From Terriglobales bacterium (lineage in GTDB: Bacteria > Acidobacteriota > Terriglobia > Terriglobales > Acidobacteriaceae): a stretch of 64,000 nucleotides of DNA. The position numbers were made by a program, and so were the translations under genes. The stretch covers positions 1 to 64,000 of the forward strand of contig DATMXP010000018.1 of assembly GCA_035561515.1 (NCBI GenBank). The letters are read 5' to 3'. The notes beneath the pieces are model-generated. The model saw only the letters and a list, made by a program, of their open reading frames with translations. It made no database searches and had not been told where the DNA came from. The number at the start of each line of letters is the position of its first letter. Positions within the stretch are counted from its first letter, which is position 1. Shown here in pieces: positions 1 to 64,000 of this stretch.

Positions 1-97
1 CTTATAAGTCCTTTGGAATCATATATGTGGAGCCCGACGCACGCGTAACTGCTTTGTTTTCTTATATGAGGCAAAACAGGGGGGGAGGGGGTACCCC

Positions 98-523
98 TCA
101 AACTTTCATCGCCCTCTCGGTGTCCAGCACCAGCAGTAGCCGCGTCTTGAGCTTGTATGCCCCGCGGATCATCTCCCGCGCCATGCCCTGTAACGTATCC
201 GGTGGAGGCTCGAATTCATTCTCCTGCACCTCCACCACATCGCCGATCTCGTCCACCAGCAAACTCACCGCACCATCGTCCGACCGAACCACCACGTTCA
301 TCGGAACCACGCCCCGATCCCGTTCCGCCAACTCCAGCCTCCGTCGAAGGTCAAGCGCCGTCACGATCTGCCCACGCAGATTGATCAACCCGCCCACCGC
401 CCGGTTCGCCAGCGGAACACGCGTCGTCTCCTGGTGGCGGATCACCTCTTGAACTTTTTCAACTTCCACTCCAAAAAAGAGTCCGTCGAGCAAAAATGTG
501 CAAAACTGCTGCGTCGCGCTCAT
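98..523 (-). CDS. cheW: Chemotaxis coupling protein CheW
   Basis: A 141-residue single-domain CheW protein, the usual length for the family. It bridges chemoreceptors to the CheA kinase at the cytoplasmic face of the membrane. Family hallmarks are the N-terminal 'FLLDGLFFGVEVEKVQEVIR' strand pattern and the central 'GLINLRGQIVTALDLR' segment, which resembles the receptor/kinase-binding loop. The start codon overlaps the cheA stop codon (ATGA), so the two genes are translationally coupled and made together. Family assignment is clear; which receptors it serves is inferred from the neighbouring receptor gene. Confidence 0.95.
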   Translation of the reverse strand: MSATQQFCTFLLDGLFFGVEVEKVQEVIRHQETTRVPLANRAVGGLINLRGQIVTALDLRRRLELAERDRGVVPMNVVVRSDDGAVSLLVDEIGDVVEVQENEFEPPPDTLQGMAREMIRGAYKLKTRLLLVLDTERAMKV

Positions 524-2748
524 CGTCTCGCCTCCTGTAAATTCGGGTTCTTCATCAGCGCTTCCACGTTGAGCAAATCTGTTACGCGACCTTGAATCAC
601 CGCTGAACCAACACGATCGCTCTTCACCTCATCACTCTCCATCGCGACTGCCTCCTCGACAATGTCCACGATCTGATCGACGATCAATCCAACGCTGCGT
701 CCTTGCTTCGAGTAAACGATCACCTGCAATGTCTGCTGCTTCTCGGTCGCGTTCTCTCCATCCAGTTCTTGTGCGATATCGATCAGCGTCATGATCTGAC
801 CTCGATATTGCACGACCCAATCGCTTCCCGAAGGCTCGATCATCTTCGCCGGAAATTCCTCCAGCCGCGAAACAGCCGAAAGCGGAATCGCCATTCGCCT
901 GCTTCTGCCAACTTGGAACACAAGCCACGCGTCGCGTCCAACCGCTGAATCTGTTGCTCGATGCTCCGTTTCCAGCGCTGCGCGTTCGCGTACTTCCGTG
1001 ACAACACTCGACATCTGCGCAATTCCCAGCACATCGAGAATCAACGCTACTTTTCCATCGCCCATGATCGTTGCTCCGGCGAAACACGATAGCCCCTTGA
1101 ACTGCTTGCCCAAAGGCTTCACCACGATCTCTTCCGTGTCGTTGATCTCGTCCACAACCAGCCCGAATTGCCGATCGTCCGCCTGCAACACGACGATATT
1201 CACTGCATCGCCATGCGCAGAATTGCCAAGCTCTAATTGCTGGTTCAGATAAACCAGCGGCAACAGATTTCCGCGCAGCCGATAAACTGGCGCGCCATGA
1301 ATCCGCTCAATCCCTTGTTCGGCCTGTTCGCCTTCCAGCCTGACCAGTTCGAGTAAGCTCACTTGAGGAATGGCAAAACGTTCGCAGCCGCTAGTCGCAA
1401 TCAACGCCAGAATAATCGCCAGCGTCAGCGGAATCTTGATCTTCAGCGTCGTGCCTTCGCCCTTGACCGTGTGAACATCGACCGTTCCGCCGATCTTCTC
1501 GATGTTGGTCTTCACCACGTCCATTCCAACGCCACGACCGGAAATGTTGGTGACCGACTGAGCAGTCGAAAGCCCTGGCCGAAAGATCAGGTTCAGCGCC
1601 TCGCGTTCTGACATGCGCGCCGTTTGCTCGGCCGAAATCTGTCCCCTCTCAAGCGCCTTCTGCTTCAACCGCTCAAGGTCAATGCCTCGTCCATCATCGT
1701 GGATCTCGATGTTCACCTGCCCGCCTTCGTGGAACGCCCGCAATGTCAGACGCCCTTCCTCGCACTTTCCCGACGCGTTTCGTTCCTCCGGCATTTCGAT
1801 TCCATGATCGACCGAGTTGCGCACGATGTGCGTCAGCGGATCCTTAATGGCTTCAATGATGGTCTTGTCGAGCTCCGTTTCGGTTCCTTCCATCTCGATG
1901 CGCACCTGCTTGCCCAATTGCGCCGCGAGGTCGCGCACGACGCGCGGGAACTTGCTCCAGACGTTCCCGATCGGCTGCATGCGCGTCTTCATCACGCCTT
2001 CCTGAAGTTCGGTCGTAATGAGGTTCAGACGCTGCGCTGTGCCCAAGAACGCCGAGTCCGTTTCCGTGCCTGTGAACTGCAGGATCTGGTTGCGCGCCAG
2101 CACAAGCTCGCCCACAAGGTTCATCAGCTTGTCGAGCAGATTCACGTCCACGCGGATGCTGCTGCCGGAAACGTGACTGCCGGCTTCGGACTGTTGCAGC
2201 CGCAGCGCTTCGTTCAGGATGTCGGGCGAAACTGCGCCGCGCTCGACGAGGATTTCCCCCAGCTTGCGGCCGTCGCCGGCATGCTGCGCGGCGAGCGCTT
2301 CCTGCACGGCCTGCTCGGTCTTCTCCACCAGGATTTGCCCGAGCGGCGTGCGTTCTTCCAAAGCACTCTCCAGCAACTGCTTCAGTTGGGCGATCACGCT
2401 GCTGTAATCGCCATCACCTTCGCCGCCCGTGGAATCGATCGATTGCAGCACCTCGCGCAACGCATCGACCATCTTCAACAAACCGGTTGCGATTTTGGAG
2501 TTCAGGCGAAGCTTGCCATCGCGCATTCGACTGAGCAGGCTCTCGCCGACGTGAGCGACGGATTCCAGCTTGCCGAATCCCAATACGCCGCTGGTTCCCT
2601 TGACGGTGTGGATCGCCCGAAAGATACGCGCGAGCAGTTCGCTGGAGTCGGGTTCCTTTTCAAGTTCCACGAGATCGCGGTCAAGCTGATCGAGGTTGTC
2701 GTTGCTCTCGACCAGAAACTCTTTGATGATTTCGTCCATTTCGCTCAT
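520..2748 (-). CDS. cheA: Chemotaxis histidine kinase CheA with an extra C-terminal CheW domain
   Basis: Autophosphorylating sensor kinase of the chemotaxis array, 742 residues from the chosen start. The N-terminal HPt domain carries the phospho-accepting His47 in 'AIHTVKG'. A linker with two 'LGxILVE' segments (about 137-185) stands where a CheY-binding P2 domain is usual. Then come the dimerisation helices ('LDKLMNLVGELVLARNQI'), the HATPase domain with N box 'HIVRNSVDHGIE' and G boxes 'DDGRGID' and 'GRGVGMDVV', the P5 CheW-like domain, and a second CheW-like domain at about 600-735. The ATG at 2748 is preceded by GGAG nine bases upstream; an in-frame GTG at 2772 lacks such a site. It is followed by cheW with an ATGA overlap. 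Confidence 0.95.
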   Translation of the reverse strand: MSEMDEIIKEFLVESNDNLDQLDRDLVELEKEPDSSELLARIFRAIHTVKGTSGVLGFGKLESVAHVGESLLSRMRDGKLRLNSKIATGLLKMVDALREVLQSIDSTGGEGDGDYSSVIAQLKQLLESALEERTPLGQILVEKTEQAVQEALAAQHAGDGRKLGEILVERGAVSPDILNEALRLQQSEAGSHVSGSSIRVDVNLLDKLMNLVGELVLARNQILQFTGTETDSAFLGTAQRLNLITTELQEGVMKTRMQPIGNVWSKFPRVVRDLAAQLGKQVRIEMEGTETELDKTIIEAIKDPLTHIVRNSVDHGIEMPEERNASGKCEEGRLTLRAFHEGGQVNIEIHDDGRGIDLERLKQKALERGQISAEQTARMSEREALNLIFRPGLSTAQSVTNISGRGVGMDVVKTNIEKIGGTVDVHTVKGEGTTLKIKIPLTLAIILALIATSGCERFAIPQVSLLELVRLEGEQAEQGIERIHGAPVYRLRGNLLPLVYLNQQLELGNSAHGDAVNIVVLQADDRQFGLVVDEINDTEEIVVKPLGKQFKGLSCFAGATIMGDGKVALILDVLGIAQMSSVVTEVRERAALETEHRATDSAVGRDAWLVFQVGRSRRMAIPLSAVSRLEEFPAKMIEPSGSDWVVQYRGQIMTLIDIAQELDGENATEKQQTLQVIVYSKQGRSVGLIVDQIVDIVEEAVAMESDEVKSDRVGSAVIQGRVTDLLNVEALMKNPNLQEARR

Positions 2749-2823
2749 GAGACAAAGCTCCGCGAAGATCACGAGCAGGGAAATAGCCGCGCAGGATTAA
2801 CGAATTTTTAGAAGGGAAATCAA

Positions 2824-2871
2824 AAACGCAGCGCGCCGGCGGGGGGAGGTGAACCGGTTGGCGCTGCGTTT
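2824..2871 (-). terminator. Intrinsic terminator after the ferredoxin gene
   Basis: Perfect 11-bp inverted repeat (AAACGCAGCGC / GCGCTGCGTTT) with a 26-nt loop. On the minus strand the 3' arm runs into TTTTTGATTT. It lies just downstream of the ferredoxin stop and upstream of cheA, so it separates the two transcripts. The loop is long but the stem and U-run are good. Confidence 0.75.
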
Positions 2872-2910
2872 GAAGCCGTGGAGGAGGACATTCCTACCGG
2901 CTGGGCAAGC

Positions 2911-3162
2911 TTAGTTGTAGAAGGCCTTGTTCTTGTCCACGAAGGCTTCGTAGCCGGCGGGAAGTTCGTCGACCAGGAAGATCGCGTTCGACGGGCAGAC
3001 GCCGACGCAGGCGCCGCAGTCGATGCAGTTTTCCGCGTCCACATAAAGCTGTGGCACGGTCTCAAACTGCGGTTCGTCTTTTTTCGGATGGATACAATCC
3101 GTTGGACAGGACTCGACGCAGAGTTCGTCTTTGGTACAGGAATCAGTGATTACGTATGCCAT
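2911..3162 (-). CDS. Dicluster ferredoxin (two Fe-S clusters)
   Basis: Small 83-residue soluble electron carrier. The first cluster motif has Cys at 9, 15, 19 and 23 ('CTKDELCVESCPTDC'), the spacing seen in seven-iron or 2[4Fe-4S] ferredoxins. The second is a standard 'CIDCGACVGVCP'. The open frame extends 51 codons upstream, but homologous ferredoxins begin with 'MAYVITDSC'. That ATG follows a GGGAGAGAG purine run, so I place the start there. It is monocistronic, bounded by a strong terminator downstream. Redox partner and cluster type cannot be read from the sequence. Confidence 0.92.
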   Translation of the reverse strand: MAYVITDSCTKDELCVESCPTDCIHPKKDEPQFETVPQLYVDAENCIDCGACVGVCPSNAIFLVDELPAGYEAFVDKNKAFYN

Positions 3163-3243
3163 GATTGCGCTCTCTCTCCCAATCAGTTCGGCGGTTTCGC
3201 CCGTCGTCTGCAATAACCCTACCGCCGCCTTGTCCAAAGGAAC

Positions 3244-3259
3244 TGTGATGTGCGTCACG
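3244..3259. promoter_or_regulatory. CRP/FNR-type palindrome (near-consensus)
   Basis: TGTGA-TGTGCG-TCACG matches the CRP half-sites TGTGA-N6-TCACA at nine of ten positions. It sits between the divergent ferredoxin gene and the aroF leader promoter, about 82 bp upstream of the ferredoxin start and 35 bp upstream of the candidate aroF -35 box. Function is inferred from sequence match only. Confidence 0.4.
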
Positions 3260-3293
3260 AGAGCGCGTGACCCTTTTACATTGGCTTGAAAGT

Positions 3294-3323
3294 TTGACTT
3301 TCTTGGGCGTTCCACGCTACTCT
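3294..3323 (+). promoter_or_regulatory. Candidate promoter of the aroF leader transcript
   Basis: TTGACT (3294-3299) and TACTCT (3318-3323) are spaced by 18 bp, a plausible housekeeping-sigma promoter. The expected start point near 3330 falls only about five bases before the GTG of the leader peptide. That would make the leader mRNA effectively leaderless, which fits the absence of a Shine-Dalgarno there. Confidence 0.45.
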
Positions 3324-3334
3324 CACATTCACCT

Positions 3335-3436
3335 GTGACACGGATTCAGCGATTTACGGGCTTTACCTTTGCCGCCTGCGCCTATTACTGGCGCAGCGAG
3401 CGCGGCGCGGGTGGAGCGTGTCCTGAGATGTCATAG
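3335..3436 (+). CDS. Aromatic-rich leader peptide upstream of aroF
   Basis: A 33-codon reading frame starting with GTG. It carries Phe at 7, 10 and 12 and the run Tyr17-Tyr18-Trp19, that is, six residues of all three aromatic amino acids within 13 codons. This is the composition expected of a ribosome-sensing attenuation peptide for an aromatic biosynthesis gene, and the next gene is DAHP synthase, the first step of that pathway. No ribosome binding site precedes the GTG; the candidate promoter would give a near-leaderless transcript. The Tyr-Tyr-Trp codons lie in the loop of a perfect hairpin. Expression and function are inferred; the codon content is seen directly. Confidence 0.7.
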
Positions 3437-3501
3437 AAGAAAGATCAGCACACAATTCAGATTCCCAAAGCCGCGATATAGAAATCGCGGCTTTTCTTTT
3501 T
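3377..3501 (+). promoter_or_regulatory. Transcription attenuator of aroF (pause hairpin, antiterminator strand, terminator)
   Basis: Three elements are visible. Hairpin 1 is TGCGCC (3377-3382) / GGCGCA (3390-3395), with its loop formed by the Tyr-Tyr-Trp codons. The segment CGCGGC (3401-3406) is perfectly complementary to GCCGCG (3470-3475). The intrinsic terminator is AAAGCCGCGAT (3467-3477) / ATCGCGGCTTT (3484-3494), followed by a T-rich run to 3501. Pairing 3401-3406 with 3470-3475 would destroy the terminator stem, as in classical trp-type attenuation. The terminator abuts the aroF Shine-Dalgarno (GGAG, 3502-3505), so read-through is needed for expression. The mechanism is an inference from complementarity. 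Confidence 0.65.
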
Positions 3502-3513
3502 GGAGCCAAAACG

Positions 3514-4551
3514 ATGATCGTCAATATGTCGGTAAATGCCACTGAGCAGGAGATTCACCATGTTATCGAGCGTGTCCGGGAGGCCGGATTCCAGCCGCAC
3601 GTGACCCGAGGCGAGACAAAGACGATTATCGCGGCAGTTGGGGCCGGCGGACGGCGGCACGAGATCGAGGCCCTGCAGGCGGCGGCGGGAGTGGAAGATG
3701 TGGTCCCCATCGCGCAGCCGTACAAACTGGTCAGCCGGCAAACGAAGCCCTCTCGCACGGTGGTACGGGTTGGAGATGTCGCGATTGGCGGGCCCGAGGT
3801 GGTCGTGGTAGCCGGACCGTGCTCGGTGGAGTCGCGCGAGCAGATCCTTACCACTGCCCGGGCGGTCAAGCAGGCGGGTGCTTCGATGTTGCGGGGTGGC
3901 GCTTATAAGCCCCGGACTTCTCCCTACGAATTCCAGGGGCTTGGAGAAGAAGCGCTCAAGTTGCTGGCAGAGGCGCGCGAAGAAACCGGGTTGCCGGTGG
4001 TCACGGAGGCGATGAGCACCGAGGATGTGGACCTGATCTGCGAATACGTCGACATGCTGCAGATTGGCGCGCGAAACATGCAGAATTTCGCGCTGCTACG
4101 GCGAGTGTCGACTGCGAACAAGCCGGTGCTGTTGAAGCGGGGGCCATCGGCGACGGTGAAGGAATGGCTGCTCGCGGCGGAGTACCTGCTGAGTGGCGGG
4201 AATCCAAACGTGGTGCTTTGTGAGCGGGGAATCAAAACATTCGAAACCGAAACACGAAACACGCTGGACCTGGCTGCGGTTGCATTGGCGAAAGAATTAT
4301 CGCACCTGCCGGTGGTGGCGGACCCGTCTCATGGAACAGGGAAGCCGGTGCTGATTCCGCCGATGTCGCGCGCGGCGATTGCGTGCGGGGCAGACGGGTT
4401 GATCGTGGAAGTGCATCCGTGTCCGGAACGGGCATGGTCGGATGGGCCGCAATCGCTGACGCTGGAGGCGTTTGCGGAAATGATGGATGAACTCGACGAG
4501 CCGGCCCGCCGGGTTTCGGCACGGAAGGAGCAATCGAAGGCGGCGGATTAG
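3514..4551 (+). CDS. aroF: 3-deoxy-7-phosphoheptulonate (DAHP) synthase, type I-beta
   Basis: Condenses phosphoenolpyruvate and erythrose 4-phosphate, the first committed step of the shikimate pathway. Residues 1 to about 85 form a ferredoxin-like/ACT-like regulatory domain ('[20 protein letters not shown]'), as in the Thermotoga-type enzyme that is feedback-inhibited by aromatic amino acids. The barrel follows with 'AGPCSVES', '[15 protein letters not shown]', 'QIGARNMQN', '[12 protein letters not shown]' and the C-terminal 'DPSHGTG' metal motif. Length (345) is typical. GGAG lies eight bases before the ATG. An aromatic leader peptide and terminator lie directly upstream, suggesting transcriptional as well as allosteric control. 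aroB is encoded elsewhere in the window, unlinked. Confidence 0.95.
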
Positions 4552-4656
4552 GGAAGTCGGCAACCATTAAATCTTCCTCATCGCGTCTGGACACATATCT
4601 GCATTGTTTCTTCTGCGGTTCCGTCCGAGCGGACGGCACGCGAGGAGATTGCAGAA

Positions 4657-7284
4657 ATGACGTGGTTTGCGAACCTGAAAATTTCAACGAAGCTGTTGGG
4701 CTCGTTCGTGATTGTTGCGGCAATTGCGGCAGTCATCGGATGGATGGGGCTGTCGACTTCCGCAAAGATGGCAGCGGTTTCCAGCGACGTACACAAGAAT
4801 CATCTGATATCCATGCGTGAATTGCTGAAAGCCAATCACGCATTCCTGTCGGCACGCATAGCAATCCGTGATTCCTTGCTCACCAGTTCTCCGGCCGAAC
4901 GGCAGAAGAAGTTCGCCCAAGTCGTTGAAGCACTGGACCAGGCCGACAACTACATGGCCGAGTACAAGAAAGCCGAATTGTCGGAACCGGAGCAGAAGCT
5001 ACTGCCGAGTTCAGAAGCAGCGCTGCGCAATTTCCGCAAGCAAGCGGAGTCGATTGAAACTGTTGCCGTGAAGATGCAGGACCAGGCAGCGGTGGAGATC
5101 CTTCATGGCGTTGCGGGCGATGCTGCCAGAGAAGCGGCGGAATCACTGGACCAACTGGCCGAGATCAATTCGCAACTGGCCGCAGACAACAATGAGGCCA
5201 ACGAGCGGACAGCGGCACGAGCACAAACAACGATTCTTACATTTATCGGTGTCGGAGTGCTGATCGCATTGAGCTTGGGATTTGTCATTTCGCGCGTGAT
5301 TTCACGTCCGGTAAGGAAGTTGGGAGAAGCCGCCGATCAACTGGCAACCGGTGTGGTCGATCTGGAATTGCCAGCCGAAGACCGTAGCGAAGTGGGACAA
5401 CTCTCGAGGTCATTCAAAGCAATGGGAGAGACAATACGCGATCGCTCAGTGGCTGCGCAGAAGATTGCGGGGGGTGACTTGTCGGTGGTGGTAGAACCCA
5501 AATCCGACCGCGACGTGCTGGCGAATTCGCTGAAGAAATGCGTCGAGGTGCTGAATGAGTTGATGCGACAAATGGCGAACATGGCCCAGCAACACGATGC
5601 AGGGGAGATTGACTCCTTCCTTGATACGGCCAATTTTGAAGGTGACTACGGGAAAGTGGCGCAAGGCATCAATGACATGGTTTCTGGCCACATCGCGGTG
5701 AAGAAAAAGGCGATGGCTTGCGTCGGCGAGTTCGGCCGCGGGAATTTCGAAGCGCCGTTAGAGAAGTTCCCCGGAAAGAAGGCCTTCATCAACGAAACGA
5801 TCGAGCAGGTGCGGGCGAACCTGAAGGCGCTGATCGCAGACGCGGACATGCTTGTGAGGGCAGCGATTGAAGGCAGATTGGATACTCGCGCCGACGCGAC
5901 GAAGCATCACGGAGACTTCCGCAAGATCGTCGACGGAGTAAACGAAACCCTCAACACGATCGTTGGACCCCTAAACATCGCCATCGACTCGCTTGATCGA
6001 CTGGCGCAAGGAGAAAACCCTGAGCCGATAACGAGGGACTACCAGGGCGAATACAAACGTCTGAAGGAGAGCGTGAACGCGGTGACGTGCACAGTGAAGA
6101 CCCGCGGCGAAGAAATGAACTATCTGCTATCGGCGGCACTGGAAGGCAATCTCGACGCGCGTGCGGATGCCAGGAAGTTCACCGGTGGGAACGCTAAATT
6201 AATTGATGGAATCAACGGTTTGCTGGAAGCGATCGTGCACCCGCTTCGTGACGCTTCCCAGGTTCTGGAAAAGATCGCGGCCGGTGATCTTACTGCCGAA
6301 GTCGAAAAACCATACAAGGGCGAGTTCAACAACCTGAAGCATGCGATCAATACTGTGTCCATCCAGGTGCGCCAGGCGATGCAGCAGATCGGGCGCAGTA
6401 CTTCGGCACTGGTGATGTCGGCAGAGGAACTGAACAAGGTTAGTCATCAAATGAGTTCGAGCGCGGACGAAACGGCGGCGCAGGCGAACGTAGTTTCGGC
6501 GGCTTCGGATCAGGTCAGCAAGAACGTTCAGACGGTGGCTACCGGCGCGGATGAGATGGGCGCAAGCATCAAGGAGATCGCCAAGAACACGGCCGAGGCG
6601 ACAAAGGTCGCGATCTCCGCGGTGAAGACCGCCGAAGCAACCAATGAGACGATCGAAAAACTGGGGCAGTCGAGCGCGGAGATAGGACAGGTCATCAAGG
6701 TGATCACATCCATTGCGCAGCAAACGAACCTGCTGGCACTGAATGCGACGATCGAGGCGGCCCGGGCCGGAGAGGCAGGCAAGGGATTTGCGGTTGTCGC
6801 CAATGAAGTGAAGGAGCTGGCGAAGGAAACTGCGAAGGCGACCGAAGACATCAGCCGGAAGATCGAAGCGATCCAGACCGACACGAAGGGAGCGGTGGCC
6901 GCAATCGGGCAGATCGGCGGAGTGATCCACCAGATCAACGACATCCAGAACACGATTGCGAGCGCAGTGGAAGAGCAGAGCGCGACGACCAATGAGATCA
7001 GTCGCAATCTGGCGGAAGCTGCCAAGGGTGCGGTCGATATCACGAAGAACATCAGCGGAGTAGCGGAAGCGGCAAGGAGTACGACGGCGGGCGCGGTGGA
7101 TACGCAGAAGTCCGCGCAATCCCTGGAGCGAATGGCAGCGGAACTTCAGGAACTGGTGTCGCAATTCAAATACGACGAGCAGAAGGCGACGGCAACTGCC
7201 AGGCCCGTCGCAGCCAAAACCAGGGCGAACGGAAAGTACGTCGCTTCCGAGCGCGAAGGGGCATTTGCCGAAGCAATCCACTAA
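4657..7284 (+). CDS. Methyl-accepting chemotaxis protein with multiple HAMP modules
   Basis: An 875-residue membrane chemoreceptor. TM1 lies at about 13-33 and TM2 at about 190-213, enclosing a roughly 155-residue helical periplasmic domain that looks like a four-helix-bundle sensor. A long stretch from about 214 to 585 contains successive HAMP-like units ('[17 protein letters not shown]', '[19 protein letters not shown]', '[19 protein letters not shown]', '[18 protein letters not shown]'). The signalling tip at about 690 reads '[20 protein letters not shown]'. There is no C-terminal NWETF-type CheR tether. GAGGAG precedes the ATG. It is followed by cheB, cheR and a CheX-like gene, matching an adaptation module for this receptor. 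The ligand is unknown. Confidence 0.93.
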
Positions 7285-7299
7285 TGACCTGCAACAAGG

Positions 7300-7329
7300 G
7301 CGGCCGAGATCACTGGCCGCTTTTGTTTT
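7300..7329 (+). terminator. Intrinsic terminator after the chemoreceptor gene
   Basis: GCGGCC (7300-7305), a nine-base loop and GGCCGC (7315-7320), followed by TTTTGTTTT. It ends the receptor transcript before cheB, so cheB-cheR-cheX probably has its own promoter or depends on read-through. Confidence 0.75.
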
Positions 7330-7420
7330 CTAAAGACTCCGCCCAAATAAGTCGAAGTAAATAGCGAGAACGATGGCAGGGATCATCGTGTCTTGGAAAT
7401 ACCGATAGTCCGAAGGACGT

Positions 7421-8506
7421 ATGAAACGAATACGAGTGCTGGTGGTGGATGACTCGGTGGTGATCCGGCGGATGCTGCGGGAAGCGTTGTCGGAGGATCC
7501 GCTCATCGAGGTGGTGGGAGTCGCGGCGAACGGAAAAATCGGGCTCTCGATGGTGGAGCAGCTATCGCCGGACCTGGTGACGCTCGACATCGAGATGCCG
7601 GAGATGGACGGTCTCGACGTGCTACGCCAGTTGCGGGTCAGGCAGCCGGCCCTTCCGGTGGTAATGTTCAGCACACTTACGCAAAGAGGCGCAGTGGCGA
7701 CACTGGATGCGCTGGCGCTGGGTGCAAGAGATTACGTCGCGAAGCCAGCGAATGTGGACGGGATCACGGCGGGCCTGCAGCGTATTCGCGAAGACCTGAC
7801 ACCGAAGATCAAGGCGCTGTGCGGGTATAAGGAAGCGATTGTTGCGGATCTGCTCGAAAAGAAATCGTGCACAGTGGGTCGGTCGACAGTTCGCTCCGGG
7901 CCGATCGAAGTGGTGGCTATCGGATGTTCGACAGGAGGCCCCAATGCGCTCGCGGAGGTGCTTCCGAAACTCGCCGAAGATCTTCCAGTTCCGGTGATCA
8001 TTGTGCAGCACATGCCTCCTACGTTTACGCGATTTCTGGCGGAACGATTGAATGCGAGTTGTGCGCTCGAGGTCAGGGAAGCGGAAGCCGATCAGGTATT
8101 GGAGGCGGGCGAAATCTGGATCGCTCCGGGAGATTTTCACGTCGCAGTGCAGGCCAACGGCACGAAAGTCCATCTTCGGACGAATCAGTCACCCCGTGAG
8201 AATTCGTGTCGACCGTCGGTGGACGTCCTGTTTCGCACGGTTGCGCGCGTATACGGGAACAGGGCGCTGGCAGTGATCCTTACCGGAATGGGCCAGGATG
8301 GGTTGCGAGGCACGGAGGAACTGAAGTCGGCGGGTGCATTTGTAGTGGCGCAGGACGAAGAAAGTTCGGTGGTCTGGGGCATGCCCGGGTTCGTGGTGCA
8401 GGCAGGTTTAGCGGACCGAGTGGTTCCGCTGGCGAATGTCGCGCAGGAGATCACAAAACGAGTCGCGGCCGGAAGGCAGGCATTCACTCATCGGCTGGGA
8501 GCTTAA
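7421..8506 (+). CDS. cheB: Protein-glutamate methylesterase/glutaminase CheB
   Basis: A 361-residue response regulator that removes receptor methyl groups during adaptation. The N-terminal receiver has the acidic pair Asp10-Asp11 and the phospho-acceptor Asp56 in 'LVTLDIEMPEMDG', with the distal Lys in 'AKPAN'. The C-terminal esterase has the Ser of 'GCSTGGPN', the His of 'VQHMPP' and the Asp of 'LTGMGQDGLRG'. AAGGA precedes the ATG. cheR starts two bases after its stop, so the methylation and demethylation enzymes are co-transcribed. Confidence 0.95.
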   Translation: MKRIRVLVVDDSVVIRRMLREALSEDPLIEVVGVAANGKIGLSMVEQLSPDLVTLDIEMPEMDGLDVLRQLRVRQPALPVVMFSTLTQRGAVATLDALALGARDYVAKPANVDGITAGLQRIREDLTPKIKALCGYKEAIVADLLEKKSCTVGRSTVRSGPIEVVAIGCSTGGPNALAEVLPKLAEDLPVPVIIVQHMPPTFTRFLAERLNASCALEVREAEADQVLEAGEIWIAPGDFHVAVQANGTKVHLRTNQSPRENSCRPSVDVLFRTVARVYGNRALAVILTGMGQDGLRGTEELKSAGAFVVAQDEESSVVWGMPGFVVQAGLADRVVPLANVAQEITKRVAAGRQAFTHRLGA

Positions 8507-8508
8507 CC

Positions 8509-9336
8509 ATGGGGATCAGTACAGTTCATTTCGACTACCTGCGCAAACTGATGCGAACGCATACGGCCATCGTGCTTGATGAGGGGAAGGAATACATCGC
8601 CGAATCGAGGCTGGCGTCGTTGGTGTATGACGAAGGGTTTGGATCGGTAGACGACCTGTTCTTTGTACTCCGTGAAAGCAACTTCAGCAGCCTGCATCGC
8701 CGTGTAGTGAATGCGATGACGAATAACGAGACCTGGTTCTTCCGGGATGTGGTGCCGTTTGAAGCGCTTCGGAAGGCAATCATTCCAGAGTTGATGGTGA
8801 AGCGAGCGGCGGAAAGGACGTTGAGGATTTGGTCTGCGGCGTGCTCGAGTGGGCAGGAGCCGTACAGCGTGGTGATGATGCTGCGAACGGACTTCCCCGA
8901 ACTGACTGGCTGGAAGGTTCAGGTGGTGGCGACAGATGTGTCCCATGCGGTTCTGGAAAGGGCACAGCGCGGGCGGTATTCCCAACTGGAAGTGAACCGC
9001 GGACTGCCGATCCCGCTCCTGAAGCGTTACTTTCGGCAAGACGGCCTGGATTGGCTGATCGCGGATGAGATCAAGAGCCAAGTGGAATTTCGCGATTTGA
9101 ATTTGTCGGAACCGTGGGCACTCATGCCAGTGGTGGACGTCGTGCTGATCCGGAACGTGCTGATCTATTTCGACGTGCCAACGAAGCAGGACATCCTCGG
9201 GCGGGTGAGGAGGCAGATGATGCCGGATGGCTTCATGTTGATGGGCAGTGCGGAAACTACGCTGAACCTGGATAGTAGTTTCGAAAGAGTGCAGTTCGAA
9301 TCTACGGCCTATTACCGGCCGACCTCGCAAGGCTGA
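8509..9336 (+). CDS. cheR: Chemotaxis protein methyltransferase CheR
   Basis: SAM-dependent methyltransferase that methylates receptor glutamates. It has 275 residues from the ATG that directly follows cheB and is preceded by GGGAG. The N-terminal helical domain is followed by the Rossmann-like domain: 'NNETWFFRD' (family signature), 'RIWSAACSSGQEPYSV' (SAM loop), 'VQVVATDVSHAVL' and 'DVVLIRNVLIYFD'. An in-frame extension back into cheB (to 8206) is a shadow. There is no TPR extension. It sits between cheB and a CheX-like gene in a tight operon. Confidence 0.95.
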   Translation: MGISTVHFDYLRKLMRTHTAIVLDEGKEYIAESRLASLVYDEGFGSVDDLFFVLRESNFSSLHRRVVNAMTNNETWFFRDVVPFEALRKAIIPELMVKRAAERTLRIWSAACSSGQEPYSVVMMLRTDFPELTGWKVQVVATDVSHAVLERAQRGRYSQLEVNRGLPIPLLKRYFRQDGLDWLIADEIKSQVEFRDLNLSEPWALMPVVDVVLIRNVLIYFDVPTKQDILGRVRRQMMPDGFMLMGSAETTLNLDSSFERVQFESTAYYRPTSQG

Positions 9337-9339
9337 CAG

Positions 9340-9792
9340 ATGGCAATAGAGCAGAAGGACATCTCACGGATGGCGGCGGAGATCTGGACCGGCATGTTGC
9401 AGATGGAGTTGGAGGGCGCGTCCCGTCCGGCGGTCAAGACGAACGGAATTGGAGCATGTGTACACATCAGCGGCGCATGGCAGGGTGCTGTGCTGGTGCA
9501 CTGTTCGCTCGAACTAGCGCGGTTGGCAACAGCAAGGTTTCTTGCTGTTGATCCGGGGGAAATTGCCATTGAGCAGATGCGCGATGCCATGGGGGAACTG
9601 GCGAACATGAGCGCCGGAAGTGTGAAGCCACTTCTGCCAGAGCCATGCCAGCTTTCGTTGCCGTCCGTGGCTGACGGCACGGATTATCACTTGTCGGTTC
9701 CACAAGGGACACTGCTCCTGGAATCGACGTTCCAGTGCGGCGGGGAACCGTTGTCGATCACAGTTCTTCAAAGGCGAGACGGCCGAAACTGA
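9340..9792 (+). CDS. CheX/CheC-family phosphatase-like protein
   Basis: A 150-residue protein with a CheX-type fold signature: 'DAMGELANMSAGSVKPLLP' contains the E-x2-N-x3-G/K arrangement of the CheC/CheX/FliY phosphatases, which dephosphorylate CheY-P. There is one motif copy, like CheX rather than CheC. It starts three bases after cheR and so is part of the same operon. No cheY is in the window, so its substrate must be encoded elsewhere. The family call is fairly secure; phosphatase activity is inferred. Confidence 0.8.
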   Translation: MAIEQKDISRMAAEIWTGMLQMELEGASRPAVKTNGIGACVHISGAWQGAVLVHCSLELARLATARFLAVDPGEIAIEQMRDAMGELANMSAGSVKPLLPEPCQLSLPSVADGTDYHLSVPQGTLLLESTFQCGGEPLSITVLQRRDGRN

Positions 9793-9856
9793 ATCGCGAG
9801 AAAGCGACGCGAGGAACTCTGAATGCATCCAAGTCAGGGCAACTTGGAGCGTGTTG

Positions 9857-10069
9857 ATGAAACCTTTGTTTTGGGTTGGATTGGTAGTCCTTGTGCTTGG
9901 GATTGCGTCGTTCTTTTTCGCGATTCCGCGTCAGGAGCGGCACGGCATCACTGTCGGAGACGCATCGGTGGGAGTTACCACGCGCAATGACCAGAAAGTC
10001 CCGACTGCGGTCAGTATCGTGATGCTGGTGGGAGGCTTGGCGCTGATGGCGATCGGCGGCAGAAAGTAA
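9857..10069 (+). CDS. Small two-TM membrane protein (DUF3185-like)
   Basis: A 70-residue protein with two hydrophobic helices ('LFWVGLVVLVLGIASFFF' and 'AVSIVMLVGGLALMAIGG') separated by a short polar segment. The pattern resembles the DUF3185 family of small inner-membrane proteins of unknown function. I chose the ATG because TTGGAG lies about eight bases before it; GTG and TTG codons just upstream are possible alternatives. It lies 64 bp after the CheX-like gene and ends at a bidirectional hairpin. Function is unknown. Confidence 0.7.
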   Translation: MKPLFWVGLVVLVLGIASFFFAIPRQERHGITVGDASVGVTTRNDQKVPTAVSIVMLVGGLALMAIGGRK

Positions 10070-10072
10070 ACA

Positions 10073-10092
10073 GCCCACGCCGAAGCGTGGGC
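10073..10092. terminator. Shared hairpin between convergent genes
   Basis: GCCCACGC-CGAA-GCGTGGGC, a perfect 8-bp stem with a tetraloop, lies between the small membrane protein gene (plus) and ctpA (minus). The stem is strong but there is no real U-run on either side. It is probably a bidirectional transcript end. Confidence 0.6.
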
Positions 10093-10109
10093 CATTGAGA
10101 TTGTTGCGA

Positions 10110-11729
10110 TTACCGGTTGCTTGTGCCAATAGCTGCCGCGCGGGCACCATTCTTTTCGGCGATGATCCGGCGGGCATTCTCGGCCAACTGCTTGGCTTCC
10201 GGCATGAGTTCCAGTGCCTTCTGAACAAGCGGGTCGGCTTCCGCACGAATCTTGAGTCCCTCTTCCTGGCCGTAGGCGTCAACGAAAATCTCGCTCTTGA
10301 TATTCGAACGGAGCCAATCGTTGATCTCGCTGATTTCCTGTTCCGTGAAGGGAACCTTTTCTTCGGTCAGGAACTTTCGGAATTCCTGCATGACATTGTC
10401 GTCAACCACGAAGTTCTTCTGGACCTGGTGGTTGATGATGTACCGTTTCGCGAAATTGAAGAATGCGTACTTCTGGATCAAGCGATCCTGGAACGCATTC
10501 TGTTTGGGCGTGGGCACCTTTACGTCGGGCGTGATACCACCGCCACCGTAAACGGTGCGTCCGCTATCGGTGGTGCGCACCTCACGGTTCTGGTTGTTCT
10601 TGTCGTTCTCTGAACCTTCGCGGTTGTAGTAGTAGTCGTAGAGCGAGACGCCTGTGTACTCACGCTGGATCAAGCGGTTGCTGGGCGTGTAGTACTTCGC
10701 GGTAGTCAGAGCCAGACCGGTGTTCTCAGACAGCGGATACACGGTCTGAACGAGGCCCTTTCCGAATGTGGTTTCGCCGATGATGAGGCCGCGATCGTGG
10801 TCCTGAATTGCGCCGGCGACAATTTCAGCTGCCGATGCCGTGCCACGGTTTACAAGCACAACGATCGGGTAGTCGCGCCCGCCGTTTCCACGGGGTGCAC
10901 GGTAAACCTTTTCAGGTGAAGAGCGCCCGTGGTGCGAGACGATGACGGCACCCTTCTTCAGGAACTTGTCGGCAACGCCAACGCCTTCGCTGAGCAATCC
11001 GCCCGGATTCTGACGCAGATCCAGTACCAGACCTTTCAGGTCACCCATTTCGTCGAGGGCGGCCTGCACTTCGCGTTCGGTGGTTTCCTGGAAGCCGGAG
11101 ATATGGATGTAGCCGATACCGGGGCGAATCTGGAACTTCAGGTCCACGGAGTAGCGCGGAATTTCGTCGCGCGTCACAGTGAAATCAAGGGGCTTTGCGG
11201 TGCCTTCGCGCAGCACGGTGATACGGACCGTGGTGCCCTTGGGCCCTTTCAGCATTTCGGCGACATCCTGGGTGGTCAGGTTGTCGGTCGGCTTACCGTC
11301 GACGGCGATGATCACGTCGCCCGGGTGGATGCCGGCCCGGAAGGCCGGTGTCCCGGCAAAGGGAGCAATTACGATGACCTTATTGTTGCGGGGACCGACC
11401 TGCATGCCGACGCCGTAGTATTTACCGCGCTGCTCTTCGCGCAGCAACGAGTATGACTTCGGGTCAAAGAAGTTCGAGTGCGGGTCGAGAACATGCAACA
11501 TCCCGGGGATCGCCCCGTTGTAGATGGCCTTGTCGGCGCTGACGGGTTCCGCGTAGTTCTGCTCGACGAGGTCATAAACCTGAGAGAACGTACGGAGGCT
11601 GTCACGAATCTCGGTATCACCCGACGCGGCATTTGAACTGACGCGCTGCCCGAAAAGGGCGCCGAGCGCTCCGCACAAAAGGATGATAAAAGTGACAAGG
11701 AAAAGCGAGCGGCGAGAACTACGAACCAT
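10110..11729 (-). CDS. ctpA: Carboxyl-terminal processing protease (S41, CtpA/Prc family)
   Basis: A 539-residue periplasmic serine protease. The N-terminal hydrophobic segment (about 8-27) is a signal peptide or anchor. A PDZ domain follows at about 100-185 ('YYGVGMQVG', 'RAGIHPGDVIIAVDG'). The S41 core has catalytic Ser299 in 'GTASAAE' and Lys324 in 'TTFGKGLVQ', the Ser-Lys dyad. A charged C-terminal region of about 140 residues is rich in Asn, Lys and Glu. An extended -10 box lies upstream on the minus strand. It is divergent from tatA. CtpA homologues trim periplasmic proteins and murein hydrolases; the substrate here is unknown. Confidence 0.92.
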   Translation of the reverse strand: MVRSSRRSLFLVTFIILLCGALGALFGQRVSSNAASGDTEIRDSLRTFSQVYDLVEQNYAEPVSADKAIYNGAIPGMLHVLDPHSNFFDPKSYSLLREEQRGKYYGVGMQVGPRNNKVIVIAPFAGTPAFRAGIHPGDVIIAVDGKPTDNLTTQDVAEMLKGPKGTTVRITVLREGTAKPLDFTVTRDEIPRYSVDLKFQIRPGIGYIHISGFQETTEREVQAALDEMGDLKGLVLDLRQNPGGLLSEGVGVADKFLKKGAVIVSHHGRSSPEKVYRAPRGNGGRDYPIVVLVNRGTASAAEIVAGAIQDHDRGLIIGETTFGKGLVQTVYPLSENTGLALTTAKYYTPSNRLIQREYTGVSLYDYYYNREGSENDKNNQNREVRTTDSGRTVYGGGGITPDVKVPTPKQNAFQDRLIQKYAFFNFAKRYIINHQVQKNFVVDDNVMQEFRKFLTEEKVPFTEQEISEINDWLRSNIKSEIFVDAYGQEEGLKIRAEADPLVQKALELMPEAKQLAENARRIIAEKNGARAAAIGTSNR

Positions 11730-11790
11730 CGGATTTGAATCCCTCGGGTAAGACTGACTTGCGACTGCCTCACCCTGCTACCTAAGTGGC

Positions 11791-11799
11791 AGTATAGCA
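11791..11799 (-). promoter_or_regulatory. Extended -10 element upstream of ctpA
   Basis: On the minus strand the sequence reads TGC-TATACT, an extended -10 promoter element, 62 bp before the ctpA ATG. No good -35 is seen 17 bp upstream, which is acceptable for an extended -10 promoter. Confidence 0.45.
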
Positions 11800-11944
11800 T
11801 GGTATTTTCGGCACTTTTAGCCGCGAAATACCTGCTCAAGTGTCAGATGCAGGACGGGGCTGCTAAGCTTCAGACGTTTGAAAACTTAGGTGGTTAGTGC
11901 GATTGCCGTATGGCCATCACCGAATTTAAGATGGTTATCACAAT

Positions 11945-12331
11945 ATGAATCTCGGCTTTACAGAAATGGCGTTCATTTTCGTCCTGGCCCTTATCATCTT
12001 TGGGCCGAAGAAGTTGCCGGAAATCGGTCGCCAGATAGGAAAGTTCATGGCCGAGTTCAGGCGAGCCAGTAATGAGTTCAAGTGGCAACTGGAAGCCGAG
12101 ATGAGACAGATCGAGGCGGAGGCTACCCGGGAACGGCTGGCCAAAGCGGCTCCTGATACCAAGACCTCCTCGGAAGGCGAACCCCAACCCACACCCCCGA
12201 GTGAAGGTGAAATCTACCCGACGACCTTCGGCTTGGAATTCCGTCCCAAGACTTCGGGCTACGAACCGGGTTCGGAACTTGTGGACCCAGAAACTGTGAA
12301 GCCAGAGGAACTCAAGGGACCCAATGCCTAG
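11945..12331 (+). CDS. tatA: Sec-independent translocase subunit TatA/TatB
   Basis: A 128-residue membrane protein with the Tat plan: a short N-terminal helix ('FTEMAFIFVLALIIFGPKKLPEIGRQIG') with the FGPKKLPE hinge, an amphipathic helix and a charged, Pro-rich tail. Its length and the Glu near the N-terminus fit TatB or a dual TatA/B protein. It overlaps tatC by eight bases, so the pair forms a minimal Tat operon here. A TTGCCG-N17-TTAAGA pair upstream could be the promoter. TatC plus this subunit exports folded proteins such as Fe-S or cofactor enzymes. Confidence 0.9.
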   Translation: MNLGFTEMAFIFVLALIIFGPKKLPEIGRQIGKFMAEFRRASNEFKWQLEAEMRQIEAEATRERLAKAAPDTKTSSEGEPQPTPPSEGEIYPTTFGLEFRPKTSGYEPGSELVDPETVKPEELKGPNA

Positions 12332-13130
12332 CAGCGTCGAATCCGCGGCCGCCGCGGCACGGGAAGCATTCCAGGAAAAGATGTCGGCAATGAGCTTTCT
12401 CGAGCATCTCGAGGAGCTTCGTAAACGAATCATCTGGTCGATAATCGCTGTCGCGATTGCGTTCTTTGTTTGCTGGAACTTTGCCGAAAAGATCTACGGC
12501 TATATGCAGGAGCCGATCATGCAGGCGCTCCAGCGGAACCATCTCGAACAGAAGCTCGTTTATCTGAATCCGACCGAACCCTTCAATATGTACATGAAGA
12601 TCGGTCTGATTGCGGCGCTGTTCGTGGCGTCTCCGTTCGTGCTTTACCAACTGTGGGCTTTTGTAGCTCCAGGGCTTTATAAGCGCGAGAAACGCTACGT
12701 GCTTCCATTCATGGTCCTGAGTGTGGGGCTGTTCCTAGGAGGCGGGTTTTTCGGGTACAAGGTCGTTTATCCCGCGGCCCTCGACTTTCTTATCAATTAC
12801 GGAAAGCAGTTCCAGCCGATGATCACCATCGGCGAATACACCGACCTGTTTCTGACGATCATCATCGGGTTGGGCGTTGTTTTCGAGATGCCGATCCTGG
12901 TGTTTTTCCTGGCTCTCATCGGGATTGTCAGCCCCGGTTGGATGTGGCGAAACTTCCGCTATTCGATTCTGGCTATCTTCGTCGTTGCTGCCATACTGAC
13001 GCCCACGACGGACATCATGAACATGTGCGTGTTCGCAGCACCGATGATTTTGCTGTACCTGATCAGTATCGGCGTGGCATGGATGGTGCATCCGCGTCGT
13101 CGCAGAGCAAAGGCCGAGTCCGAATCCTAG
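12324..13130 (+). CDS. tatC: Twin-arginine translocase subunit TatC
   Basis: A 268-residue polytopic receptor subunit of the Tat translocase with six predicted membrane helices. The conserved cytoplasmic N-terminus 'MSFLEHLEELRKRI' binds twin-arginine signal peptides. 'PFVLYQLWAFVAPGLYKREKR' and 'FGLGVVFEMPIL'-like segments are typical. A 20-residue Ala-rich extension precedes the conserved start. It overlaps the upstream tatA-like gene by eight bases and ends before an intrinsic terminator. Confidence 0.95.
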   Translation: MPSSVESAAAAAREAFQEKMSAMSFLEHLEELRKRIIWSIIAVAIAFFVCWNFAEKIYGYMQEPIMQALQRNHLEQKLVYLNPTEPFNMYMKIGLIAALFVASPFVLYQLWAFVAPGLYKREKRYVLPFMVLSVGLFLGGGFFGYKVVYPAALDFLINYGKQFQPMITIGEYTDLFLTIIIGLGVVFEMPILVFFLALIGIVSPGWMWRNFRYSILAIFVVAAILTPTTDIMNMCVFAAPMILLYLISIGVAWMVHPRRRRAKAESES

Positions 13131-13172
13131 TCACCTTGTGCATGCCGAGAAACTCGGCGCTCATGGTGAAGA

Positions 13173-13195
13173 CCGCGCTCGAGGCGCGGCTTTTT
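13173..13195 (+). terminator. Intrinsic terminator after tatC
   Basis: CCGCGC-TCGAG-GCGCGG stem-loop followed by CTTTTTC, 43 bp after the tatC stop. A standard rho-independent terminator. Confidence 0.75.
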
Positions 13196-13228
13196 CGTTG
13201 TTCAGGTGTTTACATTTACACTTAGACC

Positions 13229-14131
13229 GTGAAGAGAACCGCACTATTACCGGTGTTCGTGCTGTTGGTGAGCGTAGTTTTGCTTGCGCAACCGGCGAAA
13301 AAGGCTGCTGCTTCTGCGCCCAAAGTGAATGCATCGCGGGCCATGCAGTTCACGCGCGAAGTAACGGCAATTGGCCCCAGACCCATCGGGAGCGCCGGTC
13401 ACAAGGCAGTCGAGGCTTACATCCGGAAGCAGTTGAAAGGCGACACCGTTGAGGAAGACGTCTTCAAGGCGAAGACTCCTGCCGGTGAGTTCGAGATGCG
13501 GAACTTCATCGCGAAGTATCCGGGAACAAGAGAAGGCATCATCGTCGTGGGTGGGCACTACGACACAAACTACGGGCTCAAGCGTTATGTCGGCGCTAAC
13601 GATGGCGGTTCGAGCACCGGCCTACTGCTGGAATTAGCGGCCCAGCTTCGCGGCAAGAAGCGCGAAGGTTACTCCGTGTGGCTGGTGTGGTTCGATGGCG
13701 AAGAGGCGGTTCGCGAATGGTCCGCAACCGACAGCGTTTATGGCAGCCGGCACCTGGCGCAGAAATGGCGGCAGTCTGGACTGCTGCCCAAGATCAAGGG
13801 TTTTCTGCTCGTCGACATGATCGGTGACGCCGACCTGAACATCGAGAAGGAACAGAATTCAACATCGTGGTTGCAGGACCTGGTGTACAGCGCGGCCAGC
13901 AAACTCGGCTACCAATCGTATTTTTATGGCAGGTCGATTGCGGTCGAAGACGATCATCTTCCGTTTGTACAGATGGGCGTACCCAGTGTTGACCTGATTG
14001 ATCTCGATTACGGGCCAAACAACAGCTACCATCACACGCCCAAGGACACCATCGACAAGGTGAGCCCCAGGAGCCTGGAGATTGTAGGCAACACCGTACT
14101 CCAGACCATTCACCTTCTCGATCAAAAGTAG
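13229..14131 (+). CDS. Secreted M28-family glutaminyl cyclase-like metalloenzyme
   Basis: A 300-residue exported protein with a signal peptide (1 to about 20, ending 'LLAQ'). The zinc-site residues of the M28 fold are visible: His in 'VVGGHYDT', Asp in 'GANDGGSS', Glu-Glu in 'FDGEEAVREWSATDSVYGSRHL', Asp in 'VDMIGD' and His in 'YHHTPKD'. The 'DGEEAxxxW' and 'DSxYGSRHLA' strings and 'EDDHLPFVQMGVP' are hallmarks of glutaminyl-peptide cyclotransferases, which form N-terminal pyroglutamate, rather than aminopeptidases. The GTG start is the first codon that keeps the signal peptide intact. Substrate specificity is inferred. Confidence 0.85.
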   Translation: MKRTALLPVFVLLVSVVLLAQPAKKAAASAPKVNASRAMQFTREVTAIGPRPIGSAGHKAVEAYIRKQLKGDTVEEDVFKAKTPAGEFEMRNFIAKYPGTREGIIVVGGHYDTNYGLKRYVGANDGGSSTGLLLELAAQLRGKKREGYSVWLVWFDGEEAVREWSATDSVYGSRHLAQKWRQSGLLPKIKGFLLVDMIGDADLNIEKEQNSTSWLQDLVYSAASKLGYQSYFYGRSIAVEDDHLPFVQMGVPSVDLIDLDYGPNNSYHHTPKDTIDKVSPRSLEIVGNTVLQTIHLLDQK

Positions 14132-14140
14132 ACCGAGCCC

Positions 14141-14968
14141 CTACGCGGCGCGCTCGTCACCCTCAACATTCCGTCTTTCTTCCCTGCGAGGATAAACAAA
14201 CACGTCATCGCCCCGCTGGACGATGTCGTAGGTGAGAATACGTTCTTCGGCAGGGCCGTTCACGACACGACCAGAGTGCACATCGAATTGCGATCCATGC
14301 CACGGACACTGGACCGTACACCCGATCAGTGCGCCGTCCGAGAGCGGGCCGCCCCTGTGTGTGCAGTGATCATGGAACGCAACAATACCTTCCGCGCAAC
14401 GTCCTACTGCAACTCTTGAGCCCTGGATTTCAGCCAGCATGATCTGTCCTTGCACCAGGTCGGAACTTTTGCAGACGGGCTGGTTCCAGTCGTTCAGTTC
14501 GACCACTCTTTGCTTCGAAGCGTTGGCATAACGATGGTCGACTGCGATCTGGTTGCGGTACACGAGCGTGGCTCCGAGCCAACCGGAGATGCCAATCAGT
14601 ACTACGCCGATCGCGGAAAGCAGCAGCGATGTCGCGTTCGGACGCACGTCAGGCGATCCGCGATATGCGGCCACGGCGACAAAGGCGATGATCACCAGCA
14701 GGTTCAGAATGGCGTGCTTGTATCCACGACGACGCCCGCTGGAATTGGGTGGGACCACTGCGAAAAGGTCGATAGCGCCCGGTACCGCCGCGAGCACGGC
14801 GCCGATTAGTCCGGCAATGACGCAATACCACGCGGCACTCCAAAGAGAAGGGAAGTCCCTCCAGACGGAGATCAGGTCAAAGACAAAGCTGGTGACCAGA
14901 AGTCCGATCGGAAATGCGACAAGCATGGGATGGAGAGGGTGCGACTTGATGCTGGCGCGAGAACGCAT
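14141..14968 (-). CDS. DUF2231 membrane domain fused to a Rieske [2Fe-2S] domain
   Basis: A 275-residue fusion. The N-terminal half has about four membrane helices typical of DUF2231 ('HPLHPMLVAFPIGLLVTSFVFD'). The C-terminal half is a Rieske domain with cluster ligands C-x-H in 'DHCTHRGGPL' and C-x2-H in 'QCPWHGSQFD'. The start at 14968 is supported by GAGGAG eight bases upstream; an upstream in-frame ATG at 15001 is less likely. A membrane-tethered electron-transfer role is likely, but partners are not evident. It is convergent with the cyclase-like gene. Confidence 0.88.
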   Translation of the reverse strand: MRSRASIKSHPLHPMLVAFPIGLLVTSFVFDLISVWRDFPSLWSAAWYCVIAGLIGAVLAAVPGAIDLFAVVPPNSSGRRRGYKHAILNLLVIIAFVAVAAYRGSPDVRPNATSLLLSAIGVVLIGISGWLGATLVYRNQIAVDHRYANASKQRVVELNDWNQPVCKSSDLVQGQIMLAEIQGSRVAVGRCAEGIVAFHDHCTHRGGPLSDGALIGCTVQCPWHGSQFDVHSGRVVNGPAEERILTYDIVQRGDDVFVYPRREERRNVEGDERAA

Positions 14969-15055
14969 GGGGAAGCTCCTCAAGGAGTGTGATTGCCGCA
15001 ACGTGGGGAGGGGATGGCTTGTTACGGCTTGGCGAAGCGGGAGTTTTCGTTTCTA

Positions 15056-16534
15056 ATGCCGTGCACCATGAAAACCAGAGTGCTTCTTGCTGTGATGCTG
15101 TTTCTGTTATGGGGTGTGTCTGCGCTCGGGCAGGATGCTTCGCAGGCAATCATCGATGGAGCTCTGAAGCCGTCTGCGATTGAGAAACAGCTGAGAACGC
15201 TGACGGACGAGATCGGTGGGCGCGTGCCGGGAACGCCGGCCATGGACAAGGCGGTGCAGTGGGGCGTAGCCGCTTTCAAAGAAGCAGGTGCTGATAGCGT
15301 AGTCGAGGAGCCGTTCACGATCCCGCAGAGTTGGTCGGAAGGCGAGACGAATTTTCAAATCGTGGCTCCGGTCCAATTCAAGGTGAAAGCCGTTTCTTTC
15401 GCGTGGTCACCGGCAATTCCGACGCCGCTGAATGCAAGAGTCGTTTTTGTGGGCAACGGCGGCGTTGAAGATTTTGCGAAAGCCGGCAGCGTTGCAGGCG
15501 CCATCGTGGTGGCGAACACCGATATGCTGAAGACGTGGGACGACTTGTTCGCCGAGTACATGAATGCGCCGGGGATCATTGATCGTGCGGTCAAGGGAAA
15601 AGCTGCGGTGGTGGCGTTTCTGGCATCGCGCGAGCACGCAGTTCTATATCGCCACTCGCATTCATTTGACGGACGTGTTGACGTGCTCCCCATATTGACC
15701 GTCGCGCGGGAAGACGGGGAGCGCATCGCGCGACTCCAGCAGTCGGGCGAAAAGCTCCAGGCAAGACTGGTGATGCCCAACAAGGTCGGTGGTCCAGCAA
15801 AAACGGCAAACGTTGTGGCGGAGATCCGTGGAAGCGAACTGCCGGACGAATACGTCATCCTTGGAGCTCATCTGGATTCATGGGACCTCGGCACAGGAGC
15901 ACTCGACGACGGCTGCAACTCCGCTCTGGTCGTGGACGCCTTGCGAGCAATCAAGCAGTCTGGCGCAAAGCCCCGGCGAACCATTCGGTTCATCCTCTTC
16001 TCCGGCGAAGAGCAGGGCATGCTGGGATCGAGAGCATATGTCGCTCAACATCGTGCCGAGTTGGACAAGATTGCCGCGGTGATAATCTTTGATTCAGGAA
16101 TCGGAAAGGTCACAGGATTCTCGCTGGGCGGGCGATCGGATGTGAAGCCGGTGGTCACCCCGATGGTCGCACCGCTGAACTCTTTGGGAGCGACAACTTT
16201 GACGGAAGATGCATCCTGGGGCACTGACAACTTCGACTTCCTGCTGGAAGGCGTACCGACGTTGGTTGCAAACCAGGAAACCGGCAATTATCTCGTCAAC
16301 TATCACGCGGTTTCAGATACATTCGACAAAGTCGATATCGATCAGCTAAAGAAGCACGCTGCAATTGCCGCATGGACGACGTTTGCCATCGCGAATGCAC
16401 CTGATCGAATTGGAGCACGACAGACGCGAGAACAGATCGGCGAATTAATGAAGCGCACAGGGCTGGAAGATCAGATGCGCGCGCTCGGAGGTTGGGACGA
16501 GTGGGAAAAGGGTTCAAGGGGACGGAATAGGTAA
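15056..16534 (+). CDS. Secreted M28 zinc carboxypeptidase/aminopeptidase with PA domain
   Basis: An exported metallopeptidase of about 492 residues resembling carboxypeptidase Q and other M28 aminopeptidases. The signal peptide ends near 'GVSALGQ'. A protease-associated domain at about 110-230 precedes the catalytic M28 domain: His-x-Asp in 'GAHLDSWDLGTGALDDG', Glu-Glu in 'FSGEEQGMLGSRAY', Asp in 'IIFDSGIG' and a terminal His in 'YHAVSDTFDKVD'. GGGAG lies 12 bases before the chosen ATG; the ATG at 15068 is equally plausible. It starts about 90 bp from the divergent Rieske gene. Confidence 0.88.
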   Translation: MPCTMKTRVLLAVMLFLLWGVSALGQDASQAIIDGALKPSAIEKQLRTLTDEIGGRVPGTPAMDKAVQWGVAAFKEAGADSVVEEPFTIPQSWSEGETNFQIVAPVQFKVKAVSFAWSPAIPTPLNARVVFVGNGGVEDFAKAGSVAGAIVVANTDMLKTWDDLFAEYMNAPGIIDRAVKGKAAVVAFLASREHAVLYRHSHSFDGRVDVLPILTVAREDGERIARLQQSGEKLQARLVMPNKVGGPAKTANVVAEIRGSELPDEYVILGAHLDSWDLGTGALDDGCNSALVVDALRAIKQSGAKPRRTIRFILFSGEEQGMLGSRAYVAQHRAELDKIAAVIIFDSGIGKVTGFSLGGRSDVKPVVTPMVAPLNSLGATTLTEDASWGTDNFDFLLEGVPTLVANQETGNYLVNYHAVSDTFDKVDIDQLKKHAAIAAWTTFAIANAPDRIGARQTREQIGELMKRTGLEDQMRALGGWDEWEKGSRGRNR

Positions 16535-16540
16535 GGACGA

Positions 16541-17458
16541 TTGGAAAATCTCTATTTCTGGATTGGCTTTAATGCATTCGTAGTCATGATGCTCGTGTTA
16601 GACCTGACGGTCTTTCATCGCAAGAGCCACACCATCAAGTTCAAGGAAGCGCTGGTTTGGAGTGCATTCTGGATAAGCCTGGCCGCGATCTTTGCAGGCA
16701 TCGTTTATTACTGGCGCGGTCGTGCTGTTTCCCTCGACTTTATTACCGGATACCTGATTGAAGAATCGCTCAGCGTCGACAATCTTTTTGTTTTCCTTCT
16801 GATTTTCAAGTATTTCAAGGTACCGAGCCAATACCAGCACAAGGTGTTGTTTTGGGGAATCATCGGTGCGCTGGTAATGCGCTTTATCTTCATCTGGGCC
16901 GGCGTTGCGCTTATTAACCGGTTTCACTGGATCATCTACATCTTTGGCGCATTCCTGGTTTACACCGGCTTCAAGCTGTTCCGGGGCACGGGCTCCGACG
17001 TGAAGCCTGAAAACAATCCTGTGCTGAAGGCGTTTCGAAAGTTCTTCCCGGTCACAAGAGACTACGAACAGGATAAATTCTTTGTTCGGCACCGAGGCAT
17101 TTACGCCACACCGCTGTTCCTGGTGCTGATTGTGATTGAGACGACCGATGTGGTCTTTGCAGCGGATTCGATTCCTGCCATCCTGGCGATTACGCGCGAC
17201 CCGTTCATCGTGTACACCTCAAACGTGTTTGCGATTCTCGGCTTGCGGTCTCTCTATTTCGCGCTTTCCGGGATGATGGATCTCTTCCATTACCTGCATT
17301 ACGGCTTGGCGGTCATCCTGAGCTTCATCGGGGTGAAGATGCTTCTGTCGAATTACGTGCACCTTCACACTGGGATTGCGTTGGGCGTGGTGGGCGGTGT
17401 TTTGGCGCTTTCGGTGGGCGCAAGCCTGATCTGGCCGAAGCGGGAGCAAGAGGCCTGA
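16541..17458 (+). CDS. TerC/Alx-family integral membrane protein
   Basis: A 305-residue polytopic protein with about eight or nine helices and the family's buried acidic residues ('VLDLTVFHRKSH', 'YLIEESLSVDNLFVFLLIF', 'VVFAADSIPAILAITRDPF'). TerC/Alx proteins export manganese or help metalate exported proteins; older members were named for tellurite resistance. The TTG start is six bases after the peptidase stop and the only start preserving the first helix. No tellurite genes lie nearby, so a metal-homeostasis role is more likely. Confidence 0.88.
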   Translation: MENLYFWIGFNAFVVMMLVLDLTVFHRKSHTIKFKEALVWSAFWISLAAIFAGIVYYWRGRAVSLDFITGYLIEESLSVDNLFVFLLIFKYFKVPSQYQHKVLFWGIIGALVMRFIFIWAGVALINRFHWIIYIFGAFLVYTGFKLFRGTGSDVKPENNPVLKAFRKFFPVTRDYEQDKFFVRHRGIYATPLFLVLIVIETTDVVFAADSIPAILAITRDPFIVYTSNVFAILGLRSLYFALSGMMDLFHYLHYGLAVILSFIGVKMLLSNYVHLHTGIALGVVGGVLALSVGASLIWPKREQEA

Positions 17459-17461
17459 CGG

Positions 17462-19039
17462 CTACTCGAACCTGACCTTGTCTCCTGCGACGATGGAGTG
17501 CTTCTTGAATTTGACATCGTCGTGGTCGGAGTAATCCATTCGGTAGTGAGCACCACGGCTTTCCAGTCGAGCCGCTGCGGACTTCGCGATGAGAGTGGCT
17601 GTCTGCCAGATGTTGCGGGCCTCATAGCAGCGGCGGCAGTCTTCTTTCGGCAGGGAATTCTGCACATCCTGCAACTGCTCCAAAGCGCGATTCAGGGATT
17701 GCCGGGAGCGAACAATGCCGACCTCACGCCACATAATTTCCTGTATCTGCCGAATGATTTCTTCGGCAGGCTTTGAAGTCTGTGTCGCAGCGTGGTTCGA
17801 CTTGTCTTTAATCTCTTTCAGTTTTGAGCCATGTCCGGGTTTTGTGTCCTGATGCATGGTTCGAGCGGCGCGAGCGCCATAGACCAATCCCTCTAACAGC
17901 GAATTGCTCGCCAACCGGTTTGCTCCGTGTACGCCGGTGCAGGCTACTTCACCCGCAGCGTACAAGCCGGGAAGGGTTGTTCTGCCGTAAAGGTCGGTGC
18001 GGATGCCGCCCATGGCGTAATGGACTGCGGGACGCACGGGGATCATCTCCGTGCTGATGTCCACGTTGTACTTGAGGCATGTCTCGTAAATCCGAGGGAA
18101 ACGCTTTTGCAGGAGTGCCGCGTTTTTGTGAGTGAGATCGAGATAGACGACGGGATCCTTGCTGCGGCTTACTTCAAGTTCGTGCGCGATGGCCCGGGCA
18201 ACGACATCACGCGGCGCAAGTTCGCCTAGCGAATGGTATTTCGGCATAAAGCGGGTCATCTGCTCGTTGCGCAGAACCGCGCCTTCTCCCCGTAGAGCCT
18301 CCGACAGAAGGAACCGCGGCGTGCCTTTGACGTATAACGCGGTCGGATGGAACTGCACGAATTCCATGTCGCTGACTTCGGCACCGGCGCGGTAGGCCAT
18401 CGCAACACCGTCTCCGGTAGCGACGCTGGGGTTGGTGGTCTCCTTGAAGACATGTCCGAGTCCACCCGTTGCCAGCAGGACGGCTGCCGCTCGTACCGGG
18501 TGAATGACACCGCCCTGGTCGAGCAAGTTCAAGCCGACTACGCGGCCATCTTCCACCAGCAAGTCGGTTGCGAATTCGAACTCACAGATGGAGATGTTCT
18601 TCAGCGATTTCGCTTTGAAATAGAGTGCGCGTCCGATTTCCTGGCCGGTCGAGTCGCCATGGGCGTGGAGGATACGATCACGGCTGTGAGCGCCTTCGCG
18701 GGTAAATGCCAGCTTTGTGCCATTGCGGTCGAACTGGGTGCCCCAGGCAATGAGTTCCTCGATGCGCTCCGGGCCTTCTTCGACGAGAACGTGAGCGGCG
18801 TCAGGATTCACGATGCCGTCGCCGGCGTTGAGCGTGTCCTGGAAGTGCAGGGAGATTTCGTCTTCATCGCTGAGGGCAGCAGCAATTCCACCCTGCGCGT
18901 ACTGGGTAGCGGATTCCGTGTACTCGAGTTTCGCGAGTACCAAAACGCGGCCCGCCGACGCGAGTTCGATGGCCGCACGAAGGCCGGCTATACCGGCGCC
19001 GACCACAACGAAATCTGTTTCAGCTGGAACGCTCTTCAT
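17462..19039 (-). CDS. nadB: L-aspartate oxidase
   Basis: FAD enzyme that oxidises aspartate to iminoaspartate, the first step of de novo NAD synthesis. The 525-residue protein starts with the FAD-binding 'DFVVVGAGIAGLRAAIELA'. It contains 'ATQYAQGGIAAAL' and 'HGANRLASNSLLEGLVYG', characteristic of NadB and distinguishing it from succinate dehydrogenase when taken with length. The open frame continues 26 codons upstream, but ATG 19039 matches the family start. nadA and nadC are not in the window. It is divergent from aroB across 45 bp and convergent with the TerC gene. Confidence 0.93.
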   Translation of the reverse strand: MKSVPAETDFVVVGAGIAGLRAAIELASAGRVLVLAKLEYTESATQYAQGGIAAALSDEDEISLHFQDTLNAGDGIVNPDAAHVLVEEGPERIEELIAWGTQFDRNGTKLAFTREGAHSRDRILHAHGDSTGQEIGRALYFKAKSLKNISICEFEFATDLLVEDGRVVGLNLLDQGGVIHPVRAAAVLLATGGLGHVFKETTNPSVATGDGVAMAYRAGAEVSDMEFVQFHPTALYVKGTPRFLLSEALRGEGAVLRNEQMTRFMPKYHSLGELAPRDVVARAIAHELEVSRSKDPVVYLDLTHKNAALLQKRFPRIYETCLKYNVDISTEMIPVRPAVHYAMGGIRTDLYGRTTLPGLYAAGEVACTGVHGANRLASNSLLEGLVYGARAARTMHQDTKPGHGSKLKEIKDKSNHAATQTSKPAEEIIRQIQEIMWREVGIVRSRQSLNRALEQLQDVQNSLPKEDCRRCYEARNIWQTATLIAKSAAARLESRGAHYRMDYSDHDDVKFKKHSIVAGDKVRFE

Positions 19040-19084
19040 GTCTGCGGAAATGTTAACACCGCGCCCTAAGTTATTATTGATTGA

Positions 19085-20179
19085 GTGCAACGGGTTGATA
19101 TCAATATACCTGCGCATCCCTACAGCGCAGTCATCGAAAATGGCCTGGTAAACCGGGCGGGCGTGTTCCTGAACGAATTGTTTCAGGGGCGGCGTCGCCT
19201 ATACGTGGTTACCACAACGCCAATCCGCAAGATCTGGGGCGAAGCGCTGGCCGAGGCGCTGAAAGAATTCGACACTGTTTTCTTCGAGATCCCGGATGGC
19301 GAGAAGTACAAGACTCTCAAGACCGTCGAGGACCTTATCCGAAATCTGGTCAAGCGCGGTGCCGATCGGAAGTCGGTGGTCGTCGCGTTTGGGGGTGGCG
19401 TAGTCGGCGACGTGGCGGGTTTTGCTGCTTCCCTCTACATGCGCGGAATTGAGGTCGTACAGGTTCCTACGACACTTCTGGCGCAAGTTGACGCTTCGGT
19501 CGGCGGAAAGACGGGTGTGGATCTGGCGGAAGGGAAGAACCTGGTCGGAACATTCCATCATCCGCGAGCGGTACTGATTGATCCCGCAGTGCTGGGTACG
19601 CTGCCTGATCGCGAATTTCGTGCCGGCCTTTACGAAGTCATGAAGTGCGGACTCATTCGGCGTCCGGAGATTTTCGAGTACATGGAGCAAAATCGCGAGA
19701 AGGTGCTTCAACGCGATGCCACTGCACTGGAGTGGTTGATCAGTTCTGCGGTGCAGGTGAAGGCGGAGGTGGTGTCGGCCGATGAGCGCGAGGGCGATTT
19801 GCGCCGGATCCTGAACTTCGGACACACCATCGGACACGCACTCGAAGCCGAAACTCGTTATCGGCAGTTCCTGCACGGAGAGGCCGTAGCGTGGGGCATG
19901 GTCGCCGCTTCGATGATCGCGACCGCGGTCCAGAAGACTGAACCGGAAACTGCCCGCCGGATTATCTCGACGGTGCTGGCTTACGCTCCGCTGCCCAAGG
20001 TGGAATCGCGCGGTAAGCAGGTGATCAAGCGACTTGCAAGCGACAAGAAGACCATCGACGGCAAAGTGCATTTCATTTTGCCAACCGAAATCGGGAAAGT
20101 GGAGATTGTGAACGAAGTCCCGGAGCGTGCCGTGATCCAGGCAGTAGAAGAACTGAGGTACTTGTCGCAGACTGCCTGA
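19085..20179 (+). CDS. aroB: 3-dehydroquinate synthase
   Basis: Second enzyme of the shikimate pathway; converts DAHP to 3-dehydroquinate using NAD and a divalent metal. The 364-residue protein carries 'EKYKTLKTVE', the NAD-binding 'GGGVVGDVAGFAAS', 'PTTLLAQVDASVGGKTGVD' and the metal-ligand segment 'NFGHTIGHALE'. The GTG start gives the usual N-terminus. It overlaps ubiE by one base (TGATG). Since chorismate also feeds menaquinone, coupling to ubiE is metabolically sensible. No leader peptide like that of aroF is seen upstream. Confidence 0.95.
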   Translation: MQRVDINIPAHPYSAVIENGLVNRAGVFLNELFQGRRRLYVVTTTPIRKIWGEALAEALKEFDTVFFEIPDGEKYKTLKTVEDLIRNLVKRGADRKSVVVAFGGGVVGDVAGFAASLYMRGIEVVQVPTTLLAQVDASVGGKTGVDLAEGKNLVGTFHHPRAVLIDPAVLGTLPDREFRAGLYEVMKCGLIRRPEIFEYMEQNREKVLQRDATALEWLISSAVQVKAEVVSADEREGDLRRILNFGHTIGHALEAETRYRQFLHGEAVAWGMVAASMIATAVQKTEPETARRIISTVLAYAPLPKVESRGKQVIKRLASDKKTIDGKVHFILPTEIGKVEIVNEVPERAVIQAVEELRYLSQTA

Positions 20180-20946
20180 TGGAGACGGAAATCAAAACGG
20201 ATCAAAAGCCGAAAGTGATCGGAGCATCGCCGACCGGTGCCAACGATCGCGAGTCGGCTTCCCGTGCCGTGCGCGAGATGTTCACGTCGATCGCACACCG
20301 CTACGACCTGCTGAATCACGTCCTCTCGTTGAACACCGATCGCTACTGGTGGTGGCGGGCGTCAAGAACATTTCGTCAGATACTTGTCCGGAGCGACTCA
20401 CGCATCCTGGATCTGTGCTGCGGAACCGGCGACATGACGTTTGCTTTGTCGCGTCGTTCCGGCGGGCGCGCTGCTGAGATCATCGGCGCGGACTTCTCTC
20501 ATGCGATGCTGCAACGTGCGGTGGTGAAGTCCCAAGGGACAAAGCTTCGGTGGGTGGAGGCTGATGCTTTGCAGTTGCCCCTGCCGGGTGATCACTTCGA
20601 CCTGGTGACGTCTGCCTTCGGGTTTCGCAATTTGGCCGACTACAACGCAGGCCTGTGCGAGATCTATCGCGTGCTGCGGAACAATGGCGAGATAGGCATC
20701 CTCGATTTCGGAGAGCCGAGGGGTCTGCTCGGGAAACTCTACCGATTCTATTTCCGTTCGGTGTTGCCCAAGATCGGCACTCTCATCTCCGGTGTACGCG
20801 GCCCCTATGCGTATCTTCCTGCGTCGGTAGCGCGTTTCCCCGCGCCGGAAGAAATGCTCGAGCGCATGCGGCAGGCAGGCTTCCGAGATGTTTCGTGGAC
20901 GCCTTACACGTTTGGGATTGCGGGCCTTTATCGCGGCAGGAAATAA
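20179..20946 (+). CDS. ubiE: Demethylmenaquinone/ubiquinone methyltransferase
   Basis: SAM-dependent C-methyltransferase finishing menaquinone (or ubiquinone) synthesis. The 255-residue protein has 'MFTSIAHRYDLLNHVLS', the SAM motif 'ILDLCCGTGDMTF', 'GADFSHAML' and 'VTSAFGFRNL', all typical of UbiE/MenG. It starts inside the aroB stop codon. Acidobacteria mainly use menaquinone, so MenG activity is the likely one. It is convergent with the epimerase gene with no spacer. Confidence 0.93.
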   Translation: METEIKTDQKPKVIGASPTGANDRESASRAVREMFTSIAHRYDLLNHVLSLNTDRYWWWRASRTFRQILVRSDSRILDLCCGTGDMTFALSRRSGGRAAEIIGADFSHAMLQRAVVKSQGTKLRWVEADALQLPLPGDHFDLVTSAFGFRNLADYNAGLCEIYRVLRNNGEIGILDFGEPRGLLGKLYRFYFRSVLPKIGTLISGVRGPYAYLPASVARFPAPEEMLERMRQAGFRDVSWTPYTFGIAGLYRGRK

Positions 20947-22032
20947 TCAGCGTACAACTGCCGCCTGAACCTCTTCGACGGGACGGAAGCTATCCAATAG
21001 CGCCTCGCCGATGGTGTACTGAATGACCCGATCATAATCGCCACCCAGGAACTTTTGCAGACGAGTAGTGTCCATCGTGTAGGAGCCGATCATGTAAGGC
21101 AATGACTCGGGAGGAATCCCGGATATGCCGAATCTCCAGCCCAACCTCAGAATCAGCCACATGATCCAGCGCCCAGGAACTTCGATGATCCGTGCATCTG
21201 CCAACTGAGCTGCTTCCTGCAGATTCACGGGTGAGCCTTTCCCCGCGACATTCAGGACGACGAGTTCGTTCTTGCCCGACACGGGTTTCCTCAGAATGTA
21301 GTTGAGCAGCCGCGCCATGTCGTCTACATGCAGAAATTGGAAACGGCTCTGACGATATTTCTTTCCGGGAATAATCAGCGGGAGTCGCTTACCTTTTTTT
21401 CGAAGCTTCTCAGCGAACTTTCCTTTCCCTGTGGGGGTGCCTCGAAGGACTCCGATCAGGTAGTTCTGCATCGTCGCACCCGCGAAGATGTGCGGACGAA
21501 GAACATACGTCGTGCAATTGCCCATGCTTTCAGCGCGATATCGGACAACATCGTCGGCTTCCTGCTTATGGATGGCGTAGGGCAAGGTGTGGGCGCCGAG
21601 AGGGTAGTCTTCCTTTACTAGGTAGGGAGTCTCAGGACCATATGCAGATACGCTACTCGGAAAAATGAAGGTATCGACATTCGTGTTATGGCGGTTAACC
21701 TCTGTGATGGCCTCCATGACCCGGGCCGTTCCAGCAACGTTGATCTGCCACATCCGGTCTCTGTCCAGTACACCCGTGCGAACTGGATCAATAACGAAGG
21801 CCAGATGAACGACGGCGCGAGCCTTGGTTGCTCGAAGAACTTCAACCAAACGATGGCAGGCAGACTCCCGCGACAAATCTATTTTTTCGAAGCGTAGCGG
21901 AAGGTCGGTAACAGGGGCGGCGAAGTCTACGCCGATCACATCGAAGTCATCGACCAGCAACCTGAGAAGTCGCGTTCCCAGGTTGCCGGAGATGCCGGTT
22001 ACAAGGATGGCTGGTTTGGAGTTTCCTTTCAC
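20947..22032 (-). CDS. NAD-dependent sugar epimerase/dehydratase family protein
   Basis: A 361-residue extended short-chain dehydrogenase. It has the Rossmann motif 'ILVTGISGNLGTRLLRLL', the catalytic Ser in 'FIFPSSVSAYG' and Tyr-x3-Lys in 'YAIHKQEAD'. Substrate is unknown; C-terminal hydrophobic residues ('WIMWLILRLGWRFGI') suggest membrane association. The GTG start overlaps the TGA of the upstream SurA-like gene (GTGA), so the two are translationally coupled. The link between a chaperone and an epimerase is not obvious. Confidence 0.82.
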   Translation of the reverse strand: MKGNSKPAILVTGISGNLGTRLLRLLVDDFDVIGVDFAAPVTDLPLRFEKIDLSRESACHRLVEVLRATKARAVVHLAFVIDPVRTGVLDRDRMWQINVAGTARVMEAITEVNRHNTNVDTFIFPSSVSAYGPETPYLVKEDYPLGAHTLPYAIHKQEADDVVRYRAESMGNCTTYVLRPHIFAGATMQNYLIGVLRGTPTGKGKFAEKLRKKGKRLPLIIPGKKYRQSRFQFLHVDDMARLLNYILRKPVSGKNELVVLNVAGKGSPVNLQEAAQLADARIIEVPGRWIMWLILRLGWRFGISGIPPESLPYMIGSYTMDTTRLQKFLGGDYDRVIQYTIGEALLDSFRPVEEVQAAVVR

Positions 22033-23171
22033 TTTTTCGTTGTTGGTGCAGGTTTTGGGGCGGTGGAGGGCATCGGCTTCGTGCCAGTTGCAGCACCCGC
22101 ATTAGAGCTCTTTGCCGGCGCTGTTCCCGGGCTCGCGGCGGCTGGTGCTCTCGTCGCACCGGCAGGCGGCGGAGCACCTGCGCCTTGATCCGCGGCGGTT
22201 AGCGCGCGGAAATACGGCTGGTTCACATCCGCCTTGACGTGCGTGCTTATAGCATCCACCTGCTGTTTCATTCTTTCGTTCGTTAACTGTGTTTCAATCT
22301 CGCTTTTAGCCTGCTCGAAGGGAACTGGTTTTCTGTCGTCGACGCGGTAAATGTAAACGCCCGCGCCTTCCAGCATCGGCTGGCTAAGTTCGCCCGGCTT
22401 CATGTTGAATAACTGTTGCTGTTCTGGGGAGAGCGCTTCTTTTCGCCAATTGGGAATCGACGTCGGCGGAGGCGGTGTTTTGAATCCGGCTGCTTCGTAA
22501 ACGTCCTTTTGCACCTGCTCGAACGATTCACCGGCTGCCACGCGTGCCCGCGCCTTTTCAGCCTGTGCTTTCAGATCATCATCAGTTGCCTGCTTAGTTT
22601 CGGCACCGCCATCCGCAGGGCGGCTTCTCGGGATGAATATGCGGCTCACCGACAACTCTTCAAACCGGCCCGGATTCTGCTTATAGAAGTTCTCGACCTC
22701 CGCAGCCGAGGGCTTCGCCTTTTCCTGCATGTGCAACTGCATCTCGCGAGCGAGAACCTGCAACTGCACAAACGCCATCAGGTCGCGGAAGCGTTGCGAT
22801 TTCTCAAGTCCCAGTTTGCGGGCTTCGTCACCGAACACCAGCATCCGTGAATATTCCGCGGCGAGTTGCTGCTTGGCAGATCCCGGCATAACCGGCGAGA
22901 GTGTGTTGGCCAGTTTCTCAAATTCACCACGGGTGACAACGGTCTTGCAGTCCTCGGAATTCGGATCGGTTCCGGCCGGTTTGTCGGGGCAGACTCCGTG
23001 AATGGTTATTACCGCGGCGGTGAGCGGGACGTCTTCCGGTTTGGTGACGGGTGGTGCAGTTGGAGTCGCAGGAGTCGTTGCCTGTGGCGCCGGTTTCGAA
23101 GTTGCGGGAGGAGCAACTTGGGCCGAGACGATAACGGCCGAGATGAGTATCAGGAAGATTGCTGTGCGCAT
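22029..23171 (-). CDS. SurA-like periplasmic peptidyl-prolyl isomerase/chaperone
   Basis: A 380-residue exported protein with signal peptide 'MRTAIFLILISAVIVSAQ', a Pro/Thr/Ala-rich linker, a SurA-N-like helical domain ('RGEFEKLANTLSPVMPGSAKQ') and a degenerate parvulin domain ('VSRIFIPRSR', 'MKPGELSQPMLEGAGVYIYRV'). The last 45 residues are an Ala/Pro/Lys-rich tail. TTGGAG five bases before the ATG fixes the start; the frame is open much further upstream but without support. It probably assists outer-membrane protein folding. Isomerase activity is uncertain because the parvulin core is divergent. Confidence 0.82.
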   Translation of the reverse strand: MRTAIFLILISAVIVSAQVAPPATSKPAPQATTPATPTAPPVTKPEDVPLTAAVITIHGVCPDKPAGTDPNSEDCKTVVTRGEFEKLANTLSPVMPGSAKQQLAAEYSRMLVFGDEARKLGLEKSQRFRDLMAFVQLQVLAREMQLHMQEKAKPSAAEVENFYKQNPGRFEELSVSRIFIPRSRPADGGAETKQATDDDLKAQAEKARARVAAGESFEQVQKDVYEAAGFKTPPPPTSIPNWRKEALSPEQQQLFNMKPGELSQPMLEGAGVYIYRVDDRKPVPFEQAKSEIETQLTNERMKQQVDAISTHVKADVNQPYFRALTAADQGAGAPPPAGATRAPAAASPGTAPAKSSNAGAATGTKPMPSTAPKPAPTTKK

Positions 23172-23279
23172 GGATTCTCCAATCCCCATTTGCTGGTATG
23201 TATGCAGGAAAATCAGCGTCAGAATCCTAGCATAACCGTGCTTGGCGGATGCGTTGTGGAACAGCGATAATGGCACTTC

Positions 23280-24707
23280 GTGACATCGACAGCCACAACC
23301 AGCGCCGATCAGATGCGGTCGGAGAAGCGGAACGTCGCCCAGAACTCGGTCTGGGCAGCGTTGGGCATTACGGGCCTGAAGGTCGTCGTCGGTATCACAA
23401 CGGGTTCTCTCGGCATCTTGTCCGAGGCGCTTCATTCGGGTCTGGACCTCGTCGCCGCCGTCATCACCCTGTTCTCGGTCAGAGTTTCCGACAAGCCTGC
23501 CGACCTCGACCACCAGTACGGACACGGCAAGTTCGAGAACTTCTCCGCGTTTCTGGAAACTGGCCTTCTCCTGTTGACGTGCGCATGGATCATCTGGGAA
23601 GCAGGGAAGCGGCTGTTCTTTCATGAAGTCGAAATCGAGCCCAGTGTCGCTGCGTTCCTCGTGATGTTTTTCTCCATTGCCGTGGACCAGTGGAGGTCGC
23701 GAGCCCTGAAGAACGTCGCGGACAAGTACGACAGCCAGGCGCTCGCTGCGGACGCGCTGCACTTTCGGACCGATATATGGTCAAGTTCCGTCGTCATCCT
23801 GGGATTGGCGCTAGTCTCAGTCGGCCGTTACTGGGGGATCCCTTGGCTTCGCATTGCTGACCCGCTGGCCGCGCTGGTAGTCGCCGGAATCGTGATCTCT
23901 GTCAGTTGGCGACTCGCGCGTCAGACGATCGATGCGCTTCTCGACGCCGCACCATCGGGAGCGAGGAACCAGATTCTGGATGCGGTGGAAAAGGTGGACG
24001 GCGTCATTGAGGTTGAGCGCGCCCGTATTCGTCGGGCCGGAAATCGGTATTTCGCCGATCTGGCGATTGGTCTAAGCCGCAACGTCACATTTCAACGGTC
24101 TGAGCAGGTTACCCGCGAAGTGGCGGAGGCGGTGCGCCGTATCCTCCCCGACGCCGATGTCGTGGTACACCCGACCGCCCGTGCGGTATCCACCGAGAAC
24201 GTATTCGACCGCATCCGTGGGGTAGCCGCGTCGAGTAACCTCAACGTGCACGATATCAGCATCCAGGACTTCAACGGCCGCCTTCACGTGGAACAGCATC
24301 TTGAGTTGGACGAAACCCTGAAGCTGAAAGACGCGCATGATCGCGTCACCGAATTGGAAGCGGATATTCGGGCCAAAGTGCCCGAGATCGATTCGATTCT
24401 GACCCACATCGAAAGCGAACCGGCGACGATAGAAACGGCCGAGCATCTCGAAGCCAACGCGGACCTCGAACGCCGGATGAAGGAAGCTGTTTCTGACTTT
24501 CCTGGAATCCTTGATATGCACGAAGTGGTCTTCAAACGTGTGGGCGAGAAGCGTTACGTCTCATGTCACTGCACTATGGACGACGAGTTGCCGATGTCCA
24601 GGGTGCACGACTTGATGACCGCATTGGAGATCCGCATCAAGAACATGGACCCGAATTTATTCCGAGTGCTGATTCACCCGGAGCCCAGCACGGACAATCT
24701 TCGGTAA
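23280..24707 (+). CDS. Cation diffusion facilitator (CDF) family efflux transporter
   Basis: A 475-residue metal/proton antiporter. The N-terminal membrane domain carries paired metal-site motifs: 'SEALHSGLDLVAA' (HxxxD) and 'ALHFRTDIWSS' (HxxxD), with 'DHQYGHGKFENF' between. The cytoplasmic part is unusually long, about 265 residues, and appears to contain more than one CDF C-terminal ferredoxin-like repeat ('VHPTARAVSTENVFDRIRG', 'LTHIESEPATIE', 'VLIHPEPSTDN'). The GTG start lacks a clear ribosome site; ATG 23313 is an alternative. The transported metal is likely Zn, Fe or Mn. Confidence 0.88.
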   Translation: MTSTATTSADQMRSEKRNVAQNSVWAALGITGLKVVVGITTGSLGILSEALHSGLDLVAAVITLFSVRVSDKPADLDHQYGHGKFENFSAFLETGLLLLTCAWIIWEAGKRLFFHEVEIEPSVAAFLVMFFSIAVDQWRSRALKNVADKYDSQALAADALHFRTDIWSSSVVILGLALVSVGRYWGIPWLRIADPLAALVVAGIVISVSWRLARQTIDALLDAAPSGARNQILDAVEKVDGVIEVERARIRRAGNRYFADLAIGLSRNVTFQRSEQVTREVAEAVRRILPDADVVVHPTARAVSTENVFDRIRGVAASSNLNVHDISIQDFNGRLHVEQHLELDETLKLKDAHDRVTELEADIRAKVPEIDSILTHIESEPATIETAEHLEANADLERRMKEAVSDFPGILDMHEVVFKRVGEKRYVSCHCTMDDELPMSRVHDLMTALEIRIKNMDPNLFRVLIHPEPSTDNLR

Positions 24708-24753
24708 CATAATTTTCTTGCACCTTTCAGGTAGAATTGCCCTCCAATCACGC

Positions 24754-24993
24754 ATGACTCCAAAAATCATCCTGTTCACGCAGCCCGGTTGACCCCCGTG
24801 TACATGGGCGAAGTCCTACCTCTCGGAGAGAGGGATTCCATTCGAAGATCGTGACGTTAGCAGTGACCCGCAAGCTGTCGAGGATTTAATCTACAAGTAT
24901 CAGAGCCGTTCGACGCCCACATTAGTCATCGGCGAAGAGGTAATGATCGGATTTGACCCTGAAAGACTCGACCAGCTTATCGCCGAGACATAA
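24754..24993 (+). CDS. Glutaredoxin-like selenoprotein (UGA-encoded Sec in a UxxC motif)
   Basis: A 79-codon frame from ATG to TAA interrupted only by TGA at 24790-24792, codon 13. Read as selenocysteine it gives 'FTQPG-U-PPC-TWAKSYLSERG', exactly the glutaredoxin active site with Sec replacing the first Cys of CPPC. Downstream are the cis-proline 'RSTPTLVIG' and 'GFDPERLDQLI', so the whole thioredoxin fold is intact and collinear. A 6-bp stem with a GGA loop begins 26 nt after the UGA. Selenoprotein glutaredoxins are known in other bacteria. Neither selA, selB, selD nor tRNA-Sec is in the window, so decoding is inferred. Otherwise it is a pseudogene or base-call error. Confidence 0.75.
24809..24844 (+). 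promoter_or_regulatory. Candidate bacterial SECIS element
   Basis: The upper stem CCTCTC (24819-24824) / GAGAGG (24828-24833) is perfect and has a GGA apical loop. A lower 4-bp helix CGAA (24809-24812) / TTCG (24841-24844) closes it across an internal loop. The loop begins 32 nt after the in-frame UGA and its first base is G; both agree with bacterial SECIS rules (loop about 16-37 nt from UGA, G at loop start). Confidence 0.65.
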
Positions 24994-25933
24994 TCATCCC
25001 GTCCGCGGATACCTGTTCATCGCGGCCGCCACTATTTGCTGGGCGATTTCCGCCACTCTTGGCCGTGCGGCATTCACAGGCAAGCTGTTTGGTTCAGGTC
25101 AGGCGCTTGCTCCCATCGACCCATTGATCCTGGCGCAAAGCAGGACGACCATTTCCTTCCTGGTGCTGGCCCCAATTCTGCTGGCATTTCGTGGCCGTTC
25201 CGCATTGGCCATGCCGAGAAAAGACTTCTTACGAGTGATGTTGGTGGGAGTGGTCGGTGTGGCTGCTTCCAACTACTTCTACTATCTCGCGATCCAGCGG
25301 ACGAATGTTGCGACAGCGATCATTCTGCAATACACAGCGCCTGTGTGGGTGTTGCTGTACATGGTGGCTCGTGGCCTGCAACGCGCGAGTTTACAGAAGA
25401 TCGTTTCCATAGGCGTGGCACTTCTGGGCACTGCGCTTGTGATAGACGTCTTTACCGGCGATGGCTTAAGGACAGACAGGCTGGGTGTTACAGCGGCTAT
25501 GCTGGCATCGCTTTCTTTTGCGTTCTACAACGTCTTCGGCGGCAACGTGGTGCAGAAACATGATCGCTGGAAGGTCGTGCTGTACGTCTTTCTCGGAGCC
25601 GCTGCATTCTGGGCCATTGTGAATCCTCCGTGGCGCATCATCGCGGCCCATTACTCATCGCAACAATGGGTGTTCCTGTTTGTGTTTGCCGTGATGTCGA
25701 TTCTGCTTCCGTTCTCTTTTTACTTTGCAGGACTCCAGCATCTCGATCCTACGCGGGCAATCGTCACCAGCTGCCTCGAACCGGTGTTCTCCATCATCAT
25801 CGCTGCGGTAACCTTGGGCGAAGTGTTAGGCCCGATGCAGATCATCGGAATGACGCTGGTGCTGGGGGCAACGCTGATCGTTCAGATGCCGGATCGAAAG
25901 GGAAGCGCGGTAATCGTTGAGCCGATGGAGTGA
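24953..25933 (+). CDS. EamA/DMT-family transporter
   Basis: A 326-residue protein with ten predicted membrane helices in two EamA repeats ('GYLFIAAATICWAISATLGRAAF' and 'GVTAAMLASLSFAFYNVFGG'), a drug/metabolite-type exporter or permease. The only start that retains the first helix is TTG, preceded at 12 bases by GAAGAGG. It lies inside the last 41 bases of the glutaredoxin-like gene, suggesting coupled translation. Substrate is unknown. Confidence 0.82.
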   Translation: MTLKDSTSLSPRHNHPVRGYLFIAAATICWAISATLGRAAFTGKLFGSGQALAPIDPLILAQSRTTISFLVLAPILLAFRGRSALAMPRKDFLRVMLVGVVGVAASNYFYYLAIQRTNVATAIILQYTAPVWVLLYMVARGLQRASLQKIVSIGVALLGTALVIDVFTGDGLRTDRLGVTAAMLASLSFAFYNVFGGNVVQKHDRWKVVLYVFLGAAAFWAIVNPPWRIIAAHYSSQQWVFLFVFAVMSILLPFSFYFAGLQHLDPTRAIVTSCLEPVFSIIIAAVTLGEVLGPMQIIGMTLVLGATLIVQMPDRKGSAVIVEPME

Positions 25934-25937
25934 GCGG

Positions 25938-26423
25938 CTAGTTCCACATGATCTTCAGCTTGCGCAGGGCCACCTTCGCAACCTGGTAATCGGGATTTTC
26001 CGCAAGCGCCTTCTCGTAGCACTCTGCCGCCTTGTCCCAACGGTGCATGCGCTCGTAGATCCGCCCCATGTTGAACCACGGATAACAATAGGAATCGTAG
26101 CGGGGGGCACGCGTGGCTTTCTCCAGCCAGTCAAGTGATTCAGCGAGTTTGCCCTGCTCGATGAGGTAGGCGCCGATGTCGTTGTAGGGATTACCGAAGT
26201 CGGGATCGACGCGGATTGCTTGCTTGCATTCGGAGATCGCGGTGTCGTAATCGCCCAGGAACGAATAGCTCCAGCCACGGAAGGTATACGCCTCGGCCGT
26301 TGGGTAAGCTTCAATCGACCGGGTATACAGCTCAATGGCGCGCTCGTACTCGCCCTTCATCTGGAGGGCATAGCCCTGCCGGAAGAACTGGACCGCAGCA
26401 TCGCGTTGATCGGACCCTTGCAT
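25938..26423 (-). CDS. Tetratricopeptide-repeat protein
   Basis: A 161-residue soluble protein built almost entirely of about four TPR units ('AVQFFRQGYALQMKGEYERA', 'AYTFRGWSYSFLGDYDTAI', 'NPYNDIGAYLIEQGKLAES', 'PWFNMGRIYERMHRWDKAA'). No signal peptide or catalytic domain. It is likely a cytoplasmic protein-interaction scaffold; partners are unknown. It converges with the EamA gene four bases away and is divergent from the secreted HExxH protein. Confidence 0.85.
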   Translation of the reverse strand: MQGSDQRDAAVQFFRQGYALQMKGEYERAIELYTRSIEAYPTAEAYTFRGWSYSFLGDYDTAISECKQAIRVDPDFGNPYNDIGAYLIEQGKLAESLDWLEKATRAPRYDSYCYPWFNMGRIYERMHRWDKAAECYEKALAENPDYQVAKVALRKLKIMWN

Positions 26424-26515
26424 ATGATGGATTTAGCAGAATCTTATCCAGACGAAATGTGAAGCGCAACCTCCGAAATGACATGCTCCGCCCCCTGTGT
26501 CATGCTGGTAAGAAC

Positions 26516-27889
26516 GTGAGGATCAAACGCGCGTTTCTCGCCGCTTTTTTGTTGGTTGGCATGGCCTTGGGCCAGCAGCCACAGCCGTCAGAGCCCCAGC
26601 AACAACCTGCCGAACAAACTGAACACCGCATTAGTCCCGAAGAGGCCGACAAGCTCTTCAAGGCTGTCGATGAAATCCTGAAATTTGCCAGCGAACGTAC
26701 TGGCCTACCGATCAAGCATCCGGTCAAAAGAAAGCTCACGAGCCGGGCTGAAGTAGAACAATTCTTTCTGAAGGCCTTCAAAGAAGACGAGTCTGCCCAG
26801 CGCCTGCAACAGGCGGAACTCGTGCTCAAGAAGTTCGGTCTAATCCCGCGCGACTCATCGCTCGGTGGTACCCTCCTGGCTCTCTACACGGAGTCGGTGG
26901 CGGGTTACTACGATCCGAAGACAAAAACTGTTTACCTGCTCGATTGGCTCGATGTGGAATCGCAAAAGCCGGTGCTCGCCCATGAATTGACTCACGCGCT
27001 TCAGGATCAGAACTTCGATCTCCAGAAGTACTTCAAGCAGGCTAAGCCGAAAAACGGCGAGTACGACGTCACTACCAGCGAGTCCCTATCAGCCCGTGTA
27101 GCGGTGATGGAAGGTCAGGCGGCAGCGACGATGATTGACTACCTCCTTGAGCCTCGTGGCCTTACGCTCGCGTCCAGTCCGGATATCGCCAGGGCGGTTC
27201 AGTCGGGCATGCTGTCGGAATCCGAGGCGCCCATCTTTGGTCACGCTCCGCTGTACCTGCGGGAAGATTTGAAGTTCCCGTACACCTATGGCCTGAACTT
27301 TGTTCTTTCGTTGATGAAGAAGTCCACCTCCGAGGCATTCACAACGCCCTTCAAAAATCCACCTGCCACCACTCGGCAGATTATGGAGCCGGAGACCTAC
27401 GAAGAAGGCGAGGCAGTGCCGCCATTGCCCGTGCCGGATCTCGACAAAGTTCTCGGAAAGGAATGGCAGCGCTTTGACGTGGATTGTGTTGGCCAGTTCG
27501 ATGTTTTGGTGCTTGCCCAGGAATATGGCCGCACTGCGGAACAGGCTCGAAGGCTCGCTACCTCATGGCGCAACAGTTATTACTACGCTGCCGGCAAACG
27601 TGGTGTTAAGCCGTCAAAGACAGAAGACATCGGGCTACTGTACGTCTCGAAATGGAGTTCGGCGGAGGCGGCAAATCACTTCGCGGATGTTTATGCCGGA
27701 GCGGTGGGCATCCGGTACAAAAACATCGCGCCGGTCGAAAACGAGCCAGGACACTGGAAGTCGGAAGAGGGCGACATCTTCATCGAGCGGCAGGGAGACT
27801 ACGTCTTGATCACGGAGAGCTTCCCTCCGGAGATTTCGAAGAAAGTTCGCTCGGCTGCGTTGGAACGTTTGCAGCTTCCCAAGCAGTAG
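26516..27889 (+). CDS. Secreted HExxH-motif putative metallopeptidase of unknown family
   Basis: A 457-residue exported protein with signal peptide 'MRIKRAFLAAFLLVGMALGQ' followed by a Gln/Pro-rich segment. 'VLAHELTHALQDQ' is a canonical zinc HExxH helix, and a downstream 'VMEGQAAATMIDYLLEP' could supply the third (Glu) ligand. It follows a strand-rich 'GYYDPKTKTVYLL', as in several minimal gluzincins. The C-terminal third has no motif I recognise. The GTG start gives a clean signal peptide; ATG 26483 is possible. The frame is open further upstream, opposite the TPR gene, which I disregard. Peptidase activity is inferred. Confidence 0.75.
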   Translation: MRIKRAFLAAFLLVGMALGQQPQPSEPQQQPAEQTEHRISPEEADKLFKAVDEILKFASERTGLPIKHPVKRKLTSRAEVEQFFLKAFKEDESAQRLQQAELVLKKFGLIPRDSSLGGTLLALYTESVAGYYDPKTKTVYLLDWLDVESQKPVLAHELTHALQDQNFDLQKYFKQAKPKNGEYDVTTSESLSARVAVMEGQAAATMIDYLLEPRGLTLASSPDIARAVQSGMLSESEAPIFGHAPLYLREDLKFPYTYGLNFVLSLMKKSTSEAFTTPFKNPPATTRQIMEPETYEEGEAVPPLPVPDLDKVLGKEWQRFDVDCVGQFDVLVLAQEYGRTAEQARRLATSWRNSYYYAAGKRGVKPSKTEDIGLLYVSKWSSAEAANHFADVYAGAVGIRYKNIAPVENEPGHWKSEEGDIFIERQGDYVLITESFPPEISKKVRSAALERLQLPKQ

Positions 27890-27951
27890 CCCTCAGTGTC
27901 GCTTTTGTATAATCGCGGGTTCCCCTTCAAAGAACTTTTCAGGAGAAGGTT

Positions 27952-28830
27952 TTGTCCCAAGCAGAAATAGGAATTATCGGTGGCAGCGGTTTATATAGCA
28001 TGCCGGGCTTTTCAGACGTACGTGAGGTAAAGCTCGAAACTCCCTTTGGCGATCCGTCAGACGCTTACATCCTCGGTACTCTAGAGGGCCGCAAAGTTGC
28101 CTTCCTCGCGCGGCATGGACGTGGACATCGCCTGATGCCGACCGAGTTGAACTTCCGGGCCAACATCATGGGTATGAAGATGCTCGGGGTGGAGCGCATC
28201 GTTTCTCTTTCTGCTGTCGGATCATTGAAGCAGGAGCACAAGCCTACCGATTTCGTGATTCCCGATCAGTTCATCGACCGTACTTTCGCCCGTGTTTCCA
28301 CGTTTTTCGGCGATGGCATTGTCGCGCACGTGGGATTCGGAGATCCGGTCTGCCATGAGGTGCAACAGGTCATCAATCATGCATGCCGCGAGGCCAGCGT
28401 CGTCTCGAAGATGAACGGCACGTACGTGTGCATGGAAGGTCCGCAGTTTTCAACCAAAGCCGAGTCAAACCTGTATCGCAGTTGGGGAGCCGACGTAATC
28501 GGCATGACCAACCTTCAGGAGGCGAAACTGGCGCGCGAGGCGGAGATTTGCTACTCAACACTCGCGATGGTTACCGACTATGACTGCTGGCATCCGGAGC
28601 ACGACTCCGTCACGGTGGAACAGATCGTCGCCGTGCTGCACAAGAATGCAGAGAATGCCTGTAACGTGGTTCGCCATGCAGTGAGGGGAATGCCCGCCAC
28701 AAAATCGTGCAAATGCGATCAGGCACTGGCGACGGCGATTCTCACGGATCGCAGCAAAGTGCCGGCAGCTACGCTGAAAAAGCTCAACCCGATTCTCGGC
28801 AAATACTTCGGACAAAAGGCGGGCGCATAG
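27952..28830 (+). CDS. mtnP: S-methyl-5'-thioadenosine phosphorylase
   Basis: Phosphorolyses methylthioadenosine to adenine and methylthioribose 1-phosphate in methionine/purine salvage. The 292-residue protein has 'IGIIGGSGLYSM', 'HGRGHRLMPTELNFRANI', 'MEGPQFSTKAESNLYRSWGADVIGMT' (in parts) and 'ATDYDCWH'-like 'VTDYDCWHPE', typical of MtnP and not of plain purine nucleoside phosphorylase. The TTG start is preceded by AGGAGAAGG. The next gene, a PfkB kinase, starts immediately after its stop. Confidence 0.93.
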   Translation: MSQAEIGIIGGSGLYSMPGFSDVREVKLETPFGDPSDAYILGTLEGRKVAFLARHGRGHRLMPTELNFRANIMGMKMLGVERIVSLSAVGSLKQEHKPTDFVIPDQFIDRTFARVSTFFGDGIVAHVGFGDPVCHEVQQVINHACREASVVSKMNGTYVCMEGPQFSTKAESNLYRSWGADVIGMTNLQEAKLAREAEICYSTLAMVTDYDCWHPEHDSVTVEQIVAVLHKNAENACNVVRHAVRGMPATKSCKCDQALATAILTDRSKVPAATLKKLNPILGKYFGQKAGA

Positions 28831-29754
28831 ATGTCGATTCTGGTTGTCGGTTCAGTTGCATACGATTCCATCAAGACTCCGTTCGGCTCCGTCGAGCGCG
28901 AACTGGGCGGTTCCGCCACACACTTCAGCCTCGCCGCCAGCTTCTTCACGGATGTCCGTGTTGTCGGCGTGGTTGGTGACGATTTCGGTCCTGATCAGGA
29001 AGCTGTATTCCAAAAGCGCAAAATCGATACCCGCGGCATTGAGCGGGCGGACGGGAAGACTTTTTATTGGTCAGGCGAGTATGGCGAGAACCCCAACGAA
29101 GCCAAGACGATTTTCACGCACTTGAACGTTTTCGAGAAATTCCAGCCGAAGATTCCCACCGAGTATCTGAAAACCGATTTCCTGTTCCTGGGAAATATCC
29201 ATCCGTCATTGCAGTCGGATGTGCGTCGCCAGATGAACGGGTCGAAACTCGTCGGCGGCGACACCATGAACCTGTGGATCGACATCACCCGGCCCGAGTT
29301 GACCGAAACGCTGAAGGGCATCGACATCCTTCTCATCAACGACGGCGAAGCGAAGATGCTTGCCAAAGACGGCAGCGTTCCTCGCGCAGCGCAAAAGGTA
29401 CTGGCGATGGGGCCGAAGGCTCTCGTCATCAAGCACGGTGAGTACGGAGCGACTGTGTTCTTCCGCGAAGGCGCATTCGGCATCGGACGACACCCGTTCC
29501 GTGCGCCAACCCTGCCACTGGAGCAGGTGAAGGACCCCACAGGCGCTGGCGATTCGTTCGCCGGAGGCTTTATGGGATACATTGCGTCGCAGGGAGAGAT
29601 CAACCGTGAGACGCTGAAACGCGCCATGTTCTACGGCGGCGTGATGGGCTCCTTCGCCGTGGAAGACTTCGGTACCCGCCGTCTGCAGCGCGTAACGAGA
29701 GATGAAATCGAAGAACGCTTCCAGATTTTCCGTGAGTTAACACACCTTGAGTAG
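28831..29754 (+). CDS. PfkB-family carbohydrate/nucleoside kinase
   Basis: A 307-residue ribokinase-fold kinase. It has the N-terminal 'GGSATHFSLAASFF' substrate glycine motif and the C-terminal 'DPTGAGDSFAGGF' with the catalytic Asp and anion hole. It begins directly after the mtnP stop codon, so it probably acts on a product or relative of the MTA salvage reaction (adenosine, a 5-deoxy sugar or similar). Which one cannot be told from motifs. The glycosyltransferase downstream overlaps its end by eight bases. Confidence 0.88.
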   Translation: MSILVVGSVAYDSIKTPFGSVERELGGSATHFSLAASFFTDVRVVGVVGDDFGPDQEAVFQKRKIDTRGIERADGKTFYWSGEYGENPNEAKTIFTHLNVFEKFQPKIPTEYLKTDFLFLGNIHPSLQSDVRRQMNGSKLVGGDTMNLWIDITRPELTETLKGIDILLINDGEAKMLAKDGSVPRAAQKVLAMGPKALVIKHGEYGATVFFREGAFGIGRHPFRAPTLPLEQVKDPTGAGDSFAGGFMGYIASQGEINRETLKRAMFYGGVMGSFAVEDFGTRRLQRVTRDEIEERFQIFRELTHLE

Positions 29755-31459
29755 TTCCGAAGATACGGCATCACGTGTACGGGAACTGCCGCTCACTATC
29801 GAAGCGGAAGCCCCCCGTGCACGTGAACGCCGCTGGCCGGACTACCTCCTCCTGACGTTCATCGCGATTGTTTGCAGCCTCACCGCCTTCCTCTACTACT
29901 GGCACACGGGCGAACTGTTGCTGTATGGGGATGCCGTAGCGCACCTGAATATCGGACGTCGAGTTCTGGACTCGCGCCTGCCGGGATTGTTTCAGTTTGG
30001 TACTGTATGGCTGCCCTTGCCGCACCTGCTGATGCAGCCATTCATCTGGTCAACCTGGATGTGGAAGACCGGTTTAGCTGGATCGATTCCGTCCATGTTT
30101 GCGTTTGTCGCCGGAGTTGTTGGCATCTTCCGCCTTGTTCGACATGGCATGGCGTCCATTCCAAATAACGAACATGCATCACGCGTGTCTGCCTGGTTTG
30201 CCGCCATGGTCTGCGCGCTTAACCCCAACCTCCTTTATCTGCAAGCGACGGCGATGACCGAGTCCATCTACTTGGCGGCATTCGTATGGGCGACGGTGTT
30301 TCTGTCGGAGTTTCGCTTGCACTTGCTTCAGGGGAACGATCCCCAGGCCCAAAGAAGTCTGGTAGGGACCGGCTTCTTTCTTTTGCTGGGAATCATGACG
30401 CGCTACGACGGATGGTTTACGGCTGTCGTCTACGCCATCGTTGCGTTACTTCTCCTGATCTCAGCCAGTCGTCAAAGCGGACTTGAGCCGCTTCATTTCA
30501 TTCACGAACGTTCCTGGCGCCGGGCGTTGATCGCGTTCATCATCCTTCTGGCGATATTTCCCATAGGTTGGTTCTGGTTCAACAAAAAGGAATTCAAGGA
30601 CCCGCTGGCATTCGTGCGGGGGCCTTACTCGGCTCGAGGGATTGAGGCGAGAACACGGCAGGCCGGACAGCCGCACCATCCGGGATGGAATGCGCCCTCA
30701 GTCGGTGCCACTTACTTTGTGAAGTCGGCCAAACTCAACATGGCGACCACCGAACGATCAGAAAGGATCTGGATTTATGCCGCCGTGCTCGGATCGGTTT
30801 TCGTGCTGGGTTTCATTCGTCCTCTGAGTGCCTGGCTTCTCCTCTGGATTCCCGTGCCGTTTTACGCCATCTCCATCGCTTGGGGTGGAGTACCCATCTT
30901 CATGCCAGTTTGGTGGCCGTTCTCCTATTACAACGTGCGCTATGGCACCCAACTGCTTCCGGCTTTTGCCGCATTCGGCGCGGTTCTGCTGTTCCTCTTC
31001 CTGCGCCGATTCCGGTCCAGAAAAATCAAGCTGGCGTTCATTGTGGCGGGGTTCCTATTTGTCCTGACCAGTTATGTGAACGTTTGGCGCGCAGTCCCGA
31101 TCTGCCTTCAGGAGGCACGTGTTAATTCGCGGGATCGTATCGTGCTGGAAAAACAACTGTCTGCCTATCTCCCGACTCTCCCAACTGACTCCACCATCCT
31201 GATGTTTATCGGTCAGCACGGCGGAGCCCTCCAGAGCATCGGTTTCCCGTTGAAGCGCACCATCAACGAATGTCAGAAGCGCATTTGGGGATCGGCGCTC
31301 TTCAGTCCGGCCCGGATGGCCGATTTCGTGATCGCCACCGACGGAGATCCCGTTTCCAATGCGATCAAGGCAAATCCGGAAGGTCTACAAAAGATCGCCG
31401 AGTTTACAGCGCCCCGCCAAAGTTCCATTTCGGTCTATCGGTCAAGCCTTCACCAGTGA
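29747..31459 (+). CDS. GT-C type membrane glycosyltransferase-like protein
   Basis: A 570-residue polytopic protein with about ten membrane helices. The first periplasmic loop after TM1 has 'YGDAVAHLNIGRRVLDS', the acidic motif expected of GT-C fold (ArnT/PMT-like) lipid-phosphosugar glycosyltransferases, and 'FGTVWLPLPHLLMQPF' resembles the next conserved segment. The C-terminal domain is soluble. The TTG start lies within the end of the PfkB gene. Donor and acceptor are unknown. Confidence 0.75.
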   Translation: MSSSEDTASRVRELPLTIEAEAPRARERRWPDYLLLTFIAIVCSLTAFLYYWHTGELLLYGDAVAHLNIGRRVLDSRLPGLFQFGTVWLPLPHLLMQPFIWSTWMWKTGLAGSIPSMFAFVAGVVGIFRLVRHGMASIPNNEHASRVSAWFAAMVCALNPNLLYLQATAMTESIYLAAFVWATVFLSEFRLHLLQGNDPQAQRSLVGTGFFLLLGIMTRYDGWFTAVVYAIVALLLLISASRQSGLEPLHFIHERSWRRALIAFIILLAIFPIGWFWFNKKEFKDPLAFVRGPYSARGIEARTRQAGQPHHPGWNAPSVGATYFVKSAKLNMATTERSERIWIYAAVLGSVFVLGFIRPLSAWLLLWIPVPFYAISIAWGGVPIFMPVWWPFSYYNVRYGTQLLPAFAAFGAVLLFLFLRRFRSRKIKLAFIVAGFLFVLTSYVNVWRAVPICLQEARVNSRDRIVLEKQLSAYLPTLPTDSTILMFIGQHGGALQSIGFPLKRTINECQKRIWGSALFSPARMADFVIATDGDPVSNAIKANPEGLQKIAEFTAPRQSSISVYRSSLHQ

Positions 31460-31509
31460 TCTAAAACCACACTCGGAAGCCGAAGGGCTCTGCGTTACAA
31501 TCCGCTGCA

Positions 31510-32223
31510 ATGGATCTGCTCAAACAGCTCTGGGAACACTATGGTCCGCAAACCGAGCTGGCCTATTTCACCGCCCAGACCATGTTGCGACTGGTGCTTG
31601 CGGCGTTTCTCGGCGGCGCCATCGGACTGGAGCGTGAGATTCACCGGAAGCCGGCCGGTCTTCGAACGAACATGTTCATCTGCTTCGGTTCGGCGATGTT
31701 CACGATCCTCTCGTACAAGCTGGCTGGGGAGTTCACCGGCGACCACACCCGCATAGCGGCGCAGATTATCCCTGGCATCGGATTCATTGGCGCCGGCTCG
31801 ATTTTGCACGCGCGCGGCAATGTTAGCGGTCTCACCACCGCGGCTACCATATTCGTCGTTGCGTCCATCGGAATGGCGTGCGGCGGCGGCCTCTATATCC
31901 CGGCAATTTTCGCTACCGTGGTTCTCGTACTCGCGCTATCGGTACTCGGTCTACTGGAGAAGCGCTTCAACCTGAAGGATGTGACGATGATCTACGAAAT
32001 GCGTGGACAGTTGGCGGATGAGATCATCGCGGCAGTCAACGGCGTGCTCGAAGACGATCGCAAGATCATGGAGAGCGTGCAGATCGGGCGGTCCAACGGA
32101 CACTTCCGAGTGCAGTTCACTATCCATGGCACCTACCAGGAACATCAGTCAATCTTGAAGAAATTAAAAGTCGTGCCTCAAGCGGAAAGCGTGGAGTGTC
32201 TTGGCATCACTGACCACGAATAA
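31510..32223 (+). CDS. MgtC/SapB-family membrane protein
   Basis: A 237-residue protein with an N-terminal MgtC membrane domain of about five helices, including the signature 'GGAIGLEREIHRKPAGLRTN', and a C-terminal cytosolic ACT-like domain ('DVTMIYEMRGQLADEIIAAV'). MgtC homologues affect Mg2+ homeostasis and ATP synthase activity. It is followed one base later by dapF with no obvious functional link. Confidence 0.88.
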   Translation: MDLLKQLWEHYGPQTELAYFTAQTMLRLVLAAFLGGAIGLEREIHRKPAGLRTNMFICFGSAMFTILSYKLAGEFTGDHTRIAAQIIPGIGFIGAGSILHARGNVSGLTTAATIFVVASIGMACGGGLYIPAIFATVVLVLALSVLGLLEKRFNLKDVTMIYEMRGQLADEIIAAVNGVLEDDRKIMESVQIGRSNGHFRVQFTIHGTYQEHQSILKKLKVVPQAESVECLGITDHE

Positions 32224-32224
32224 C

Positions 32225-33010
32225 ATGGCCATCCTCCCATTTGTAAAAGCTACCGCGTGTGGCAACGACTTCCTCATCATCGACGGCCAAATTGCTCCGT
32301 CAGAACAGCTGCACGCGATTACACGTTCGATTTGCGACCGCCACAACGGCGTTGGCGCCGACGGCGTTGAGTGGCTGTTCAAGTCCGATAAAGCTGACCT
32401 GTACGCCCGCCTGATCAACTCCGACGGCTCTGACGCGGAGGTTTCCGGCAACGGTACGCGCTGCGTGGCAGCCTGGTACGCCCACGAGCACGGCGCAAAG
32501 GAAGTTCGGATCCTGACCGATGCTGGAATAAAAACCTGCACCCTGACTGCTCGGGACGATATGACATTTCAATTCCGTAGCGATATGGGCGTACCCGAAA
32601 TCGCAGGCGAAGAGACGATCCAGACCACCTCCGGAACACATCGAGGTCTGAGACTGTCTGTAGGAAACCCCCAGTTCATCGTTTTCGTCGACGAATTCAC
32701 GCCGGACTGGCCGAAGCTCGGCGCCGAGCTCGAGCACCATCCAGTATTTCCAAACCGCACGAATGTCGAATTCGTGAAGATCACCGGACGAAACGAGATC
32801 GAGATCCGCATATTCGAACGGGGGGCAGGCGAAACCCAGTCCTCTGGCACTGGATCGTGCGCATCAGCCGTGGCGGCCGTTCACACCGGACGCGTGCAGT
32901 CACCAGTGAAAGTTGTTTCTCCGGGTGGACCACAGACCGTCGAATGGAACGAGCGGATTGCCCTGACCGGGCCCGCGAAGATCCTGTGTAAGGGTGAGTA
33001 CTACCTCTGA
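32225..33010 (+). CDS. dapF: Diaminopimelate epimerase
   Basis: Converts LL- to meso-diaminopimelate for peptidoglycan and lysine. The 261-residue protein has 'ACGNDFLIID', the first catalytic Cys in 'SGNGTRCVAAW' and the second in 'SSGTGSCASAV', plus 'GNPQFIVFV'. The ATG right after the mgtC stop matches the family start. Together with ldcA and mpl downstream it forms a DAP/murein-peptide group. Confidence 0.94.
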   Translation: MAILPFVKATACGNDFLIIDGQIAPSEQLHAITRSICDRHNGVGADGVEWLFKSDKADLYARLINSDGSDAEVSGNGTRCVAAWYAHEHGAKEVRILTDAGIKTCTLTARDDMTFQFRSDMGVPEIAGEETIQTTSGTHRGLRLSVGNPQFIVFVDEFTPDWPKLGAELEHHPVFPNRTNVEFVKITGRNEIEIRIFERGAGETQSSGTGSCASAVAAVHTGRVQSPVKVVSPGGPQTVEWNERIALTGPAKILCKGEYYL

Positions 33011-33035
33011 AGTCGTGCAGGGATGACCTGATACT

Positions 33036-33998
33036 ATGGCTCCAATGCCAACCTCCCGCGACATCCTGAAGCCCCCGCCCCTCCGTCGCGGAGACACCAT
33101 CGGCATCGTCTCACCTGCTTCCAACATTCAATCGGAAGCGCTTCAGGCGGGCGTCACGCACTTGCAGCAACTCGGTTACAAAGTCGTTCTGGGTGAGAGC
33201 GTTTTGCGGCAGGACCTTTACTTCGCCGGATCGCATGAGGAACGGGCTCGCGACCTGATGCGCATGTTTGAAGCCCCCGATGTACGTGCGATCTTGTGCG
33301 CTCGGGGTGGCTACGGCGCTAACTATCTGCTGCCGTTGATTGACGTCGATGTGATCCGGCGCAACCCCAAACTGCTGATCGGCTATAGCGACCTTACCTG
33401 TCTTTTGACTTGGCTCACCGACGAGACTGGCCTCGTCACATTCCATGGCCCCATGGCCGCCAAGGACTTTGCCCACGAAGATGGCGTCGAACTCGAGTCT
33501 TGGTTCGCAATCACAGAAGGGAAGAGCCTGTTCCAGCGCCGTGGCCTGGAGACACTGATATCGGGCGAAGCTGAAGGTCAACTTTATGGAGGCTGCCTCA
33601 GTATCCTCGCCGCATCATTGGGGACTCCGTACGAATTCGAGACCGGAGATACCCTCCTGTTCCTCGAAGACATTGGCACCAAGCCATACCAGATCGACCG
33701 CATGCTCATGCAGATGAAGTATGCGGGTAAGTTTGACGGCGTTCGGGGTATCGTGTTCGGTCAAATGGTCGATTGCATTCAGCCCGGTGGACAGGATTAC
33801 ACCCTGCAAGAAGTCATCCTGCGGATCCTTGGTGATCTCGATATTCCCATCGCCTTCGGGCTGCCGTCGGGTCATGTTCCCTCAGGTAATGTGACTTTGC
33901 CTTTTGGTGTTCGCGCCCGATTGCAGGCCGACGAAATTTCCGCCACACTCACTATTCTGGAATCGGCAGTTTGCTCGACGACTTCTGCCGCGCACTGA
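33036..33998 (+). CDS. ldcA: LD-carboxypeptidase (S66, murein recycling)
   Basis: A 320-residue cytoplasmic peptidase that removes the terminal D-Ala from murein tetrapeptides. The catalytic triad is visible: Ser in 'LIGYSDLTCLL', Glu in 'LLFLEDIG' and His in 'PSGHVPSGN'. 'RGDTIGIVSPAS' and 'ARGGYGANYLLP' are family motifs. It lies 25 bp after dapF and is followed four bases later by mpl, which reuses the resulting tripeptide, so the pair makes one recycling module. Confidence 0.92.
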   Translation: MAPMPTSRDILKPPPLRRGDTIGIVSPASNIQSEALQAGVTHLQQLGYKVVLGESVLRQDLYFAGSHEERARDLMRMFEAPDVRAILCARGGYGANYLLPLIDVDVIRRNPKLLIGYSDLTCLLTWLTDETGLVTFHGPMAAKDFAHEDGVELESWFAITEGKSLFQRRGLETLISGEAEGQLYGGCLSILAASLGTPYEFETGDTLLFLEDIGTKPYQIDRMLMQMKYAGKFDGVRGIVFGQMVDCIQPGGQDYTLQEVILRILGDLDIPIAFGLPSGHVPSGNVTLPFGVRARLQADEISATLTILESAVCSTTSAAH

Positions 33999-34002
33999 AG
34001 GA

Positions 34003-35427
34003 ATGAACTCCAAACACATACATCTCATTGGCATCTGTGGCACGGCAATGGCATCGTTGGCCGGAATGCTGAAAATACGCGGATTTCACGTAACCGGCTC
34101 CGACGCCGCGGCGTATCCGCCCATGTCTGATTTTCTCGCGGAACTTGGCATCCCCGTGGCCCAGCCTTTTGCGGAAAAGAATCTCGAACCCGCTCCCGAC
34201 CTCGTCATCATTGGCAATGCAATTTCCCGTGGCAACGTTGAACTCGAATACGTGCTCGACCGCCGTATTCCGTTCCAATCTCTGCCGCATTTGCTCCATG
34301 ACGAATTCCTCGCGAAACACGATGTCATCGCGATCGCCGGTACCCACGGCAAAACCACAACCACCTCAATGGTCTCGTGGATCTTCCACGTTGCTGGCCA
34401 GGATCCGTCGTTCCTGATTGGCGGAATCGCCGAGAACTTCCAGAGCAGTTTCCGGGTGTCGAAGGGCAAGAACTTCATCATCGAAGCCGACGAATATGAC
34501 ACCGCGTTCTTCGACAAAGGCCCCAAGTTTCTTCACTACTTTCCGGATTCCGTGATCCTGACCTCCGTCGAGTTTGATCACGCTGACATCTACAAAGACC
34601 TCGACGCAGTGAAGATCGCCTTCAAGCGACTTGTGAACCTGGTTCCGCGTCGTGGACGGCTGCTCGCCTGGGACGGTAGCGCCAACGTCGATGAATGCAT
34701 TGCGAAGGCCTTCTGCACGGTAGAGCGCTATGGGTTTCACAAGAACTCAACCTGGCGTGTCACCGACGTTTCCTACGAACCGGAGCGCACTGCCTGGCAG
34801 GTGCTTCGCAACGACGAACCCTGGGCCGAATTTGAGTTCGCACTTGCCGGTGAGTACAACGTCCTGAACGCAACAGCTGCCACAGCCATGGCTGCCGGAT
34901 ACGGCATTCCCGTCGAAAAGATAGCCGAAGCTTTGCGCACGTTTGAAAGCGTGAAGCGCCGCCTCGAAGTCCGCGACGAAGTATACGGCATCACCATCAT
35001 CGACGATTTCGCCCACCATCCAACCGCGATCTCTCAAACGTTACAAGCCCTGCGGACGCGCTACAACGGACGTCGCCTTTGGGCCATACTTGAGCCTCGC
35101 TCCAACACCCTCCGCCGCAACGTATTTCAACGTGAACTTGTGGAGGCGCTGAGCCTCGCCGACCGCGTCGTAATTGCCGCCATTTTCAAGCCTGAGGCCA
35201 TTCCAGAACATGAGCGGCTGCATCCCGAAGATGTGATCAGAGATCTGAACAGCAACGGCAAACCGGCACGTGTACTCGCAAATGCCGACGAGATTGTCGC
35301 AACCATAGCGCCAGAACTGCTGCCTGGAGATGTCGTTGCCATCCTTTCCAATGGCGGATTCGGTTCCATTTATGAGAAGCTTCCTGCTCGCATTCGAACT
35401 CTCAACGAGGTGAAAACGTCCGCTTGA
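34003..35427 (+). CDS. mpl: UDP-MurNAc:murein tripeptide ligase Mpl
   Basis: ATP-dependent Mur ligase (474 residues) that attaches recycled L-Ala-gamma-D-Glu-mesoDAP to UDP-MurNAc. It starts 'HIHLIGICGTAMASLAGML', with the ATP loop 'AGTHGKTTTTSMV', then 'EADEYDTAFFDKGPKFLHY', which is diagnostic of Mpl rather than MurC, and 'DDFAHHPTAI'. The start is the ATG after the ldcA stop; the frame extends back into ldcA as a shadow. The M61 peptidase gene overlaps its stop codon by four bases. Confidence 0.93.
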   Translation: MNSKHIHLIGICGTAMASLAGMLKIRGFHVTGSDAAAYPPMSDFLAELGIPVAQPFAEKNLEPAPDLVIIGNAISRGNVELEYVLDRRIPFQSLPHLLHDEFLAKHDVIAIAGTHGKTTTTSMVSWIFHVAGQDPSFLIGGIAENFQSSFRVSKGKNFIIEADEYDTAFFDKGPKFLHYFPDSVILTSVEFDHADIYKDLDAVKIAFKRLVNLVPRRGRLLAWDGSANVDECIAKAFCTVERYGFHKNSTWRVTDVSYEPERTAWQVLRNDEPWAEFEFALAGEYNVLNATAATAMAAGYGIPVEKIAEALRTFESVKRRLEVRDEVYGITIIDDFAHHPTAISQTLQALRTRYNGRRLWAILEPRSNTLRRNVFQRELVEALSLADRVVIAAIFKPEAIPEHERLHPEDVIRDLNSNGKPARVLANADEIVATIAPELLPGDVVAILSNGGFGSIYEKLPARIRTLNEVKTSA

Positions 35428-37244
35428 AACGGCTGCTCGCGGCTGTAGTCATTCTGTTTGTTTCAGTCGCATCGGATGCGCAGGCACCCTGTCCGGCGCA
35501 CCTCAACAACGGACAGGTCGGATCGTCCCTTTGGAAGTACGACATCACGCTCGCCGATGCTCCGCATCAATTACTTCGCATTCGCATGTCGATCGCCCCA
35601 ACGTCTCCCTCGCTGCGCGTGCAACTACCCGTTTGGAACGCTACTTATCAGGTGCGCGATTTTGCTGAGCATGTGAATTGGCTACGTGCTACGACTGCGG
35701 AAGGTCAGCCAGTTTCCGTACACAAACTCGACAAGACCACATGGTCTGTCCCGAACGCAGTATCGATTGAGTACGAAATCCTTGCGTCCGAGCCGGGGCC
35801 CTTCGGTACCGAATTCACATCCGCGCACGCGTTCCTCAACCTGGCGCAGGTGCTGATTTATCCAGTGGCTGCTACCAATCAGCTCGTTCAGGTCTATTTC
35901 GCGAATGTCCCCAACGACTGGAAGGTCGCAACCGCGCTCAACACTCAATCAGATTCCGGCTACTGCGCAGAAAATTACGATCGGCTCGTCGATTCACCAG
36001 TTGAAATCAGCCAGCACAAACAAATCGAGTTCCGTTCCGCGGATGGTAGTTTCAGCGTCGTCATTCACGCCGAACACGGCGACTACGACTTGAATCTCGT
36101 GAGAGACACGCTGATCAAAGTCACAGCAGCGGAAATCGACTGGATGGACGATCGCCCATTCGATCGATTCACGTTCATTTACCATTTTCCTCGGTTTCCC
36201 GGTCGTGGCGGAATGGAGCACGCGTATTCCACTGCCATCGAGATCAGTGCCGGGCGGCTTCAACAAGAGCCCTCATCTTTATTTGGAGTGAGTGCCCACG
36301 AGTTCTTTCATCTCTGGAATGTCAAGCGGATCCGCTCGCAAGCCTTGGAACCGATCGACTACACCCGCGAAAACTACAGTCGGTCGCTTTGGTTCCTTGA
36401 GGGCGTGACCAGCACCGTGGGCGAATACATGCTCGTCCGCGCCGGACTCATCGATTCGCGTACATTTCTGGAACGCCTCGCTTCTGAGATTCGGCAGCTG
36501 GAAATCCGCCCGGCAAAGAAGACGCAGTCGGTCGAAGAATCGAGCCTGGACGCTTGGCTTGAAAAATATCCCTACTACCGTACTGCGGAACGAAGTGTCT
36601 CCTATTACGACAAAGGGCAGATTGTAGGTGTTCTGCTCGACCTGGAAATGCGACGAGTCACCAACGGGCGCAAGTCTCTCCGGGACCTCTTTCACTACCT
36701 GAACCTGCAATACCCTAAGCAAGGGAAGTACTTTGACGACACCGATGGGATTCGCTCTGCAGTAGAGGCCGTAACGGGCGTTGACTTCAGCGGATTCTTC
36801 CGCCGCTACGTCTCGGGAACTGACGACATCTCCTACAACACTTTCTTCCGCACCGTGGGGCTGACGCTGCAGCAGTCAGCCGTGAAGGTCGCTGATCCTG
36901 GTTTTACGGCTTCGACCAATTTCGGACCGAACCCCGTAATTACTTCAGTAGCACCTGGTAGTGAAGCCGCGCGTGCCTCTCTTCAAGCAGGCGATGTGAT
37001 TCTCGCCGTTAACGGAGCCGATCCTGAAGCGCGTATCGAAGACCAGATTGCCGCGATGAAGCCCGACAGCACGCTTCGACTGAAGGTTTCGGCAAAGGAC
37101 AAAGTCCGGGAAGTTACATTCAAACTCGGCACCAAACAGGACGTGTACTTCTCCTTCGAGGACGTTCCGAACATCACTGACGCTCAGCGTGCCGCCCGGG
37201 CCGCATGGATGCGCGGAGACAGCCTTCCTGCGGAGGAACGATAG
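35424..37244 (+). CDS. M61-family (glycyl aminopeptidase-like) peptidase with PDZ domain
   Basis: A 606-residue exported metallopeptidase. Its signal peptide covers about 1-18 ('LLAAVVILFVSVASDAQA'). The N-terminal beta domain is followed by the thermolysin-like catalytic domain with 'HEFFHLWNVKRIR' (HExxH-x3-K) and 'LWFLEGVTSTVGEY' providing the third ligand Glu. A C-terminal PDZ domain follows ('VAPGSEAARASLQAGDVILAVNG'). The TTG start overlaps the mpl TGA. A role in degrading periplasmic peptides is plausible given the murein-recycling neighbours, but unproven. Confidence 0.9.
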   Translation: MKRLLAAVVILFVSVASDAQAPCPAHLNNGQVGSSLWKYDITLADAPHQLLRIRMSIAPTSPSLRVQLPVWNATYQVRDFAEHVNWLRATTAEGQPVSVHKLDKTTWSVPNAVSIEYEILASEPGPFGTEFTSAHAFLNLAQVLIYPVAATNQLVQVYFANVPNDWKVATALNTQSDSGYCAENYDRLVDSPVEISQHKQIEFRSADGSFSVVIHAEHGDYDLNLVRDTLIKVTAAEIDWMDDRPFDRFTFIYHFPRFPGRGGMEHAYSTAIEISAGRLQQEPSSLFGVSAHEFFHLWNVKRIRSQALEPIDYTRENYSRSLWFLEGVTSTVGEYMLVRAGLIDSRTFLERLASEIRQLEIRPAKKTQSVEESSLDAWLEKYPYYRTAERSVSYYDKGQIVGVLLDLEMRRVTNGRKSLRDLFHYLNLQYPKQGKYFDDTDGIRSAVEAVTGVDFSGFFRRYVSGTDDISYNTFFRTVGLTLQQSAVKVADPGFTASTNFGPNPVITSVAPGSEAARASLQAGDVILAVNGADPEARIEDQIAAMKPDSTLRLKVSAKDKVREVTFKLGTKQDVYFSFEDVPNITDAQRAARAAWMRGDSLPAEER

Positions 37245-37249
37245 CGATC

Positions 37250-37954
37250 ATGCGCAGTCTCCTCACGCTTATCTGGTACACGATCATGGTTCCCCTTGAT
37301 GCGCTGTGGGCGTTTCCATGGACCTTCATCAGTGGTCGAATCGATGCACTCTATCGGTCCGCCATGTGGATCGCGCTCGTCGGCATTCGCCTCGCCGGAA
37401 TTCGGTGGAAGACCGTTGGTTACGATCAGTTGGACCTTTCGCGCAACTACATCTTCATGTCCAACCACGTGTCGAACCTCGACCCGCCGCTGCTGATTCC
37501 GCTACTGCCTCATCGAGTTACCGTTCTGGTGAAGAAGGAGTTGTTCAAAATTCCGATCTTCGGAAAGGCCATGCGTATGGGAGACTTCGTTCCCATCGAT
37601 CGCCGCAATCGCGACGCCGCTGTTGCCAGTGTCAGGGAAGCAGAGACGACCGTTCGCCGTGGACTGCACATGGTGGTTTTCCCCGAAGGCACGCGGTCAC
37701 GAGACGGGCGCTTGCTGCCTTTTAAGAAAGGGCCTTTCTATCTCGCGCTCGAAACCGGTGTTCCGATTGTGCCCATCACGCTTGTGGGATCCGAGACTCT
37801 GTTGCCAAAGGGCAAGATTCTGGCGAAACCCGGAGTTGTCACCGTTGTTTTCCATCAGCCAGTCGATCCGCAACACTATCCCGATCGTGACGAGCTGATG
37901 CAAAAGGTTCGTGACGACATCGCCAGTGCTCTTCCGCCTGACCGTCGTGGATAG
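37250..37954 (+). CDS. plsC: 1-acyl-sn-glycerol-3-phosphate acyltransferase
   Basis: A 234-residue membrane acyltransferase of phospholipid synthesis. Motif I 'SNHVSNLDPPLL' gives the H-x4-D catalytic pair, 'VPIDRRNRDAA' is motif II, 'VFPEGTRSRDG' is motif III and 'GVPIVPITLVGSE' is motif IV. One N-terminal hydrophobic helix anchors it. The ATG lies six bases after the M61 stop. Confidence 0.92.
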   Translation: MRSLLTLIWYTIMVPLDALWAFPWTFISGRIDALYRSAMWIALVGIRLAGIRWKTVGYDQLDLSRNYIFMSNHVSNLDPPLLIPLLPHRVTVLVKKELFKIPIFGKAMRMGDFVPIDRRNRDAAVASVREAETTVRRGLHMVVFPEGTRSRDGRLLPFKKGPFYLALETGVPIVPITLVGSETLLPKGKILAKPGVVTVVFHQPVDPQHYPDRDELMQKVRDDIASALPPDRRG

Positions 37955-37959
37955 CTTTC

Positions 37960-37988
37960 GGTCACATCACTGAGTGACAGATGTGACC
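37960..37988. repeat. Nested palindrome upstream of the spermidine-synthase-like gene
   Basis: GGTCACATC (37960-37968) and GATGTGACC (37980-37988) are a perfect 9-bp inverted repeat with an 11-nt centre. Overlapping it is a second palindrome, TCACTGAGTGA (37967-37977). It lies in the 102-bp gap after plsC. It could be an operator (each arm contains a CRP-like TGTGAC half-site, pointing outward) or a hairpin; there is no U-run, so a terminator is less likely. Confidence 0.5.
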
Positions 37989-38056
37989 CGCCTCACAGCA
38001 TGCCTTTTAGCCGCTCTGGGATACTCCGAAAGTCCGGCCCGACTAGAGAGGAAGAC

Positions 38057-40366
38057 GTGAGTTCCAGCACGGCAACAAAACCAGCGGTGGCAGCGCCGAT
38101 CCGCATACCCCGCACCACAACCTTGCTGTTCGCGTTTACGTCGTTCCTCAGCGCGTTCCTGCTGTTTCAGGTTCAGTTAATCGTAAGCAAGCACATCCTT
38201 CCTTGGTTCGGAGGCTCGGCTGCCGTCTGGACCACGAGCATGCTGGTGTTCCAGGTACTGCTGTTGGGAGGGTACTTCTACTCGCACACGGTGTCCGCGC
38301 GGCTCTCCGCTGAGGTGCAAACCAAAGTCCACGTCGGACTCCTGGGACTTTCGTTTCTAGCAGTGGCTGTGCTCTCATTCGTTTGGCCGTCGGCGATCAC
38401 ACCCGGAAACACCTGGCGACCCATGCCGAGCGATAGCCCAGCCGCCAGCGTTGCGCTCATCATCCTTCTCGCGGCCGGACTCCCATACTTCGTACTCTCT
38501 ACCACCGGACCGCTTCTGCAATCGTGGTTCGGGCGCCTCGTCGGCGACGCAAGAACCTATCGCCTGTACTCCGTATCCAACATGGGTTCGCTCCTTGGAC
38601 TGCTGAGCTTCCCATTTTTGTTTGAGCCGATGTTACGGTTGAAACTCCAAGGGCAGATTTGGGCGGTGTTGTTCTGCAGCTTTACGGTCGCCTGCGCGTA
38701 CTGTGCATTGAAGGCACGTTCGGCAGAATCAGCCCAATGGAAGATCGCAACTGATACGAATTCGTTCGCGGCCAGTTCCCCATGGCTTCCCGTGCTCTGG
38801 TTCCTTCTAGCCGCATGCGCCTCGGCACTCCTGCTGGCGACCACGAATCTCATTTGCGAGGAGATCATCACCGTCCCGCTTTTGTGGGTCTTCCCACTGG
38901 CGATCTACCTGCTTTCCTTCATTCTCTGTTTCGATCACCCTCGCTGGTACAAGCGCGCCATATTTCAGCCGCTCTTCGTCATCTCGTTGTTCCTAACTTG
39001 TGCGGCGTTGATTTACGAGCAGGTTTCCGCACGGCTGATTACCGTGCCCGTGCTACTTTTTTCGGCGTGCATGGTCTGCCACGGCGAGCTTGTAAGACTC
39101 AAGCCGAATGTGCAGAAACTGACTTCGTTCTACTTGGCGGTATCAGCCGGGGGAGCAGCAGGGGGAGTTTTTGTCGGGATCATTGCGCCGCATATCTTCA
39201 ATTCGTTCGCGGAATTCCAGTTGGTACTGGCCCTTACGGTCATCCTCGTCCTGCTGACCCTTTACCGCGATGAGAGCTCCTGGATTTTCCGCACCGAACC
39301 GTGGATTCCAGTCCTCGTCATCGTCGGAACCGTTCTCGTCGCGCTCGCTTCGACTAAATGGATTCCCGGCATCGTTCCGGGCCTTGAAACAATCCGTTTC
39401 TATCCGTTGACTCTCTTGCTCGGCATCATCACCGTCATGGGTGCGGTGGTTTTACGCGGCTCGTTCACGGCCCGTCGCGGTTTTCGCTTTGTCCAGATCC
39501 CGATGATTGTGATTGCCATAGCCGCGATGGCCACGCTTTATTTGAGTGCGCAACCAAAGCCCGGACTCTTCTCCAGCACGCGCAACTTCTACGGCGTGGT
39601 GCGCGTATTGAAAACCCCCGGTATAACCCAGATTGTGCATGGACAAACCATCCATGGCGCGCAACTTGATCCACCTCTTGACCGGACTCCTATCGCGTAC
39701 TATGGGGCGAGCAGTGGAGTTTCCATCGTTCTTAGGAATCATCCAAGTCGCGGTATCGGACAGGGTAATTTGCGTATCGGCGTTGTTGGCCTTGGTGCAG
39801 GAGCACTCGCTGGGTATGCTCATTTTGGCGACACAATCCGTTATTACGAGATCAATCCCGATGTAGTGAAGCTCTCCACGGGAGATCGCCCGGTCTTCAC
39901 CTTCATCCGCAATTCACAGGCTTCCATCACCACCGTCTTGGGCGACGCACGCCTTTCTATGGAGCTCGAGGCGGCCTCCGGTCGGCAGCAGCAATTCGAC
40001 ATGCTGGTGTTGGACGCCTTCGCCGGCGACGCCATTCCCGTGCACCTTCTAACCAAGGAAGCGTTCGACACCTACTGGAAGCACTTGAATCCCGAGACTG
40101 GTGTGATCGCAGTCCACATCACCAGCCGTCACGTGAACCTTGTCCCTGTGGTGAAGGGGGCGGCGGAGTATTTCCATGCTCCCTCATTGCTGACGTTCAA
40201 CAGGGGAAATGGCTACGTGTTCGATAGCCTATGGTTCCTGATGTCGCGCAACCCGGACTTGCTTACAATCCCCGAACTCAACAACGTGAAAGTCGAGTAC
40301 GTGCACAACGTAGGCCCACGCCTCTGGACCGACGATTACAGCGATATCTTCCGCCTGCTGTATTAG
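38057..40366 (+). CDS. Polytopic membrane protein with spermidine synthase-like C-terminal domain
   Basis: A protein of about 769 residues. The first roughly 500 residues form a dozen membrane helices ('LLFAFTSFLSAFLLFQVQLIVSKHI'). The C-terminal 250 residues look like a class I methyltransferase fold of the spermidine-synthase type: 'IGVVGLGAGALAGYA', the acidic 'YYEINPDVV' and 'MLVLDAFAGDAIPVHLLT'. Similar membrane-fused spermidine synthase-like proteins are common in bacteria with no proven reaction. The GTG start follows GAGAGGAAGAC; the frame is open to ATG 38000. Confidence 0.8.
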   Translation: MSSSTATKPAVAAPIRIPRTTTLLFAFTSFLSAFLLFQVQLIVSKHILPWFGGSAAVWTTSMLVFQVLLLGGYFYSHTVSARLSAEVQTKVHVGLLGLSFLAVAVLSFVWPSAITPGNTWRPMPSDSPAASVALIILLAAGLPYFVLSTTGPLLQSWFGRLVGDARTYRLYSVSNMGSLLGLLSFPFLFEPMLRLKLQGQIWAVLFCSFTVACAYCALKARSAESAQWKIATDTNSFAASSPWLPVLWFLLAACASALLLATTNLICEEIITVPLLWVFPLAIYLLSFILCFDHPRWYKRAIFQPLFVISLFLTCAALIYEQVSARLITVPVLLFSACMVCHGELVRLKPNVQKLTSFYLAVSAGGAAGGVFVGIIAPHIFNSFAEFQLVLALTVILVLLTLYRDESSWIFRTEPWIPVLVIVGTVLVALASTKWIPGIVPGLETIRFYPLTLLLGIITVMGAVVLRGSFTARRGFRFVQIPMIVIAIAAMATLYLSAQPKPGLFSSTRNFYGVVRVLKTPGITQIVHGQTIHGAQLDPPLDRTPIAYYGASSGVSIVLRNHPSRGIGQGNLRIGVVGLGAGALAGYAHFGDTIRYYEINPDVVKLSTGDRPVFTFIRNSQASITTVLGDARLSMELEAASGRQQQFDMLVLDAFAGDAIPVHLLTKEAFDTYWKHLNPETGVIAVHITSRHVNLVPVVKGAAEYFHAPSLLTFNRGNGYVFDSLWFLMSRNPDLLTIPELNNVKVEYVHNVGPRLWTDDYSDIFRLLY

Positions 40367-40384
40367 CAGGTATCGAAGGGAGCC

Positions 40385-41164
40385 CTAGAACCCCTTCTTC
40401 TCGATCATCCTCGCTGTCAGCACCACGCCGTCGCGCCCATCCTGCAGCTTGATAGGAAAGACCAGCACATTCCATGTCCACCGTGCGCTTTTGGTTGGCA
40501 GGTGAGGCAGTCCGCGGAATCCGCGGTCGATGTACGTTTCGCGCGTATCCGCTACCGTCTTGATGACCTCGCGCCAGTTCTCGCCCAGTTCGGGGAACTG
40601 CTCGAAGATGTTCTTTCCAACAAACCAGCCCCGCTTCTTGTCGAAGAATGCAGCGAAGTAGTCGTTCACGTATTGCAGGACTCCGTCGCGATCCATAATC
40701 TCCATCACGACATCCTCGCCCATGCACACGCTGATCCGCGAGTAGTAGAAGTCTCTCGCATCCACCACGACCGGCTTGCCTCGCTTCTTGTTCTCGAAAG
40801 AACGCAGAGCGCCAAGCAGATCGTCCACCGAACTGTATCCCTTCAGCAGATGCATGTCAGCGATCCCGCCGAAGCGCCGCTCCAGTGTGGCCGACATGAT
40901 GATGATCGGCACCTCCGGGCGTTTTCTGCGCAAGGAATCCGCGACTTCCGTTCCGAACTTTCCTGCGCCAAGGTGGTAATCGAGTACCGCGATATCGATG
41001 TCGTGCAGCTTCGTCTCTGCTTCCTCGATCGTCGACGATGTTGTTACGTCGTACCCATTACGGCGCAGGATCGTCGCACTGAGAACCAGGTGGTCTTCCA
41101 GGTCATCCAGCAGGAGCACCCGTATCGGCTTACCGTCAACAATGGATGTGATCTTCTCTGACAT
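40385..41164 (-). CDS. Response regulator with C-terminal PAS domain
   Basis: A 259-residue protein with a receiver domain at about 14-130 (acidic 'LLLDDLED', phospho-acceptor Asp in 'AVLDYHLG', Thr/Ser position in 'IIMSAT', distal Lys in 'LLKGYSS') and a PAS domain at about 145-255 ('VVMEIMDRDGVLQYVNDYFAAFF', 'GKNIFEQFPELG'). It has no DNA-binding or catalytic output, so it probably works by protein contact or as a relay. No partner kinase is adjacent. lpxD ends six bases upstream, so the two may be co-transcribed. Confidence 0.85.
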   Translation of the reverse strand: MSEKITSIVDGKPIRVLLLDDLEDHLVLSATILRRNGYDVTTSSTIEEAETKLHDIDIAVLDYHLGAGKFGTEVADSLRRKRPEVPIIIMSATLERRFGGIADMHLLKGYSSVDDLLGALRSFENKKRGKPVVVDARDFYYSRISVCMGEDVVMEIMDRDGVLQYVNDYFAAFFDKKRGWFVGKNIFEQFPELGENWREVIKTVADTRETYIDRGFRGLPHLPTKSARWTWNVLVFPIKLQDGRDGVVLTARMIEKKGF

Positions 41165-41170
41165 GAATCA

Positions 41171-42193
41171 CTACCGGCTCTTTTCTTCGATGCTCCCAAC
41201 CCGCCGTTCGAGTTCCCGAATCGTCTTGTTTAATTCCGGAAGCTTGTTGAAAACTGCCACGCTTTTTGCCCACTGGCGGGATTCAATCGACGGATACCCA
41301 CTCATAATCTTACCGGCTTCGATATCCGACGGCACTCCAGATTGCGCCGTCACAACCACGTTATCTCCAATCGTACAGTGCCCCGCGACGCCCACCTGTC
41401 CCGCGAGTATCACGTTGTTCTTCACTACCGTCGATCCCGCCAGTCCTACCTGCGCGCAAAGCATCGTGTGCTGGCCCACTTCGCATCCATGACCGACCTG
41501 CACCAGGTTGTCAATCTTCGTGTCGCGCCCAATGCGTGTCTCGCCAATGCTGGCCCGATCGACGCAGGCATTTGCCTGAACCTCCACGTCGTCTTCCAGC
41601 ACCGCCGGACCTGACTGCACGATCTTCTCCCAGTCGCCCTTCTCGTTTCGGGCGAAACCAAATCCGTCTGAGCCCACCACCGCACCATTTTGCAGCACCA
41701 CGTTGTCGCCCAGGCGGCAGTATTCGCGGACCATTGAATGCGCATGCGCAAAGAAGTTCTTTCCTATCTTCACTCCCGGATAGATCACCACGTGGGGTAG
41801 GAGTACCGCGTTGTCGCCGATCTCGACGTCATCTCCAACCACTACATAAGGGCCAATGTGCACATTTTTTCCGAGCTTCGCCGATTCGCTGATCACCGCC
41901 GTCCGATGCACTCCCGGAGCATGCGCCGGAGGTCGGTAGAAGAGCGTGATCGCCCGTGCGAACGCCAGGTACGGATCCTTGATGCGCAGCGTCGCAGCGG
42001 CAATCTCCGGAAAATCGGTCGTTACAATTACCGCCGAAGCCTTCGTCGTCTTCGCCGCCGACGCATACTTAACGTTTGCGACAAATGTCAGGTGTCCCGC
42101 TTCCGCTTCTTCGATACCCGCGACTCCCGCGATTTCGCAGTCCACACCGCGTAGTTCAGCGCCAAGTTTTTGTGCAATCTCAGAGAGTTTCAC
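41171..42193 (-). CDS. lpxD: UDP-3-O-acylglucosamine N-acyltransferase
   Basis: Third committed step of lipid A synthesis. The 340-residue protein has an N-terminal uridine-binding domain ('MKLSEIAQKLGAELRG') and a long left-handed beta helix of hexapeptide repeats ('KLGKNVHIGPYVVVGDDVEIGDNAVLLPH' in parts), including 'VQVGHGCEVGQHTML' with the catalytic-type His. A short coiled C-terminal helix follows ('LPELNKTIRELERRVGSIEE'). It indicates a lipopolysaccharide outer membrane. No other lpx genes are adjacent. Confidence 0.93.
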   Translation of the reverse strand: MKLSEIAQKLGAELRGVDCEIAGVAGIEEAEAGHLTFVANVKYASAAKTTKASAVIVTTDFPEIAAATLRIKDPYLAFARAITLFYRPPAHAPGVHRTAVISESAKLGKNVHIGPYVVVGDDVEIGDNAVLLPHVVIYPGVKIGKNFFAHAHSMVREYCRLGDNVVLQNGAVVGSDGFGFARNEKGDWEKIVQSGPAVLEDDVEVQANACVDRASIGETRIGRDTKIDNLVQVGHGCEVGQHTMLCAQVGLAGSTVVKNNVILAGQVGVAGHCTIGDNVVVTAQSGVPSDIEAGKIMSGYPSIESRQWAKSVAVFNKLPELNKTIRELERRVGSIEEKSR

Positions 42194-42220
42194 AGCGGAG
42201 ATTGTAATTGAGCGGACGCC

Positions 42221-42706
42221 CTATTCCGTGAACATTGGGACCTGCCGCGTATCCACCGGTTTCTCCGCCGCTTTCCGGCGACGCGATGCCGGTCCACCGA
42301 TCACCGCCAGCACAGTGAAGGCCGTCAGGGCAGTTCGCGGTACGAAGATTCGCTGCGTATTCGAACGCGTATCGGGAGGGTTGATCATGTACCCGTCGGG
42401 CATCACTTGGGTCAGGTCGTTCGGCATCATGCCTTCCATCACGTCGTTGTCCTTGAACCGCAATCGCACCCACAATCCCTCCGTTCGCGGACGGGTCGTA
42501 AAGGTCTTCCGGTTAAGCTCTTCCGCGTCCCCGAAATCGCGCACGAAATAGACGCATTTCACGTCTTTGAGCTCCAGCGCCATCAGGGTGCCCGCCGTGT
42601 TCAATATCTCGAGCTTGCCGTCGTTCAAGAACTGGCTGGAAACAAAGCCGTTCACCGAGTCCCGGTCGAGTTTTCGGACTGTGACCTTCTTGTGGGTTGA
42701 TGACAT
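42221..42706 (-). CDS. Conserved acidobacterial protein of unknown function (DUF6982-like)
   Basis: A 161-residue soluble protein starting 'MSSTHKKVTVRKLDRDSV'. The N-terminal part has two similar beta-rich halves, 'LEILNTAGTLMALELKDVKCVYFVRDF' (in parts) and 'LWVRLRFKDNDVMEGMMPNDL', reminiscent of small Sm- or PilZ-like barrels. I recognise the pattern as a widespread acidobacterial family, possibly DUF6982, but cannot confirm the number. The C-terminus is basic. The chosen ATG fits this N-terminus; the frame is open another 22 codons. Function is unknown. Confidence 0.7.
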   Translation of the reverse strand: MSSTHKKVTVRKLDRDSVNGFVSSQFLNDGKLEILNTAGTLMALELKDVKCVYFVRDFGDAEELNRKTFTTRPRTEGLWVRLRFKDNDVMEGMMPNDLTQVMPDGYMINPPDTRSNTQRIFVPRTALTAFTVLAVIGGPASRRRKAAEKPVDTRQVPMFTE

Positions 42707-42979
42707 GATTCCACTTGCGATTTTCCCACTTTTTACCGCAGCGCACAGGAAAGAGTGCGGAGAGGTAGCCAAAATGTGAACGATGTGGTATTTTTTGCTG
42801 TTTGCTGCCGGATTGCGGTACCTGTAAGTCTATTCTTTCGTGATGCTTAGGAAGATTTCCACAGGCCCACCGGGGACCCCGGGCAGCACTCCGCGGTACT
42901 GCCAGCGGTGGCGCTAAGCTGCATCGTTTCAGCAACTTACGCCGACTATTCACCCGCTGGATCAGGTGTCAGGAGGGAA

Positions 42980-44614
42980 GTGGCCGACTACATATACACC
43001 TTGGAAACCCGGCTGTCGCCGGACCAGATGAAAGCCGTAAACCTGGTTCAGGATGTCGCCCGGGCTCATGAGATGAACATTTACGTCACGGGCGGTACCG
43101 TCCGTGACCTGCTCACCGGGTTTCCCATCCGAGACCTCGACTTCACCGTTGAGGGGAATCCTCACAAGTTACAGAAAGACCTCGAGAAACACGGCGTCCG
43201 TATGGAGCACTGGGACGAGGATTACCGTCTCCTGCGCGTTCTTTTCCCCGGAAATGTCCGGGGCGAGATCGATATGGCCCACACCGAGCGCTTCGACAAG
43301 ACCGGCAAGCCTCCGGTGGTTACGCCTGCTGGAATCAGCGAGGACCTCCGACGTCGCGACTTTACCGTCAATGCCATGGCGTTGTCCTTGAATCCCGGCT
43401 CACGGGGGCTGTTCCTCGATCCAACCAATGGTGCTGCCGATGTGGAGGGCAAACTCATCCGGGTCCTTCACAATTATGCTTTCTTGGAAGACCCGTCTCG
43501 GCTCATTCGCGCCACACGCTTTGCGGCGCGTTGGCACGAGTGGCAACTCGAAGAGCGCACCAGGGCCCGTTACGATTCCGCGAAAGAAAACAACTACATC
43601 GAGTACTTGCAGGATCGCACCCGGGGCATGGAGATCGCTCAGATCGCTCTCTCCGACGATCCGCTCAACGTCATGAAAGCCCTCGAAAGAGAGGGCTGGC
43701 TCGAAGTCCTGAATCCTCATTGGACTTCCGCCAAAGTTGACCAGAACGGATTGCAACAGCTCCTACGGGTCAAACAGCAACTCTGGGAAATTGGAGTCGA
43801 AGTCGATGCAGCTCCGGCCGTGATGTATTTCCTCACCAGTAAACTGGCCGACAAGGACATTCACGACATCCAGAAGCGCTTCCCGATCCGCAGTCTCGTC
43901 GAGAACTGGAAGAGCCTCGAAGACGATGCCAAGGAACTCGCAAAACGCCTGAGCGGGAAGGAAGCTGCAACTGCGTCGATGACCTGGAAACTGCTCGCTT
44001 CGGCGAAGCCGGAAGATCTCCTTTTTCTGGCTGCCACCGTCAAGCAGCAAAACGTCTCCGAAAAGATCAAGAACTACTTCGGAAAGTGGCGTCAGTTCCA
44101 GCAGAAGTTCCCGCTTCCCGAAATGGTGGAGCTCCAGATCACTCCGTCCATGCCGAGTTACCGCAAGATTGTGGACGATGCTTTTCTCATGATGCTCGAC
44201 GGGAAGCTGCGTACGCACTCGGAAATCATGAAGCACTTCAAGCCGCTTGCTCCTCCGCCCCCGCCTCCGCCCCCGGCTCCGAAACGGGGACGTGCAGCGA
44301 AAGCGGAAGCCGCAGCTGCTGGTGCGGGTGCGCATGCTGGCAAAAAAGGAGCTGCTGCGGAGTCAGTTACCACCGCAGCCGCGCCGAAGGCCGAGGCTGC
44401 TCCCGAGAAGGGTAAGAAGAGCAAATCCGCCGAGAAAAAGGAAGTCAAGGCAGAAGCCAAGCCTGCGAAGGAAACGGCCAAGGCGACCGCAAAAGCACCT
44501 GCGAAGCCCGCGCCGAAGAAAGCGGCCAAACCCGCACCCAAGCCCAAAGCAGCGAAGAAGCCTGCTCCGAAGCCGGCCAAGAAAGCTTCTACTAAAAAGA
44601 AGGCAAAACGCTAG
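42980..44614 (+). CDS. Class II poly(A) polymerase/CCA-adding-type nucleotidyltransferase with H1-like basic tail
   Basis: A protein of about 544 residues. The N-terminal nucleotidyltransferase head has 'YVTGGTVRDLLTG' and 'IRDLDFTVEGNP' (DxD metal site), 'RRRDFTVNAMAL' and 'FLEDPSRLIRATRFAARW', the tRNA-nucleotidyltransferase/PAP signature. A helical body follows to about residue 415, then a poly-Pro stretch and a roughly 110-residue tail made nearly only of Lys, Ala, Pro and Glu, like histone H1 C-termini. The GTG start has AGGAGG just upstream; GTG 42908 is less likely. Whether it adds CCA or poly(A) cannot be decided here. It ends at a strong terminator. Confidence 0.85.
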   Translation: MADYIYTLETRLSPDQMKAVNLVQDVARAHEMNIYVTGGTVRDLLTGFPIRDLDFTVEGNPHKLQKDLEKHGVRMEHWDEDYRLLRVLFPGNVRGEIDMAHTERFDKTGKPPVVTPAGISEDLRRRDFTVNAMALSLNPGSRGLFLDPTNGAADVEGKLIRVLHNYAFLEDPSRLIRATRFAARWHEWQLEERTRARYDSAKENNYIEYLQDRTRGMEIAQIALSDDPLNVMKALEREGWLEVLNPHWTSAKVDQNGLQQLLRVKQQLWEIGVEVDAAPAVMYFLTSKLADKDIHDIQKRFPIRSLVENWKSLEDDAKELAKRLSGKEAATASMTWKLLASAKPEDLLFLAATVKQQNVSEKIKNYFGKWRQFQQKFPLPEMVELQITPSMPSYRKIVDDAFLMMLDGKLRTHSEIMKHFKPLAPPPPPPPPAPKRGRAAKAEAAAAGAGAHAGKKGAAAESVTTAAAPKAEAAPEKGKKSKSAEKKEVKAEAKPAKETAKATAKAPAKPAPKKAAKPAPKPKAAKKPAPKPAKKASTKKKAKR

Positions 44615-44638
44615 CAGGCAAATAGGGTAGGACTTCAG

Positions 44639-44663
44639 CCGGGCCGTGAGGCCCGGTTTTATT
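44639..44663 (+). terminator. Intrinsic terminator after the nucleotidyltransferase gene
   Basis: CCGGGCC-GTGA-GGCCCGG followed by TTTTATTT, a textbook rho-independent terminator 25 bp after the stop codon. Confidence 0.85.
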
Positions 44664-44686
44664 TCGACTGCGAATCGAGGGTCCGA

Positions 44687-45322
44687 TTGCGAATCTGTGT
44701 CATCGTCACCGCGCTCGTTTTCTCTGTGTCGCTCCTGTCTTGCTCCAGGAAGAATGCCGACGTTCCCGCTCCAGCCACCTCCGAAGCTACTGTCAGCGAG
44801 GAGCCCACCTCAGTCGAACTCGACATTACCCCCGAAGGCAAACAAACCGACGATCATTGGCGTTATCGCGCCACGTACACGAAGAACGGTCAAACCGCCA
44901 AGTTCATCATCGACATGAAAGTGTCCAATTCCAACGCTGACCAGGTTCCCGGTCGCGGGGATTTCAAGATCAAGTCCGGTCGCGGTAGCTTCGTTGCTGA
45001 TCCAACCTCGCAGAATGCAGCGCTCTTGGACGATCTGAAGCAGGCGCTCATGGCGACCACAATGCCGTCGCACAAGATTCGCGTAAGGGAACTGCCATTC
45101 GAGTTCGTCTCGTTGGGCGAGAACTTGACGCGCGATCGTAACGGCGGATTAGCCGATACCAATCAGGGAAAATGGGTTGGCGCGAAGATTTTCCTTGGCG
45201 CCGGCGACGACGAGAGCGAAGTCTTTTTCAACTTCGAGAAGGGCGGAGGCAAAGCCGAATTCTCCCTCAAAGATGAGGAATACGGAAACGGCGTTCTGAA
45301 TGAGTTAGCGAAGGTTCTGTGA
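44687..45322 (+). CDS. Putative lipoprotein of unknown function
   Basis: A 211-residue exported protein. The N-terminal hydrophobic stretch ends in a lipobox, 'SVSLLSC', so Cys19 is probably lipidated. The mature part is beta-rich ('HWRYRATYTKNGQTAKFII', 'GKWVGAKIFLGAGDDESEVFF') with no motif I recognise. The TTG start is required to retain the signal sequence. It begins 24 bp after a strong terminator, so it needs its own promoter. Function is unknown. Confidence 0.7.
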   Translation: MRICVIVTALVFSVSLLSCSRKNADVPAPATSEATVSEEPTSVELDITPEGKQTDDHWRYRATYTKNGQTAKFIIDMKVSNSNADQVPGRGDFKIKSGRGSFVADPTSQNAALLDDLKQALMATTMPSHKIRVRELPFEFVSLGENLTRDRNGGLADTNQGKWVGAKIFLGAGDDESEVFFNFEKGGGKAEFSLKDEEYGNGVLNELAKVL

Positions 45323-45341
45323 AGGATATATCGGAAATAAT

Positions 45342-45367
45342 GAGGCGCAGCACGGGGGCTGCGCCTC
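45342..45367. terminator. Hairpin between convergent lipoprotein and GH20 genes
   Basis: GAGGCGCAGC-ACGGGG-GCTGCGCCTC, a perfect 10-bp stem in the 54-bp convergent gap. The U-run is weak on both sides, so it may end transcription in both directions or only stabilise 3' ends. Confidence 0.6.
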
Positions 45368-45376
45368 GCCGGTCGG

Positions 45377-47470
45377 CTATTTAGGTTGACTCGCTTGCGG
45401 TGGTGCTGCGGGCTTTATCTGCCGGAACCCGATCTCCTCCGGTGCTGGCAGGTTCGCCCGGCCGCGTTCGTTCAGTTCATTAATTTTCTTCTGGATGGAT
45501 TGCGTCAGAACGTCATACCGCACCGTCACGTTCCCGAGCCAGTACGGATGGTTCTCCCGCAGCCATTGCGCTGAATACATGTCTTTCACGTACGTTACCG
45601 AGTCGCGCAACGATTGCAGGCGGGCGTTCATCCCGTTGATCTCGTTGAGTTCACGGCCAACGCGCTTGCCGGCTGTTGAATTCGCATAGGCAGTCGCGTA
45701 GTAATCGCCGATCTCCTGCATCATCTGTACCTTCAAGCCCAGTGCGTCGAGACGATACCCTCCCAGCAGCAGCGGGTCGATGGTGTCATTGTGGATGCGA
45801 GCCTTGTCGCGATTCTTGTACAGCAGATCGAGCGCTTCTTCCGCTGAAAGACGGACGTCGCGCACCACGGGCAGTGCCTTTGACGAATAATCGGCCCAGG
45901 CCTGTCCGAAAGGATCCATCCAGTAAGCAGTGTCGTGCGCGTTGCGAATGCCCGCCTTTTTAAGCAGGTTGTGCGTCTCCGTCAACTTCTTCAGCGCATT
46001 GTGGAAGCTGTGGTCCTGCGCGTTGCGGTAAAACGCCCAGTCATACGAGTTGGCAAACTGGTCGAGTGAGCACTCGCCCTGCTGCCATGAACAGGCCGCA
46101 CCCAGCACCAGCGGAGACCACGTCATGCCGAACAGCGCTTCACCGTCGTCCATCCACGTGGTGTTCAGCATTCCCATCGCGCCGTACTTCTGGCCGTCGC
46201 GAACGAAATTGCGGATGTTCACGTACGCTTCGTCGAGGTCCGGAAAGATCAGGTTCCAGTTGTTGGCACCCGGTGCGACGAACAGGTCAAGCCCCGCATC
46301 CTTGTACGGCTTCAGTTCTTCGTCAAAGTTTGGCCGCGCGTCGTACTTCCACGCCACCGCGATCACGTCCTTCGGAAGGATCTTCAGCAGTTCGGGATAG
46401 TGCATCGCGATGTCGCCCCAGAACATGAGCCGCTTGTTATAGGGCTTCATCATCTCGGCGACCTTCTGAAGGTGTTCCAGGTACACGCGCCCAAGTCCGA
46501 CTTCTTCCGTACGTGCTTTCGTCTGTCCGAGCCCTAGTTCGAACGTCTCATCAGCACCGATGTGGAACAGTGGTCCGGGGAAAAGCGGCACCAGTTGCGC
46601 GTACATGCTCTTGATGAAGTCATAGGACTTCGGATTCGTGGGCGTTAGCACGTGTCCGTGCGGACGCTCCGCCATGTCCGTGTAGAGCTCCCATTTCAGC
46701 GCATGGTGCAGGTGGCCGAAGGCCTGTTGCTCCGGCAATATCGTCACGTGGTACTGCCCCGCATACTCCACGAGTTCCTTCACCATCGCCGGCGTAATAC
46801 CCGCGCCTTTAGGTGCGATTATCGGCTGCTCCGGGAAGTCGAACACGTGCTCCATATACAGGGAGAACAGGTTGATCTTGTATTCCGAGAGCGTGCGGAT
46901 CACCTTCTTCATGTACGCCATCGTCGGGATCGGCCCACGGCTGATGTCGTAATGCACGCCTCGCCACTGCATCGTCGGCCAGTCTTTGACGGTGACCGCC
47001 GGTACGGCCAGTTTTTTGCCCTCGGGCATCAGTAGTTGCCGCAGAGTCTGAACTCCGTAGAAGGTGCCGGAGTCACCTTTCCCGGCCACGGTGATGCGCC
47101 CGGACGTTACTGTGATCAGATACGCTTCGTCCGTATCAGCATGGAATTCCTTGTCGCCGAGCTTTGGATCGCTGAGTCGTGTCAGCCGAATCGAGTTGGC
47201 CGGGGCCACAGCCGCAGTGACAACGCGCGGCTTTTTGCCGGTAACCGACTCGATTTCTTCAGCCAGCATTTCGGCCGCAATCTTGTCGCTTTTGGCGTGT
47301 TTCGGGCTCAAGATGATGCTCGTCGTGCCCGATACAACAAACTGGCCCTTAGCTTTGTCCACCTGGCGTGGATAGGGGATGAGCTTTAGCTCGTCCTGCG
47401 CAACCGCAAAGGTGCCAAGCAGGACGAACGCACACAGCAGGCTTGTACGCAACGATTTCAAATGAGTCAT
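45377..47470 (-). CDS. Secreted beta-N-acetylhexosaminidase (GH20)
   Basis: A 697-residue exported glycosidase. Its signal peptide covers about 1-24 ('SLLCAFVLLGTFAVAQ'). The GH20b domain is at about 25-150 and a TIM barrel follows, with the catalytic Asp-Glu pair in 'FHIGADETFELG' for substrate-assisted cleavage of GlcNAc/GalNAc residues. 'WRGVHYDISRGPIPTM' is the usual barrel entry. A C-terminal helical region of about 200 residues completes it. It likely degrades chitin, glycans or murein fragments outside the cytoplasm. It is divergent from the heme operon with a CRP-like palindrome between. Confidence 0.92.
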   Translation of the reverse strand: MTHLKSLRTSLLCAFVLLGTFAVAQDELKLIPYPRQVDKAKGQFVVSGTTSIILSPKHAKSDKIAAEMLAEEIESVTGKKPRVVTAAVAPANSIRLTRLSDPKLGDKEFHADTDEAYLITVTSGRITVAGKGDSGTFYGVQTLRQLLMPEGKKLAVPAVTVKDWPTMQWRGVHYDISRGPIPTMAYMKKVIRTLSEYKINLFSLYMEHVFDFPEQPIIAPKGAGITPAMVKELVEYAGQYHVTILPEQQAFGHLHHALKWELYTDMAERPHGHVLTPTNPKSYDFIKSMYAQLVPLFPGPLFHIGADETFELGLGQTKARTEEVGLGRVYLEHLQKVAEMMKPYNKRLMFWGDIAMHYPELLKILPKDVIAVAWKYDARPNFDEELKPYKDAGLDLFVAPGANNWNLIFPDLDEAYVNIRNFVRDGQKYGAMGMLNTTWMDDGEALFGMTWSPLVLGAACSWQQGECSLDQFANSYDWAFYRNAQDHSFHNALKKLTETHNLLKKAGIRNAHDTAYWMDPFGQAWADYSSKALPVVRDVRLSAEEALDLLYKNRDKARIHNDTIDPLLLGGYRLDALGLKVQMMQEIGDYYATAYANSTAGKRVGRELNEINGMNARLQSLRDSVTYVKDMYSAQWLRENHPYWLGNVTVRYDVLTQSIQKKINELNERGRANLPAPEEIGFRQIKPAAPPQASQPK

Positions 47471-47570
47471 CTCTTTTTTTCTTATTGCCCGTAGGCGATG
47501 CGAGACTAGCGAGATGAAAATGCCGTGTCAAATTTGTAAACGCTCGCGACAGGCCCGGATAGCCGGGATT

Positions 47571-47586
47571 TGTGATGAACATCACA
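47571..47586. promoter_or_regulatory. Perfect CRP-type operator in the GH20/heme-operon intergenic region
   Basis: TGTGA-TGAACA-TCACA matches the CRP consensus TGTGA-N6-TCACA at all ten conserved positions. It is centred about 108 bp from the GH20 start and 135 bp from the hemX start, so it could serve either divergent promoter. A TTTATAAT segment near 47646-47653 could be the -10 of the heme operon. The binding protein is not in the window. Confidence 0.6.
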
Positions 47587-47713
47587 GGCGGAAGTGATAA
47601 CGTCCACTGAGACGCGCCCTATCCCTCAGGCAACCTGAATACGTCTTTATAATTAAGTTTCCCATCCTGAGTGGCACATGCGGAGTGTTGAGAGGACAGG
47701 TGGGAAATCACTT

Positions 47714-48535
47714 ATGCCGCTATTTTGGCTTCGAATATCGTTTCTGTTCTACTCGGTAGGGCTGCTGTACGCCCTTTCTGCGGTCAGCCGGCCCTGTACC
47801 TGGCTACAGAAATACGTAATCCCGATCGTAGGCGTCGGGATGGTTTTCCACGTAGTCTCGCTGGCCGAAACCGCGATGATCACCGGGCACCTGAGCCTGA
47901 CGCGGATGTCCGTCTACGACTCCGAATCTTTGCTCGCCTTCCTGATCCTTACGGTCTTCATGATCGTCTATGCCAAGTACAAGACGATCGCGCCGGGGAT
48001 CTTCGTCTTCCCACTTGCATTCCTGATGACCTTCGCCGCCGCCATGGGCCAGCAACCGGTGGTCTTCACCTCCGAGGTGATGCGCAGCGGTTGGCTGTTC
48101 GCGCATATCGCCACGATCTTTACCGGCTACGCGGCTCTGTTCCTGAGCTTCGCAGCCAGCTTGCTTTACATCGTCCAGGAAAAAACCCTGAAGTCGAAGC
48201 AGCCCAGCAACCTGATGGGAAGGTTGCCGGCGCTGCAGGTCATCGATGACATCGGCTACAAGTCGCTGATGCTTGGTTTTCCATTCATGACCTTCGGCCT
48301 GATCTGCGGTGCTGTCATCGCGCAGTCTCAGTTCGGACCGCAGTGGTTCACCGATCCCAAGGTTGTGCTTTCGCTGTTGATGTGGGCCGTATACATGGTG
48401 CTGCTGTACACGCGCTGGAACAGCGGATGGCGGGGACGCCGTGCCGCTTACCTCGCGACGTTTGCTTTCCTTACAGCAATCGGGGCATGGGCGGCCAACT
48501 TCTTCAGTTCGGTACATAGGTTTGTCGCGCCATGA
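47714..48535 (+). CDS. hemX: CcsA/HemX-type cytochrome assembly membrane protein
   Basis: A 273-residue protein with eight membrane helices and the CcsA/CcmC family layout ('SFAASLLYIVQEKTLKSK', 'IDDIGYKSLMLGFPFMTFGLICGAV', 'WWAVYMVLLYTRW'-like 'LMWAVYMVLLYTRWNSGWRG'). Such HemX proteins accompany hemA in many bacteria and affect heme handling or GluTR level. It has fewer heme-binding motifs than true CcsA. ATG 47714 follows a GGTGGG site; ATG 47678 is possible. Its stop overlaps the hemA start (ATGA). Confidence 0.85.
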   Translation: MPLFWLRISFLFYSVGLLYALSAVSRPCTWLQKYVIPIVGVGMVFHVVSLAETAMITGHLSLTRMSVYDSESLLAFLILTVFMIVYAKYKTIAPGIFVFPLAFLMTFAAAMGQQPVVFTSEVMRSGWLFAHIATIFTGYAALFLSFAASLLYIVQEKTLKSKQPSNLMGRLPALQVIDDIGYKSLMLGFPFMTFGLICGAVIAQSQFGPQWFTDPKVVLSLLMWAVYMVLLYTRWNSGWRGRRAAYLATFAFLTAIGAWAANFFSSVHRFVAP

Positions 48536-49830
48536 ACTTGCAGCTCATCGGATTGAATCATCGGTCGGCCCCCGTGGAAGTTCGGGAGCGCTTCGCCGTG
48601 CCCGAGAAGAGTCTGCCCGAAGCGCTGCAATCACTCGTGAAGTATCCCGGAATCAGCGAAGGCCTTATCGTTTCCACCTGCAACCGGGTGGAAGTTCTCG
48701 CCGGATTGCAAAACGGCTCCTGCGACGTCCGCGGTTTCCTGAGCCAGTTTTTCAATATGGATCGCGCGGAACTCGAGAAGTACACCTACGAGTTCCGCGA
48801 AAAAGATGCGATCAAGCATCTGTTCCGCGTCACCGCCAGTCTCGATTCGATGGTTGTCGGGGAGCCCCAGATCCTCGGGCAGGTGAAGGAAGCATACGCC
48901 GTCGCACGAGCTGTAGGCTCTGTCCATTCTGAACTGGACGCGCTGCTTACCCGTTCGTTCGCCGTTGCCAAAAAGGTTCGGAACGAAACCGCTATCGCCA
49001 CGTCCGCGGTCTCTGTTGCTTCGGTAGCAGTCGAACTGGCCCAGAAGATCTTCGGCAAGCTCGACGGAAAGAGCGTCTACCTCGTTGGCGCCGGAAAAAT
49101 GTGCGAACTCGCCGCGCGTCACCTGATTGCCAACGGCGCTGGCACTATCTTCGTCGCCAATCGTACCTACGACCGCGCCGTGAAGCTGGCCGCCAAGTTC
49201 GAAGGTAAGGCCATTCACTTCGAGGAACTCTACGCAACCGCCGACAAGGCCGATATCGTCATCACCTCGACCGGCGCGCCGCATGCCATCTTCCGCAAGG
49301 AGCATGGCGAGCAGTTCATGGCCAAGCGGCGGAACCGCCCAATGTTCTTCATCGACATCGCCGTTCCGCGTGACGTTGATCCGGCGATGAACGACGTTGA
49401 CGGCGTGTTCGTCTACGACATCGACGACCTTCAGCAGGTTGTTTCGTCGCACATCTCCGACCGCAAGAAGGAAGCTGTCCGCGCGGAGGAGATCGTTGCG
49501 TTCGAGGTCGATCGCTTCCACGAGAAGCTTCAGGCGCACGATGTAGTTCCGACCATTCTGTCGCTTCAGGAGTACCTGGAGAACATTCGCCAGGCCGAGA
49601 TCGACCGGCATCGCGCGCGCTTCGGTGACGTTACGCCGCAACAGGAAGCCGCGATCGACGCCATGACCAAGGCGATGATCAACAAGATCATGCACACGCC
49701 GATCGTGACGCTGAAGACAGCCGCCAAGGGGCCCGAAGCAGCGACGGTAGTAGATTTGATCCGCAGGGTTTTCAACCTGCCGGAAAAACCGCAAGCGAAG
49801 AGCGCAGGCGGGAACGGAGACGAAAACTGA
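48532..49830 (+). CDS. hemA: Glutamyl-tRNA reductase
   Basis: NADPH-dependent reduction of Glu-tRNA to glutamate-1-semialdehyde, the first step of C5-pathway heme synthesis. The 432-residue protein has '[15 protein letters not shown]', the nucleophilic Cys in 'VSTCNRVEV', the NADPH domain '[15 protein letters not shown]' and a C-terminal dimerisation helix. It is coupled to hemX (ATGA) and hemC (TGATG). hemL and hemB are not in the window. Confidence 0.95.
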
Positions 49831-50765
49831 TGGCCCGCCTGAGAATTGGTTCCCGCGGTTCACAACTCGCCTTGTGGCAGGCGAACCACATTTCATCGCT
49901 GTTGCGTGAACGTGGTCACGAAGTCGAAATCGAAATCATCAAGACCACCGGAGATAAGATCCTCGACGTCGCGCTCGCCAAGGTCGGCACCAAGGGCATG
50001 TTCACCAAGGAAATCGAGGAGGCGCTGCTCGAAGGCCGCGTCGATCTCGCCGTCCACAGCCTGAAGGACCTGCCGACCGAATTGGCTCCCGAGTTCGAGG
50101 TGGCGGCCATCACCGTTCGCGAGAACCCGCGCGACGCGTTCTTGAGCCGCCACTTCACCAGCATTAACGAGCTGCCGCAGAAGGCACGCGTTGGAACCAG
50201 CAGCCTTCGTCGCCAGGCGCAACTGAAGGCCATGCGTCCGGACCTCGAAATCCATCCGCTGCGCGGCAACGTCGATACCCGCATTCGCAAGATGGAAGAG
50301 GGCCAGTATGACGCGATTATCCTCGCCTCAGCCGGACTAAATCGCCTCGGCCTTACGCGCTGGATCCGCGAAGTTATTCCCGCGGACGTGATGTGTCCGG
50401 CAGCAGGACAGGGCGCGCTCGGAATCGAAATCCGCAAGGGCGATGCTGAAACCCTGAAGCACCTTGAATTCCTGAACGACCGTCCAACGCGATTGGCCGT
50501 CATGGCCGAACGGGCGTTGCTCAACGAACTCGGCGGCGGGTGCCAAGTCCCGATCGGCGCTCATGCCGAAGTCACCGGCGACGACATCAAGCTGATGGGC
50601 GTGGTTGCGCGTCCGGATGGCACACTCGTGCTGCGAGATACCCGTTTCGGCGGCGATCCCGTCAGGCTCGGCGAGGAACTCGGCAAGTCGCTTCTCGAGC
50701 GCGGCGGTCGCGACATCCTGAAAGAGGTCTATGGCGAAACGGCAGTGGCTCCAGCGCAGCCGTAG
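49830..50765 (+). CDS. hemC: Hydroxymethylbilane synthase (porphobilinogen deaminase)
   Basis: Polymerises four porphobilinogens into hydroxymethylbilane. The 311-residue protein begins '[16 protein letters not shown]', has '[14 protein letters not shown]' and '[11 protein letters not shown]', and the dipyrromethane-cofactor Cys in '[14 protein letters not shown]'. It overlaps hemA by one base. A strong terminator lies 43 bp downstream, before hemD. Confidence 0.95.
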
Positions 50766-50808
50766 TTTTTCGTGCATTTTCCAGTTTCGTTGTTTATCCT
50801 TAAATGGA

Positions 50809-50840
50809 GCGGAGGGCTGATACCCTCCGCTTTCGTTTTC
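50809..50840 (+). terminator. Intrinsic terminator between hemC and hemD
   Basis: GCGGAGGG-CTGATA-CCCTCCGC, a perfect 8-bp stem followed by TTTCGTTTTC, sits inside the heme operon and ends only 12 bp before the hemD ATG. Either hemD has lower or regulated expression by read-through, or it is transcribed from elsewhere. Confidence 0.75.
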
Positions 50841-50851
50841 ATAGAAAGCTT

Positions 50852-51622
50852 ATGAGCTTACAAGGCAAGCGTGTCATCGTGAGTCGTGCGAAAGAACAGG
50901 CGGGATCCCTCTCGAACCTTTTGCAGGAGAAGGGTGCTGAAGTCCTGGAGATCCCGTTCATTGAGATTCATCCGGCGCAGTCGTATGAAGCATTGGATAA
51001 GGCGATCGAGAACCTGCTCGCCTACGACTGGCTGATCCTGACCAGCGTGAACGGCGTCAGCGCGCTGTTTTCGCGACTGGAGAAGCAGGGCAAGTCTGAG
51101 GCCGACTTGCTGCATTTGAAGATCGTCGCCATCGGACCGGCGACGCGGAAGGCAATCGAGAAGCACGGTATTCCTGTCGACATCATGCCGAAGGAATACG
51201 TCGCCGAAGCTGTGGTGGAAGAGATGCGCGGGCAGGTGAAGGGCGAACGCGTCCTGCTGGTCCGGGCGAAGGTAGCTCGCGACGTGATCCCGAACGCGCT
51301 TCGCGACCTTGGTGCCAAGGTGCACGTGATGGAAGCATACGAGACGATCGTGCCGGAAACGTCGCGGACAGCGATCATGGAAGCGTTGAAGTCGACGCAC
51401 AAACCGTGGGCGATCACGTTCACCAGTTCCTCGACGGTCAAAAATTTCGTTGAACTCGTCGGAGAAGAGAATGCCCATTCCAATCTCCTGGACGGAGTGA
51501 AGCTGGCATCGATTGGGCCGGTGACCTCGGGCACCCTGCGCGAACTGGGGCTTCGGGTGGACATTGAGGCGAAAGAGTACACGATTCCCGGGCTCGTGGA
51601 AGCGATGGCCAAGGCGCACTAG
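50852..51622 (+). CDS. hemD: Uroporphyrinogen-III synthase
   Basis: Cyclises hydroxymethylbilane to uroporphyrinogen III. The 256-residue protein shows the two-lobed HemD pattern: 'GKRVIVSRAKEQAGSLSNLL', 'YDWLILTSVNGVSALFSRL', 'KIVAIGPATRKAIEKHG', 'WAITFTSSSTVKNFVELVG' and 'LASIGPVTSGTLRELG'. The family is poorly conserved, but position after hemC and these strings agree. The ATG was chosen on homology; only a weak GAAAG lies upstream. A terminator just before it separates it from hemC. Confidence 0.92.
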   Translation: MSLQGKRVIVSRAKEQAGSLSNLLQEKGAEVLEIPFIEIHPAQSYEALDKAIENLLAYDWLILTSVNGVSALFSRLEKQGKSEADLLHLKIVAIGPATRKAIEKHGIPVDIMPKEYVAEAVVEEMRGQVKGERVLLVRAKVARDVIPNALRDLGAKVHVMEAYETIVPETSRTAIMEALKSTHKPWAITFTSSSTVKNFVELVGEENAHSNLLDGVKLASIGPVTSGTLRELGLRVDIEAKEYTIPGLVEAMAKAH

Positions 51623-51933
51623 GGAGTAACCTGGTGCGCAATACCGGCGGGTACGGCCGGAAAAACCCATTTCAATACCTACCCCCTCCCCCCTTCACTT
51701 TTTCCATCCATAGAATCAGCTACTTACATATGGACTTCCGGGTCCACCAATGAATCTAAAGGACTTAGGATTCAAAGTCCTGCATACAAACGTGCTTACG
51801 CAATTTTGTATTTACCATTTACTAAACATTCCTTGATCTTTTTGGCGCACAAAATATTAAGGGCGACCGCACCCGCGATCGCCTTTGGCTTTTATCTCCC
51901 TAATTCAAGAATAGCGAAAACGGAGGGGTCGTA
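51623..51933. other. AT-richer intergenic stretch without a recognised gene
   Basis: Base composition drops markedly relative to flanking genes. I see short inverted repeats TGGAC-TTCCGG-GTCCA near 51731 and AGGACTT/AAGTCCT near 51762-51783. There is also a terminator-like stem (AAGG-CGA/TCGCCTT with one bulged G, about 51859-51886) followed by a TTTT run. No tRNA, mobile-element end or promoter is convincing. It precedes a very small ORF with a strong ribosome site. Confidence 0.5.
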
Positions 51934-52008
51934 ATGCCAACATTTCGAAATTTGTATTTGGCGTTAAATCAATACTTTGCAGCAAAAATGTTGGAAACAC
52001 CCCCTTGA
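51934..52008 (+). CDS. Very small ORF (24 aa) with strong ribosome binding site
   Basis: Begins 'MPTFRNLYLALNQYFAAKML' and ends '-ETPP'. GGAGG (51922-51926) lies seven bases before the ATG, close to ideal spacing and better than most genes here. The peptide is amphipathic and could form one short helix; no family is recognised. The codons are AT-richer than the neighbours. It might be a real small protein, a leader peptide for the next gene, or a remnant; the Shine-Dalgarno is the main evidence. Confidence 0.4.
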   Translation: MPTFRNLYLALNQYFAAKMLETPP

Positions 52009-52102
52009 CAAGGCGTTTTTCAAATTGGGAAAAGGGGAACAGATTTCACCTTTTTGTGCCGATTAGTCTCCTGCTCCACTTCGCCCCGGTGTCTATGAGA
52101 GT

Positions 52103-52990
52103 ATGCAACTCCGGTTCTTGATGTTCTTACTGCTCGGCGCTTTGTTACCGGGACAAGACTCGCCACCAAAACCATGCGGAACCAGTCACACCGATACTGC
52201 AGACAAATTAACCAACCGCGAATTGAGTCTGATTGTGCGACCAGTAAAGCAGGTTTTTTTGGTTGGGGAGCCAGTAATGTTGAGAATAGAGCTCCGAAAT
52301 GTTGGTGAACGTTCCTTGTTCGTCAGCAATTATCTTTGGCCGGAATTCGTCGTCATCAACCTAACCCGCGGCACAAAGAAGATCCCACCGCGCTGGTGCG
52401 GCGATTCAATCATTCGGAGCCAGTCATATGGGATTGATTCGTTCACGGTTCTTAAACCAGGTGCATCAGTTGTGCGCGAGATAAATATTGCATGTAGCGA
52501 ACTCGAAGGTCATCCGGGGTATGTCCTTCCCGCGGGTTGGTATAGAGGCTTGGCGGAGTACAGCATGTTTCCGAGAGAGTATTTCGCACCCGCAGCCGGT
52601 TCCGTCGTCATCCCTGAAGGCGTAACCAAAGCTCGCACCTTTGCATTTTCCATAACTCCACAGGCCTCTACGGAATCCTTGGACTTGGAACACCAAATAG
52701 CCGCGACTACCAACGATGTTGCGCATTGCCGACCTAAGATCGTGAAGAAGGGCTCATTTCCAACAAGGGTCAACTTTCGTCCTGGGGAAAAGAGTTCGGG
52801 ACGATTGCCGCTCATCGAATTCAATATTCTTAGTTCCGGAAGAGTCGTAAATGCGCAGCTCAAGCAAAGTTCCGGGTTTATTGAAATCGATCGAGCTGCC
52901 TTGAATTGGATTTCCACCACAACTTTCAATGAACGCGAAAGCTGCGATGTCACTGAGGCCCAGATAGCTGTCTCCGTCCACTGGCAATAA
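52103..52990 (+). CDS. Secreted protein with TonB-like C-terminal domain
   Basis: A 295-residue exported protein with signal peptide 'MQLRFLMFLLLGALLPGQ'. The middle is beta-rich and Ig-like ('GEPVMLRIELRNVGERSLFV'). The last 90 residues ('VLSSGRVVNAQLKQSSGFIEIDRAAL' in parts) match the TonB C-terminal fold, but the protein lacks the usual N-terminal membrane anchor and Pro-rich spacer. It therefore more resembles soluble TonB-domain proteins of Acidobacteria than an energy transducer. Composition is AT-richer than the surroundings, a possible sign of transfer. Confidence 0.65.
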   Translation: MQLRFLMFLLLGALLPGQDSPPKPCGTSHTDTADKLTNRELSLIVRPVKQVFLVGEPVMLRIELRNVGERSLFVSNYLWPEFVVINLTRGTKKIPPRWCGDSIIRSQSYGIDSFTVLKPGASVVREINIACSELEGHPGYVLPAGWYRGLAEYSMFPREYFAPAAGSVVIPEGVTKARTFAFSITPQASTESLDLEHQIAATTNDVAHCRPKIVKKGSFPTRVNFRPGEKSSGRLPLIEFNILSSGRVVNAQLKQSSGFIEIDRAALNWISTTTFNERESCDVTEAQIAVSVHWQ

Positions 52991-53057
52991 AGGCGACAAA
53001 GGATCGTTGCTTCTACGGAACAGGCATATAATCCCCACACTCGATGTGGGGGTAGAC

Positions 53058-54410
53058 GTGACTTCAGACAGCAACCAGGGGCTTGCCCGCGAGATCGGTT
53101 TGCGCGACGGCATCGCGCTAGTGGCCGGGACGATCATCGGTTCCGGCATTTTTATTGTGCCGGCCGTCATCGCACAGCAGGTGCCACAGCTTTCCCTGGT
53201 ACTGCTGGTGTGGGTGGCAGGTGCGGTGCTCGCCTTCACAGGCGGACTGGCGCTCGGTGAACTGGGAGCCATGTTCCCGTCGGCGGGCGGCGTGTATGTG
53301 TACCTGAGGGAGACCTTCGGTCTTCCGGTCGCTTTCGTGTACGGATGGGCGTCGTTCGTCGCGATCGAGAGCGGAGGTGTTGCGGCGCTATCCGCGGCAT
53401 TCAGCATCTACCTGGGACAGCTTCTTTCGCTGTCTGTTTTCGAGCAAAAGCTCAGCAGCGTGCTGATGATCCTGGTCCTGACGGTCGTGAACATCCTCGG
53501 GGTGAAGTTCGGCAAGCAAGTACAGAACGTATTTGCCATCTGCAAATTCGGCGGACTGGCTGGAATGTGCGTGGTACTGCTGACGAACGCGAACCTACCC
53601 TTGCTCCGGTCGAATATGGCCGGGCCGGAAGGTGCGTCAACGAACATCAGCCTGTTCGGCGTGGCGCTGCTGGCTGCGATGTGGGCGTATTTTGGATGGC
53701 ACAACGTGTTGTTCAATACGGGTGAATTCCGCAATCCGCAACGCGACCTCGGAAAAGCATTGGTGATCGGCGTATTGATTGTGACGGCCGCCTATGTCCT
53801 GGCGAACCTGGCCTATTACGCCGTGTTGACCGGAGCGGAGGTCTCAGACGCGAAGCGCGTGGCGGCGTTGGCACTGGGAACAGTGCTGGGCCCGAAAGCT
53901 GCGTCGTTGCTGGCGTTGCTGATCATGACGTCGGTGATTGGGTCGGCCAACGGCATCATCATGTCGAGTACGCGGATTCCGTTTGCGATGGCCGCCGATG
54001 GCATGCTGGTCCCGGCATTGGCACGCTGCAATCCGAATACGAAGACACCGATCCTGGCCATCTCGGCGCTCGGAGCGTGGGCGATGGTGCTCGCCTCGGT
54101 GGGAAGCTTCGCGGAGCTGATCGAAAGCGTGGTGTTTACGTCGGGACTGTTTTTCTCTCTGGCGGTGATCGGAATGATGAAGCTACGCCGGACTCAGCCT
54201 AATCGCGTGCGTCCATTCGTGGCGTGGGGATACCCCTGGCTGCCGGCCTTGTTCGTCGTCGCGTACTTCGGACTTTTCGTGAACACGTACATCACGAATC
54301 CGAAGGGTTCGTTGATCGGCACGGGACTGGTGTTGCTGGGAGTGCCGGCGTACTACGTATTCAAGGCGATCAACGCGCGGACGGCGGTACAAGAAGTGGC
54401 GGCGGATTAG
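53058..54410 (+). CDS. APC-superfamily amino acid permease
   Basis: A 450-residue polytopic transporter with about 12 helices. The first helix has the APC binding motif 'AGTIIGSGIFIVPA', followed by 'GGLALGELGAMFPSAGGVYVYL', 'FFGWHNVLFNTGEFRNPQRDL'-like sequence and 'LPALFVVAYFGLF'. It resembles LAT/YkfD-type amino acid/polyamine antiporters. The GTG chosen follows a GGGGG site; TTG 53007 keeps the frame but adds an unlikely tail. Confidence 0.88.
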   Translation: MTSDSNQGLAREIGLRDGIALVAGTIIGSGIFIVPAVIAQQVPQLSLVLLVWVAGAVLAFTGGLALGELGAMFPSAGGVYVYLRETFGLPVAFVYGWASFVAIESGGVAALSAAFSIYLGQLLSLSVFEQKLSSVLMILVLTVVNILGVKFGKQVQNVFAICKFGGLAGMCVVLLTNANLPLLRSNMAGPEGASTNISLFGVALLAAMWAYFGWHNVLFNTGEFRNPQRDLGKALVIGVLIVTAAYVLANLAYYAVLTGAEVSDAKRVAALALGTVLGPKAASLLALLIMTSVIGSANGIIMSSTRIPFAMAADGMLVPALARCNPNTKTPILAISALGAWAMVLASVGSFAELIESVVFTSGLFFSLAVIGMMKLRRTQPNRVRPFVAWGYPWLPALFVVAYFGLFVNTYITNPKGSLIGTGLVLLGVPAYYVFKAINARTAVQEVAAD

Positions 54411-54435
54411 GTTTCTAATCGCCGCAATGCGGCGA

Positions 54436-54457
54436 GCACAGACAAGAATGTCTGTGC
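54436..54457. repeat. Short palindromic repeat (REP-like) copy 1
   Basis: GCACAGACA-AGAA-TGTCTGTGC, a perfect 9-bp palindrome in the convergent gap after the APC permease gene. Degenerate direct repeats of TGYCTGTGGC follow at 54476-54506. Over 25 nt it shares 21 bases with a copy inside nth at 57282-57306. It may be one member of a dispersed family I recall from acidobacterial genomes. Confidence 0.6.
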
Positions 54458-54509
54458 CACACTTCTTAATCCAAATGCCTGTGGCCACATCTCACATGTC
54501 TGTGGCTCG

Positions 54510-56480
54510 CTATTGAATCTCGCACACAGTCTGGCATCCGGGTGACGGCACCTGCACCTTCAGGAAATCGCTCACTCGCTTGTAATGGTCGATGACGTTT
54601 TCCCACTTGCCGAACGAGTGACCTTCATCTTCGTAGATTTTCAACTGCACCGTTCCGCCGCGTTTCTTGATGGCATCGGCAACCTGCTGCGCTTCTGAAG
54701 GCGGACAGCGCGGATCGTTTTCGCCTGCAATGAGAAGCAGCGGGGCCTTGATGCGATCTACAAAGTTAATGGGCGAACGATCTTCCCATAGCGCCTTGTT
54801 CTTCACAGGATCGCCCATCGCGACCAAGTCGGACTGCTGGATGGCGGGGTCTTCGTGCTCGAACTCGGTGAACCAGTTCACGAAGGGGACGATGGCAACT
54901 CCGGCAGCCCACATTTCCGGCGCCTTGGTTACGGCCATCATGGTGAGATAACCGCCAAAACTACGCCCCATGACGATCATCTTTTTGGGATCCGCGTAAC
55001 CGGTCTTCTGAATGAAATCCATCGCAGCGAGATTGTCCTGAAGATCTCCGCCGCCCATGTCGAGGATATTGGCGCGTTCGAACTGCTTGCCATAGCCAGT
55101 GGAACCGCGATAATTCGGCGCAACGACAATGTAACCCTGGTTCAGGATGTATTGCATGAACGGATTGAAGCCGTTGAGGGTTTGGCTGTTCGGGCCGCCA
55201 TGGATCCAGAGAATGGCGGGATAGGTGTTATTACGCCCGATGTTGTACGGCATATAGACCCAGGCGGAGATGGTGAACTTGCCATCACGACTAGGGTAGT
55301 GAACAAGGTAGGGCCGCACCATGTCGTTAGGATCGAGGGAGCCCGACATGGAGTTGGTGAGTTGCTTCGATTGCCGGGTTGAAAAGCTGTAGGTCCAGAT
55401 GTCGTTGGGTGCGTTGTAGCCTTCGTGACGATAGAGGAGGCGGGTGCCATCTTTGCTGAAGGCTGTCGTCGATCCTGCGAGGCGACTCACACCGGCCGCG
55501 AGGGGAAGCTTTTCGGCTTTCTTCGTGGCGATCTCATAACGGTAGATATCGATGACCCCGTCGGTGTTCGCGGTCCAGGTGATGAACCTGCCGTCGGGCG
55601 AAAAGTCACCGCTAAAGACTTCCCACTTTTCGTGCGTAATCCAATCGGGCTTCTTCGTTGCGATTTCCAGCAGGGCAACGTTGGCGAACCCGTTCTGCGC
55701 GTCGGAGGTGATGAGGAGGTGCTTGCCGTCAGGTGAAAACGATGTCGCTTCGAAGAGCTTCGCGCCTTCATGCGGGGTGAGGTTCGTCGATTTGGCCGTC
55801 GCGACTTCGAGCAGGAAGACGTTGGAATCATCACCGGCGGCGTTCGCTTGCGTGTAGGCGATCCACTTGCCGTCCGGAGACCAGATCGGATGGGAGTTGG
55901 ACAGTTCCTTCGGCGTGCCGGTAGTGAGGTTACGGACCTTGCGCGTGAGAACGTCGAGCAGCGCGAGTTCGTTGGTGGGTGAGGTCTTCGGCTTAATGAG
56001 GAACGCAAGTCGGTGGCCGTCCGGCGACCAAACGGGTGAACTCTCGGCAATGTGAGGAGTGCGCGTGAGTTGCGCAACCTCGCCGTTCTTCGGCGACACC
56101 ATGAAAAGGTCCCACTGCTCGTTGCCGCCGTAATCGGACTGATAGGCGATCCAGACCCCATCCGGAGACCACGCGGGTTTCGACTGACGCTGGTCGCCGA
56201 TGGTGAGTTGCTGTGGCCACCCACCACTGGAGTCGACGGTCCAGAGATTTTCGCGTCCGCTCAGGTTCGAGACCACCACGACTTTCTTCCCGTCCGGCGC
56301 CCACGAACTGGCGCCGATTTGCCGTGAAAGGAAGAATCGTTCGAGAGAATAGTTGGCCAGGTCTGGCCGCATCTTCGCGATTACGTTTTCAGGATTGGTC
56401 TCGGCCTGAGGCGGCGTGAGCGTTTGTGCGAAGGAAAGGGAACTGAGCAGTACGACGACGAAAAGGCCTTTGCGGAGCAT
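54510..56480 (-). CDS. Secreted prolyl oligopeptidase-family (S9) peptidase
   Basis: A 656-residue exported serine peptidase. The signal peptide 'LFVVVLLSSLSFAQ' is followed by a beta-propeller of WD40/TolB-like repeats ('ASSWAPDGKKVVVVSNLSG', 'PAWSPDGVWIAYQS', 'PVWSPDGHRLAF', 'TSFSPDGKHLLITSD'). The alpha/beta-hydrolase domain carries Ser in 'GRSFGGYLTMM', Asp in 'GENDPRCPPSEA' and His in 'DEGHSFGKWEN'. It resembles dipeptidyl/acylaminoacyl peptidases; exact specificity is unknown. Confidence 0.92.
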   Translation of the reverse strand: MLRKGLFVVVLLSSLSFAQTLTPPQAETNPENVIAKMRPDLANYSLERFFLSRQIGASSWAPDGKKVVVVSNLSGRENLWTVDSSGGWPQQLTIGDQRQSKPAWSPDGVWIAYQSDYGGNEQWDLFMVSPKNGEVAQLTRTPHIAESSPVWSPDGHRLAFLIKPKTSPTNELALLDVLTRKVRNLTTGTPKELSNSHPIWSPDGKWIAYTQANAAGDDSNVFLLEVATAKSTNLTPHEGAKLFEATSFSPDGKHLLITSDAQNGFANVALLEIATKKPDWITHEKWEVFSGDFSPDGRFITWTANTDGVIDIYRYEIATKKAEKLPLAAGVSRLAGSTTAFSKDGTRLLYRHEGYNAPNDIWTYSFSTRQSKQLTNSMSGSLDPNDMVRPYLVHYPSRDGKFTISAWVYMPYNIGRNNTYPAILWIHGGPNSQTLNGFNPFMQYILNQGYIVVAPNYRGSTGYGKQFERANILDMGGGDLQDNLAAMDFIQKTGYADPKKMIVMGRSFGGYLTMMAVTKAPEMWAAGVAIVPFVNWFTEFEHEDPAIQQSDLVAMGDPVKNKALWEDRSPINFVDRIKAPLLLIAGENDPRCPPSEAQQVADAIKKRGGTVQLKIYEDEGHSFGKWENVIDHYKRVSDFLKVQVPSPGCQTVCEIQ

Positions 56481-56517
56481 CGGCAGAAAGTGTACCGAAT
56501 CCCGCGCTGTTCGGCGA

Positions 56518-57372
56518 TTACTTGGCGCCTTTGTGTTGCTCGACGGTGCTCCAGGTTTTGTCTTCGGCGTGGCAGACGGTTTCGAGTGGACACTCCACGC
56601 ACTTGGGATTACGCGCGACGCAGAGGGACCGCCCGTGATGAATGACCTGGTGCGAAAACAGGATCCAGTGGTCTTTTGGGATGACCTTCATGAGGTCCTG
56701 TTCGATTTTCGGTGGATCGTCGGCGGCGGTGAGTTCAAGCCGGCGGGAGATCCGGTGGACGTGCGTGTCAACGACGACGCCTTCCGCTATGCCGAACCAG
56801 GAGCCGAGCACGACATTGGCGGTTTTGCGAGCCGCGCCAGGGACGGTGAGCAGTTCCGCCATCGTTTGCGGGACCTTGCCCCCGAAGTCGTTCACGATTT
56901 TCCGCGCCGCACCGACGATGGATTTGGACTTGTTGCGAAAGAATCCGGTGGACTTGATGTCGGGCTCAAGCTGCTCGGGCTCAAGCGCGGCAAAGGCTTG
57001 CGGTGTCGGATATTTCTTGAAGAGCACCGGTGTCACCATGTTGACACGCGCGTCGGTGCACTGCGCTGACAGGATGGTGGCGACCAGCAATTCCCATGCG
57101 TTCGAATGAGTGAGCGCGCAGGTGACTTTGCCGTAGCGGTCGTCGAGGCGCTTCAGGATCTCCTGCACGCGTTCAGGAGCAACCGGGTTGAAGCCCTTCG
57201 GAGCGCGGGCTGCTTTGGCCGACTTCTTCGCCGCACCGGGAAGGGCAGAGTCCTTTGGCTGCCTGGCAGGCTTGGCTTTCTGCGCAGAGACGAATGTCTG
57301 CGCCACGTTCTTCTTTGCGCCTTCATGGCGGCCGGATTTCGCCGGCTGGCGGGTGATCATGCCTTTGGGCAT
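56518..57372 (-). CDS. nth: Endonuclease III with a basic N-terminal extension
   Basis: DNA glycosylase/AP lyase for oxidised pyrimidines. The core has the helix-hairpin-helix with catalytic Lys ('VPGAARKTANVVLG'), the catalytic Asp ('VVDTHVHRISRRL') and the [4Fe-4S] motif C-x6-C-x2-C-x5-C ('CVARNPKCVECPLETVC'). At 284 residues it exceeds the usual roughly 210. The extra 70-80 N-terminal residues are Lys/Ala-rich and include 'NVAQTFVSAQKAK', which is the translation of a dispersed palindromic repeat. The start overlaps the hemQ stop by one base. An internal start is possible. Confidence 0.92.
   Translation of the reverse strand: MPKGMITRQPAKSGRHEGAKKNVAQTFVSAQKAKPARQPKDSALPGAAKKSAKAARAPKGFNPVAPERVQEILKRLDDRYGKVTCALTHSNAWELLVATILSAQCTDARVNMVTPVLFKKYPTPQAFAALEPEQLEPDIKSTGFFRNKSKSIVGAARKIVNDFGGKVPQTMAELLTVPGAARKTANVVLGSWFGIAEGVVVDTHVHRISRRLELTAADDPPKIEQDLMKVIPKDHWILFSHQVIHHGRSLCVARNPKCVECPLETVCHAEDKTWSTVEQHKGAK
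57282..57303. repeat. Short palindromic repeat copy 2, inside the nth coding sequence
   Basis: GCGCAGA-GACGAATG-TCTGCGC has the same 22-nt length as the copy at 54436-54457 and nearly the same sequence. It is translated in frame on the minus strand within the nth N-terminal extension. This suggests insertion of a repeat into a coding region. Confidence 0.55.
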
Positions 57373-58085
57373 TAGCCAAGCCTCTCGAGCATTTCTTCCG
57401 GCGTGACCTTGAGCGCGGTGAGCCGTGGCGAGTCGTGCAGGATGAATACGGAGTTTTCAACCTCGCGCAGGCGCATGGTCATATCGACTACATCTTCCGG
57501 ACGATCCGTTTCTAGAGCGATGACAAATTCGTGATCGTCGAGTCCGAAAGAGTAGATGGTATTCATGCGAACCGACCTGAATTCGCCGGCGGCTGAGATC
57601 TGCTCGTGTACGATGCGCTGGCGATCTTCAAACGGGCGTCTGTACCATTCGCGCGTCTTGGCGAAGGGGAAGACGATGAGATAGCGCTTGCCGCCTGGCT
57701 TGATGTATCCGCGAAGGGAGAGGTCATTTTCGTGTTCCTGCCCGATCAAGTACTGGGAACGCTTGGTGGTTCCGAGAAAGGAGTGGGTCACTTCCAGGTA
57801 TCCGCCGAGCTGGGTGCGTATGAGATCGGTGTGCGCGGCATTCAGGCAATCGAGCGAATAACAAATGCGCCAGAGCATGAAATCGCAGTCGGCGCGGAAG
57901 CCGGAGGTGGAATAGGTGAGAATGCCCATGTCCTCGTTGCACCAGCGCTGCAGGACGCGAGCGACTTCTTCCTTGTGGTCACGACGCGCGTCCATGGAGA
58001 GGCGCCGCCATTCCGGCTGGATCTTGAAGAACGAGAAGTTGACGAATTGGCGGCGAGCTGGAGAAGTCTTGTCGTGATCGGCCAT
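57372..58085 (-). CDS. hemQ: Coproheme decarboxylase (chlorite dismutase-like)
   Basis: Final enzyme of the coproporphyrin-dependent heme pathway; oxidatively decarboxylates coproheme III to heme b. The 237-residue protein has the ferredoxin-like double domain with 'RYLIVFPFAKTREWYRR' (Tyr/Lys catalytic region), a probable proximal heme His in 'RIVHEQIS', and 'IYSFGLDDHEFVIALETD'. It lacks the distal Arg context of true chlorite dismutase as far as I can judge. The start 'MADHDKTSPARRQF' is chosen on homology; the frame is open 36 codons upstream. It is coupled to nth by a one-base overlap. Confidence 0.88.
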   Translation of the reverse strand: MADHDKTSPARRQFVNFSFFKIQPEWRRLSMDARRDHKEEVARVLQRWCNEDMGILTYSTSGFRADCDFMLWRICYSLDCLNAAHTDLIRTQLGGYLEVTHSFLGTTKRSQYLIGQEHENDLSLRGYIKPGGKRYLIVFPFAKTREWYRRPFEDRQRIVHEQISAAGEFRSVRMNTIYSFGLDDHEFVIALETDRPEDVVDMTMRLREVENSVFILHDSPRLTALKVTPEEMLERLG

Positions 58086-58191
58086 TTGAGTTGCCCGAAA
58101 TCGGGATTTTAGCAGACCGGAGTTACCGGCGCGGTACGCCATCCGGTATGCATTGACCTCATGTACGATGCCGTTTAACCTGCTCTTAGAC

Positions 58192-58419
58192 ATGGCAGTG
58201 AAGTCAATTCAGCTCGGGCAAGTCTGGCGTCACGATGCCGACTCCCAGAACTACCTTGTCACCAAGGTGTACAACGAAGTATTCACGCAGTATGCCATTC
58301 TGCGCCGCGCCGATTCCACGGCAGCCAGCGGCGATACGACACGGGTGAAAGTGCAGCGCACCAACGAGGGCGTCACTTTATCCGGTTATACCTTCACGCA
58401 GGATTCGGAAGAATTTTAG
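58192..58419 (+). CDS. Small conserved protein of unknown function
   Basis: A 75-residue soluble protein: 'MAVKSIQLGQVWRHDADSQN', then 'YLVTKVYNEVFTQYAILR' and 'RVKVQRTNEGVTLSGYTF'. It is all-beta in character, resembling small DUF-type SH3-like domains. No signal peptide and no motif. It is divergent from hemQ. ATG chosen for the compact domain; the frame opens 13 codons earlier. Function is unknown. Confidence 0.65.
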   Translation: MAVKSIQLGQVWRHDADSQNYLVTKVYNEVFTQYAILRRADSTAASGDTTRVKVQRTNEGVTLSGYTFTQDSEEF

Positions 58420-58508
58420 GGAGCACCGGCAGTCGTCTGCGATCAGAACCCAGGATCTTACTGCTCCAAGGCGACATGCTGGGTCGAGAAGCATTCCAAG
58501 GTAAGTAG

Positions 58509-59162
58509 ATGATAGCGAAAATCATTGAAGTACTTAGCGGCTTCATTATTGCCGTCATTTCTTCGAGCGGCTATTTCGGAGTGATGATCCTGATGGCGAT
58601 CGAGTCAGCGTGTATCCCGCTGCCGTCGGAGATCATCATGCCGTTTTCCGGCTACCTGGTTTACACCGGGCGCTTCGACCTGTTCTGGGTCGCAACAGCG
58701 GGTGCAATCGGGTGCAATGTTGGATCGGTGTTCGCGTACTACCTCGGCTACTACGGCGGGCGTCCGCTGGTTGAAAAGTACGGGCGCTACATTCTGCTGA
58801 GCGAAAAAGAGCTGCACTGGGCCGACCGTTTCTTCGAGAAGTATGGCGACTGGGCCGTGTTCATCAGCCGCTTGCTACCGGTGGTGAGAACGTTCATCGC
58901 ACTGCCGGCGGGCATCGCGCGCATGAAGCAGTTGCGTTTCCACGTGTTCACGTTTGTCGGCTCGTGGCCGTGGTGCTTTGGGCTGGCGTGGGTCGGAATG
59001 AAACTCGGCGAGCAGTGGAATAGCGATCCCCGACTGAAGGCGTGGTTCCACCGTTTCGACGCGGTAATCCTTGGGATTATCGTTCTTGGTGCGGTGTGGT
59101 TCGTGTGGTCGCGCTGGCAGCATCGGATCAAGGGAACCGCCAGCGCAGAGCCTGTCGATTAA
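58509..59162 (+). CDS. DedA-family membrane protein
   Basis: A 217-residue protein with four to five helices and the DedA (SNARE-associated/VTT) signature: 'SACIPLPSEIIMPFSGYLV', 'GCNVGSVFAYYLGYYGGRP', 'FISRLLPVVRTFIALPAGIARM'. It has the conserved Glu near the N-terminus and the Arg in 'SRLLPVVRTF'. Family members act as lipid (undecaprenyl- or phospholipid) flippases needing proton motive force. It is monocistronic and convergent with the SnoaL-like gene. Confidence 0.9.
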   Translation: MIAKIIEVLSGFIIAVISSSGYFGVMILMAIESACIPLPSEIIMPFSGYLVYTGRFDLFWVATAGAIGCNVGSVFAYYLGYYGGRPLVEKYGRYILLSEKELHWADRFFEKYGDWAVFISRLLPVVRTFIALPAGIARMKQLRFHVFTFVGSWPWCFGLAWVGMKLGEQWNSDPRLKAWFHRFDAVILGIIVLGAVWFVWSRWQHRIKGTASAEPVD

Positions 59163-59182
59163 CGGGTCGCTTGCGTTCTGAG

Positions 59183-59767
59183 TTAGTCCTTTAGCGATTT
59201 TTTCTGCTCGGTGGGCTGGTCCTTCGCTTCGTCCTTCTTTAGTTCGGGCGGGGGTACAGCGTCGTTGTAGATGGAGCGCGCGATCTTCCAAGAGCCGTCG
59301 GGCTGCCGCTTCAGGATACGCATGACGTTGTAGCGGAAGGGATGTTCTTCGCCGCCTGAAAAGGGACGGGTGCGTCCGGTGATCACGCCCCACTCATACG
59401 CTGTGTCCGCGATGATGTGCACCTCCTGGAACTGTTCGTCGTAGGCCAGCATTTCCGTGCTCTTCATCTCATCGATGTGTTGCTGGAGCTTTTTCATGTT
59501 GGCGTCTCTGCCGACGATAGGCGGTTCGCCGGGGTGGATCATGACGACGTCGTCGGTCCAGAGGGATTGTAGGCGGTCGGCGTCGAGCGCAATGGAAGCT
59601 TCGATGTCGCGGGAGTGGAGGTCATTGATGGCCTCCTGGTCCTCGGCAAATTGCTGCTTTTGGGTGGCGCTTGGCGCGGTGCTACGGTGGGCCGGAGCTT
59701 TGCGCTGGGCTGTCGCAAGGGGAACGAAGATGGCGAGCAATATGAGCGAATACAGTATGCGGCGCAA
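59183..59767 (-). CDS. Exported SnoaL/NTF2-like (DUF4440) protein
   Basis: A 194-residue protein with signal peptide 'LRRILYSLILLAIFVPLATAQ' and a DUF4440-type cone-shaped domain ('INDLHSRDIEASIALDADRLQSLWTDD' in parts, 'GVITGRTRPF', 'WKIARSIYND'). AAGGAG seven bases before the TTG supports that start over the ATG 18 bases upstream. The C-terminal 20 residues are highly charged. Such domains bind small ligands or act as hydrolases/isomerases; role unknown. It follows the SDR gene by ten bases. Confidence 0.75.
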   Translation of the reverse strand: MRRILYSLILLAIFVPLATAQRKAPAHRSTAPSATQKQQFAEDQEAINDLHSRDIEASIALDADRLQSLWTDDVVMIHPGEPPIVGRDANMKKLQQHIDEMKSTEMLAYDEQFQEVHIIADTAYEWGVITGRTRPFSGGEEHPFRYNVMRILKRQPDGSWKIARSIYNDAVPPPELKKDEAKDQPTEQKKSLKD

Positions 59768-59777
59768 TGCGGTCTCC

Positions 59778-60626
59778 TTAGTCAATCTTGATCGCTTTGG
59801 TGATGAGCTTTTCGTACACGCGAAAAGGAGTTAGACGCTTCAACCATACCTGCAGATGGGCGTCGTGGCCGATGACGTAGCGGACTTTCGGGTGGGGGTC
59901 GTTTGCCACACGAACGACGAGTTGAGCTACTTTGCGGGGATCACCCTTCCTGATTTTCCCGCTGGTGACAAAATCACGAAATCTGCGGGCGCGTTCGATG
60001 TTGGGAGATGAATTATCGAATGCTCCCCGGGCGAGTTTTGCGTTCTTCAGCCAGATATCGGTGTCATAGGCACCGGGTTCGATGAGACTGACTTTGATTC
60101 CTACACTGCGAATTTCCATGCGCAGCGATTCCGTCCAGCCTTCCAGCGCATATTTTGAGGAGCAGTAGGAACTCAGGGACGGCTGTCCGGCACGTCCTGC
60201 AATCGAGGAGATCATGATGATCTGGCCGGATTTCTGCGTGCGCATCGTAGGAAGTGCCGCCCTAGTAACTGAAACGTGTCCGAAGAAATTAGTTTCGAAT
60301 TGTTCGCGTAATTCTTCGAGCTGGACGTCTTCGGCAAATCCTGCGAGAGGGAATCCGGCGTTGTTGACCAGCAGGTCGATGCGGCCATGATCGCGAACCA
60401 CCGACCCGATGCACGCTGAAATTGACTCGGGCTTGGTGACATCCAACTGGCGGATATCGACGTTCGCCGCAACCCCTGCCGAGGCAAGCGCCTGATCGAG
60501 AGCGGTACGCCTCTCCAGATTGCGCATAGTTGCGACGACGCGGAAGCCGTTTCTGGCGAGTTCCACGGTGCTCAGCAGGCCAATGCCGCTGGAGGTGCCG
60601 GTGATGACAGCAACTCTGTTGTTCAT
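59778..60626 (-). CDS. Short-chain dehydrogenase/reductase
   Basis: A 282-residue classical SDR: 'VAVITGTSSGIGLLSTVEL' cofactor loop, 'LLVNNAGFPLAG', catalytic Ser in 'MISSIAGRAG' and Tyr-x3-Lys in 'YCSSKYALEG'. The Arg after the second strand ('VVATMRNLERR') suggests NADPH preference. The long C-terminal part resembles 17-beta-hydroxysteroid/retinol-type SDRs; substrate unknown. Probably co-transcribed with the DUF4440 protein downstream. Confidence 0.88.
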   Translation of the reverse strand: MNNRVAVITGTSSGIGLLSTVELARNGFRVVATMRNLERRTALDQALASAGVAANVDIRQLDVTKPESISACIGSVVRDHGRIDLLVNNAGFPLAGFAEDVQLEELREQFETNFFGHVSVTRAALPTMRTQKSGQIIMISSIAGRAGQPSLSSYCSSKYALEGWTESLRMEIRSVGIKVSLIEPGAYDTDIWLKNAKLARGAFDNSSPNIERARRFRDFVTSGKIRKGDPRKVAQLVVRVANDPHPKVRYVIGHDAHLQVWLKRLTPFRVYEKLITKAIKID

Positions 60627-60663
60627 GATTCGTGGTTCCCTGATTGGGCAGCTATTGTAGCCC

Positions 60664-62070
60664 CTAGCGGGATACGTCGGGTGCGGTGTCTCCGGGCACG
60701 CGCAGAATGGTGCGGCCGGCGCTGGTGATCTTCACGACTTCACCGGGACGCGGAGAGATGGCATCTTCGTCGCTGGCGGTCTTCTCGCGCAGTTCGATCG
60801 AGAGCGAGTTGGTGGCTTCTGCAACCTTCACGCCAAAAGAAGCGCGGTTGCTGAGATCGAAGACGATGCGAGTGATCCCGGGCTTGTAGGCCGAAATGCG
60901 AATGCGGGAGACCAGGCCGCCGGAGGTGGGAACCGATGCCCCTTCTGCACCAACGAGATTTACCCCGTACAAATCAAAGTAGACGCGGTTCGGTCCGTTG
61001 ATGGAGAAACCCTCATATGCCACGCGTCGGGGAAGATCGATGCTGAGTACCACCAGGGAAGGGCTGGCAGCGAGATGGACTGCCTGCGGCAGATTTGCGC
61101 TCGGCTTAACCTCTTCCGTGCTGACCGGCTTTAAAAGCGATTCCTCCGCAGGGGTAGCAACAGGCTCGGAAGCGGGCGCAGCCGCATTCATGATGGAAGC
61201 CGGGGCTGGCGCTTTCGCAGACGACAGGCGGTTAATGGACATGAACCCGATTCCCGCCAGGAACATCAGGATTATCACGATCGCGATAAGGACCGGAAGA
61301 CGATTTTCGCCACTCGAATCGGCCTTCGAAGAAGGCTCCTCGAACTCAGCGACGGACTCGTCCACAATGGTGCCAACAAAGGTCGGTTTCGGTCGGTCAG
61401 AAACCTCGGCAGGCGTAACCGGCGGTATCGGGACCGCAGCGGCAACCGTTTCAGGAGACTGAAACTGCTCGACTGTTTCCGCCTCACGGTGTGGAGCGGC
61501 TGGAATCAAGGACCCAGCGCCAACCTGCATGCGCGAATTGTGCTGGAGCGATTCGGCGATTAGAGCCTGTGTCCAACGCAGAGTTCCGATGTCGCGGTGA
61601 GAGAAGTGCTGCGCGCGCGGCGAGAATACGGCCAGAATGCCAATCAGTTTGCCATCGGAGAGCAACGGCAGGTACAGCATGGACTTCACGCCAAGTGCGG
61701 TGCACGCGGTGTAATCGACGCGAGGATCTGCCGCGGCGTTCATGCAGATAACGCTCTCGCGAGTACGTATGCATTCGCCGCTCAAGCCGGAGAGGGCATT
61801 GAAGCGGGACCCAAGGTTCGGGGCGGAGTTGCCACTGCGCGCTACGCAGACCATCGACTGTTCATTGCCTAATGCGATGGCCGCTCCGGTAGCCTCTGTC
61901 AGGGTTTGCGCTCCGGCAACAATGCGTTGTAACGCGGCTGGGAATCCTCGTTGCACGCTGGCCGCAAACTGCTCAGGGGCGAGCGATTGGATCATTGCGG
62001 CGGTATCACGCCGCAATTTATGGAATTCCTGCTGGATGGTGTAGGCAAAGCCAAGGAATGCCTGAAGCAT
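60664..62070 (-). CDS. GAF domain - transmembrane - AMIN domain protein
   Basis: About 468 residues from ATG 62070. It begins with a helical segment and a GAF domain ('ALQRIVAGAQTLTEATGAAIAL', 'MLYLPLLSDGKLIGILAVFS'). A low-complexity linker follows, then one membrane helix ('LPVLIAIVIILMFLAGIGFM'), an Ala/Pro-rich spacer and an AMIN domain ('VVLSIDLPRRVAYEGFSING', 'ISAYKPGITRIVFDLSNRA'). AMIN domains bind cell-wall or secretin assemblies in the periplasm; GAF domains sense small ligands inside. The frame stays open to TTG 62226, so the start is uncertain. No such combined family is known to me. Confidence 0.7.
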   Translation of the reverse strand: MLQAFLGFAYTIQQEFHKLRRDTAAMIQSLAPEQFAASVQRGFPAALQRIVAGAQTLTEATGAAIALGNEQSMVCVARSGNSAPNLGSRFNALSGLSGECIRTRESVICMNAAADPRVDYTACTALGVKSMLYLPLLSDGKLIGILAVFSPRAQHFSHRDIGTLRWTQALIAESLQHNSRMQVGAGSLIPAAPHREAETVEQFQSPETVAAAVPIPPVTPAEVSDRPKPTFVGTIVDESVAEFEEPSSKADSSGENRLPVLIAIVIILMFLAGIGFMSINRLSSAKAPAPASIMNAAAPASEPVATPAEESLLKPVSTEEVKPSANLPQAVHLAASPSLVVLSIDLPRRVAYEGFSINGPNRVYFDLYGVNLVGAEGASVPTSGGLVSRIRISAYKPGITRIVFDLSNRASFGVKVAEATNSLSIELREKTASDEDAISPRPGEVVKITSAGRTILRVPGDTAPDVSR

Positions 62071-62253
62071 GTCCCACTCGTGGGGCGCAGGAACCGCCGT
62101 CCGCGAGCGGATGCGATGCAAATCCTTGTTCGAGTTGTACTTGTCGGCCAACGACGATCGCAGCCTGTTCCTAGGAGATGCACCATTATTGGTGAAATGA
62201 AAATCCAGTTCAAGCAAGAAGCGCAAAAGTTTTCAACAGGAGGAGGAACTCTG

Positions 62254-62286
62254 ATGTGGTATATTCCGCCTCAAAGCCGAGGCTGA
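62254..62286 (+). CDS. 10-codon upstream ORF with strong Shine-Dalgarno
   Basis: ATG to TGA encodes 'MWYIPPQSRG'. AGGAGGAGG (62238-62246) lies seven bases before the ATG. The stop is followed after three bases by the ATG of the coiled-coil protein gene, which has no ribosome site of its own. This arrangement suggests a translated upstream ORF that couples to or controls that gene. A competing reading is that TGG-TATATT (62257-62265) is an extended -10 promoter, which would start transcription inside it. Confidence 0.4.
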   Translation: MWYIPPQSRG

Positions 62287-62289
62287 ACA

Positions 62290-62598
62290 ATGAATTCTGT
62301 TTACGAGTCTTTGCGGGCCCTTCTCCGCACAAAAGAACTGGAAATCAAGAAATTAGAGAAAGAAATCGAAGCTCTGCGCGTGGTGCTGCCCATCGTTGCG
62401 GAGGCTGGTAGTGCCGTTCCCGAGCAGGAGCCTGCCACCTCGGGCGCGAAGTTCACCCCTGAAGCTGCTTCCAAAGCCAAGCCCTATACGCCTGCGGAAT
62501 TTGAGAACGTGATGGCGCAAGCCGCGGCTGCATCGGCCGGATCCATCAACATACCGGCGCCCGACCTCACGCCGAAACCGCGCACCAACTGGCCGTAA
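62290..62598 (+). CDS. Small coiled-coil protein of unknown function
   Basis: A 102-residue protein. The first 35 residues form a heptad coiled coil ('LRALLRTKELEIKKLEKEIE'), and the rest is a Pro/Ala-rich, probably unstructured tail ('YTPAEFENVMAQAAAASAG'). No signal peptide. It has no Shine-Dalgarno and sits three bases after a 10-codon ORF. It ends at a hairpin. Function is unknown; it probably mediates oligomerisation. Confidence 0.65.
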   Translation: MNSVYESLRALLRTKELEIKKLEKEIEALRVVLPIVAEAGSAVPEQEPATSGAKFTPEAASKAKPYTPAEFENVMAQAAAASAGSINIPAPDLTPKPRTNWP

Positions 62599-62627
62599 AT
62601 CGGCGAAATTGACCTCTTCCGGCCCAA

Positions 62628-62648
62628 GCCGTCCCCTAGCGGGACGGC
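62628..62648 (+). terminator. Terminator-like hairpin after the coiled-coil protein gene
   Basis: GCCGTCCC-CTAGC-GGGACGGC, a perfect 8-bp stem 29 bp after the stop codon, followed only by CTTAT. Strong stem, weak U-run. Confidence 0.55.
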
Positions 62649-62712
62649 CTTATGCCCGTACGTTACCCCCGTAATTTGAGCAAGATACCGGGAAGCCCTA
62701 ACATCCCGGTGA

Positions 62713-63699
62713 ATGTCCTATCGAACCGAGGAGCGGACCCGCTTGCGTCTGACGGCCCTGGTATGGGGATCAGACGGCAACGGGCACATGTTCATGGAGC
62801 AGGTCCAGACATTGGACATCTCTCCCATGGGCGCAAGGCTGAAGGGTCTTTCGCACCCGGTTTCCACGGGATCGATCCTGGGCATTCAAAACGGCGACAA
62901 CCAGGGCCGCTTCGAAGTTGTGTGGATTGGCGAAAAGGGAAGCGACCGCGAAGGACAGATTGGCGTCCGTTGCATCCAGATCGGTCGTCAGACCAGGAAA
63001 TCGATTCTGTACATCGACGATCAGGACTTCGAACTCGAGCGGCGCGTTCCGCTGTTACAGGCTTTTGGTTACGAGCCGCACACCGCGGCTACTGCGCAGG
63101 AAGCATTTGATCAAATGAACAAAGTCCACTTCCAGGCTGTCATGGTGGACCAGCCCTTCCCCGGCGTTAACGATGTCACGTTCATCGATCAGATCAAGCG
63201 GACACAACCGGACACCAAGATTCTGGTTGTTTCCGCTTTTCCTTCGCAGGTACCGGAACGAGTCGTCGAGTTGGCGGACACTTTCCTGCATAAAGGCGAG
63301 AACCAGAACAAATTGATAGCCGCCATCGAGCAGTTGATCGGCCCGGGTCACACCATCAAATGGCCGATCACGCGAACCATCCAACGCTACAAAGTGGTTG
63401 TGCCTGTAGCTGTCCGCGTCCTTCGCAGCGGCGTGAGCGTGCAGATGATCGGCACCTCGGTTGACCTTGGCGAAGGAGGCATGGGGGTACAGGTAGCGGG
63501 TGGAGAACTCGCAGCCGGCGAAATCATCAACATCGAGTTCTCATTGCCGACGGCGCCGCATCCGCTCAAACTCTACGCAATGGTGCGCCATCGCAAGATC
63601 GATCATTACGGAATCCAGTTTGTGGACATCGGCGCTGAAAACCGGCAGGCGATCAGCGATTTGTGCGACGTGCTTGTGCCAATGGATCTCCCCCACTAG
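62713..63699 (+). CDS. PilZ - receiver - PilZ tripartite regulator
   Basis: A 328-residue cytoplasmic protein. Residues 1-95 are a PilZ-like domain ('RTRLRLTALVWG', 'LDISPMGARLKG'). Residues 97-215 are a receiver with acidic pair 'LYIDDQDF', Asp in 'AVMVDQPFPG', 'LVVSAFPS' and Lys in 'FLHKGEN', so it looks phosphorylatable. Residues 225-328 are a second PilZ-like domain ('IQRYKVVVPVAVRVL', 'SVDLGEGGMGVQV'). PilZ domains bind cyclic di-GMP through RxxxR and D/NxSxxG motifs, which are only partly kept here. No kinase is adjacent. Confidence 0.82.
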   Translation: MSYRTEERTRLRLTALVWGSDGNGHMFMEQVQTLDISPMGARLKGLSHPVSTGSILGIQNGDNQGRFEVVWIGEKGSDREGQIGVRCIQIGRQTRKSILYIDDQDFELERRVPLLQAFGYEPHTAATAQEAFDQMNKVHFQAVMVDQPFPGVNDVTFIDQIKRTQPDTKILVVSAFPSQVPERVVELADTFLHKGENQNKLIAAIEQLIGPGHTIKWPITRTIQRYKVVVPVAVRVLRSGVSVQMIGTSVDLGEGGMGVQVAGGELAAGEIINIEFSLPTAPHPLKLYAMVRHRKIDHYGIQFVDIGAENRQAISDLCDVLVPMDLPH

Positions 63700-63856
63700 A
63701 TATCCCGGCAGTCATTCACAAAGAACAAGTTCAATGTCAGTGCGATGCGTCACAATGCGCATTCTCGCATTATGGTACAAGTGCATTGCAATTCCGCTCT
63801 CAATACGAGAACATAGTCAGTTTGTAATACCAATCCTGCACTGATAGGAATAGTTG

Positions 63857-64000
63857 ATGGCAAATCGGGATAACCTCGGCCGCTCGAAGGCTTCCTCCCA
63901 GGGAACTGAGATTGCGCCCGCAAAGGGCAAACTTGGCGTTTTGCTGCCTGGCATGGGCGCCGTTGCTACGACGTTTGTCGCTGGTGTTGAAGCCGTTCGC
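63857..64000 (+). CDS. Inositol-1-phosphate synthase, N-terminal part (cut by window end)
   Basis: The first 48 codons of a gene that runs off the window. After a polar 25-residue start the sequence 'KLGVLLPGMGAVATTFVAGV' is the NAD-binding glycine motif of bacterial and archaeal myo-inositol-1-phosphate synthases. AGGAA precedes the ATG by about nine bases. The product would make inositol phosphate for phosphatidylinositol or related lipids. Assignment rests on this short segment. Confidence 0.65.
   Translation, partial: MANRDNLGRSKASSQGTEIAPAKGKLGVLLPGMGAVATTFVAGVEAVR

Follow-up and report, generated by a model that had tools for sequence, protein, structure and literature searches.

The locus considered here raises the question of whether a redoxin gene broken by an in-frame UGA, found in a genome of the order Terriglobales, encodes a selenoprotein and, if so, what kind of redoxin that selenoprotein would be. 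The window (the whole stretch of DNA that was analyzed, 64,000 nucleotides) carries at 24754 to 24993, on the forward strand, a gene for a glutaredoxin-fold redoxin (grx), recognized with Pfam, NCBIfam, and AlphaFold, that specifies 79 residues followed by TAA. With TGA entered as selenocysteine (Sec; U), its translation is MTPKIILFTQPGUPPCTWAKSYLSERGIPFEDRDVSSDPQAVEDLIYKYQSRSTPTLVIGEEVMIGFDPERLDQLIAET. The first-pass annotation, made from the letters of the window, had described a 79-codon frame with a single break, a UGA at the position of the first Cys of a CPPC motif, and translation bears this out: the UGA at 24790 to 24792 on the forward strand (residue 13, predicted to be read as Sec) is the sole in-frame stop and stands in the homologue column of that Cys, and the resolving Cys16, the cis-Pro (TPT), and the GFDPERL segment are all intact, as had been described. 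Ordinary gene calling would cut grx in two at the UGA. The prediction of a selenoprotein made at that stage is now supported by the Sec machinery of the genome, by UGA/Cys exchange among homologues, and by a covarying hairpin downstream of the UGA, and we place the probability that grx encodes a selenoprotein at about 0.95, actual Sec insertion being presumed from known biology.

A check of the genome containing the window (60 contigs, 99.5% complete) for the Sec machinery found selA, selB, selD, and a tRNA-Sec gene, the protein-coding genes all being full length (558.9, 401.7, and 377.7 bits, respectively). The selD match has a UGA of its own at codon 11, so that selD (G000:C44:151587-152516, locus L091) is itself a selenoprotein gene (AAGUASKL), and a formate dehydrogenase gene on the window's own contig (G000:C18:261109-261864) also contains a UGA (NQARIUHS); besides grx, therefore, the organism has at least two selenoprotein genes of classical types. 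A single tRNA-Sec match in the genome lies above the Rfam cut-off (64.6 bits), and ARAGORN calls the same gene tRNA-SeC with anticodon TCA; its D stem is 6 bp, its variable arm is long, and its discriminator base is G (not U73). ARAGORN draws the acceptor arm of this tRNA (L011, 1497 to 1595) with its eighth position mismatched (C-A). Sec-Grx is reportedly paired with Sec-MsrA, a partnership said to have been described by Kim and colleagues in 2011, whose paper is in the reference list of PMC13188914; when this was checked here, both MsrA genes of the genome were found to be without UGA.

Alignment of homologues, the comparison by which the first-pass annotation had proposed to judge the codon, revealed UGA/Cys exchange at exactly this position. 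Close grx homologues were present in 51 of the 200 genomes of the order that were surveyed, the codon for the first active-site position being UGA in 29 and a Cys codon in 22, and every aligned Acidobacteriota homologue has UGA or Cys in the Sec column, one Ser excepted. In a Terriglobales homologue (L026), the Sec/Cys position is occupied by Ser (SLPC), so that only one active-site Cys would remain. Other families of the phylum have UGA forms as well, with the motifs UGAC and UAAC. In a collection search, four Terriglobia or Acidobacteriaceae records had a UPPC homologue, an actinomycete MAG had USAC (with UGA), and Silvibacterium had CPPC; other records had CLSC, and one had SLPC. The presence of selA follows the same division, selA being found in 28 of the 29 UGA genomes versus 13 of the 22 Cys genomes (Fisher p = 0.001) and, when UGA genomes are compared with all other surveyed genomes, giving p = 1.7e-10, both values being uncorrected for relatedness; the 29th UGA genome (G144), outside the selA-positive 28, has a tRNA-Sec match at 63.1 bits. 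The best fit to a tree of 57 sequences has six Sec/Cys changes, and well-supported branches require at least three of them; the shortness of the protein makes this tree weak. Within it, a mainly Sec clade includes three Cys copies (G125, G150, and G064), an arrangement that suggests loss of Sec to Cys. Downstream of the UGA, dN is 0.17-0.24 versus a dS of 1.9-2.3, and the resulting dN/dS of ~0.1 denotes strong purifying selection, indicating that grx is not a pseudogene. One genome of the survey (G186) holds a decaying second UGA copy (L085, on contig C107; UPLS), broken by TGA TGA before GFDP and lying beside an EamA gene, as well as another divergent UGA copy (L084; UMFC).

Beyond the UGA, the first-pass annotation had seen a 6-bp stem with a GGA loop resting on a 4-bp lower helix. 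The 6-bp stem proved to be conserved, covarying, and beyond chance. This bSECIS upper hairpin (CCUCUC-GGA-GAGAGG; 24819 to 24833, forward strand), whose apical GGA loop at 24825 to 24827 lies 32 nt past the UGA, is paired in 98.9% of cells over 30 distinct UGA sequences and shows nine double changes in the stem, C-G to U-A in six sequences and U-A to G-C in three. Its covariation score and its number of double-changed cells were matched by none of 500 shuffles, slid controls brought pairing down to 44-73%, and a separate consensus fold recovered these six pairs alone. The hairpin alignment excluded the three UGA sequences that diverge most (L084, L085, and L027), in which four to five of the six pairs are kept; in the Cys homologues, on the other hand, the columns are mostly unpaired (0-5 of six pairs). 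Only 1.6% of trials in which grx was recoded synonymously produced this stem. The lower 4-bp helix is present in this sequence but is not conserved, with 65% of cells paired and no clear covariation excess over shuffles, and it was dropped as part of the conserved element. The 6-bp hairpin alone has a folding energy of -6.9 kcal/mol, against a published bSECIS rule of at or below -7.5 (PMC13188914), and the whole local fold, at -16.6, is not unusual for its composition when folded as a single sequence (z = 0.43). Folding energy alone proves nothing, and it is the sequence comparison that carries the case for the predicted hairpin. A Cys copy (CAPC; L053) from a selA-positive genome (G125) has an 8-bp hairpin, TTTCCTT GAGG TCAAGGGAA, at the SECIS place, which is possibly a fossil SECIS after loss of Sec to Cys.

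These data bear on several other ways of reading the UGA. It could be a nonsense mutation in a decaying pseudogene, or a TGC or TGT misread in one assembly; an in-frame stop at codon 13 would look like this, and genuine decay of a UGA copy is known in a relative (L085 in G186). However, the same codon is UGA in 29 genomes of the order, strong purifying selection acts downstream of it, and the hairpin is conserved. A base-call error in the window is very unlikely because the same UGA is found in independent assemblies, and this recurrence, together with a dN/dS near 0.1, refutes pseudogene and sequencing error alike, to which we assign almost no chance of being right. Alternatively, a tRNA resembling tRNA-Sec might decode the UGA as Cys or Ser, given that selC* tRNA-Cys with a UCA anticodon occurs in other phyla and that allo-tRNAs are found in Acidobacteria, including Silvibacterium (PMC7609411). 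We consider such decoding very improbable here, since the sole tRNA-Sec match above the cut-off combines its UCA anticodon with a D stem of 6 bp, a long variable arm, and a discriminator that is G rather than U73, the Sec-making SelA and SelD are present, and UGA-Grx tracks selA.

The UGA might also be a true stop, either with a downstream restart that gives a truncated protein or with grx acting only as a leader for EamA, in line with the location of the EamA start inside grx in many genomes. Yet both sequence and frame are conserved across the UGA, in the N-terminal strand and in the active-site region, Cys homologues run uninterrupted, and retention of Cys16 would make no sense in a protein without an active site; the probability of a true stop is negligible in our estimation. 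Under the selenoprotein reading, a ribosome would arrive at UGA 24790 and SelB with Sec-tRNA(Sec), bound to the hairpin at 24819 to 24833, would insert Sec, giving a 79-residue UPPC redoxin as the product. The Sec selenolate would be the nucleophile attacking disulfides or peroxidised partners, Cys16 would resolve the mixed selenyl-sulfide, and reduction would come from a thioredoxin-reductase-type or other thiol donor, not from glutathione.

The earlier label of glutaredoxin holds for the fold and for the Pfam Glutaredoxin family (PF00462; E 1.2e-14, 54.7 bits versus a gathering cut-off of 22.9) but not for the classical class, the product being nearer to YruB and BC3987 by profile, by sequence, and by fold. 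The best NCBIfam match is GlrX_YruB (TIGR02196), for which the score computed with Sec entered as Cys, 87.1 bits, is just under the curated cut-off of 88.55, hence our use of the term "YruB-like." The Uxx-star family (NF041212) is likewise glutaredoxin-like and has Sec at the same place, but the match of grx to it (E 6e-16, 58.5 bits) is below the curated cut-off of 66. By sequence, the closest solved protein is Bacillus cereus BC3987 (3zij; E 2.3e-17), which is also the best PDB match of the AlphaFold model of the product (pLDDT 94.4), with a TM of 0.88-0.91 and 46% identity. PDB 7c10 ("cGrx1"), which we take to be the C. oremlandii protein, matches the model with a TM of 0.86 and 32% identity. 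The CPPC redoxin BC3987 is classed with the Cp9/YruB and NrdH redoxins, of which Cp9 receives electrons from an enzyme like thioredoxin reductase and passes them to a peroxiredoxin (PMC3720550). The grx product is like these proteins in having a CPPC-type motif, a Thr four positions ahead of the nucleophile, and a Gly-Phe matching GF66-67 (PMC3720550), whereas the nucleophile is Cys in BC3987 and Sec here. The product therefore belongs with the YruB/BC3987/NrdH-like CPPC redoxins and not with the classical glutathione-dependent glutaredoxins. A search of the genome for GshB (TIGR01380) gave no match, which makes glutathione an unlikely donor, and the grx product is probably not glutathione-dependent. 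Its role would most likely be that of a Sec-boosted dithiol redoxin for a peroxiredoxin, a reductase, or a similar partner.

The genomic setting of grx is that of a gene between two transporter genes. Upstream, a cation diffusion facilitator (CDF) transporter gene (23280 to 24707, forward strand; PF01545, E 6.5e-46; TIGR01297) ends 46 nt before the start of grx, on the same strand and in a neighborhood kept in relatives, and CDF and grx are probably in one transcription unit. Downstream lies an EamA-family transporter gene (24953 to 25933, forward strand; PF00892, E 1.5e-36), the sole start candidate of which, a TTG at 24953 in the +1 frame, overlaps the final 41 nt of grx; the overlap with the next transporter gene reported in the first-pass annotation is thus real. 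A search of the forward strand for a terminator between CDF, grx, and EamA found none. In 26 of the 29 UGA genomes, grx is followed by EamA. Most relatives have a TTG within grx as the EamA start, and the ATG, GTG, or TTG candidates for it lie solely inside grx in 21 of the 35 loci with an anchorable EamA start; several Cys copies have no such start codon, and there the best candidate is a CTG overlapping the grx stop (CTGA). From the recurrence of the overlap in most relatives, it is reasonable to infer that EamA would be translationally coupled to the Sec gene. Such coupling could make the operon selenium-gated, in that ribosomes would halt at UGA 24790 when selenium is short and the coupled EamA would not be made, an extension of the gene arrangement that we regard as unlikely. 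A literature search for Sec-dependent translational coupling found nothing specific.

Sec glutaredoxins are already known, and neither this lineage nor the CDF-grx-EamA operon is described in the literature surveyed. Selenoprotein glutaredoxins have been described in Geobacter, Moorella, and Alkaliphilus (PMC1794560), selenoprotein Grx is listed as an established family (PMC13188914), and Acidobacteria are known to have the Sec trait (PMC1794560), with one species in PMC12013277. The Sec-Grx of Geobacter, Moorella, Alkaliphilus, and C. oremlandii (PF00462, UxxC) resemble grx in the UGA at the first active-site Cys, the small glutaredoxin fold, and the Sec trait (PMC1794560, PMC13188914), whereas grx differs in its UPPC motif, its YruB/BC3987 subgroup, its Terriglobia lineage, and its CDF-grx-EamA operon. 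NF041114 (UXX-star 1) is listed as UxxT (PMC13188914), whereas grx has the resolving Cys16. The literature search, with supplements and subscription papers outside its scope, met no mention of a Sec-Grx from Acidobacteriota. With this locus, Terriglobia gain a widespread Sec-Grx lineage, present in 29 of 200 genomes of the order and also elsewhere in the phylum, and the compensatory changes in the grx set make for a clear comparative SECIS. Coupling of EamA to the UGA, if real, would mean that Sec decoding controls a neighboring gene, and if the operon is selenium-gated, the UGA would be a regulatory switch for a transporter besides being a Sec codon. From an evolutionary point of view, the natural Sec/Cys pairs of one redoxin, several of them in the same conserved operon, constitute a natural experiment on the retention and loss of Sec.
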